Positions 1 through 32,103 of a DNA stretch of 32,103 nucleotides are shown one piece after another. The DNA is from a virus, in IMG/VR virus record IMGVR_UViG_3300003322_001065, positions 1 to 32,103 of that record, one strand, 5' to 3'. The number at the start of each line of letters is the position of its first letter. Position 1 is the first letter of the stretch. Position numbers and translations under genes: made by a program. The notes under the pieces are model-generated. The model was not told the origin of the DNA, searched no databases, and was given only the letters and a program-made list of their open reading frames with translations.

Positions 1-44
1 GGGCCGGGGACGGGGCCGGGGCCGGGTACGGGGACGGGGCCGGG
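1..44 (+). repeat. GGGNNC hexanucleotide repeat (left end)
   Basis: Tandem GGG+GAC/GCC/TAC hexamers fill the first 44 bases. In frame 3 they read as alternating glycine with Asp, Ala or Tyr and meet a TAG at 45-47. The same repeat occupies the last about 36 bases of the window, so both ends appear to lie in one low-complexity tract where assembly stopped. The repeat tail of the glycine-rich gene starting at 32056 probably continues here across a gap. Confidence 0.85.
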
Positions 45-118
45 TAGCAGCCGTGGTTCGCGGCGGACGACGACTGGGCCCGCTACGGCGGGCCTTTGTT
101 CTGCGGGATCAGGGAGGA

Positions 119-226
119 GTGGACGCTGGCGGCGTCGATGGCCCGCAAGAGCAGGTCTCCTGGGCCGCCATCATCCTGTTCACGTACGCTGCAGTGGAGT
201 GGGTACGGGCATGGACGGCTCCTTAG
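119..226 (+). CDS. possible small membrane protein (35 aa), doubtful
   Basis: A frame-2 reading ends at TAG 224-226, just short of the convergent gene that stops at 230. From GTG 119 it would give 35 residues: an acidic, Gly-rich start followed by one hydrophobic stretch (SWAAIILFTYAAVEWV) that could cross the membrane. A purine-rich Shine-Dalgarno-like AGGGAGG lies at 111-117 but is too close to this GTG, so a start at GTG 53 is also possible. I do not recognise a family. The region could instead be the C-terminal remnant of the repeat protein in another frame. Treat as a weak call. Confidence 0.22.
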   Translation: MDAGGVDGPQEQVSWAAIILFTYAAVEWVRAWTAP

Positions 227-229
227 TGG

Positions 230-517
230 TCAGGCGACGCGGGACTTGGAGCGGAGTTCGTCCCGGAGTTCCGTGAGGAGCGCCTTCACCTCGCCCAGCA
301 CCACCCCGTGGGCGTCCTGCTGTCGCTCCAGGGTGGTGATCCGGGCCTCAAGGCGCTGCACCTTCTCGTCCTGCTTGTCCGCGTGGCGCTCGGCCTGCCC
401 CACGCGCCACCGGGCCTCGGCCAGGGCTCCAGCGAACCCCAGAAGGAGAACGAGGATCGGCACCGTGAACGTGGCGTCCGTGCTGATTGCGGCCTGGGCC
501 AGGAGGAGGGGCGTCAT
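230..517 (-). CDS. holin-like protein: N-terminal membrane helix plus coiled coil (95 aa)
   Basis: The product starts with a short segment then one hydrophobic helix (about residues 17-34, TVPILVLLLGFAGALAEA), followed by a charged heptad-rich helix from residue 40 to the end (VQRLEARITTLERQQ). Small phage membrane proteins with this shape are often lysis-cassette members (holin, XhlA-like or i-spanin-like), but no family signature is decisive. The start ATG overlaps the upstream gene's stop as ATGA, so the two are translationally coupled on the minus strand, opposite to the late operon. No adjacent endolysin is visible. The lysis role is inference. Confidence 0.7.
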   Translation of the reverse strand: MTPLLLAQAAISTDATFTVPILVLLLGFAGALAEARWRVGQAERHADKQDEKVQRLEARITTLERQQDAHGVVLGEVKALLTELRDELRSKSRVA

Positions 518-927
518 GGAGTCCTCGCGGAGGGGCGAACGGGGCCCGCGTCGAGCACGGGCAGGTAGCAGTCCTTGCCGTCCTGGTAGAGATCAGCGCT
601 GCACGCCTCTCCCGGCTTGAGCTTCGAGGACTCGGGCTGCACGCGGTACCAGCACGCTCCTGCGCGCTCCACCTGGGCACCACCGCACGGGGGCACCTTC
701 TGGCCAGGGAACGGCTTGCTTGGAAGCGGGGGCGCCTGCGTACGGCCTGGCTGAGCAAGGTCCACCGCCCAGGCGACGGGCGTTGTCGGGCCCACGGGGA
801 GCGCAACGGACAGAGAGGCGCCCCGCGGCGCTCGAGGCCATACGGCGAGGCCGGCCCAGACGGCGAGAACAACGCCTCCCCCGAGGCGAAGTAGTGGACG
901 TACGGATGGGCGGGAGGGCGGCAGCAC
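514..927 (-). CDS. Cys-motif membrane-anchored or secreted protein, myxobacterial type (137 aa)
   Basis: A GTG start is followed by a hydrophobic stretch (about residues 13-30, LRLGGGVVLAVWAGLAVW), which looks like a signal anchor. A Pro-rich linker follows, then a C-terminal domain with spaced cysteines: KPFPGQKVPPC, GACWYRV, ACSADLYQDGKDCYLPV. From recall, this PGQ..PPC / G.CW / .CY.P pattern occurs in many myxobacterial chromosomal proteins, including kinase-linked ones. If so, this is a host-derived gene carried by the phage and a pointer to the host. It is the first gene of a leftward pair coupled by ATGA to the holin-like gene. Its function is unknown; lysis or envelope alteration are possible. 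Confidence 0.68.
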   Translation of the reverse strand: MLPPSRPSVRPLLRLGGGVVLAVWAGLAVWPRAPRGASLSVALPVGPTTPVAWAVDLAQPGRTQAPPLPSKPFPGQKVPPCGGAQVERAGACWYRVQPESSKLKPGEACSADLYQDGKDCYLPVLDAGPVRPSARTP

Positions 928-950
928 GACGCCTACATATCACAGACCTG

Positions 951-974
951 TTGGTTGGGCATCCAACCTATAAT
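951..974 (+). promoter_or_regulatory. late-operon promoter candidate: perfect -10 behind a dyad
   Basis: TATAAT at 969-974 is a perfect -10, and GTG 995 of the small terminase follows 20 nt later. No -35 hexamer lies 15-19 bp upstream. Instead a perfect dyad GGTTGG-GCAT-CCAACC (953-968) abuts the -10. This suggests an activator- or repressor-dependent promoter for the structural operon. The spacing to the divergent gene at 927 means it could also control that unit. Confidence 0.5.
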
Positions 975-994
975 CTGTTAAGATAAGCTGCATC

Positions 995-1528
995 GTGGCT
1001 AATGAAGCACTCACACCTAAGCAGGTCCGGTTCGTCCAAGAGTATTTGGTTGACCTGAACGCGACTCAGGCCGCGATCCGAGCCGGGTACGGGGAGAAGG
1101 GCGCGCACGTAGCTGGGAGTCGGCTGCTAAGGGTTCGTAAGGTCGCGGAGGCCCTCGCCGACGCGAAGGCGCACAGAGCCCACGCCGTGGCCTCCCGGGA
1201 GCCGCAGCTGCGCGCCGAGCGGGTGCTGGTGGAGGTGGGGTATCTGGCGCTGGTGGACCCCGGGGATGCCTTCGACGAGAACGGCAGCCTGCTCAAGCTG
1301 AAGCAGATGCCCGAGCACGTGCGGCGGGCCATCGCCGGGGTGAAGGTGAAGGTGACGGAGGAGGGGGCGAGCATCATCGACGTGCGCTTCTGCGACAAGA
1401 CGAAGACGCTGGATCTCGCCATGCGCCACCTCGGCCTCCTCAAGGACAAGGTGGAGGTGTCGGGCGGGGGCGGCGGAGGCCTGCAGATTGTCGTGCAGAC
1501 GTACAAGGACAAGGAGAAGGACAAGTGA
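995..1528 (+). CDS. terS: terminase small subunit
   Basis: This is the DNA-recognition subunit of the packaging motor (177 aa). The N-terminus, LTPKQVRFVQEYLVDLNATQ followed by AAIRAGYGEKGAHVAGSRLL, is the classic helix-turn-helix signature of the Terminase_2 family. The middle region (VLVEVGYLALVDPGDAFDENG) and the C-terminal DLAMRHLGLLKDKVEV also match that family. It binds the packaging initiation site and hands DNA to the large subunit. The GTG start is chosen because the family motif begins a few residues in and the -10 lies just upstream. A short Gly run at about 152-157 precedes the basic tail. It overlaps the next gene by GTGA. Confidence 0.93.
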   Translation: MANEALTPKQVRFVQEYLVDLNATQAAIRAGYGEKGAHVAGSRLLRVRKVAEALADAKAHRAHAVASREPQLRAERVLVEVGYLALVDPGDAFDENGSLLKLKQMPEHVRRAIAGVKVKVTEEGASIIDVRFCDKTKTLDLAMRHLGLLKDKVEVSGGGGGGLQIVVQTYKDKEKDK

Positions 1529-2001
1529 GCGATACAGGGTGCAGCTGTGCTGAGTTGAGCCAGTACGCAGCCAGGGGCGGGGAAAACAAGCGGTATGTAT
1601 GCAGCCGATGCTCGCCCCGGCGGATGAAAGAGGAGGACGTGGAGATAGGCATCAGCCGCACGGCCCAGGAACCCGTCATCTCGAGTGAAGCGAAGTACCT
1701 GAAGGACGCCCATGTCACCGCCATTGGCGTCTTCGAGGACCTGAACCGACCGACCGACGAGGAACTGGCCGCTCTTCAGAAGGTCGTGGGGATGCGGGAG
1801 CAGGACTTCTACTACGAGAGCAGCGAGGCGGGGGTCAGGGCGTTGCGGTGGCTCGTTCGGGCGGCGACGACGGCGCGGCAAGTGAAGCGAGAGGCAAACC
1901 CTCCCAGTCCCGGCATGGTGTGGGACACGCTCGCTCGCCGCTGGGTGGAGGCGAACGCCAAGGGGGGCCCGGCCATCACCCCCAACCCCGTGGGGGCGTG
2001 A
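1525..2001 (+). CDS. unknown small protein with N-terminal zinc-type cysteines (158 aa)
   Basis: This lies between the two terminase genes and starts at a GTG overlapping the small terminase stop. The N-terminus carries C-x-C and C-x-x-C pairs (GCSCAELSQ and YVCSRC), which could bind a zinc ion. The rest is mostly helical, with an acidic middle and the segment MREQDFYYESSEAGVRALRW. I do not recognise a family. Its position suggests a packaging accessory or HNH-remnant role, but no HNH catalytic histidines are seen. Confidence 0.78.
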   Translation: MSDTGCSCAELSQYAARGGENKRYVCSRCSPRRMKEEDVEIGISRTAQEPVISSEAKYLKDAHVTAIGVFEDLNRPTDEELAALQKVVGMREQDFYYESSEAGVRALRWLVRAATTARQVKREANPPSPGMVWDTLARRWVEANAKGGPAITPNPVGA

Positions 2002-2005
2002 GGCA

Positions 2006-3457
2006 GTGCGCGTCACTCTTCCCCATAACTTCAAGCCGCGCCCATACCAGCGGGAGGCGATGAAGTTCTTCGACAATGGCGGGCGCCGGGCCATCACGGT
2101 CTGGCACCGCCGGGCGGGGAAGGACTTGTCCGCGATTCACCAGACGGTGAAGGCCGCGCACCAGGAGGCGGGGCTTTACTGGCATATCTTCCCCACCTCA
2201 GAGCAGGCCCGGAAGGCCATCTGGACGGGCTTCACTAAGGACGGGCAGCGCCTCCTGGAGCAGTGCTTCCCTGTCCCCATCCGCAAGAGCCCGAAGACGT
2301 GGAGCCCCCAGGGGGAGATGGTGGTGGAGCTGCACTGCGGCTCGGTGTGGCGGCTCATGGGGTCGGACAAGATGGAGATCGTCGGCGCCGGGCCCAAGGG
2401 CGTGGTGTTCAGCGAGTACGCCCTGGCCAAGCCCACCACCTGGGACTTGGTGCGGCCCATGCTGCGCGAGTCCGGCGGCTGGGCGTGGTTCATCACCACC
2501 CCCCGCGGCAACAACCACGCGAAGAAGCTCTACGACCAGGCCCTGCCCGAGGCCGGCTGGTACAGGGACTTGAAGGGCGTGCACGACACGGGGCTCACCT
2601 ACGCGAGCAACCGTCACCCCGGGAAAGAGATCGGCCCGGAGGAGATGATGGCGGAGGAACTCGCCGAGGGCATGCCCCAGGAACTGGTGGACCAGGAGTA
2701 CAAGTGCTCCTGGAGCGCGGCCAACGTCGGCTCGTTCTACGGCATCCTCCTCGGCCTGCTGGAGGTACGCGGGCAGCTCGGCCGCGTCTTCGAGGACTCC
2801 GGGGACGAGGTGTTCACCACGTGGGACCTGGGGCGCACGGACGACACCGCGATCTGGTGGTGGCGACTGCGCGAGGGCTCCACACAGGAGGCCCCGCGCC
2901 TGGACGTGCTTGACCACTACGCCAGCCACGGTGAGGACCTCGAGCACTACTTCAACGTGCTGGAGGAGCGCGCCGGCCGGTACGGCTGGAAGTACCGTCT
3001 GCACTGGCTGCCGCATGACGCGCGCGCCAAGACTCTGGCCACCCGGCAGAGCGTGCTGGAGCAGTTCGTCTCCCGGTACGGCACCGGCAAGGTGAGCATC
3101 ACCCCGGAGCTCGCATTGAAGGACGGCATCAACGCGGTGAGATGGCTGCTGCAGAAGGAAGTCCGCTTCCACGCTCGGTGCTCCGAGGTGGCCCCTGGCG
3201 GGAAGGACTGCGACGGTGTGGAGGCCCTCCGCTCGTACCACCGCGTGTGGGACCCGGAGCGCAAGGCGTTCAGCGAAACCCCCGTTCACGATTGGAGCAG
3301 CCACACCGCGGACTCGTTCCGCTACGTGGCCGTGGTGGCGAAGATCGCCGAGGGACTCACCCGCGCGAGTCGGCCGCCTCCTCCCTCACCCCCACTCTCA
3401 ACGGCCCGTCCAACGCTGGATGATCTCTGGGCCGCGCATGGAAGGAGCAGAAGGTGA
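2006..3457 (+). CDS. terL: terminase large subunit (ATPase-nuclease)
   Basis: The 483-aa packaging motor subunit pumps DNA into the procapsid and cuts the concatemer. The ATPase domain shows a deviant Walker A, WHRRAGKD at 33-40, Walker B VVFSEYA at 133-139 with catalytic Glu137, and the coupling motif ITTPRG at 163-168. The RNase H-like nuclease domain has acidic residues at Asp274 (TTWDLG), near Asp338 (LPHDAR) and Asp436 (HTADSFRY). The length is normal and it begins with a GTG four bases after the previous gene. The order TerS-unknown-TerL-portal is typical of P22-like phages, which package by headful; the packaging mode here is inferred. Confidence 0.95.
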   Translation: MRVTLPHNFKPRPYQREAMKFFDNGGRRAITVWHRRAGKDLSAIHQTVKAAHQEAGLYWHIFPTSEQARKAIWTGFTKDGQRLLEQCFPVPIRKSPKTWSPQGEMVVELHCGSVWRLMGSDKMEIVGAGPKGVVFSEYALAKPTTWDLVRPMLRESGGWAWFITTPRGNNHAKKLYDQALPEAGWYRDLKGVHDTGLTYASNRHPGKEIGPEEMMAEELAEGMPQELVDQEYKCSWSAANVGSFYGILLGLLEVRGQLGRVFEDSGDEVFTTWDLGRTDDTAIWWWRLREGSTQEAPRLDVLDHYASHGEDLEHYFNVLEERAGRYGWKYRLHWLPHDARAKTLATRQSVLEQFVSRYGTGKVSITPELALKDGINAVRWLLQKEVRFHARCSEVAPGGKDCDGVEALRSYHRVWDPERKAFSETPVHDWSSHTADSFRYVAVVAKIAEGLTRASRPPPPSPPLSTARPTLDDLWAAHGRSRR

Positions 3458-5418
3458 TCCCACAGGAGAAGCCGGACTGGAGCGACACGCCGAGCGGCTG
3501 GGCAACTCGCTGGCGGATGGAACTGTCCGCCGCGCACAAGGTGACGGAGGCAGCGCGCCAGCTGGGCCTAGAGGCCGAGGATCGCTACCAGTCCGATAAG
3601 AAGCGCGCCGCGGAGAGCACCGAGGGGCAGGAGGAGTGGAACCTCTGGTACGCCGGCGTCTCCACTCAGCACGCCCTGCTCCTCGCACAAGTGCCGCAGG
3701 CCAGTGTCGTCCGGCGGTACTCCGACGCGGCGGATGATCCGGCACGCGTGGCTGCGCTCATGCTGGGGCGCCTCGTGAACGGTGAGCAGGAGGACCAACA
3801 CCCGCTTGAGGATGCGCTTAGCCAAGCCCTGCTGGACTACCTCCTGGGAGGCGTGGCGATCTGCCGAGTCCGCCTGGACAGGGAAATGGAGTCGGTACAG
3901 CAGGAAGGCGTGGATGCTGAAGGCAATCCCCTTCCGCCCATCGAGCGCCCAGTGCCGGGCACAGAGGCTGTTCCGGTGGAGTACCTCCGCTGGGATGGCG
4001 TCCGGTGGACGGCCGGGGCGCGCACCTGGGTAGAGGTGACCTGGGTTGCGTTCCCCGCGCTCCTCTCCCGCGAGGAACTCATCGCCCAGTTCGGGCAGGA
4101 ACTGGGGGGCCGCATCCCCCTCGACGTGTGCGAGGACAAGGAGAATCCCACGCCCTACGACAGGGCCAAGGTGTGGGAGATCTGGGACAGGAGCACCCGG
4201 CACGTCTACTACTTCTCCGAGGGCTTCCCGCAGACGCTCGGCGGGCCGGAGAACCCGGAGAGTGGACGCATGGAGGACCCGCTGGGCCTTCCAGGCTTCT
4301 TCCCATGCCCGCGGCCGATGATGGCCAACCTTACCACGAAGCGTTTCGTGCCATGCCCGGACTACAAACTCGTGCGGAGCCTCCTCGGGCAGATCGACAT
4401 GGTGCAGAGCCGCCTTGCCCTCCTGGAGGAGGCAGTGCGGGTGGCTGGCGCCTACGACAAGGAGTTCCCCGACCTCGAGCGCATCGTCAAGGACACCGGC
4501 TTCAACGAACTGATTCCCGTGGCCAACTACCGCGCGCTCGCCGAGCGGGGTGGCCTGACGGGAGTTGTCGAGTGGTTCCCCCTCGAGCAGGTGGTGAACA
4601 GCATGACGGTGCTGGAGGGGCGCCTGGAGAAGCTCAAAGCCCAGTTGTACGAGGTGACGGGCCTCAGCGACATTCTCCGAGGGCAGGGCCAGGGCCCCGG
4701 CGTCACCTTCGGTGAGCAGGACTTGAAGGCCCGCTTTGCGAGTGCCCGGCTCCAGCGGACGCGCTCCGAGTTCGCCCGCTTCGCGAGCGACTTGGCCAGG
4801 CTGCGCGTTCAGGTGATGGTGAAGCACTTCAGCGATACGGCCCTGCTTGAGCAGTCCAACTTCAGTGCGACGCCGGACATTCGCGCCGCTGCTGCCGCAC
4901 TCCAGTTCCTGCGCAGCCCCACCCTACCCTTCCGGGTGCAGGTGAAGCCGGAGGCGCTCTCGGCCGGGGACTTCGCCAAGCAGCGCGAGGAGCGGGCCGA
5001 AGTCATTACGAGCATGAGCGGCTTCATCGGCGCCGCTGCTCCGCTCACTCAGGCGCTGCCCGGCTCCATGCCATTCCTGCTGGAACTGCTGCGCTGGTCC
5101 CTAGCCGGCGTGCGCGGTGCTGCGGAGGTTGAGGGCCTTTTTGACGCCGCCATTGAGCAGGCGAAGCAGAGCGCCGCCCAGCCACAGCAGCCGCAGACGC
5201 CTCAGCCGGATTCGAAGGTGCTCGTGGAGCAGCTCCGGACTCAGAGGGACCTGCAGAAGGTGCAGGCCGAGCTTCAGGCGGACCTCACGCGCACTGCGGC
5301 CGAGGTGCAGGCCGATGCGCAGCGGGAGCAGATTCAGCGCCAGGAGAACGTGCGCGAGGCCGGCGAGAAGGCCCAGGTGGCCGCGCTGGCCAAGGCTTTC
5401 ACCCGAGGAGGAGCATGA
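3454..5418 (+). CDS. portal protein (P22-like)
   Basis: The 654-aa product would form the dodecameric ring at the capsid vertex through which DNA passes. Its place directly after the large terminase (GTGA overlap), its size and its body (for example VSTQHALLLAQVPQASVVRR near the start and FFPCPRPMMANLTTKRFVPC in the middle) match P22-type podovirus portals. The last about 120 residues are a Gln/Glu-rich long helix (SAAQPQQPQTPQPDSKVLVE onward), like the barrel region of long P22-type portals. It overlaps the next gene as ATGA. Confidence 0.9.
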   Translation: MIPQEKPDWSDTPSGWATRWRMELSAAHKVTEAARQLGLEAEDRYQSDKKRAAESTEGQEEWNLWYAGVSTQHALLLAQVPQASVVRRYSDAADDPARVAALMLGRLVNGEQEDQHPLEDALSQALLDYLLGGVAICRVRLDREMESVQQEGVDAEGNPLPPIERPVPGTEAVPVEYLRWDGVRWTAGARTWVEVTWVAFPALLSREELIAQFGQELGGRIPLDVCEDKENPTPYDRAKVWEIWDRSTRHVYYFSEGFPQTLGGPENPESGRMEDPLGLPGFFPCPRPMMANLTTKRFVPCPDYKLVRSLLGQIDMVQSRLALLEEAVRVAGAYDKEFPDLERIVKDTGFNELIPVANYRALAERGGLTGVVEWFPLEQVVNSMTVLEGRLEKLKAQLYEVTGLSDILRGQGQGPGVTFGEQDLKARFASARLQRTRSEFARFASDLARLRVQVMVKHFSDTALLEQSNFSATPDIRAAAAALQFLRSPTLPFRVQVKPEALSAGDFAKQREERAEVITSMSGFIGAAAPLTQALPGSMPFLLELLRWSLAGVRGAAEVEGLFDAAIEQAKQSAAQPQQPQTPQPDSKVLVEQLRTQRDLQKVQAELQADLTRTAAEVQADAQREQIQRQENVREAGEKAQVAALAKAFTRGGA

Positions 5419-5747
5419 ACATGAGCCGCAGGCGCTGGACATACACCATGGGGGGCGTGCCGCTCCCCGAGCCCGTGGAGGTGAGCGAAGACTTCCAGTC
5501 CACCTCCGAGCGCCAGCCCGTCTTCACCGACAGGTACATGGAGGGGCTGCGCGCCACGGACGGCACGGACATTTCCACCCGGGCCAAGCGCCGCGCGTAC
5601 ATGGAGGCCAACGGCCTGGCTGACTGCAGCGACTTCAAGCAGCACTGGAAGAAGGCGGAGGAGGAGCGGCGCCAGCCTCCGAAGCTGCCCGGCCTGAACG
5701 AGGCCATTTCCCGCGCCTACGACACTCTCACCAGGGGGAAGAGGTAG
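5415..5747 (+). CDS. small head-module protein carrying a scaffold-like C-terminal motif (110 aa)
   Basis: This lies between portal and scaffold and is coupled to the portal by ATGA. The N-terminal part (RRRWTYTMGGVPLPEPVEV) and the middle (DRYMEGLRATDGTDISTRAK, MEANGLADCSDFKQHWKKA) look like a conserved phage head-module protein found next to portal genes. I cannot name its function. The last 20 residues (LPGLNEAISRAYDTLTRGKR) repeat a motif found at both ends of the next gene, the scaffold. This suggests a shared docking partner during head assembly (inference). Confidence 0.8.
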   Translation: MNMSRRRWTYTMGGVPLPEPVEVSEDFQSTSERQPVFTDRYMEGLRATDGTDISTRAKRRAYMEANGLADCSDFKQHWKKAEEERRQPPKLPGLNEAISRAYDTLTRGKR

Positions 5748-5752
5748 ACACC

Positions 5753-6823
5753 ATGCCAAGCAACACACAGCAGAAGCCGAGCCTCGACGACGCAATCACC
5801 ACAGCCTACACCGCCATGGAGAACGAGGAGCAGCCCGCCGGCCAGAACCAGCCAGAAACACAGGACCAGCCGGCTGAGGAAGTGTCCGAGGGACAGGAGC
5901 AAACGCCCGAGGAGCAGCCGGAAGCGGATGGTGCCCCAGAGGGCCAGAAACGGCCAGAGGAGCGTGCGGCACAGTCCTCGCGAGCCGCAGGGAAGGCGGG
6001 CAAGGCGAAGCCTGGCGAGACGCCCCAAGCGGAAGAGAAGGCCCCAGCCTTCTGGAAGCCGACCGCCCGGGAGAAGTGGGCCTCCCTCCCTCCGGAGGTG
6101 AAGCAGGAGGTGGCGCGCGTCAACCGGGAGGTGAACAAGGTGCTCCAGAGCACCGTGGAGGCGCGGCGGACGGCGGAGTCTTTCGAGCGCACCATTCAGC
6201 CTTATCGGGCCTTCATCCAGGGCGAGCCCATGGCGGTGGTGGACAACCTGCTGAAGACTGCCGTGCGCCTGCAGACGGGCAGTGGCGCGGACAGGGCAGC
6301 TGTCGTGGCGGCCCTCATCCAGGGCTACGGGGTGGATGTGAACACCCTGGCTGACCTCCTGGAGGGCCAGCAGCCCGCCCAGCAGCCCCAGCAGGGGCAG
6401 TTCCGGGATCCCCGCGTGGACCAACTCCTCCAGCACATGCAGCAGGCTCAGCAGGGGCGAGCCACACAGGTGCAGCAACAGGCCCAGTCTGAACTGGAGC
6501 AGTTCGCTTCCAAGGCCGAGTTCTTCGAGGACGTGCGCGAGGAGATGGCGGACCTCTTGGAGGCCGCTCGGAAGCGCAACAAGCCCATCACCCTCCAGGC
6601 CGCCTACGAGAAGGCTTGCATGATCAACGAGGAGGTGAGACCCTTGCATGAGCAGCGCAAGGCCAGTGCGACCGCCTCCAGGGCGGCAACGCCAGCCAGA
6701 GGCAAGGTTTCCTCCTCCTCGCTCCGCAACAACCCCGCGCTACCCAGCAGCAACAAGGGCAAGACGCGCAGCTTGGATGCCGAGATTGAGGCCGCCTACG
6801 CCGAGTTGTCCAACGCCCCCTGA
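5753..6823 (+). CDS. capsid scaffolding protein
   Basis: The 356-aa, very acidic, Gln/Glu-rich protein with long predicted helices sits between portal and capsid, where scaffolds are found. Features in order: an N-terminal SLDDAITTAYTAM motif (10-22), a low-complexity Q/E region (about 25-90), a helical middle (FWKPTAREKWASLPPEVKQE), a Gln-rich segment (about 205-245), and a C-terminal SLDAEIEAAYAEL motif (340-352). FWKP..REKW..LP resembles the conserved block of podoviral scaffolds. The protein would nucleate procapsid assembly and then leave. A dyad TGGTGGCCACCA follows in the 86-bp gap before the capsid gene. Confidence 0.85.
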   Translation: MPSNTQQKPSLDDAITTAYTAMENEEQPAGQNQPETQDQPAEEVSEGQEQTPEEQPEADGAPEGQKRPEERAAQSSRAAGKAGKAKPGETPQAEEKAPAFWKPTAREKWASLPPEVKQEVARVNREVNKVLQSTVEARRTAESFERTIQPYRAFIQGEPMAVVDNLLKTAVRLQTGSGADRAAVVAALIQGYGVDVNTLADLLEGQQPAQQPQQGQFRDPRVDQLLQHMQQAQQGRATQVQQQAQSELEQFASKAEFFEDVREEMADLLEAARKRNKPITLQAAYEKACMINEEVRPLHEQRKASATASRAATPARGKVSSSSLRNNPALPSSNKGKTRSLDAEIEAAYAELSNAP

Positions 6824-6909
6824 GTGCGACCGGGGCATGGTGAGCGAGTGGCTGGTGGCCACCAACGCGCACAAGCGTCGCGCGCAACGTCTCACCCCGC
6901 AGGTTCACC

Positions 6910-7875
6910 ATGCCTACCCCTTCGATTTCGGCTCTCGCGGCCACCACCCTGAAGAACTACTCCAAGGAGCTTTCGGACAACCTCACCGTCAACTGCGCGC
7001 TGCTCTACATGCTCAAGGAGCGCGGCAACATCCGCCTGCTGGATGGCGGCGAGGAGATCTACGAGACGCTCATCTACGGGACAAACACGAACGCCGGCTG
7101 GTACTCCGGCGCGGACACGCTCCCGGTCTCCAATCCGCAGTTGCTGACGAGCGCGGTGTACCAGTGGAAACAGCTCGCATGCCCCGTCGTCTTCACGGGC
7201 GATGAGAAGCTGAAGAACTCGGGCCGGGCCCGCGTGTTCGATCTCGTGAAGAGCAAGATCGAGGCGAGCCAGGCGACGCTGAACAACCTCATGCACACGG
7301 CCATCTACAGCGATGGCACGGGCGACGGTGGCAAGCAACTGACCGGCCTGGATGCCGCGGCGCCGACGGACCCCACCACGGGCACCTACGGCGGCATCAA
7401 CCGGGCGGACTTCGCCTTCTGGCGGCCGAAGAAGCATGACCCGGCGAGCACGCCCACGAAGGACACCATCCTCCTGGAGACGTCCACCCTCTACAACCAG
7501 ATGGTGCGCGGCACGGACCAGCCGGACCTCATCGCCTACGGCTCCACGCTGTACAGTACCTTCGAGTCCGCGCTGAACCCGCTCCTGCAGCTGACGCCGG
7601 GCAAGCTGGCTCAGGCGGGGTTCCAGACGATCCGCTACCGCAACGCGGAGGTGTTGCTGGAGAACTCGAGCCTCGCGGCGACGGACGGCTTCTTCGTCAA
7701 CACGAAGTACGTGAAGCTGGTGGCGCACAAGGACCGCAACATGGTGCCCATCGATGGCGCCGGCCAGATGCGCGCTCCGGTGAACCAGGATGCCGAGGCC
7801 ATCATCATCGGCTGGTTCGGCAACCTCGTCGTGAGCAACTCGGCACTCGGCCTCGGCCGCTTCATCGGCAGCTGA
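6910..7875 (+). CDS. major capsid protein (HK97-fold expected)
   Basis: The 321-aa product follows the scaffold and is followed by a strong hairpin, as usual for the most abundant protein. Its N-terminus (MPTPSISALAATTLKNYSKE) and the segment GGEEIYETLIYGTNTNAGWY match small podovirus/siphovirus capsid proteins of about 320-350 residues. AVYQWKQLACPVVFTGDEKL and a C-terminal P-domain-like region with NTKYVKLVAHKDRNM also fit. No protease or N-terminal delta domain is seen, so assembly relies on the separate scaffold. Codons are strongly C/G-ending, consistent with high expression. Confidence 0.88.
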   Translation: MPTPSISALAATTLKNYSKELSDNLTVNCALLYMLKERGNIRLLDGGEEIYETLIYGTNTNAGWYSGADTLPVSNPQLLTSAVYQWKQLACPVVFTGDEKLKNSGRARVFDLVKSKIEASQATLNNLMHTAIYSDGTGDGGKQLTGLDAAAPTDPTTGTYGGINRADFAFWRPKKHDPASTPTKDTILLETSTLYNQMVRGTDQPDLIAYGSTLYSTFESALNPLLQLTPGKLAQAGFQTIRYRNAEVLLENSSLAATDGFFVNTKYVKLVAHKDRNMVPIDGAGQMRAPVNQDAEAIIIGWFGNLVVSNSALGLGRFIGS

Positions 7876-7881
7876 CACACC

Positions 7882-7909
7882 GGGCCCGTGTAGCTCATAG
7901 CACGGGCCC
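7882..7909 (+). terminator. hairpin after the capsid gene
   Basis: A perfect 9-bp inverted repeat, GGGCCCGTG (7882-7890) and CACGGGCCC (7901-7909), has a 10-nt loop. It starts seven bases after the capsid stop. Only a short pyrimidine run follows, so it is likely a partial terminator or an mRNA stabiliser that raises capsid expression over downstream genes. Confidence 0.65.
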
Positions 7910-7941
7910 TCCCCAACACCTTCACCTCTTCGAGGAACCCC

Positions 7942-8454
7942 ATGGCGTACACCACCAACTGGCAGCACACGAGCGCGGAGATCGGCCTGCAGGCCATCGC
8001 CGACACCTCCACCACGCAGCAGCACCCCCTGGGGAAGATCGTCCAGGCGGTGGACAAGGGCAGCAACGGCAACGGCAGCGGCGAGTTCATCTACGCCAAG
8101 GGCGCGGCCAACACCGCGGCCGGATCGTGGGTCATCATCAACGAGGACGACTTCTCCACCACCCTGCTTGCGGCCGACGCCAAGGGCCGGGTGGGCGTGG
8201 CCATGTCCGCCAACGTGGCCAACCAGTACGGCTGGTACCAGATCGGCGGGAAGGCTGTGGGCAAGGCTCTCTCCGGGTACGTGGACAACGCGCTTGTCTA
8301 CGCCACCGCCACTGCCGGCAGCGTGGACGATGCTGCGGTGGCCGGTGACCGGGTGAAGAAGGCGCTTGGAGCCTCCGCACTGGACGGCCCCGCGACGGGC
8401 TTCGCCGAGTTCGAACTCGACCGGCCCTTCATGGATGACGGCTCGGCGGCCTGA
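7942..8454 (+). CDS. capsid decoration or head-stabilising protein candidate (170 aa)
   Basis: A Gly/Ala/Asn-rich, mainly beta protein immediately downstream of the capsid gene, the usual place for decoration (cement) proteins. Segments such as LGKIVQAVDKG, GEFIYAKGAA and NQYGWYQIGGKA resemble head decoration or DUF2190-like phage proteins with a beta-tulip fold. It has its own good ribosome site (GAGGAACCCC before ATG) and is bracketed by hairpins on both sides, pointing to separately tuned expression. The family is a judgement from sequence style; biochemical role unproven. Confidence 0.72.
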   Translation: MAYTTNWQHTSAEIGLQAIADTSTTQQHPLGKIVQAVDKGSNGNGSGEFIYAKGAANTAAGSWVIINEDDFSTTLLAADAKGRVGVAMSANVANQYGWYQIGGKAVGKALSGYVDNALVYATATAGSVDDAAVAGDRVKKALGASALDGPATGFAEFELDRPFMDDGSAA

Positions 8455-8481
8455 CGCTGGGCTGTCGTGAGCAGTGCCACC

Positions 8482-8509
8482 GGGCCCGCCCGCACGGGGG
8501 CCCTTCTCT
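8482..8509 (+). terminator. hairpin after the decoration-like gene
   Basis: GGGCC(C) at 8482-8487 pairs with GGCCC at 8499-8503, with an inner CCCG/CGGG pairing, followed by TTCTCTC. It is a GC-rich, possibly attenuating terminator, the second in the capsid region. Confidence 0.5.
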
Positions 8510-8522
8510 CAAGAGGCAGCAC

Positions 8523-9125
8523 ATGGAACGGCAGCAACACTTCTACCCGGTCGGTGACGGACTCGTGGTGTCGTTCGACATCCGGGCGGTGAAGAACGAC
8601 ACGAAGAGCCGCGCGCAGGGGCGCCTCGTCTGTGACGAGGTGGTGTACCTGACGAAGGTGAACCCGGCTGACCGCAACTCGCGGATCCACCGGCCGCTGC
8701 GCGAGGAGGACAAGACGCAGTTCTCCCGGCAGTACGAGCACTGGCTCAAGGGCCAGGAGGCGGTGAGGGAGGGCACTCCGCTGGAGCAGTGGTGCGGCTG
8801 CACGCGCTCGCAGGTGGAGGAACTGCGGCACCTGCACATCCGCACGGTGGAGCAGGTGGCCGCCCTCACCGAGAAGCAGGCCGAGAACATGGGCCCCGAG
8901 TACGCGGAGCTCCGCAACCGGGCCTCGGACTTCCTCAAGATGACGGCCGGCGGGGCCCCCCTGGAAGAACTGCGCGCCAAGCTCGCCGAGAAGGAGCGCG
9001 AACTGGATGCGCTGAAGGAGCAGCACAAGCAGGCCCTGGGCGAGCTGCAGTCGCTGCGCAAGCTCGAGCCCGAGCGCAAGGCCGAGGAGCCTGGGCGGAC
9101 TCGCAGCCGGCAGCAGGGTGCCTGA
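8523..9125 (+). CDS. conserved phage head/virion protein with HhH-like segment and coiled coil (200 aa)
   Basis: The N-terminal half (VGDGLVVSFDIRAVKNDTKS, YLTKVNPADRNSRI) is beta-rich. The middle has TPLEQWCGCTRSQVEELRHL followed by HIRTVEQVAAL, a two-helix pattern like a helix-hairpin-helix repeat. The C-terminal 70 residues form a coiled coil (LEELRAKLAEKERELDALKE). Similar proteins occur between capsid and tail-adaptor genes in podoviruses. A structural or assembly function is likely, but unnamed. A good ribosome site (AGAGGCAGC) supports the ATG. Confidence 0.75.
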   Translation: MERQQHFYPVGDGLVVSFDIRAVKNDTKSRAQGRLVCDEVVYLTKVNPADRNSRIHRPLREEDKTQFSRQYEHWLKGQEAVREGTPLEQWCGCTRSQVEELRHLHIRTVEQVAALTEKQAENMGPEYAELRNRASDFLKMTAGGAPLEELRAKLAEKERELDALKEQHKQALGELQSLRKLEPERKAEEPGRTRSRQQGA

Positions 9126-9128
9126 GCC

Positions 9129-9839
9129 ATGGCCTATGCGACGGTGGCTGAGGTGGTGAGCGATGCGGCGGTTCTCCTGGGGCTCACCTCCACGGAGATC
9201 GCTGACCCCTACGCCTCGACGGACTCCAACATTCTCCTGCTCCTCGCCATCCTAAAAACGGCGGGCAAGGACTTGCTGCGCCAGTACACCTGGAAGCAAC
9301 TGGAGGCCGAGCACACCTTCTCCACCGTCGCCAGCCAGGACACCTACTCGCTTCCGGCGGACTTCGCCCGGCACCTGGACCAGACGCAGTGGAACCGCTC
9401 CACCACCCTCCCACTGGTGGGGCCTATGGCCTCTCAGGGGTGGCAGCGGCTGAAGTCCTCCGGCGTGCCCTCGGGGGCCGAGTACTACTTCCGCACGGCC
9501 GGGAGCACGCTGAGGCTCTACCCAGTGCCCGGCTCCGTGCAGACGATCGCGCTCGAGTACGTGAGTACCTACTGGGTGCAGGGTAGCGGCAGCGCCTCCA
9601 GAGACAAGGAATGGCCCACAGCAGCCAACGACACCCTGTGGCTCGACAGCCAACTCCTCGTGCACCGGCTGCGCATGGACTTCCGGCAGGCGCGCGGTAT
9701 GGAAAGCACGGCCGAGAGCCTCGCCTACGACGAGGCCCTCTCTGCTGCCCGTTCCGCCGAGCCCGCTCCGGTGCTGAACCTCAACAGGCGCTCGGGCCCG
9801 GCCGCGCCCTCGCTGCCTGCCACCGGATGGGGAAGCTGA
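9129..9839 (+). CDS. head-to-tail adaptor (P22 gp4-like)
   Basis: This 236-aa protein probably joins the portal ring to the tail. The N-terminal helical part (MAYATVAEVVSDAAVLLGLT, LLLLAILKTAGKDLLRQYTW) and the beta segment YSLPADFARHLDQTQWNRST match the gp4-like tail accessory / head-completion family of short-tailed phages, as does ALEYVSTYWV. The position, directly before the gp10-like hub, follows the P22 order. The family is recognised from motif memory, so the assignment is good but not certain. Confidence 0.78.
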   Translation: MAYATVAEVVSDAAVLLGLTSTEIADPYASTDSNILLLLAILKTAGKDLLRQYTWKQLEAEHTFSTVASQDTYSLPADFARHLDQTQWNRSTTLPLVGPMASQGWQRLKSSGVPSGAEYYFRTAGSTLRLYPVPGSVQTIALEYVSTYWVQGSGSASRDKEWPTAANDTLWLDSQLLVHRLRMDFRQARGMESTAESLAYDEALSAARSAEPAPVLNLNRRSGPAAPSLPATGWGS

Positions 9840-9840
9840 A

Positions 9841-11463
9841 ATGCCTCCGCTACGCCGCCAGCCTCGCAGACCGGTTCCTGCGCCCACTGCGCAGCTGTTT
9901 CAGATTCCCGCCCCCGTGGGCGGCCTGAACACCGTGGACGCGGGCCTCGCCATGCCGGCGACGGATTGCGTGAGCGCGTACAACCTATACGCGGCGGAGA
10001 ACGGCCTGGCCGTGCGTATGGGTGAGCGCGAGTGGGCGCTGGGGATGAGTTCCCAGGTGCGCACCACCGTGGCCTTCCTCGGTGCTTCGAACGCGAAGTG
10101 CTTCTCCGCGCATTCCGAGGGCATCTACGACGTGACGGAGAGTCGGGACGACGTGTCCACGGGGGATGCCTCCTTCGTGGCCTTCCCCTCGACGGCTGGG
10201 GATGCGGGCTATGGCGTGTCCACCACCTTCGTCACTGCGGCCGGCCACTACCTGCTCTATGCAGATGAAGAGAATGGCCTCTACCGCTACAGCGAGGTGG
10301 GGGCCACGTGGACGAAGGTGGCAGCCGGTGGTGGGGCTGGGGAGATCTCTGGACTGGACCCAACGAAGATCGTCTTCGTCATGTCCTTTGCCAACCGCCT
10401 CTGGTTCGTGGAGCGCGACACGGCCTCCGCGTGGTACCTGCCCGCTGGGCAGATTGCCGGCACCGCCACCGAGTTCCCGATGGGCACCCGCTTCAGCCAC
10501 GGTGGAAGCCTCGTGGGCCTGTGGGAGTGGACGTATGACGGCGGCGGCGGATTGGGGGCCGCGCTGGTGGCTCTCTCTTCTGGGGGAGACGTGCTCGTGT
10601 ACCAGGGCACGGACCCGGACAGCGCGGAAACATTCGGGCTGAAGGGCACCTGGTACGCGGGGCCGCCTCCTGCGGGCCGCACCGTGGCGAGCACCTTCGG
10701 CGGGGAACTGCTCCTGCTCACCCGCCAAGGCTTGCTCCCCATGTCGAAACTCGTTGTGGGCCTTCCGGATGCACGGGCAGAGGCCCTCACCGCCAAGGTG
10801 TCCAACCTCGTGGCCGCGCTCATGACGGAGCGCGCCTCGTACAAGGGATGGCAGGTGGTGCAGCACCCCGAGGCGCCCATTCTCATGATCCTTTGTCCCC
10901 AGGGCACAGGCCTGGAACCGCTGCAGTTGGTACAGAGCGTGGGGACCAAGGGCTGGTTTCTCTGGCGCGGGCTGGCGATGTCGAGCGCGTGCGTGTTCGA
11001 CAAGCAGCTCTTCTACGGCACGACGGATAACCCGGGCCGGGTGTGCGTGAACACCGGCTACGTGGACGGCGTGGTACTCGCGGACGCTTCAGCCTTCACG
11101 CCCATCCAGTGGAGCCTACTCACGGCCTTCTCGGACCTGGGGATCCCGCGGCAGAAGCAGATAGGGCTCATCCGCCCGCTCATCCTCTCAGATGGCGCGG
11201 CGCCCTCCTTCACCGTGGAGGCCCGGTACAAGTACGACCAGAGCGAGGTGGATCCGGTGGCGCTTGTTGCTGGTGGCTCTAGCACATGGGGCAGCAGCGC
11301 GTGGGACGGCAGCACCTGGGGGGGCTCCTACGCCCCCACGCAGGAGATGCGCGGAGCCGCGGGCATGGGGACTGCCGTGGGAGTGGCGATTCGAGGCACG
11401 GCGGTGGCCCGCACCGTGCTCGTAGCCATGGACGTGAGTTTCACCTCTGGAGGCTTCCTGTGA
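9841..11463 (+). CDS. tail accessory/packaged-DNA stabilisation protein (P22 gp10-like)
   Basis: The 540-aa protein begins with a basic Pro-rich tail, then FQIPAPVGGLNTVDAGLAMP. This is the start typical of gp10-like tail hub proteins that cap the portal and keep packaged DNA inside. The body consists of repeated beta blades with Trp/Tyr/Gly motifs (ANRLWFVERDTASAWYL; LYADEENGLYRYSEVG), consistent with a propeller-like fold. A low-complexity SSTWGSSAWDGSTWGG segment lies near residues 480-495. It overlaps the next gene (GTGA). Confidence 0.82.
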   Translation: MPPLRRQPRRPVPAPTAQLFQIPAPVGGLNTVDAGLAMPATDCVSAYNLYAAENGLAVRMGEREWALGMSSQVRTTVAFLGASNAKCFSAHSEGIYDVTESRDDVSTGDASFVAFPSTAGDAGYGVSTTFVTAAGHYLLYADEENGLYRYSEVGATWTKVAAGGGAGEISGLDPTKIVFVMSFANRLWFVERDTASAWYLPAGQIAGTATEFPMGTRFSHGGSLVGLWEWTYDGGGGLGAALVALSSGGDVLVYQGTDPDSAETFGLKGTWYAGPPPAGRTVASTFGGELLLLTRQGLLPMSKLVVGLPDARAEALTAKVSNLVAALMTERASYKGWQVVQHPEAPILMILCPQGTGLEPLQLVQSVGTKGWFLWRGLAMSSACVFDKQLFYGTTDNPGRVCVNTGYVDGVVLADASAFTPIQWSLLTAFSDLGIPRQKQIGLIRPLILSDGAAPSFTVEARYKYDQSEVDPVALVAGGSSTWGSSAWDGSTWGGSYAPTQEMRGAAGMGTAVGVAIRGTAVARTVLVAMDVSFTSGGFL

Positions 11464-11882
11464 GGGTGCGCGCCGCGAGCCCCGAGGAGGTGGTCTGGGT
11501 GGCTGAGCGCGTGGGCTTCTACCCCACGAGCCAAGTGCGCGGCATGGTGGCCGTGGACGCCTCTGGCAGGGTGCGCGCCGGCGTCGCCTTCGACGGGTGG
11601 ACTCAGAGCAGCGCGCAGTGCCACATGGCCAGCGAGAGCCCCATGGCGTGGCGCACGCTCCTCCCCGAGGCCATGCGGTACGCCTTCCTTCAGGCTGGGA
11701 GGCTGGTGCTCGTCGGCACCGTGCGGGAGAGCAACACCGCCAGCCGGGCTCTCACCGAGCGCTTCGGCTTCTCCCTTCTGGCCCGACTCGAGGATGGAGC
11801 GCAGCCCGGCGAGGCCCTCCTCTTCTACCAGTTGCGGCGCGAGCAGTGCCGCTACCTAACCCCTCACCAGGAGGCAGCGTAA
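11460..11882 (+). CDS. GNAT-fold N-acetyltransferase-like protein of the tail module (140 aa)
   Basis: Starts at a GTG overlapping the gp10-like stop. Motifs fit the small GNAT-like proteins often found in P22-like tail clusters: VRAGVAFDGWTQSSAQCHMA, LLPEAMRYAFLQAGR, and the acetyl-CoA-loop-like TVRESNTASRALTERFGF (N-x-x-S-x-x-L-x-x-x-x-G-F). C-terminal FYQLRREQCRYL is also typical. Acetyl-CoA binding is expected from the family. The target is unknown, and it may be a virion protein or a modifier of virion or host protein. Confidence 0.82.
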   Translation: MRVRAASPEEVVWVAERVGFYPTSQVRGMVAVDASGRVRAGVAFDGWTQSSAQCHMASESPMAWRTLLPEAMRYAFLQAGRLVLVGTVRESNTASRALTERFGFSLLARLEDGAQPGEALLFYQLRREQCRYLTPHQEAA

Positions 11883-11885
11883 GCC

Positions 11886-12932
11886 ATGGCCGACAACAAC
11901 CAGGGGGGGAAGAAGAACGCCCCCGCCCCCCCGGACTACATGAGCCTCGCCACCTCCGAGGCCGAACAGCAGCGCCAAAATCTCGGACAGCAGACGCAGG
12001 CCAACCGGCCGAACCAGTCCTCTCCGTTCGCCTCCTCCACCTGGAGCCAGGGGCCCAACGGCCAGTGGAGCCAGCAGCTCGGCTTCAACGGGCCCCTCTC
12101 CGGCGCGGCCACCTCGCTCCAGCAGCAGGCCGCGGGCAACCTCGGTACGCCCTTCTCCCTCGCGAGCCTCGGCACGCTCGGCACCGGAGACAGCGCCCGC
12201 CAGGAGGCCATCTCCAGCGCGTACAACCAGGCAGCCTCCAGGCTGGATCCGGCCTTCCAGCAGCGGGAGGGCGCGCTGCGTACGCGCCTGCTCAACCAGG
12301 GCCTCCAGGAGGGCAGCAAGGCGTACCAGCAGGCCATGGGGCAACTCGGCCAGGAGCGGAACGACGCCTACACCTCGGCGCTCAACATGGCGGTGGGCCA
12401 GGGCACCGCGGCCGGGGACTCCGTGTTCCGCAACAACATGGCCTCCCGCCAGCAGGCCATCGAGGAGTTGCTCCGCCAGCGCGGCCAGCCCCTCGCCGAT
12501 CTCCAGGGCCTCCAGGGCCTGCTGCAAATGCCGAGCTTCTCCCAGGCCGGACAAGCCCAGGCGCCCAACCTCATGCAGGCGGGCGGCATGCAGGACGCGG
12601 CCAACTACCGGAACTGGCAGGCGCGACAGGGCGCCCAGGCGGACGCGCTCGGCGCCGGCACGCAGCTCGTGGGCCAGGGCCTCTCGCTGCTGCCCTTCTT
12701 CCTCTCGGATGAGCGCGCCAAGTACGAGGTGACGCGCCATAGGGCTGAGGTGCTGCCCGGCCTGCCCCTGGCCACCTTCCGCTACCACCCCGAGGCGGGC
12801 ATGGGCGGCGGCCTCTTCGCCGGCGTGCTGGCCCAGGACGTGGCCCGCGTGGCGCCCACCGCTGTGCGCCGGCGCCGGGATGGCCTCTTCGAGGTGCACC
12901 CCGCTTTCCGCCCCGTCCCCCTGGAGGACTGA
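11886..12932 (+). CDS. virion protein with C-terminal S74 intramolecular chaperone
   Basis: The 348-aa protein has a Gln/Asn/Ala-rich helical body (residues 1-265, for example REGALRTRLLNQGLQEGSKA) and a C-terminal Peptidase_S74-type chaperone domain. Its signature is SDERAK with candidate Ser274/Lys279 dyad, then GVLAQDVARVAPTAV at 313-327. Such domains trimerise a fiber and then cut themselves off. Here the domain is attached to a helical, ejection-like body rather than an obvious beta-helical fiber. It lies between the GNAT gene and the ejection genes. Confidence 0.82.
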   Translation: MADNNQGGKKNAPAPPDYMSLATSEAEQQRQNLGQQTQANRPNQSSPFASSTWSQGPNGQWSQQLGFNGPLSGAATSLQQQAAGNLGTPFSLASLGTLGTGDSARQEAISSAYNQAASRLDPAFQQREGALRTRLLNQGLQEGSKAYQQAMGQLGQERNDAYTSALNMAVGQGTAAGDSVFRNNMASRQQAIEELLRQRGQPLADLQGLQGLLQMPSFSQAGQAQAPNLMQAGGMQDAANYRNWQARQGAQADALGAGTQLVGQGLSLLPFFLSDERAKYEVTRHRAEVLPGLPLATFRYHPEAGMGGGLFAGVLAQDVARVAPTAVRRRRDGLFEVHPAFRPVPLED

Positions 12933-12937
12933 AGCCC

Positions 12938-13378
12938 ATGAACGCTGACTACGACAAGTACGGAAGCCTCTTCGACAGCCCCGCAGCGGGTGACGACACC
13001 CTGGCCATCATCGAACAGTTCCTGACATCCGGCGGAACGCTGGAAGGAATGAACTACCCGTACGCGAACCAGCAGACGGTGATCGACCAGCAGATGGCCT
13101 TGGCAGATCAACTGCGCCAGGGCGGACCCCGCCACTCAACCCCTACGGGCGCTCTCCTTGGTGGGATCAGTGACGCCCTGGGGAAGGTTGGAGGCGCCGT
13201 GAAGCAGCATGGGGCGATGGAGATGCAGAAGGACCTCGGCACCACGATGCAGAAGGACGCCACCGGCCGGATGAACGCGCTGCTTCAGATGCTCCGTCAG
13301 AAGCAGCAGCCCGCAGGCTCCATGGGCCTGCTGCCGACGATGAGCGACGCGGACCTCTCCGCCCTCATGGGGGAGTGA
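12938..13378 (+). CDS. unknown virion/ejection-module protein (146 aa)
   Basis: A small Gln/Met-rich protein between the S74 protein and the internal virion protein. The N-terminal part is acidic with LAIIEQFLTSGGTLEGMNYP; the middle contains GALLGGISDALGKVGGAVKQ, a small-residue-rich segment that could insert in membranes. The C-terminus (LPTMSDADLSALMGE) is a short acidic helix. I recognise no family. Its location suggests it is ejected with, or assembled alongside, the DNA-ejection proteins. Confidence 0.72.
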   Translation: MNADYDKYGSLFDSPAAGDDTLAIIEQFLTSGGTLEGMNYPYANQQTVIDQQMALADQLRQGGPRHSTPTGALLGGISDALGKVGGAVKQHGAMEMQKDLGTTMQKDATGRMNALLQMLRQKQQPAGSMGLLPTMSDADLSALMGE

Positions 13379-13379
13379 C

Positions 13380-14510
13380 ATGGACCTCGACATCTCCACC
13401 CTTCTCGATGGCGAGCCCAGCGAGGAAGAGCAGCAGCAGGCCCTCGTTGAGGCGCTCCGCGCCGAGCAGGCCAAGCAGCAGGCGGCGCGAGCCGGGCTGC
13501 AGGAGGCCCTCACGCGCCAGCAGGGGCAGGCCGGTGCGCTGCGCTCCTTCGCCATGCTCTCCAGCTTCGGCGACAACCCCCTCCTCCGACGCGCGCAGCA
13601 GGAGGCGGGGCAGCAGGGCTCTCAACTCGAGGGCCTCGCCGCGCGCACGGAGCAGCGCCTGGGCGCCGTGGACGGCAAGGCCATGGATCCGCTCGCCCTC
13701 GCACGCCTCCAGCAGGGCGCCCAGCGCCTGAAGTGGCTCCAGGACCGCTCCAAGGGCCTCGCCGAGGACGCGGACGCGCGCCTTGCCCTCGGGCAGGAGC
13801 GGCTGGGCCTCCAGCGGCAGAAGGCCGCGGCCAGCGCGACTGCTGCGGCCACCAAGGCAGAGGAGAAGGGTGAGGAGGATCTCCGCAAGGAGGAGGACCG
13901 GCTCCGCCGCGAGCTGATGGGCTCGCCCGCTTCGAAGGAATTCCAGAGCGTGGCGGTGGCCTACGAGAAGATGCGCGGCGCCGCGGGCAACCCGAGCGCG
14001 GCCGGAGACCTGAACCTCATCTTCGGCTACATGAAAATGCTCGACCCGGGATCCACCGTGCGCGAGGGCGAGTTCGCCAACGCCCAGAACGCGGGCGGGG
14101 TGGATGCCCGCGTGCAGGCCGCCTACAACAAGGTCATCTCCGGCCAGCGACTCACTCCGGCCCAGCGCCAGGACTTCCTGAACCAGGCGCGTGGCCTCTA
14201 CGACAGTCAGATGAAGGGCTTCGACCGGCTGGCCAAGGGCTACAAGGGCCTCGCGCAGCAACGAGGGGTGAATCCGGAGCGCGTGGCGCTGCCCCTCGGC
14301 CTCGACCTCAACGAGGAGCAGCCACAGGTCGCCGCGGCACCTGCTGCTGTGCCAGCGCCCGCCAAGCCAGCGGTGAACCCTCGGGACTTCGTGAAGATGG
14401 TGGAGGTGGAGCGCGGCGGGAAGATGGTGAAGCTGGGCCAGCGCCGGGACGGCAGCGTGGTGGTCATCAAGGAAGACGGCTCCCTGGAGCCAGTCACCGT
14501 GAAGAAGTGA
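13380..14510 (+). CDS. internal virion / DNA ejection protein (376 aa)
   Basis: The N-terminal about 190 residues are a Gln/Ala-rich coiled coil (LVEALRAEQAKQQAARAGLQ). Then comes the conserved block SAAGDLNLIFGYMKMLDPGS followed by TVREGEFANAQNAGG and the helical QRLTPAQRQDFLNQARGLYD. This block recurs in internal virion and ejection proteins of many podoviruses. The C-terminal 50 residues are a separate Pro-linked tail with VEVERGGKMVKLGQRRDGSV. It probably helps form the channel that carries DNA across the cell envelope. Confidence 0.82.
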   Translation: MDLDISTLLDGEPSEEEQQQALVEALRAEQAKQQAARAGLQEALTRQQGQAGALRSFAMLSSFGDNPLLRRAQQEAGQQGSQLEGLAARTEQRLGAVDGKAMDPLALARLQQGAQRLKWLQDRSKGLAEDADARLALGQERLGLQRQKAAASATAAATKAEEKGEEDLRKEEDRLRRELMGSPASKEFQSVAVAYEKMRGAAGNPSAAGDLNLIFGYMKMLDPGSTVREGEFANAQNAGGVDARVQAAYNKVISGQRLTPAQRQDFLNQARGLYDSQMKGFDRLAKGYKGLAQQRGVNPERVALPLGLDLNEEQPQVAAAPAAVPAPAKPAVNPRDFVKMVEVERGGKMVKLGQRRDGSVVVIKEDGSLEPVTVKK

Positions 14511-14517
14511 GGAATCC

Positions 14518-16254
14518 GTGGCCGAGTTCACCGCTGAAGAGTTGAAGGCCCTCGGCCTTCCCGTGCCGGGTGAGGAACAACCTCAGCCGGACCTCACGCC
14601 GGAGGAACTGAAGGCGCTCGGCCTGGAAGTGCCCGAGGAGCCACGCAACATCCCTGACACGAGTGCCAAGGCCACGTTTGCGCTTCGTGGTGCTGGAGCC
14701 ATCCCCGCGGGGGGGCTCATCGCGGACATTCTCGCAACGGGGGCCCTGAAGAGTGCGCTGACGACGGGGAAGAACTTCCCCGAAACCTCACGTGCCATTT
14801 CCGGGTGGGTCGGGCGCAACCTCCCGCAAGCACTACAACTCTCCCCCGTGGCTGGCCCTGGCGCGACGCTGACCCCGCAAGCACAAGCAGAACTTGCCAG
14901 GATGGGCGAAGCGAGCCCAGAGGAGCCTCCGCGAGAGGGGCTCATTGACACGTACCGAGAGATGCGGGACACGCGGAGGCTGCGCACTGCCGCTGGTAGC
15001 AAGGAGCACCCATGGGCGGGGCGCGCTGGCGCGGTGACTGGAACGGTGGCGAGCGTGCTCGCTCCCCTGCCCTCGGTTCGGGTGAACCCGTCCGCCCTCC
15101 GGCTCATTCCCAGCGCCGCAGCCGCTGAGCGCGTGGCGCGCATTGCCTCCGGCGCGGCCACTGGTGGGGCCTATGGCGCCTTCAACGGGCTCACGGACGG
15201 GCAGGCAGATCTGACACGTGGAGAGGTGGGCAAAGCGGCCGAGGAGACGGCGAACGCGGCCGCTGGCGGTGCGCTCTTCGGCGGCGCGGCCGCGGGCGCG
15301 GCCGAAGCGCTGCGCCCCATGGCCGGCCGGCTCCGGGAGGCCGCAGTCCGTCAGGGCCGGCGCGTCATCGGCGGGGACTCGGACATGGCGGCCCAGTCCC
15401 GAAAGTGGCTTTCGGATGAGGCGGTGCTCCAGGCGCTGGAGGACCGGATGATCCGTCCGTTCAGCACCACCGAGGCCACGTACCGCCGACTCGACCAGGC
15501 GGCCTCCGGACTGGGTGAGGAGTACGGGCAGATTCTCCAGAGGCTGGATGAACTCGGCGTCCAGGGTCCGCGGGCGACGCAACTGGCCTCCGAGTTCATG
15601 CGGCGCGCCAATGAGATGCGGGGCACCATGGCCGCGGGAAACACAGCCCCGCGCGCAATGGCACGGGAGGCTCGCAACCTCGCGGCTCACGGCCAGGGTA
15701 CGCAGCGCCTTCCGCTCCTCACGGCCGAGAGCCTCAAGCGGGACTTCCAACGGATGGGCCGCCATGAGCGTCTCAATAACTCCCCCAACGAGGAGACGTA
15801 CCAGGAACTCGGCTCACGGATGCGACAGGCCATTGAGGACGAGGTGGCCATGGCCGGAGCCGCAGGCGGCGCTGGCAGCGAGGTGGCTGGGCTCGCCGCA
15901 CGCTTCCAGCCCCTCAAGGCACGCCTCTCCAACACCATCGCCGCGCGCAACGTGGGCGAGAAGGGAGCTTCGAAGGCGCTGCAGAAGTCCCCTGTGGGGC
16001 TGAAGGACATGCTGCTCGGCGCTGCTGCTGGCGACCCTGGGACAGCGGCCCTGACGGCGCTGGCCTCAAGCGGAGTGCGCAACCGCCTGCCATCGGCCTC
16101 GGCTGCTGGCACTTACGCCCTCTCCGAGGGGCTGCGCACTGGCAGCCTCTCTCCGGAGCTCGCCAAGCTCATCACCCTGGCCGCAGACCCGAACATCACC
16201 GACACCACGCAGGCCCTCGTCGAGGCGCTGCGCAAGAAGAAGGAGAACCCGTAA
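14518..16254 (+). CDS. large DNA ejection / internal virion protein (578 aa)
   Basis: Starts at GTG with two copies of a 13-residue motif, T-x-EELKALGL-x-VP, at residues 5-17 and 27-39. An Ala/Gly-rich region then contains hydrophobic small-residue segments (for example SGAATGGAYGAFNGL, GGALFGGAAAGAAEAL near residues 220-265), which could span membranes. The C-terminal half is helical (ESLKRDFQRMGRHERLNNSP). The composition and placement as the last gene of the ejection module match large ejected proteins of short-tailed phages. No lysozyme or transglycosylase motif is visible. The stop overlaps the next start as TAATG. Confidence 0.78.
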   Translation: MAEFTAEELKALGLPVPGEEQPQPDLTPEELKALGLEVPEEPRNIPDTSAKATFALRGAGAIPAGGLIADILATGALKSALTTGKNFPETSRAISGWVGRNLPQALQLSPVAGPGATLTPQAQAELARMGEASPEEPPREGLIDTYREMRDTRRLRTAAGSKEHPWAGRAGAVTGTVASVLAPLPSVRVNPSALRLIPSAAAAERVARIASGAATGGAYGAFNGLTDGQADLTRGEVGKAAEETANAAAGGALFGGAAAGAAEALRPMAGRLREAAVRQGRRVIGGDSDMAAQSRKWLSDEAVLQALEDRMIRPFSTTEATYRRLDQAASGLGEEYGQILQRLDELGVQGPRATQLASEFMRRANEMRGTMAAGNTAPRAMAREARNLAAHGQGTQRLPLLTAESLKRDFQRMGRHERLNNSPNEETYQELGSRMRQAIEDEVAMAGAAGGAGSEVAGLAARFQPLKARLSNTIAARNVGEKGASKALQKSPVGLKDMLLGAAAGDPGTAALTALASSGVRNRLPSASAAGTYALSEGLRTGSLSPELAKLITLAADPNITDTTQALVEALRKKKENP

Positions 16255-16526
16255 TGGCGAGAACGACACAAGTCCCAGTCCAACTAACCGCCACAGCACT
16301 GCCAGAGACGCTGGACCCAACGCGATCCTCCGTCCTCGTGGAGAACCTTGGCGCGGAAGCGATCTGGGTGAGCCATACAGAGGGAGCGCTGGCGAGTGGT
16401 GAAGGCCACAAGGTGGCGGCTGGCGCGTACCGTACCTTCGGTGGCGGCCCGCTGTGGGCCGTCGCGGAGAGCCTGGCTCAGGGCGGCGGCGCCGGAGACA
16501 CCACCATCATCACCGAGTACCCCTGA
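16254..16526 (+). CDS. small beta-rich virion protein (90 aa)
   Basis: An all-beta looking protein (QVPVQLTATALPETLDPTRS; VLVENLGAEAIWVSH; GHKVAAGAYRTFGGGPLWAV) typical of small neck, fiber-tip or decoration proteins of podoviruses. It overlaps the ejection gene by one base (TAATG) and lies just before the fiber-like gene. No catalytic motifs. The exact role is not identifiable. Confidence 0.75.
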   Translation: MARTTQVPVQLTATALPETLDPTRSSVLVENLGAEAIWVSHTEGALASGEGHKVAAGAYRTFGGGPLWAVAESLAQGGGAGDTTIITEYP

Positions 16527-16537
16527 AAGGACACGCC

Positions 16538-17656
16538 ATGAAGAAGCTCTTCGTCCTCCCGGTCGTTCTGCTCCTGGCGAGCGGAGCACTGGCCGCGCGC
16601 AACACCGCCGGCGTCTACTCGCTGCCTGCGGGAAACCCCGTGGTGAGCGGCACCACCATCACCAGTACCTGGGCCAACGGTACCCTGAGCGACATCAAGG
16701 GGGAGATCACCAACTCCCTCAGTCGTGACGGATATGGCGCCATGCGGGCCCCGCTGAAGGTGCCCTCGGGGAGCGCTCCGCAGCCCGCGCTCACCTTCAC
16801 GTCTGACGCGGCCAGCGGGCTCTACCTCAACGCGACCTCGGACGTGCGCATGTGCGCAGCTTCCACGGACATCATGAAGTGGAGCACAACCGAGGTGCGC
16901 TCCTACAAGAACTTCGTGTCCGAGGGCTCGGTGACGGCGGCAACGGGCCTCACCGTGACGGCCGGCGGGGCCACGGTGACTGCGGGAAACCTCGCGGTGA
17001 ACTCCGGCGCGGCCACGGTGTCCGGCTCCATCACCACCAGCGCGGGCGGCAACACCCTCATGCTGAAGCCGGGCTCGGCAGACCACACGTACCTGAGTTT
17101 CTACGCGCGGACGGCTTCGCCGAGCACCCGGAGCGGTTACATCGGCTTCGCCGGCCCGGCGGACACCTTCATCTCCATCGCCAATGAGGTGTCCGGCGGC
17201 GTGGTGAAGATGACGGGAGGCACCGCCGCCACGGGCGCAGCGCCCACCAACGTCCTCGAACTCACCAACGGCAACCTGAAACTCTCCGGTACGGCACCGA
17301 ACAGCAGCGTGGCGGTGAGCAACACTCTGACGCCAGCGAACATCGTTAAGGCCCACTGCTTGATCCTGGCGACATCAAGCAATGTGCAAACCGTCACCGA
17401 TGGCTTTAATGTCGCAAGCGTCACGGCCGTCTCCGGCGGGGCCTCGAAGTATCTGCGCGTTACGCTCGCAACAGCAATGGCAAACACCACATACACTGTG
17501 ATCGTATCCACTGACACGGCGGGGAGCGTGTATGTCGTTCCGCTGTCTCGCACTACGACGACGTTTGACATCACCTTGCGCGACACCAGTGGCGCCCAGG
17601 TGGATGTGACAACAACGTCGCACGAATACTATGTCATGGTGCTGGGGCGACAGTAG
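16538..17656 (+). CDS. fiber-like beta protein with an N-terminal signal peptide (372 aa)
   Basis: The chosen ATG follows AAAGGACACGCC and gives MKKLFVLPVVLLLASGALAA, a textbook signal peptide with an Ala-x-Ala-type cleavage site. The mature start (RNTAGVYSLPAGNPVVSGTT, then WANGTLSDIKGEITNSLSRD) is like the start of many phage tail fiber/spike proteins. Thr/Ser/Gly/Val-rich beta repeats follow (TAATGLTVTAGGATVTAGNL). The C-terminal domain has alternating polar and aliphatic residues. A receptor-binding or host-surface role is likely. The signal peptide is odd for a virion protein and suggests export. The end overlaps the convergent lipoprotein gene by 23 bp. Confidence 0.82.
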   Translation: MKKLFVLPVVLLLASGALAARNTAGVYSLPAGNPVVSGTTITSTWANGTLSDIKGEITNSLSRDGYGAMRAPLKVPSGSAPQPALTFTSDAASGLYLNATSDVRMCAASTDIMKWSTTEVRSYKNFVSEGSVTAATGLTVTAGGATVTAGNLAVNSGAATVSGSITTSAGGNTLMLKPGSADHTYLSFYARTASPSTRSGYIGFAGPADTFISIANEVSGGVVKMTGGTAATGAAPTNVLELTNGNLKLSGTAPNSSVAVSNTLTPANIVKAHCLILATSSNVQTVTDGFNVASVTAVSGGASKYLRVTLATAMANTTYTVIVSTDTAGSVYVVPLSRTTTTFDITLRDTSGAQVDVTTTSHEYYVMVLGRQ

Positions 17657-18047
17657 GAAACGCAGGGGGGAAGCATGCCGTGATCGAACCGTCGACAAAG
17701 GAAACCGCGTAAGGCCGTGTTCCTGCGGTCCCGCACGACGCCTGGCAGGTCTGCGTTGGCGATGCGGTGCCGCTGCACGGCACCACTGCGTAGACGAACG
17801 TTGTTGTATCCGTGGTCTCATCTCGCGACGTTGAACAAGGATTGCCAAAGGCGGCAAACGCGGCGGGGCTGGTGCGCGCGGTGCGGCCGCTCATCTCGCA
17901 CGCAACGCCAGGGGTGGGCCAGTCTGCCGATCCATGTCCAGTGGGCTGCGGAACCACGCCGCTCACTGGCCCGCACCCAGCACATACGCCGACGGCCAGG
18001 GCAACGAGCACCGACTCGACAAACACTCTACAAGGAAGGATAGTCAT
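17634..18047 (-). CDS. Cys-rich secreted protein or lipoprotein (137 aa)
   Basis: Read leftward, against the fiber-like gene. The ATG at 18047 has a strong ribosome site (GGAGGG about 8 nt upstream). The N-terminus (MTILPCRVFVESVLVALAVG) is a signal sequence followed by VCAGCGPV, an imperfect lipobox (CAGC). The mature part contains about six more cysteines in pairs (ACEMSG, NPCSTS, VPCSG, QTCQASC, ITACFPP), suggesting disulfides outside the cytoplasm. No family is recognised. Isolated opposite-strand genes of this kind in temperate phages are often expressed from the prophage and alter the envelope or block other phages (inference). Confidence 0.68.
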   Translation of the reverse strand: MTILPCRVFVESVLVALAVGVCAGCGPVSGVVPQPTGHGSADWPTPGVACEMSGRTARTSPAAFAAFGNPCSTSRDETTDTTTFVYAVVPCSGTASPTQTCQASCGTAGTRPYAVSFVDGSITACFPPAFPTVAPAP

Positions 18048-18231
18048 GGCGTTGGACCCTCCACGGGCCGTGTCCCGGGCGTCATGCCTGGGTTGCATTC
18101 GGAGCGGGGCGGGGGCGCTTCTTCTCAGGGACACTCGCCCTCACCCGTTCCGGGTGCGTGTCGCTGTCCTCGCATGGCCGCGCTACCTCCGTCAACTGGA
18201 TGCGGGGGCAATACTGCGCGAGACTCGCTGA
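18048..18231. other. divergent intergenic region
   Basis: The 184 bp between the leftward lipoprotein and the rightward membrane protein. It holds a dyad CACCCG-TTC-CGGGTG at 18142-18156. No convincing -35/-10 pair or gene is visible in either direction. Confidence 0.4.
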
Positions 18232-18654
18232 ATGGGTGACCACGTCCTTCAATGGCTCTTGGCGAACTGGTGGATCGGCGTTGCATGGGCCGTTCTGGCG
18301 GTCGTGCGGCGCATCCGGATCTCCATGCATCGCGCGCGCATTGCCCGGTGGATTCGGTGGTGGTGGCCTCACCTCTCGCTGGAGAAAAAGGAGAACATCC
18401 TCAGGGTCTGGGATGCTGTCGCAGAGGCTGAGGACGTCCGTCACAAGACCCCGTTCGGAGAGCAGGATCCTGATCGCGGCTTTGCAAACATCATGACCCA
18501 GGTCGCGGAAACAGACCATCGCTGGACCCTTGAGATGTTGCACAGGCTCGTGGCCGAACACGTCGTCGCCGCTGGACTCCATCGCAGCATGCCCCACCGA
18601 AACACGGACGGACGATGGGAGCGACACCTCTTGCCATGGAAGAGCAGCTGGTAG
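18232..18654 (+). CDS. Trp-rich membrane-associated protein (140 aa)
   Basis: The N-terminal third has a hydrophobic Trp-rich helix (LLANWWIGVAWAVLAVVRR) followed by a strongly basic amphipathic segment (IRISMHRARIARWIRWWWPH). The remainder is soluble and helical (LSLEKKENILRVWDAVAEAE; HRWTLEMLHRLVAEHVVAAG). Codon use is G/C-ending like the rest of the window, supporting a real gene, though the ribosome site is weak. I recognise no family. A single-pass membrane protein next to regulatory DNA could be a lysis or exclusion protein, but that is inference. Confidence 0.6.
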   Translation: MGDHVLQWLLANWWIGVAWAVLAVVRRIRISMHRARIARWIRWWWPHLSLEKKENILRVWDAVAEAEDVRHKTPFGEQDPDRGFANIMTQVAETDHRWTLEMLHRLVAEHVVAAGLHRSMPHRNTDGRWERHLLPWKSSW

Positions 18655-18695
18655 CACTCCGTTGATGACACAGCGCCATCTCTCTAAGTGGCGCC

Positions 18696-18726
18696 CAACC
18701 AAAACATTTTCACACAAACGCCTACC
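18696..18726. repeat. left arm of 27-bp perfect inverted repeat
   Basis: Positions 18696-18722 are the exact reverse complement of 19116-19142; extension to 18726/19112 adds one mismatch and three matches. The core is AT-rich (AAAACATTTTCACACAAACG), in contrast to its surroundings. The arms enclose the 82-codon gene and its promoter. No target-site duplication is seen outside the arms, so paired operators are more likely than a transposon. Confidence 0.9.
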
Positions 18727-18752
18727 ACCCATAGGAAATAAACACGCATCTA

Positions 18753-18781
18753 TTGACATGGGAAATACTAGCGCGTATATC
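18753..18781 (+). promoter_or_regulatory. strong sigma70-type promoter
   Basis: A perfect -35 TTGACA (18753-18758), a 17-bp spacer and -10 TATATC (18776-18781) lie in an AT-rich stretch. Transcription would start near 18788 and reach the ATG at 18817 after a 29-nt leader with GAGGAGG at 18804-18810. It is the best consensus promoter in the window. Confidence 0.85.
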
Positions 18782-18816
18782 GACATCATCAACGCGCGGC
18801 ACCGAGGAGGCGCACC

Positions 18817-19065
18817 ATGGTCGAGATGCTCAAGGAGATCTGCAGCGAGAACGCGGTGCTGGTGGCCCAGGCCTATGCCTTCTTCGCGGAGGAGATGAGT
18901 CTAGAGGCCTTCAAGGCCGAGCTGAAGAAGGCTTGGCGGGCCGGCGCGGTGAGCCTCTCCCGGTGCGACATGCCGGAGATCTTCAGCGCCGCCCAGGTGG
19001 CCGCCAGCGAGATTCGGCACGGGGTGGCCCGGCTCGACATGGTGCAGGCGAGGGCCTGGAAGTAG
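18817..19065 (+). CDS. unknown small helical protein (82 aa) in the inverted-repeat module
   Basis: A well-expressed-looking gene with strong promoter and ribosome site (GAGGAGG six bases before ATG). The product is helical and mildly acidic (MLKEICSENAVLVAQAYAFF; EEMSLEAFKAELKKAWRAGA), with a C-terminal SRCDMPEIFSAAQVAASEIR. The last part could act as a small helix-turn-helix, but the match is weak. No family is recognised. It is enclosed by the two 27-bp arms and followed by an RHH regulator, suggesting a regulator or antirepressor expressed from the prophage. Confidence 0.75.
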   Translation: MVEMLKEICSENAVLVAQAYAFFAEEMSLEAFKAELKKAWRAGAVSLSRCDMPEIFSAAQVAASEIRHGVARLDMVQARAWK

Positions 19066-19111
19066 GCCTCGGCGTGGCGGGGCGGGGAGCGCCAACACCC
19101 TTCCCGCCAAA

Positions 19112-19142
19112 GGTGGGCGTTTGTGTGAAAATGTTTTGGTTG
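19112..19142. repeat. right arm of 27-bp perfect inverted repeat
   Basis: Reverse complement of the arm at 18696-18726, identical over 27 bp (19116-19142). It ends 11 bp before the ATG of the RHH gene, exactly where an autoregulatory operator would be. The AT-rich core TTTGTGTGAAAATGTTTTGG stands out from the GC-rich surroundings. Confidence 0.9.
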
Positions 19143-19153
19143 AGAGGTTTTGC

Positions 19154-19351
19154 ATGCCGCGTCACAGGAAAGAGGACACGCCATTGGAGAAGCGACGAAT
19201 CCCCAAGGGCGAGGCCGTAGGGCGCCTGCCCAACGGAGTGCACACCGCGCAGAGCCTGTCGGACCTCGAGGCACTGAAGGCTCGCTGGCGGCTCTCGGAC
19301 ACGGCCGTCATCCATCGGGCTCTCCGGCTCGCCGTGGAGCGTGGGGACTGA
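19154..19351 (+). CDS. ribbon-helix-helix-type small DNA-binding protein (65 aa)
   Basis: The ATG at 19154 follows GAGAGG with normal spacing. The N-terminal half is basic (PRHRKEDTPLEKRRIPKGEA). The second half has a beta-like HTAQSL then two helices, DLEALKARWRLSDTAVIHRA and LRLAVERG, the pattern of CopG/Arc-like RHH regulators. It would act as a dimer on DNA. The inverted-repeat arm directly upstream is the obvious candidate operator and the distant arm a second one. It is followed by terminators. Confidence 0.72.
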   Translation: MPRHRKEDTPLEKRRIPKGEAVGRLPNGVHTAQSLSDLEALKARWRLSDTAVIHRALRLAVERGD

Positions 19352-19380
19352 AAAACGAAAGGCCCGGCCGAAGCCGAGCC
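19352..19380 (-). terminator. rho-independent terminator of the long leftward operon
   Basis: Read on the minus strand: stem GGCTCGG / CCGGGCC (19380-19374 with 19367-19361, one mismatch), loop CTTCGG, then the T-rich tail TTTCGTTTTT. It lies 52 bp past the stop of the last leftward gene (19433). Confidence 0.8.
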
Positions 19381-19387
19381 CTTCGGA

Positions 19388-19425
19388 GCCCCTGCCGGGG
19401 AGGGGTGGCGGCAGGGAGGGGCTCT
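19388..19425 (+). terminator. rightward GC hairpin after the RHH gene
   Basis: GCCCC-TGCCG (19388-19397) pairs with CGGCA (19409-19413) and GGGGC (19418-19422) with a four-base bulge, followed by TCTAT. It is a weaker terminator for the rightward module, back-to-back with the leftward one. Confidence 0.5.
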
Positions 19426-19432
19426 ATACAGT

Positions 19433-20278
19433 TCACAGCCCAGCGGACCACCGCCAGTCAAACGTCTCCCACTTGAGGACAACCCCGTTGTAGGCGTCCA
19501 TGACGCGAGAGGAAAACGCGCCGCGCACACCGCAGGCATCATCGTTCGACTTCTTGGCGACCTCCACGCTGCGGTCAAACGCCTTGCGCGCGTACTCGGC
19601 CTTGGCGCGTTGCTCCTTGGATGCGTGCTTGATGGCAGACTCAAAGCGGGCACGGTCCTTGACGGCGCAGATGCTGTGGAGCGCTGTCACGAGGCAACGG
19701 CGCTCCGATGGCCGCCAACTCGTGAAGACGTCTGCGTTGTAGAGCGTGGTGAGCCCTGTGTCTGCGATGTATGCGCACGCACGGGTGTTCTCGATGTAGA
19801 GCAGGAACGCCTGCTTGTCGTCCTCGCTCATGTCATCGCTAATGTCCCAGCTCGTGAGAAGGTCCACGCCAATGACGCTTGGCCAGCGATCCCGCCACCC
19901 TGGGGGACCATCGGACGTCCCTGGGCCCAGCCAGGGATTCCTCACAGCGTAGAGTCCCGGCTCCTTGGACGGAGGCAAGACGCGCTTGTGGGGTGAGCGA
20001 GGGGTGGCGTCCTGGGGCTGTCCCCAATACTCAGGCAGACCCGCGCCCTGGGGTGTGTATGTCGTCCGTGGCTCGACGATGGGCGCTCGCATCGGAGCCC
20101 CATCCTGGAACTGACGCTGCGCCGCGGGAGCGCTGGCGCACGCGCTGAGGAGAACCGCAAGCAGGAGGGCAATTGGGCGGTACATCGCATCTCTCTGTTG
20201 GGCTGCTTCCCGAGCACGCGCCTCCGCGTATTGGCGGGACTGTTCCTGCTCCTCGGGGGTGGTGTCCGTGTCAACCAT
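19433..20278 (-). CDS. membrane/lipoprotein with two possible starts (281 or 250 aa)
   Basis: Last gene of the leftward operon. The ATG at 20278 has the better ribosome site (GGAGGACTC) and overlaps the upstream stop by 8 bp, giving a 31-residue charged N-terminus before a hydrophobic segment. An internal ATG at 20185 would give MYRPIALLLAVLLSACASAP, a perfect lipoprotein signal with lipobox LSAC. Both forms may be made. The soluble part has four spaced cysteines (TRACAYI, ERRCLV, HSICAVK, DDACGVR) and Trp-rich ends. No known enzyme motif. It may be an envelope protein. Confidence 0.75.
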   Translation of the reverse strand: MVDTDTTPEEQEQSRQYAEARAREAAQQRDAMYRPIALLLAVLLSACASAPAAQRQFQDGAPMRAPIVEPRTTYTPQGAGLPEYWGQPQDATPRSPHKRVLPPSKEPGLYAVRNPWLGPGTSDGPPGWRDRWPSVIGVDLLTSWDISDDMSEDDKQAFLLYIENTRACAYIADTGLTTLYNADVFTSWRPSERRCLVTALHSICAVKDRARFESAIKHASKEQRAKAEYARKAFDRSVEVAKKSNDDACGVRGAFSSRVMDAYNGVVLKWETFDWRWSAGL

Positions 20279-20420
20279 GAGTCCTCCATGCAAGTGCTGC
20301 GAGTAGGGCTACGAGAAGCCACGCCGCCACCGCCCACGGCCTCAACCTGAAGATAGGCTTTGCGGGTTCCGGCTGAAGGGTGCGCGCGAGGGCGGCCTTT
20401 CCTCGGTACGTGGGGCTCAT
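20271..20420 (-). CDS. small membrane protein (49 aa)
   Basis: A basic N-terminus (SPTYRGKAALARTLQPEPAK) precedes one strongly hydrophobic helix (WAVAAWLLVALLAALAW, about 29-45) and a short tail. Its start overlaps the preceding stop as ATGA, and its stop overlaps the next gene's start by 8 bp. It could be a pinholin-like or regulatory membrane peptide. No family can be assigned from so short a sequence. Confidence 0.65.
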   Translation of the reverse strand: MSPTYRGKAALARTLQPEPAKPIFRLRPWAVAAWLLVALLAALAWRTHG

Positions 20421-20731
20421 GTGTTCCACCACCACCAGAGGCGCCCACAGAGGCGCGGCCACGCCTCGTACCGCACCCACTCCCATGGCCAGAGTTCCTC
20501 GGCCCATTCGTACGAACCGAGGCCGAATTGGCAGGACGTCAGAACATAGTTGGAGCCGTGGTAGCAGTCGGGGTGCGAGGACTGCTGGCCGCTCCCCCAG
20601 GCCTCGCACGCGCTGCGATGGTTCTCCAATTCCTCGGGCGTCGAGTCGCTGTCCGGGGAGAAGAGGCGTGGATCTCCGCCGGGAAAGAAGCCGTACCCAT
20701 GCCCTTTCACCGTGAGTTTGAAGAGGCTCAC
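20417..20731 (-). CDS. unknown Trp/Cys-containing phage protein (104 aa)
   Basis: Begins at a GTG overlapping the previous stop (GTGA). The N-terminal part, FKLTVKGHGYGFFPGGDPRL followed by FSPDSDSTPEELENHRSACE, looks like a conserved small phage protein, while the C-terminus is unusual: EWAEELWPWEWVRYEAWPRL and a run of four Trp. Cysteines at SACEAW, HPDCYHG, TSCQFG and RLCGRL might form a metal site. Function unknown. Membership of an overlapping operon supports its reality. Confidence 0.68.
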   Translation of the reverse strand: MSLFKLTVKGHGYGFFPGGDPRLFSPDSDSTPEELENHRSACEAWGSGQQSSHPDCYHGSNYVLTSCQFGLGSYEWAEELWPWEWVRYEAWPRLCGRLWWWWNT

Positions 20732-21306
20732 AGCGCCACCCCCAGGAGATCGCCCCACAGGGCGTAGGAGGCCTCGCCGGTGAGGATGGCTTTCCCCATC
20801 TTCGCAGCCTCGGCAGCGAGCCATGCCTCGCGGGCGCGCCGCGGAGCCATCTGCAACCGCTCCTTGTCCTCCTCGGAGAGGACGGGCGGTGCCGATCGGC
20901 CTTCCTTGGGCTGGCCGCGCGTCTGCTCAGTGCGCCACGCCTTGTAGTGTTTGAAGTCCAGGAAGTTGCGCTGCTGCCCGCGCTCCGGTTGCTCCACCAT
21001 GGCACCGCAACCACACACGCAGGCGATGTCCGGGCGGCGGGGCTGTTTGTTCGGACAGTCGCGGCGCTGGTGGCCCGCCATCGTGTCGACAAGAACCCGC
21101 TCCTTGCAGTGGCGACAACGAGCCATCCGCTTGCGCGGAGAAGAGACGGGCAGCCCCACGGAAGGGGGGCAGGGCTGCTCGGCCCCTAAAACCTGGGCCG
21201 CCACCGTGGTTTCGGAGTGTTCTCCTTTTGGGTGGGTGCTCACGGCGGCGCTACCCACTTCCCCTTCCACCGACTGGGCCTGTCCCAGCAAAGCATCACT
21301 GCTCAT
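20728..21306 (-). CDS. zinc-finger protein (192 aa)
   Basis: After a Ser/Pro-rich N-terminus (about 1-58) come two metal-binding candidates: CRHCKERVLVDTMAGHQRRD followed by a Cys, and CVCGCGAMVEQPERGQQRNF. The second resembles the short Cys motif plus basic patch seen in phage or restriction-associated nucleic-acid binding proteins. A helical C-terminus follows (EDKERLQMAPRRAREAWLAA). The ATG overlaps the previous gene by 11 bp; an internal ATG (MARCRHC) is a less favoured alternative. Probably binds DNA or RNA. Confidence 0.72.
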   Translation of the reverse strand: MSSDALLGQAQSVEGEVGSAAVSTHPKGEHSETTVAAQVLGAEQPCPPSVGLPVSSPRKRMARCRHCKERVLVDTMAGHQRRDCPNKQPRRPDIACVCGCGAMVEQPERGQQRNFLDFKHYKAWRTEQTRGQPKEGRSAPPVLSEEDKERLQMAPRRAREAWLAAEAAKMGKAILTGEASYALWGDLLGVAL

Positions 21307-21466
21307 CGGTCACCTCGGCCAGCAGGCCTTCCACCATGAGCGCGAACCCCTGCAGCACCTGGCTCGGCACTGTGCCGCCATCCAGAATCTGCGGGACGGC
21401 TGCGGCGAGCTCGCGTGCCTTGCGCACGCGCTCCTCACGCTTCTTCTGTGTCTCGCTCAGTTCCAC
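21296..21466 (-). CDS. small helical protein (56 aa)
   Basis: Starts at GTG 21466 with AGAGGTG in Shine-Dalgarno position. The product has a basic helix (ELSETQKKREERVRKARELA) and a second acidic, hydrophobic helix (QVLQGFALMVEGLLAEVTDE), separated by a GGTVP turn. This resembles a small helical hairpin. No family recognised. It overlaps both neighbours by about 10 bp. Confidence 0.6.
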   Translation of the reverse strand: MELSETQKKREERVRKARELAAAVPQILDGGTVPSQVLQGFALMVEGLLAEVTDEQ

Positions 21467-21594
21467 AGTCGCACCTCTTTCAGGATGATTGCTCTGCATG
21501 CCGGGCAATCGCTGCGAAGCGTCCATGCCCAGGCGTGGTTGTGATTGCCTTGGCTCCAGCGAGCCCAACGCGCGTCGAGTTCAAAGCGCGTCAT
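21457..21594 (-). CDS. tiny CxxC protein (45 aa)
   Basis: ATG 21594 follows GAGGCGAGTC and overlaps the previous stop as ATGA. The peptide is Trp-rich (TRFELDARWARWSQGNHNHA) and has CPAC near the C-terminus, reminiscent of half a zinc ribbon (one CxxC plus histidines). Short, but the coupling on both sides makes it a plausible gene. Confidence 0.55.
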   Translation of the reverse strand: MTRFELDARWARWSQGNHNHAWAWTLRSDCPACRAIILKEVRLWN

Positions 21595-21698
21595 GACTCG
21601 CCTCGGCGAGACGCCATGATGCGGGCGGCCTCTACCCACCCGACGCTGAGCACGAGCATGGCGAGCCTGAAAGCCTCCTGTTTCTGCTTGGTGGTCAT
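21591..21698 (-). CDS. tiny helical protein (35 aa)
   Basis: ATG at 21698 overlaps the DpdA-like stop as ATGA and its own stop overlaps the next ATG the same way. The peptide is one amphipathic helix (KQKQEAFRLAMLVLSVGWVE) plus a basic end (MASRRGES). It is supported mainly by the unbroken chain of overlapping starts and stops. Confidence 0.5.
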   Translation of the reverse strand: MTTKQKQEAFRLAMLVLSVGWVEAARIMASRRGES

Positions 21699-22726
21699 GC
21701 AGCCCCCTGGAAGAGGGGGAGTTGCATAGGCCCGCGACGGGCAATGGGCTGTCTCCCCAACGCCTGACGAATAATCGCCAACTGCTCCTCGTACCAGCGA
21801 CGCGCGAGTCGTGGACAGTTCGCGCAGTTGCCGTACTCGACGCGACCGAGCCGCTTCCTGAACATCGGCTCGCCGTGCTGACAGCCGGGCACGATGATGT
21901 GCTCGTACTCAGCGCCGTAACTCCATGCGTGCGAATCCGCCCATCTCACGTAGCGGGCACACCGTCGCAACCCATCGCTCTTCATTCCCAGCATCCACAG
22001 GTTGCGCAGTCCCTTGCCGTGGAGCTCACGAGCGAGCCCTTCCACCATGGCGGTGTCGTGCCGCCTGCAGGTGCTGCCAACCCCGACAATTGGAAGTTCC
22101 TCCAACCTCACGCCTTCAGAGCGGTACATGTCCCAGCACCGCAAGTAGTCGTCGTGCTCCCATCCCTGCAACACGGGGAACCACGGCACATCCGGAGCGA
22201 GGCGCATCAGGTCGAGATAGGATTGAACTGTCCGGCGCTGGTGCTCCTCCACGGGGAGCCCTGTCCCGTGGAAGACAACCTCGAATCGGCCGGCCCCTAG
22301 GGCCTCAGCTGCGCGAACCGTTTCGGCCAGCGCCGGACCAGCCTCGCGCGCCCACTCAAGCCATGCTCGCGGCTCCGGCCCACGGCGACGGCGCCCCGGT
22401 TTAAGCGGACGAACCAACCCATGAATCACTTGCGGCTCGCACATCCAATCCTTGATGGCGAATGCCTTCACGCGTCCCAGTTGTGTGCAGATGCGGCGCA
22501 CCTCTGGGACGAATGTCTCGTTCGGGTAAGGGTCGTGCGGCCCGTGAAGTTGCTTCTGCGTGAAGTTGCCGGAGTCGCCACGGATATCGTACTCGGCGGG
22601 CCCCAACTCCTTCACCTGCACCAGCGTGTTGAAGGAGTAGAACAGCGGCGTCTCGGGTGCGAAGAGACCTGGGCGCTTAAGCCACGCGGGAGCGCTGAGC
22701 CCGAGGCTGAACGTGAGATCGTTCAT
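21695..22726 (-). CDS. dpdA: DpdA-like 7-deazaguanine DNA transglycosylase
   Basis: A 343-aa tRNA-guanine transglycosylase-like enzyme of the phage DpdA type, which swaps guanine in DNA for a 7-deazaguanine base. Landmarks: GDSGNF at 50-55, matching the DSGGF motif of TGT enzymes with Asp51 as the catalytic/substrate Asp; DWMCEP at 93-98; VLQGW at 185-189; VGVGSTCRR at 214-222; and ADSHAWS at 263-269. Candidate zinc ligands are Cys282, His284, Cys301 and Cys304. The residue-level combination fits DNA-acting homologues better than tRNA TGT. No preQ0 synthesis genes are present, so the precursor would come from the host. The modification would protect against restriction. Confidence 0.82.
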   Translation of the reverse strand: MNDLTFSLGLSAPAWLKRPGLFAPETPLFYSFNTLVQVKELGPAEYDIRGDSGNFTQKQLHGPHDPYPNETFVPEVRRICTQLGRVKAFAIKDWMCEPQVIHGLVRPLKPGRRRRGPEPRAWLEWAREAGPALAETVRAAEALGAGRFEVVFHGTGLPVEEHQRRTVQSYLDLMRLAPDVPWFPVLQGWEHDDYLRCWDMYRSEGVRLEELPIVGVGSTCRRHDTAMVEGLARELHGKGLRNLWMLGMKSDGLRRCARYVRWADSHAWSYGAEYEHIIVPGCQHGEPMFRKRLGRVEYGNCANCPRLARRWYEEQLAIIRQALGRQPIARRGPMQLPLFQGAA

Positions 22727-23109
22727 GCGTTCCTCACGATTCGCTTGAACTCGTCGCGCTCGCGCTCAGCCTTAACCAGCCGCTGCTCAATAGTGCTCGG
22801 CGGCGCCGTCACGATGGCAATCGCCTCCTCGGGCGTGTGCACCACCGCCACCGGCCCGCCGCGCCACCGCTCGGCCCACTCACGCTGCCCCTCGGATAGC
22901 TGGGTTGTGCGGCGATACGTGCGTCCGTTTCGCTTGTCGAGCGTCTCTGCGCCAGCCGTCTTCACCTCGAGGAGGAACGTCTGCCCCCGGTAGCCCACGA
23001 GAAGATCAGGCACGTCCTTCCCGTGGAGCGCCTGCACCGTCGCCCCGATGGCGCGCAGAGCCGTCACTACCGGCTTGTGCGCCGTGTCCTTGTGGTAGGC
23101 CCACCTCAT
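22723..23109 (-). CDS. PD-(D/E)XK nuclease, VRR-NUC or resolvase-like (128 aa)
   Basis: The core VPDLLVGYRGQTFLLEVK (33-50) carries the nuclease signature with Asp35, Glu48 and Lys50 after an N-terminal helix. A C-terminal WAERWRGGPVAVVHTPEEA closes the fold. Small proteins of this size are found in phage replication modules as VRR-NUC/Holliday-junction-like nucleases. Overlaps both neighbours as ATGA. The substrate is not deducible; branched DNA processing during replication is likely. Confidence 0.78.
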   Translation of the reverse strand: MRWAYHKDTAHKPVVTALRAIGATVQALHGKDVPDLLVGYRGQTFLLEVKTAGAETLDKRNGRTYRRTTQLSEGQREWAERWRGGPVAVVHTPEEAIAIVTAPPSTIEQRLVKAERERDEFKRIVRNA

Positions 23110-23263
23110 GACACGCGCCTCACGTGCCAGTGGGGGCGGCGAGAAGCCTCACGGACCTCGTGGCGGCTCACCGCCGAGGGAAAGCAGAGCACGCACCAGA
23201 ACTGGCCCTCCCAGGACTTGCACGGCCGGAACTCCTTGCAGCCATCGCACAACACGTCACGGT

Positions 23264-23267
<4 letters not shown>
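23106..23267 (-). CDS. zinc-ribbon protein (53 aa)
   Basis: ATG 23267 overlaps the replication gene's stop (ATGA). Four cysteines in two pairs plus one extra (LCDGCKEFRPC then WCVLCF) make a rubredoxin-like zinc ribbon, followed by a basic, His-rich tail (REASRRPHWHVRRV). Probably binds nucleic acid or a partner protein. Sits between the initiator-like and nuclease genes. Confidence 0.7.
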
Positions 23268-24177
<910 letters not shown>

Positions 24178-24178
<1 letters not shown>

Positions 24179-25062
24179 CAGCGGAGCCCTCCGAACAAGG
24201 CCAGCTGGCCAGCGCTGTACGCGCCGCGGCTGAGGCCCTGCTCTTCCGCCATGAGGCCAACGCGCGCCACCTCGGCCCACGGCACGTCCGCCTCGTTATG
24301 CCCATTGTCGAGCCCGACGTAGCGCCGGCCGAGCCGAAGGCAGGCCACGCCGAGCGAGCCTGAGCCCATAAATGGGTCCAACACGAGATCATCCGGGTCT
24401 GTGAAGTCCTCGACGATGGCGAGCCACAGTGCGACGGGGGTCTGTGTGGTGTGCACCCGCTCTCCCGTGCCGTTCCTGTCGGTGGCGATCGGGAAGCGGA
24501 ACGTGAGCGTCTCTGGCAGCGCGCACCATGAGGCATGCTTGCCGCCGCCGTTCCAGCGGATGGCCTCGCCGCGGGCGTGGCTGATCTGCATGGCCTCCCG
24601 GTCCACGGCAGGCATTCGGCCCGAGAGTTGCGGCTGAGCGCCAAGCTTCCACCACGTGCCTGCCCGGAGGTGGCGAGCCCCGGCGCGCTCGAGGTCCGCC
24701 TGCCAGGCGCCCCTGCCCTCCTCGTCGCTCTTCACCACCACCCAGCGTCGCGCCACTCGCGCGAAGTGCATCCCGCACAGGCGCCGCAGTTCTGGCGTGA
24801 GGTGGCCGAACCCGAGCCTCTTCACGATGGGGTTGCCGTGGTACTTCAGGTCCTTGCCGATACCGCCGCGCTGACGGGCGAACTGCTGGTGTGGGCCAGT
24901 CATCACCCGGCGCTGCAACGCGTGCACGTTGGGGCTGAATGGCGGATCGGTGATGACGTGGTGCACGCTCGTGGGCGGGAGCATGGGCAGCACGGCGGCA
25001 GAGTCCGCCTCTACGCAGGCCCACCGAGTCCGGCTACTGAGCACGTCGGCAATGGTGCTCAT
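24178..25062 (-). CDS. DNA methyltransferase (N4/N6, beta-type motif order)
   Basis: The 294-aa protein has catalytic motif IV DPPF at 39-42 near the N-terminus and the AdoMet-binding motif I near the C-terminus (LDPFMGSGSLGVACLRLGRR, with FMGSGS at 231-236). This order defines beta-class amino-methyltransferases acting on adenine N6 or cytosine N4. The target-recognition region lies between (about 45-190). It is upstream in the same operon as the DpdA-like gene, so the phage probably uses two layers of DNA modification. No cognate restriction enzyme is visible, pointing to an orphan protective enzyme. Confidence 0.88.
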
Positions 25063-25220
25063 GCCGACACCTCAACCAGCACGACGCCGGGCTGCACCTG
25101 CTTGACGATCTGCGCGACAGCGAGGTGCATACCGCCGCCGTGCACCCTTTCGGGGTCGCGCACCCAGCCGTGCACCATGCAGAACCACCAGCCAAAGGCC
25201 GACACGTAGTAGTGGCTCAT
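25059..25220 (-). CDS. small unknown protein (53 aa)
   Basis: ATG 25220 overlaps the preceding stop (ATGA) and its own stop overlaps the methylase start the same way. The product has an aromatic N-terminus (SHYYVSAFGWWFCMVHGWVR) and a helical/beta C-terminus (LAVAQIVKQVQPGVVLVEV). No family recognised; membrane contact is possible but not strong. Confidence 0.58.
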   Translation of the reverse strand: MSHYYVSAFGWWFCMVHGWVRDPERVHGGGMHLAVAQIVKQVQPGVVLVEVSA

Positions 25221-25507
25221 GACTGCACCGCCTTCCGCTGGAGTAGCGCCCGGCCATCCGTAGTGACGCGCAAGGTGCGCCCATTGGTGCTGCGCCTGCC
25301 TGGGTCTGGGAGCACGTCCCACCAGATCCACCCATGGCGCCTGCACCGCTCGAGCACGGCCCTGTCAGCCGGAACCTCTCTGAGCGCTGGCGCGCGCTTC
25401 TCCCTCAAGTGGTACTCGGCCACGAAGCGAACTACCTCCAGCTGCTTCTCAGTGGGCTCAGGGAGGCGTTGCGCAGACGGGGTTGCGCGGATGGAAGCGG
25501 CCTTCAT
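25217..25507 (-). CDS. winged-helix DNA-binding protein (96 aa)
   Basis: A strong ribosome site (AGGAGG, six bases before ATG) marks the start. LPEPTEKQLEVVRFVAEYHL followed by REKRAPALREV resembles the first helices of a LexA-type N-terminal domain. A basic helix (AVLERCRRHGWIWWD) and a wing with TNGRTLRVTTDGRALL complete a winged helix. It is a candidate regulator of this operon or a replication accessory. The family match is by pattern only. Confidence 0.68.
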   Translation of the reverse strand: MKAASIRATPSAQRLPEPTEKQLEVVRFVAEYHLREKRAPALREVPADRAVLERCRRHGWIWWDVLPDPGRRSTNGRTLRVTTDGRALLQRKAVQS

Positions 25508-25701
25508 GGGAGCCTCCTGGCCGGCGACGACGCGCGAATGATCTGGCAAACCCTGCACTGGCACGCGCCCGCTGTGGGCACAACCTCCTGTGGGACATCC
25601 CCCGGGGCAGGCTGTTTCGGGTAGAGTGAGAGACACGACCCCCAATGGCCGCCGTCTCCGTTGCTGCCGCACGTGCACGGGCTGTCGGTGCGCTTCTTCA
25701 T
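25504..25701 (-). CDS. small Cys-rich protein (65 aa)
   Basis: ATG 25701 overlaps the upstream stop; its own stop overlaps the wHTH start. CTCGSNGDGGHWGSC near the N-terminus and CQCRVC near residues 48-53 supply five or six possible metal ligands, suggesting a treble-clef or zinc-knuckle domain. The linker is Pro-rich. No family recognised. Confidence 0.6.
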   Translation of the reverse strand: MKKRTDSPCTCGSNGDGGHWGSCLSLYPKQPAPGDVPQEVVPTAGACQCRVCQIIRASSPARRLP

Positions 25702-25856
25702 GGCGCCCTCTGCATGGATGCGAGTTCATCCGGGCTGGCCAACCACCCAGGCAGCACGCACCAGGACATGAGGGTGCCGGGCCATTCCCAGTCGGTGCGG
25801 AAGAACAGCCAGAGCGCCATGGAGAAGAGCCACCAGCGCCAGCGGGGCGTGTTCAT
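25698..25856 (-). CDS. small Trp-rich membrane protein (52 aa)
   Basis: ATG 25856 overlaps the first operon gene's stop (ATGA). The N-terminal helix (WRWWLFSMALWLFFRTDW) would insert in the membrane. The rest includes WCVLPGWLASPDEL. No family. Possibly a regulator or superinfection protein; no direct evidence. Confidence 0.58.
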   Translation of the reverse strand: MNTPRWRWWLFSMALWLFFRTDWEWPGTLMSWCVLPGWLASPDELASMQRAP

Positions 25857-26824
25857 GGCTTCACCTCCAGGGCGGCGGCCCACGTGCGGCACGTCTCGTC
25901 CTCGCACTCGGCTGGGTCCGAGGGACGGATGCCGCCAGCTATGGAGCACGACGTGCCGTGGAAGTTCGCGAGCCCTTGAGCCGCGAGGCCTTCCAGGAGA
26001 GCAATGCGCTCCGCCTGCGTGGCGAGCTTCGCCTCCGCCTTCAGCCCAGCCTCAGTCGCCAGTGAAAGAGCGGAGTCCAGCGCGCGGATGCGCTCAACCT
26101 GTTCCTGCTCTACGCGGCGGGCGCGGACGGACTCCTTCTCGGCCACCGCCAACATGCGCGCTGCCTTCTCGTGCGGATCCCATCCAAGGTTGGCGGCCGC
26201 ATTGAGGGCGTGGCGCAACTCCTCATCCGTCATCCGCTCAGGGGCGGGAGGCCGGGCGCGTGCCGCACGGCGCTGGCGGGCTTGCTCGGCCTCCCAGGGA
26301 AGCCACGGGCACGCGCTGCAGGAGCCGGAGACGTCATCCCAACGGCGCCCGCACTTCGGGCAGGGACCGCGAAGGGCAGCGGGCGGTTCAGCGCCCCTGT
26401 CACCGCAGATGCATGGGCGGCAGCCGCACGTCTGGCAGATGAGGGATGCGAGGGTGGCTGGTGCCCTAGCGCACGGGGGAATGGGCTCGCTATCTTCGGC
26501 GCACCAGCAGCCGCGCGGAGCGCGCTGCCAGAACGTCGAACAGTTCTCGATCTTGCGAACGAGGCAGCCAGCGGTGGAGCACCGCACGATGGCGTTCCCG
26601 ACAGTGTCGTACCCGTCGGGCGTCCAGGCGTGCTCGGCGTTGGGGCCCCGTTGGGGCGCCTCAACGGTCGGAGCGGCATGCTCCCCGGAGGTTGTGCTTC
26701 TTTCCTCAGTCTCTACGGGGAGTTGCGGAGCGCGCCCAGAGGGACTTGAACCCCCAACCCTCGGCTTCGAAGGCCGAGGGGCCCGGGTTCCGCTCGCAAC
26801 GCCCCGGCGCGTCTTCGTCGCCAT
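25853..26824 (-). CDS. Cys-rich zinc-binding protein whose 5' end is the attP core (323 aa as read)
   Basis: First gene of the long leftward operon. The coding core starts after about residue 60: a Cys-rich region with many CxxC/CxC pairs (CSTAGC, CWCAEDSEPIPPC, CQTCGCRPCICG, CPKCGRRWDDVSGSCSAC; about residues 75-180), then a basic stretch and a long helix (KESVRARRVEQEQVERIRAL), and a short Cys-containing end. From the ATG at 26824 the reading frame crosses the tRNA-derived attachment core, giving the artefact-like PSKPRVGGSSPSGRAP. No good in-frame start lies between the core and the Cys region, so the true 5' end is uncertain and integration would change it. Confidence 0.62.
   Translation of the reverse strand: MATKTRRGVASGTRAPRPSKPRVGGSSPSGRAPQLPVETEERSTTSGEHAAPTVEAPQRGPNAEHAWTPDGYDTVGNAIVRCSTAGCLVRKIENCSTFWQRAPRGCWCAEDSEPIPPCARAPATLASLICQTCGCRPCICGDRGAEPPAALRGPCPKCGRRWDDVSGSCSACPWLPWEAEQARQRRAARARPPAPERMTDEELRHALNAAANLGWDPHEKAARMLAVAEKESVRARRVEQEQVERIRALDSALSLATEAGLKAEAKLATQAERIALLEGLAAQGLANFHGTSCSIAGGIRPSDPAECEDETCRTWAAALEVKP
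26638..26657 (+). repeat. arm-type repeat pair, left of attP
   Basis: CGTTGGGGC occurs at 26638-26646 and 26649-26657, 11 bp apart. The identical pair with the same spacing lies right of the attachment core (26921-26940). Paired, helically phased direct repeats flanking a core are what integrase arm-binding sites look like. Confidence 0.6.
26731..26777 (-). other. attP: attP core: 3' part of a tRNA-Arg gene
   Basis: Read leftward from 26777, the 47 nt match tRNA positions 27-73. They show anticodon stem TCGGC/GCCGA with loop CTTCGAA (anticodon TCG, arginine), variable loop GGGTT, T stem GGGGG/CCCTC around TTCAAGT, acceptor strand TGGGCGC and discriminator G. No D arm or matching 5' acceptor strand precedes it, so this is not a tRNA gene. 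It is the segment that rebuilds the host tRNA after integration. The integrase gene lies about 270 bp away. Host site inferred: a tRNA-Arg(TCG) gene. Confidence 0.85.
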
Positions 26825-26920
26825 GGCGTCCAACCTATTGAATTCGCGGGCACGAACACTACGCCTTGGGTTGCCCATTTCCATATTGCTGGAGTCCCAG
26901 AGGGCGGCGACACCCCGTTT

Positions 26921-26940
26921 CGTTGGGGCAGCGTTGGGGC
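26921..26940 (+). repeat. arm-type repeat pair, right of attP
   Basis: CGTTGGGGC at 26921-26929 and 26932-26940, same orientation and 11-bp period as the left pair. The core sits between the pairs (73 bp from the left pair, 143 bp from the right pair). Confidence 0.6.
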
Positions 26941-26942
26941 AA

Positions 26943-26972
26943 GGTATGCGCGCCTTCCTGTCGACTCGTCAA
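26943..26972 (-). promoter_or_regulatory. weak leftward promoter candidate upstream of attP
   Basis: On the minus strand TTGACG (26972-26967) is followed after 18 bp by CATACC (26948-26943). The -35 is good and the -10 poor. Two dyads overlap or lie just upstream of the -35. If used, it would transcribe the leftward operon through the attP core. Confidence 0.25.
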
Positions 26973-27048
26973 CTGAGTCAATTGGACCCTGGTCCACTAG
27001 GTTGGTTTGCGCGTCAACGTGGTGCCAACCGCCAGGGTAGTCAGACCG

Positions 27049-28248
27049 TCAGTGGATGCTGGGCTCTGGTGGCTTCGCAGAAACGTCCGGCGGCTGAGAT
27101 GAGAAGGCGCGATTCACCGCGTCCGCGACGTACGGCTTTCGGACTGCGCGATAGTGGCGCTGGGTGGTGGACTCGCTGGCGTGGCCCGCCTGCTCCTGTG
27201 CTGCCGCCACGCTCCCCGTCTGTTCGATGATCTGGGTGATGCTGGTGGAACGCAGGTCCTTCAGGCTCACGTCGGCGGGAAGCGCACGGGCATACAGCAC
27301 GAAACTGCAGCGTGGGCACCGCTCACCGTCAGTTGGCCTCCGCGCCGCCACGTTGCGGCATGAGGCCCGCCTGCACACCGCCTCCCAGCCGCGCACCAGT
27401 CCAGCGCGCTTCACCGCCGTCTTGAAGGCCCGGGCCGCCTCGCGCAGTTGCATGGGGTTGCCTACGGCGTTCAGGAAGAGGTACTCGCCGGGCACCGTGC
27501 GGAAGATGTCCTCGAGCACCACGAGGGCCGGCGCCGGCAGGAAGGCCACGCGGGCCTTTCCCGTCTTCGTGGTGTCGCTGCCCACCGTGTGCTCAATGTG
27601 GAGTTGTGCGTCCTCGAAGGACACATCCGGTTTCCGCAGCGCGAGGAGCTCGCCGGGCCTGGCGGCGGTATAGAAGGCGAGCAGGATCAGGTGACGCAGT
27701 CCCGGGAAGGATGCGGCCGCTGCCACCGCCAACACCTCATCCTCGGTGAGTGCCTTGGGCGAACCCTTGGGAACGGGGATGGTGTCAACTTCCTCCACTG
27801 GGTTGCGCTCCACCGCTCTGTCCTTGCGGAGCCACTCGTAGAAGGCCGAGAGGGTGACGCGCACGTGGCGCCGGGTCTGCTGAGAATACCCGTCGTCGTT
27901 GAGCTTTGAGAGGAGCGCTTCCACCTGGGTGGGGCGAAGCTGCCCGATTGGCACCTCACCAAGAGCAGGAAGGATATGGAGCCGCCAGCGCCCCTCAATG
28001 CTGTTGAGGCTCCGGTGGTGCCGGATGGCCTCGAGATACCGAACGGACGCGCCGGAGATCGTCTCAGTCGAAGGAGCCGCCCGCAGGCCCTCCTTCACAG
28101 ACCACTCCCGCTCCTCGAGTTGTTGAGCGAGCCGCTGGGCCGCCGCCTTGCCGGAGGTGTTGTCCGGAAGAGCGGCTTCGTGCCACTTCCCGTCAGCCCC
28201 CTTGAAGCGCGCGAACCAGTGCCCGCGGCGCTTTCGCACCGAGGCCAT
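27049..28248 (-). CDS. int: tyrosine integrase with zinc-ribbon insertion
   Basis: The 399-aa site-specific recombinase catalyses integration at attP/attB. An N-terminal arm-binding region starts with VRKRRGHWFARFKGADGKWH. The core-binding domain (about 60-160) includes QQTRRHVRVTLSAFYEWLRK. The catalytic residues are Arg197 (AARPGELLAL), Lys228 (TTKTGKAR), Arg333 (KDLRSTSI), His356 (AGHAS) and Tyr366 (RHYRAV). The usual His of HxxR is Lys330 here. Between residues 292 and 314 four cysteines (CRRASC, CPRC) form an inserted zinc ribbon just before the HxxR box. No separate excisionase was recognised. Confidence 0.93.
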   Translation of the reverse strand: MASVRKRRGHWFARFKGADGKWHEAALPDNTSGKAAAQRLAQQLEEREWSVKEGLRAAPSTETISGASVRYLEAIRHHRSLNSIEGRWRLHILPALGEVPIGQLRPTQVEALLSKLNDDGYSQQTRRHVRVTLSAFYEWLRKDRAVERNPVEEVDTIPVPKGSPKALTEDEVLAVAAAASFPGLRHLILLAFYTAARPGELLALRKPDVSFEDAQLHIEHTVGSDTTKTGKARVAFLPAPALVVLEDIFRTVPGEYLFLNAVGNPMQLREAARAFKTAVKRAGLVRGWEAVCRRASCRNVAARRPTDGERCPRCSFVLYARALPADVSLKDLRSTSITQIIEQTGSVAAAQEQAGHASESTTQRHYRAVRKPYVADAVNRAFSSQPPDVSAKPPEPSIH

Positions 28249-28347
28249 AATGAACTTGGCGGAATGCAGTCCGCGTGCCGCATGGCCGCCAGAGGGTGGC
28301 CGTCTTCAACCGTCCACGGCTACGGACTCTCCGTCCGTCAGCGCGGA
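28249..28347. other. integrase leader region
   Basis: 99 bp between the RHH gene and integrase. It contains short GC dyads (for example TGGCCG near 28309 and CGGACT repeats at 28322-28350) but no clear promoter or terminator, so integrase is probably cotranscribed with the RHH gene. Confidence 0.4.
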
Positions 28348-28674
28348 CTACCGGGCCTTCTTCTTGCCCTGCTCGGCCTCATGGTGGTCCAGCCCGATGG
28401 CCACCAGTTTCGCCAGGAGCGCCGCCGCGTTGTGCTCTCGCGTCATCCCGTGCTCAGCGGCGAAGGCGTCGATCCGCGCGTCGTGGGGCTTGAGCGCCTC
28501 TCCCAAGGCTCTGTCGAACTCCACGGCGCGGACGATCGTCTCAGTGAGGCCGTGTTCGTCCAGGTAGGCCTTTAGCGAGATCGGCAGCCGGAGGTTGGCT
28601 GCCACCGTCTTCTCCTTAGGCACATCCCGGGTGAACGGCACAACGGCTCCTCGTGCAGTGGTCGATCTCGCCAT
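28348..28674 (-). CDS. RHH-type regulator, repressor candidate (108 aa)
   Basis: First gene leftward from the switch region. It has a basic N-terminus, then a beta-like KTVAANLRLP followed by two helices, ISLKAYLDEHGL and ETIVRAVEFDRALGEAL: the ribbon-helix-helix pattern. A second helical part (DAFAAEHGMTREHNAAALLA) and a Lys-rich tail follow. Its length allows a dimerisation domain. Cotranscription with integrase and a promoter with two 10-bp operators directly upstream fit a lysogeny repressor or a Cro/Arc-like regulator. The ribosome site is AGGAGAGG. Confidence 0.72.
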   Translation of the reverse strand: MARSTTARGAVVPFTRDVPKEKTVAANLRLPISLKAYLDEHGLTETIVRAVEFDRALGEALKPHDARIDAFAAEHGMTREHNAAALLAKLVAIGLDHHEAEQGKKKAR

Positions 28675-28713
28675 AGCGGCCCTCTCCTGTCAGGTCAATC
28701 GGGTATGCGCCCG

Positions 28714-28742
28714 CATATACGCACGTATTTACGTCAACGCAA
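28714..28742 (-). promoter_or_regulatory. leftward promoter for RHH regulator and integrase
   Basis: Minus strand: -35 TTGCGT (28742-28737), 17-bp spacer, -10 TATATG (28719-28714). Start expected near 28707, giving a leader of about 33 nt before ATG 28674. Confidence 0.6.
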
Positions 28743-28749
28743 TGGCGGC

Positions 28750-28778
28750 TTGACGTGCCGTATGTACATGCGTATATA
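28750..28778 (+). promoter_or_regulatory. rightward early promoter
   Basis: TTGACG (28750-28755), 17-bp spacer and TATATA (28773-28778). Start expected at 28784-28786, which coincides with the ATG at 28785. It drives the early operon. Confidence 0.78.
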
Positions 28779-28784
28779 CGCTTC

Positions 28785-29072
28785 ATGAGCGGCGAGGCCG
28801 CGCGGAGTCCACCCGTGCCCAAACGAGCGTGTCCACATCCCCCCGAATGTCACAGCCCCATAGATAAGGATATGGGTGACGGTTTCTGCAGCACTCACAG
28901 TGATGAGTGGCGGCACTCTGCCGAGTGGCAGGCGGCAATGCGTGATGACGGAGTGGCGTTCGCTGCTGGGCTGCGCTCACCCGCGCTGTTGCGTTCGGCG
29001 CTCCGCCCCTTCAAGAAGAAGCACCTGAAGCGGCTCGCGAAGGAGATGGATGGCGAGGACGTCGCGCCATGA
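28785..29072 (+). CDS. small zinc-type early protein (95 aa)
   Basis: First gene after the rightward promoter. ATG 28785 sits at the expected transcription start, so the mRNA would be leaderless. A GTG at 28815 with GGAG seven bases upstream is the alternative start (85 aa). Metal-binding candidates: CPHPPECHSPIDK and GFCSTHSDEW (two Cys, then Cys/His). The C-terminus is basic and helical (LRPFKKKHLKRLAKEM). Likely a nucleic-acid-binding early regulator; no family assigned. Confidence 0.68.
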   Translation: MSGEAARSPPVPKRACPHPPECHSPIDKDMGDGFCSTHSDEWRHSAEWQAAMRDDGVAFAAGLRSPALLRSALRPFKKKHLKRLAKEMDGEDVAP

Positions 29073-29389
29073 TCCCCACGATCAACGTCAATCTGAAGCC
29101 GTGTGCTTGCAACGCAGGCCTTGCAGCAATCACGACATGCGTCGGCGCCCCCGTCCTCATCCCCTGCCCCATTCCGCGCAGCGTGGTGTTCAACGCGGCG
29201 TTGGGGGAGTGCGACTGCGGCGCCATAGAGTCCAACAAGCGCTCGGCGCGAGAGACTTCTCTCTTCGGGATGGCGTGCCTACCGGGCTGCCCCGCCCTCT
29301 GCGTGCTTTTCTATCGCGGAGACCCCACCGATGAGGCCCTCAGTCGCTATGTCGACCACCTCATCGCGCAGGTCGGGAGTCTCCCATGA
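29069..29389 (+). CDS. Cys-rich early protein (106 aa)
   Basis: ATGA overlap with the first early gene. About nine cysteines occur (KPCACNAG, TTCVGA, IPCPIP, ECDCGA, ACLPGC, ALCVLF), interspersed with hydrophobic stretches, followed by a soluble helix (DEALSRYVDHLIAQVG). It could bind metal or form a small membrane-associated domain. No family recognised. Confidence 0.65.
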   Translation: MIPTINVNLKPCACNAGLAAITTCVGAPVLIPCPIPRSVVFNAALGECDCGAIESNKRSARETSLFGMACLPGCPALCVLFYRGDPTDEALSRYVDHLIAQVGSLP

Positions 29390-29739
29390 CCGTCCACGAA
29401 CTGCTGGAGAAGGCGCTTGAGTTGGCTCACGAGGGGTACCGGAGCGTCCCAGAAATCGAGGACCTGATCACCAAGGCCAAGCACCATGAGGGGCGCGCGG
29501 AGCAGGCTGAACAGTACGCAGAGGCGTATATCGTGGCACGGGACCGCTTCCCTCTTGATGGGACGGAAGCCATGCGCGCCTCGTGGTGGTCGGAGCAGCG
29601 CTGCGTAGTGGCTGCCCGGCAGAGTGCGAGGCGGCACAGAGACGAACTCGCGTTCCTCTACGAGGAGGCAGAGCGGCAGTGGGCCATGGGCACCCACAAG
29701 AAGGCGGCGGCGTTGCTGCGGACGGAGGCCCGCGCATGA
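29386..29739 (+). CDS. helical early protein (117 aa)
   Basis: Coupled by ATGA on both sides. An almost fully helical, charged protein (TVHELLEKALELAHEGYRSV; AEQAEQYAEAYIVARDRFPL; ARRHRDELAFLYEEAERQWA). Contains a DRFPLDGTEAMRASWW segment. No enzyme motif; probably a small coiled-coil partner protein. Family unknown. Confidence 0.68.
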   Translation: MTVHELLEKALELAHEGYRSVPEIEDLITKAKHHEGRAEQAEQYAEAYIVARDRFPLDGTEAMRASWWSEQRCVVAARQSARRHRDELAFLYEEAERQWAMGTHKKAAALLRTEARA

Positions 29740-30191
29740 GCCCCGAACAACTGGACGCCTGTGTCTCCCGGCTGCGGGACAGTTTGAGCGGCGAGGCACT
29801 CGAAGATCTCCATCTCCTGGCCGCGTACGCACGCGAGGTGCGGACTGCCCTCGGCCGCATGCTGGAGGTGGGCGAGCACCTCTCGGCCTTTGTGGATGCC
29901 AAGGCCGGTGGCACTGAGCGCTACCCCTGCTCGCCTACGTGTACTCATGACGCGGCTATCTCTGGTTACTCCGGGCGGGTGAAGGACGCCAGCAGGGCGG
30001 CCAAGGGCGCTCTGGATCCACTCCCGAAATTGGGCATCTACGGCCCTGCCGAGGTAGCAGCGTGGGAGGCTGGCACAGAGGCCATGCGTGCGGCGTGCTG
30101 GGAGGCGCTGCAGCCATTCATGGACAAGCACGGCTTCAGCCCAAGCGAGCGAGAAGAGGCAAAGGCCGCCATTGAAGGAGCCGCGCCGTGA
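29736..30191 (+). CDS. helical early protein (151 aa)
   Basis: ATG at 29736 overlaps the previous stop. Helical N-terminal half (SGEALEDLHLLAAYAREVRT), a short Cys-containing loop (YPCSPTCTHDAAISGYSG) that could bind metal, then helices (AAWEAGTEAMRAACWEALQP). TEAMRA-x-W recurs in the previous protein (GTEAMRASWW), hinting at a common origin or partner. Ends with an acidic tail; overlaps the next GTG. Confidence 0.68.
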   Translation: MSPEQLDACVSRLRDSLSGEALEDLHLLAAYAREVRTALGRMLEVGEHLSAFVDAKAGGTERYPCSPTCTHDAAISGYSGRVKDASRAAKGALDPLPKLGIYGPAEVAAWEAGTEAMRAACWEALQPFMDKHGFSPSEREEAKAAIEGAAP

Positions 30192-30634
30192 GCGTGGCCG
30201 ACAAGCAGCAGAGGCGGTACCTGAAGCAGCTGGCCACGCTCCCCTTTCAGCCGATGGAGTTCGTTCCCGGCGCTGCAGAGAAGATTCGAACCACAACTAT
30301 TCCAGGGGTGCCCGCCAGCGAGGCTTCCCCCGCGGTGCTCGCCATCCACGCTGGGTGGAGGAACAATCTCTACGCCGTCTGGGTCAGCGTGGTGGACACG
30401 CCCTGGGGAAAGGTCGATCACCTGTGGATCCGCCGCCACGATGGGCAGGCCATCCACTCCTGGAGCGACTTCCAGCGCATCAAACGCGAGGTGCTCTTCG
30501 GTGGAGCCGAGCGCACCGCGGTCGAGGTCTACCCGCCCCAGGCGGAACTCGTCGACCAAGCCAACATGTACCATCTGTGGGTGCTGCCTGCTGGCTGCCG
30601 TCTCCCCTTTTCGTTGAAGACGCAGGAGGCATGA
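30188..30634 (+). CDS. conserved phage protein, DUF7694-like (148 aa)
   Basis: Starts at GTG overlapping the preceding stop. The stretch VVDTPWGKVDHLWIRRHDGQ, followed by SDFQRIKREVLFGGAERTAV, EVYPPQAELVDQANMYHLWV and LPAGCRLPF, matches a conserved small protein widely seen in phages and prophages (DUF7694 as recalled). Biochemical role unknown. Its placement before the 354-aa protein fits the DNA-metabolism early module. Confidence 0.78.
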   Translation: MSVADKQQRRYLKQLATLPFQPMEFVPGAAEKIRTTTIPGVPASEASPAVLAIHAGWRNNLYAVWVSVVDTPWGKVDHLWIRRHDGQAIHSWSDFQRIKREVLFGGAERTAVEVYPPQAELVDQANMYHLWVLPAGCRLPFSLKTQEA

Positions 30635-31695
30635 ACACCATGGAAGGCGAGATCGTCCGCAGTGAGGCCCCCCTTTCTCAACGGGCCATGCTCAGCAAGG
30701 AACTGCTCAAGGTGGAGGCTGAGCAGCGCACTCTGCTGGGGCAGTACGTCAAGCAGCAGATGGTGGAGGGGACGGACTACGGGAAGATCCCCGGCACTGA
30801 GAAGCCCACCCTGCTCAAGCCCGGAGCTGAGAAACTGCTGTCCCTGTTCCACTGTTCGCCGGAGTTCGAACTCGTCCGCGACCAGTGTTCCCAGGACTTC
30901 GAGCGCGGCTTCTTCAAGTACACCTTCCGCGTCATCATCCGAGGCCCTGGAGGCCACCTGTTGGCCGAGGGCTACGGCTCGGCCAATAGCAGGGAGCAGC
31001 GCTACCGGTGGCGCAATGCGAACCGACGGTGCCCAGCATGCGCCAAGGAGGCCATCATACAGGGGAAGGCCGAGTACGGCGGCGGTTGGGTGTGCTTCAA
31101 GAAAAAGGGCGGGTGCGGTGAGAAGTTCTCGGCCGATGACAGGCGCATCACTGAGCAGCCCCAGGGTCGCGTCGAAAACGAGGACATCGCCGACCTCGAC
31201 AACACCATCCTGAAGATGGCGAAGAAGCGGGCCCTCGTGGATGGGGCCATTGCCCTAGCCAGGTGCTCGGACATGTTCACCCAGGACGTCGAGGACTTCG
31301 CCGGGCACCACGATGAGCCGCAGCAACGAGTGGCCAGCACGCAGCCCGAGACTTCTTCAATTCCGCAGGAGGAACAGGCCGTCCCGAAGAAGCGTGCGCA
31401 GGTGAAGAAGCCGGCAGCCCTGCTGACGCTCGAGGAGGCCGAGAAGAAGGACCTCTCCAAGGAACTCGTGGGCTACGACAGGTGGAAAAGCAAGGCCATC
31501 GCGGAGCTCGACGACACCGACCTGGGCGAAGCTTGGGACTTCGGGGAGGGTCGGGTGAAGGAGCTCTCAAGCCACGAGCACCCCGACCACTGGGCGCTGA
31601 ACGGGCTGAAGAACCGGGTGCTCCTGCTCTCCATTGAGTACCGGAACCGCGAGAAGCGCGCGGGCACGTTCCCCACCAGCCTGGAAGCCCCCTGA
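30631..31695 (+). CDS. conserved phage early protein with internal zinc ribbon (354 aa)
   Basis: ATG 30631 overlaps the previous stop. Conserved blocks: QYVKQQMVEGTDYGKIPGTE, KPTLLKPGAEKLLSLF, a beta region with AEGYGSANSREQRYRWR, then a zinc ribbon with Cys pairs (RRCPACAKEAI; WVCFKKKGGCGEKF), followed by NEDIADLDNTILKMAKKRAL and a Lys/Pro-rich linker. The set is very common in phage replication/recombination regions. I suspect single-strand DNA binding or annealing, but no motif proves it. The C-terminal 100 residues form a separate helical domain. Confidence 0.78.
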   Translation: MNTMEGEIVRSEAPLSQRAMLSKELLKVEAEQRTLLGQYVKQQMVEGTDYGKIPGTEKPTLLKPGAEKLLSLFHCSPEFELVRDQCSQDFERGFFKYTFRVIIRGPGGHLLAEGYGSANSREQRYRWRNANRRCPACAKEAIIQGKAEYGGGWVCFKKKGGCGEKFSADDRRITEQPQGRVENEDIADLDNTILKMAKKRALVDGAIALARCSDMFTQDVEDFAGHHDEPQQRVASTQPETSSIPQEEQAVPKKRAQVKKPAALLTLEEAEKKDLSKELVGYDRWKSKAIAELDDTDLGEAWDFGEGRVKELSSHEHPDHWALNGLKNRVLLLSIEYRNREKRAGTFPTSLEAP

Positions 31696-31747
31696 TTCAC
31701 CGTTTCCCGCAGCAGACGCAGTGAACCCCGTAGCACTTGGAGGAAGC

Positions 31748-32059
31748 ATGGCAGCGAAGAAGGCAATGAAGCAGCAGGTCGTGGTGTTTGCCCGGGCTCC
31801 GAACAGCAACTGGGCCCGCATCGTGTATGGCACGCTCGTTGCCAAGGACCTGAAGAACGGCACCGCGACGCTCACCGACACCCGGCAGTGCCTTTACTAC
31901 ACTAAGGAGACGGGCGGTGAGGCCGGCTTGGCCGCCATCGGCCCGCAGGCTGGCAGTCGTCTCAGCCCGAAGACGACGGGCGCGGTGGACCTGGTCGGCG
32001 TGGGGATGGTGGCGGAGTGCTCGGTCACGGCCATCAAGGCGTGGGAGGACCTCGCGTGA
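31748..32059 (+). CDS. DUF6948-like phage protein (103 aa)
   Basis: A strong ribosome site (TTGGAGGAAGC) precedes ATG 31748. VVVFARAPNSNWARIVYGTL followed by VAKDLKNGTATLTDTRQCLY resembles the DUF6948 beta domain found in many phages (there typically VRTYSAGVHVGTLVSR), with the late VDLVGVGMVAECSVTAIKAW also fitting. Function unknown. It overlaps the glycine-rich repeat gene by GTGA, a pairing I recall from other phages. Confidence 0.75.
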   Translation: MAAKKAMKQQVVVFARAPNSNWARIVYGTLVAKDLKNGTATLTDTRQCLYYTKETGGEAGLAAIGPQAGSRLSPKTTGAVDLVGVGMVAECSVTAIKAWEDLA

Positions 32060-32103
32060 GGCGGGCCGGGTACGGGTACGGGTACGGGGACGGGTACGGG
32101 TAC
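32056..32103 (+). CDS. glycine-rich Gly-Tyr/Asp repeat protein, 5' end (runs off window)
   Basis: A GTG at 32056 overlaps the previous stop. The reading starts RRAG then repeats Gly-Tyr and Gly-Asp, encoded by GGGTAC/GGGGAC hexamers, to the last base. The left window end carries the same repeat in frame 3 ending at TAG 45-47, so the gene most likely continues there with an unknown number of repeats missing. The bases as given do not join in frame (a 3n+1 insertion is needed). The product would be a disordered, tyrosine-containing low-complexity protein. Confidence 0.65.
   Translation, partial: MRRAGYGYGYGDGYGY

Follow-up and report, generated by a model that had tools for sequence, protein, structure and literature searches.

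Mirror-placed operator-like sites at divergent promoters of a probable myxobacterial temperate phage, with a candidate repressor in the position of Mx8 Imm

What do the small palindromes between two divergent gene runs control in this virus, and which protein is the likeliest to bind them? The window analysed here, i.e. the whole of a 32,103-base linear IMG/VR viral record, comprises a rightward block from 995 to about 17.7 kb with genes for terminase, portal, head, tail and lysis, a leftward block running from about 28.7 to 19.4 kb in which a methyltransferase and an integrase are encoded, and an early-type operon read rightward from 28.75 kb to the window end. The genes around the divergence that matter to the question are as follows.

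27049-28248, minus strand: tyrosine integrase (Pfam PF00589, 2e-17; PHROG 1, 1e-51)
28348-28674, minus strand: P0001, open reading frame for a putative repressor of 108 aa, at the head of the leftward operon, with a good ribosome site
28755-29072, plus strand: first rightward open reading frame, 105 aa as listed, Cys/His-rich in translation
30631-31695, plus strand: early-operon gene with a match to PHROG 10048 (function unknown in PHROG)

Among phages, the longest match of the integrase was to Mx4 (27% identity), and the product of 30631-31695 was 54% identical to an Mx4 early protein over the aligned part; a myxobacterial host is therefore likely. The contig is a fragment of a temperate phage, probably one of a myxobacterium. 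The window encodes no tRNA, a GGGTAC-type repeat lies at the end of the record, and the record is probably incomplete.

P0001 begins at the ATG at 28674, with AGGAGAG upstream, and the integrase starts 99 nt past its stop on the same strand, making plausible the cotranscription of the two genes that the initial annotation had asserted. The first rightward reading frame has no family match in Pfam or PHROGs, and its start is uncertain, with an ATG at 28785 as the alternative; that ATG coincides with the expected transcription start, and the mRNA could then be leaderless. Between the two genes lie two promoters and a set of 10-bp sites related to CGTATATACG, the latter given here without strand.

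28750-28778, plus strand: rightward (early) promoter TTGACG-17-TATATA, read from the sequence, 9 of 12 consensus bases
28714-28742, minus strand: leftward (repressor-int) promoter TTGCGT-17-TATATG, read from the sequence, 7 of 12 consensus bases
28712-28721: operator-like site 1, CGCATATACG, one mismatch to CGTATATACG, overlapping the leftward -10
28724-28733: operator-like site 2, CGTATTTACG, one mismatch, in the leftward spacer
28759-28768: operator-like site 3, CGTATGTACA, two mismatches, in the rightward spacer
28771-28780: operator-like site 4, CGTATATACG, no mismatch, overlapping the rightward -10
28700-28709: possible weak fifth site, CGGGTATGCG, three mismatches, which may be chance

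The rightward elements (TTGACG at 28750-28755 and TATATA at 28773-28778) and the leftward elements (TTGCGT at 28742-28737 and TATATG at 28719-28714) are each separated by 17 nt, and the leftward promoter is the exact positional mirror of the rightward one. The pair of divergent promoters proposed at the outset thus stands as to its positions and spacers, and is weakened by the leftward -35, which matches the consensus at just three of six bases, and by a consensus scanner that called no sigma-70-like promoter at its thresholds. Judged by sequence, the rightward promoter is a good one and the leftward promoter weak. Within each pair of sites the spacing is 12 nt from start to start, and both pairs are mirror-placed about an axis at 28746, so that the original description of four 10-bp sites, 12 apart and mirror-symmetric, was borne out by the coordinates, as was the placing of one site on each -10 and one in each 17-bp spacer. 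Each pair accordingly spans one -10 together with its spacer, a protein bound at any of the sites would be placed to block a promoter, and all four fall within a 25-nt inverted repeat (28712-28736 / 28756-28780, 80% complementary). The 10-mer of site 3 is self-complementary at only three of five positions, and the possible fifth site at 28700 extends the 12-nt register leftward from site 1.

Two other inverted repeats were recorded in the window. One, of 31 nt (18696-18726 / 19112-19142, 97% complementary, 385 nt apart), flanks an 82-aa reading frame (18817-19065) and, at 18755, the promoter-like TTGACA-17-TATATC; the segment that it bounds could be invertible, or else a mobile cassette or MITE-like element. 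The other, of 28 nt, is CCGGT-rich (23796-23823 / 23971-23998, 86% complementary, 147 nt apart). Separately, the end (LSDLEALKARWRLSDTAVIHRALRLAVERGD) of a 76-aa reading frame at 19121-19351 on the plus strand looks like an RHH helix pair; the frame has no Pfam match.

The position of P0001 is shared with known or probable repressors of related phages. Mx8 imm, annotated as 'primary repressor Imm' and as 'necessary for superinfection immunity' (a phage review lists it only as a superinfection-immunity gene; PMC6070905), heads a rightward gene run that includes int. The Mx9 'immunity protein', 97% identical to Mx8 Imm over the aligned part, also heads the int-containing run of its genome, and Mx4 p01, homologous to Imm (36% identity to Mx9 Imm, pairwise E 1e-13), heads a run with int (p07) that is divergent from an early operon holding a homologue of window gene 30631-31695. 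A further homologue of that early gene is carried by viral contig L027, in which an XRE-type repressor gene (6450-6821) diverges from the early operon, with a second gene and then int after it. P0001, which likewise opens a run with int and diverges from the early genes, stands in the place of imm in Mx8, Mx9 and Mx4 and of the L027 repressor. The L027 protein differs from P0001 in its helix-turn-helix, recognised by eye and not by profile search, and P0001 had no match in that contig; in Mx8, Mx9 and Mx4 int lies further downstream than in the window. Mx8 and Mx4 Imm also resemble P0001 in size, at about 105-110 aa as annotated, the Mx9 reading frame being 144 aa as annotated.

Of the window's 497 reading frames, P0001 was the one that best matched a profile of Mx4, Mx8 and Mx9 Imm, though weakly (E 0.17 in 7,782 reading frames), and 3 of 20,000 shuffles of P0001 scored as high. 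The profile register aligns the start of P0001 to the end of Imm, in conflict with a shared VPF..P..V..R.P motif that would align the two starts. This weak profile similarity is insufficient for homology, and the likeness of P0001 to Imm is suggestive of function by position, short of a proof of common descent. An AlphaFold model of Mx8 Imm, built with one relative, was uninformative at a pLDDT of 48 and had no Foldseek match. As in the window, a palindrome (TGGCGCCA, a different operator from those described here) is placed within the early-promoter spacer (TTGATT-16-TATAGT) of Mx4 and of contig L057, whose Imm homologue is 82% identical to Mx4 p01. As a separate observation, at the contig's far left end, the product of window 514-939 (minus strand) matches the C-terminal part of a gene located next after imm in Mx8 and Mx4 and shortly downstream of imm in Mx9.

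Pattern scans of viral and genome collections and tblastn in phage records found no convincing relative of P0001, nor was there one in 379 Myxococcota genomes or 17 viral contigs, and these searches yielded no relative with operators of its own that would show co-variation. Head-protein relatives, sought as a route to sister phages, comprised one remote match in the 379 genomes and none in the viral contigs. Scans of viral contigs for the operator-pair pattern turned up pairs of the CGTATATACG type in phages that are unrelated (L037, L038, L040 and L059-L071), and no P0001-like protein was seen near them. In L065, several such sites in a 12-nt register just past a gene end (1593-1650) resemble an iteron array. 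L038 and L040 encode a similar protein and contain numerous CGTATATACG pairs spaced by 12 nt (398-452, 3138-3159, 3509-3530, 4147-4168, 4272-4293 and 5202-5223 in L038; 436-469 in L040), several of them flanked by self-complementary sequence that varies between locations.

Could the arrangement be an accident, in which AT-rich -10 elements look alike in a GC-rich genome and happen to be mirror-placed? We consider this very improbable: when the 111-bp gap between the start codons was dinucleotide-shuffled 3,000 times, no shuffle contained an inverted repeat matching at least 20 of 25 positions and 1% contained four like decamers, the inner sites lie in spacers where no promoter element requires them, and the repeat falls exactly in the divergent gap. 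Matches with at most one mismatch numbered three in the whole window against 0.017 expected, and no copy of CGTATATACG with up to two mismatches occurs elsewhere in the 32-kb contig. What chance has in its favour is that the inverted repeat, the best in the window, is not extreme in a window-wide look-elsewhere test (20, against Markov maxima with a mean of 18.6 and a highest value of 21), so that the case rests on its position in the divergent gap, over the promoters, and that the promoter-like TTGACA-17-TATATC at 18755 also carries GCGTATAT. Part of the likeness of the outer sites may thus be promoter sequence; since these contain the -10 hexamers and GCGTATAT recurs at 18755, the evidence for operators comes mainly from the inner sites and the symmetry. 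If the sites are operators, they could still be bound by a host regulator or another phage factor to which P0001 is unrelated. This would be consistent with the want of a direct link between P0001 and the sites and of relatives for co-variation, and yet we think it rather improbable, given that the contig has the sites at this one place only and that the pair pattern CGYATDTACRNNCGYATDTACG (chosen after seeing the sites), found twice at this locus, occurs in 0 of 379 Myxococcota genomes, unlike a host regulon.

A reading of P0001 as an excisionase, Cox-like or Cro-like protein, which would shut early promoters after induction or direct excision while the immunity repressor lay in the missing part of the genome, draws on the frequency of excisionases among small genes adjacent to int, on Mx8 uoi (annotated as similar to excisionases and located directly upstream of int) and on the fragmentary contig, outside which another repressor may indeed lie. 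We hold it to be unlikely, in that the divergent-promoter position fits imm and not uoi, and the sites are palindromic and promoter-centred rather than clustered at an att core. The initial annotation took P0001 for the RHH repressor of a lysis-lysogeny switch; in this view, which is the repressor reading of P0001 with its fold fixed, it would bind the four sites as dimers. Searches of Pfam, PHROGs and NCBIfam, and of the PDB by sequence, gave no RHH match and thus did not confirm this fold, and a single-sequence AlphaFold model of the monomer (pLDDT 67.6) consisted of helices with no strand and had no Foldseek match. The strand of an RHH protein forms only in the dimer, which weakens the objection from the model and leaves the fold unproven rather than refuted; moreover, residues 24-31 (VAANLRLP, including NLRLP) resemble the Arc strand by eye, residues 64-95 similarly resemble an RHH helix pair, and a size of 108 aa with palindromes about one helical turn apart fits RHH operators. 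On balance we regard an RHH fold acting in this way as possible and somewhat doubtful. Two other candidate assignments were rejected: PDB matches to TALE repeats (E 0.007) were the sum of many tiny repeat scores, and DUF5817_CT scored below its cut-off.

We therefore favour, with moderate confidence, the interpretation that a temperate phage, probably a myxophage, has its divergent control region here, and that P0001 is most likely the phage repressor, in the place that Imm occupies in Mx8. A role of the region in the choice between lysis and lysogeny is likely, and autoregulated control of the early operon and of the repressor by P0001 is the best reading of the locus. In such a scheme, dimers of P0001 would bind the 10-bp palindromes, one dimer per site, and two neighbouring dimers, perhaps cooperatively, would cover the -10 and spacer of each promoter and exclude RNA polymerase; because the sites are 12 bp apart, neighbouring dimers would share roughly one face of the helix. 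The rightward early operon would be silenced in lysogens, and the weaker leftward promoter would be autorepressed, holding repressor and integrase low. A P0001 that repressed the two promoters alike would be an autoregulated repressor and not by itself a bistable switch: with one protein acting in the same way on both, the module alone need not be bistable, and an antirepressor or Cro-like factor would need another source. None was identified, and the first rightward reading frame may have a Cro-like role despite its lack of a family match.

In a lambda-type switch two opposing repressors (cI and Cro) act on shared operators; at the divergence described here, only one candidate regulator was recognised. 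In P22, Mnt and Arc of immI are small RHH repressors acting at divergent promoters; P22 is unlike the window in having two repressors and a separate c2 system, and in a fold that is not supported for P0001. Mnt and Arc have been named as repressors for maintaining lysogeny (PMC10516654). SSV1 F55, an RHH lysogeny regulator of an archaeal virus, binds tandem repeats in early promoters and in its own promoter, and through these repeated promoter sites represses its own gene as well as early genes (PMC5569661); it differs in its tandem direct repeats, archaeal promoters and protein of 6.3 kDa. With lysogeny repressors of the RHH class thus precedented in SSV1 and P22, an RHH repressor in this phage, even if that reading were fully right, would not be the first.

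A bolder and unlikely extension is that P0001 is a member of an uncharacterised fold family of immunity repressors in phages, one that may or may not include Mx8 Imm, and that exactly mirror-symmetric paired operators let this single protein hold both divergent promoters, as a minimal one-repressor lysogeny module. In other respects the arrangement is an expected one for phage biology, resembling a normal phage on/off control region. The repressors of myxobacterial phages have been little studied, and four clear sites with one small candidate protein would make this locus an easy system in which to study the control of two divergent promoters by one repressor.
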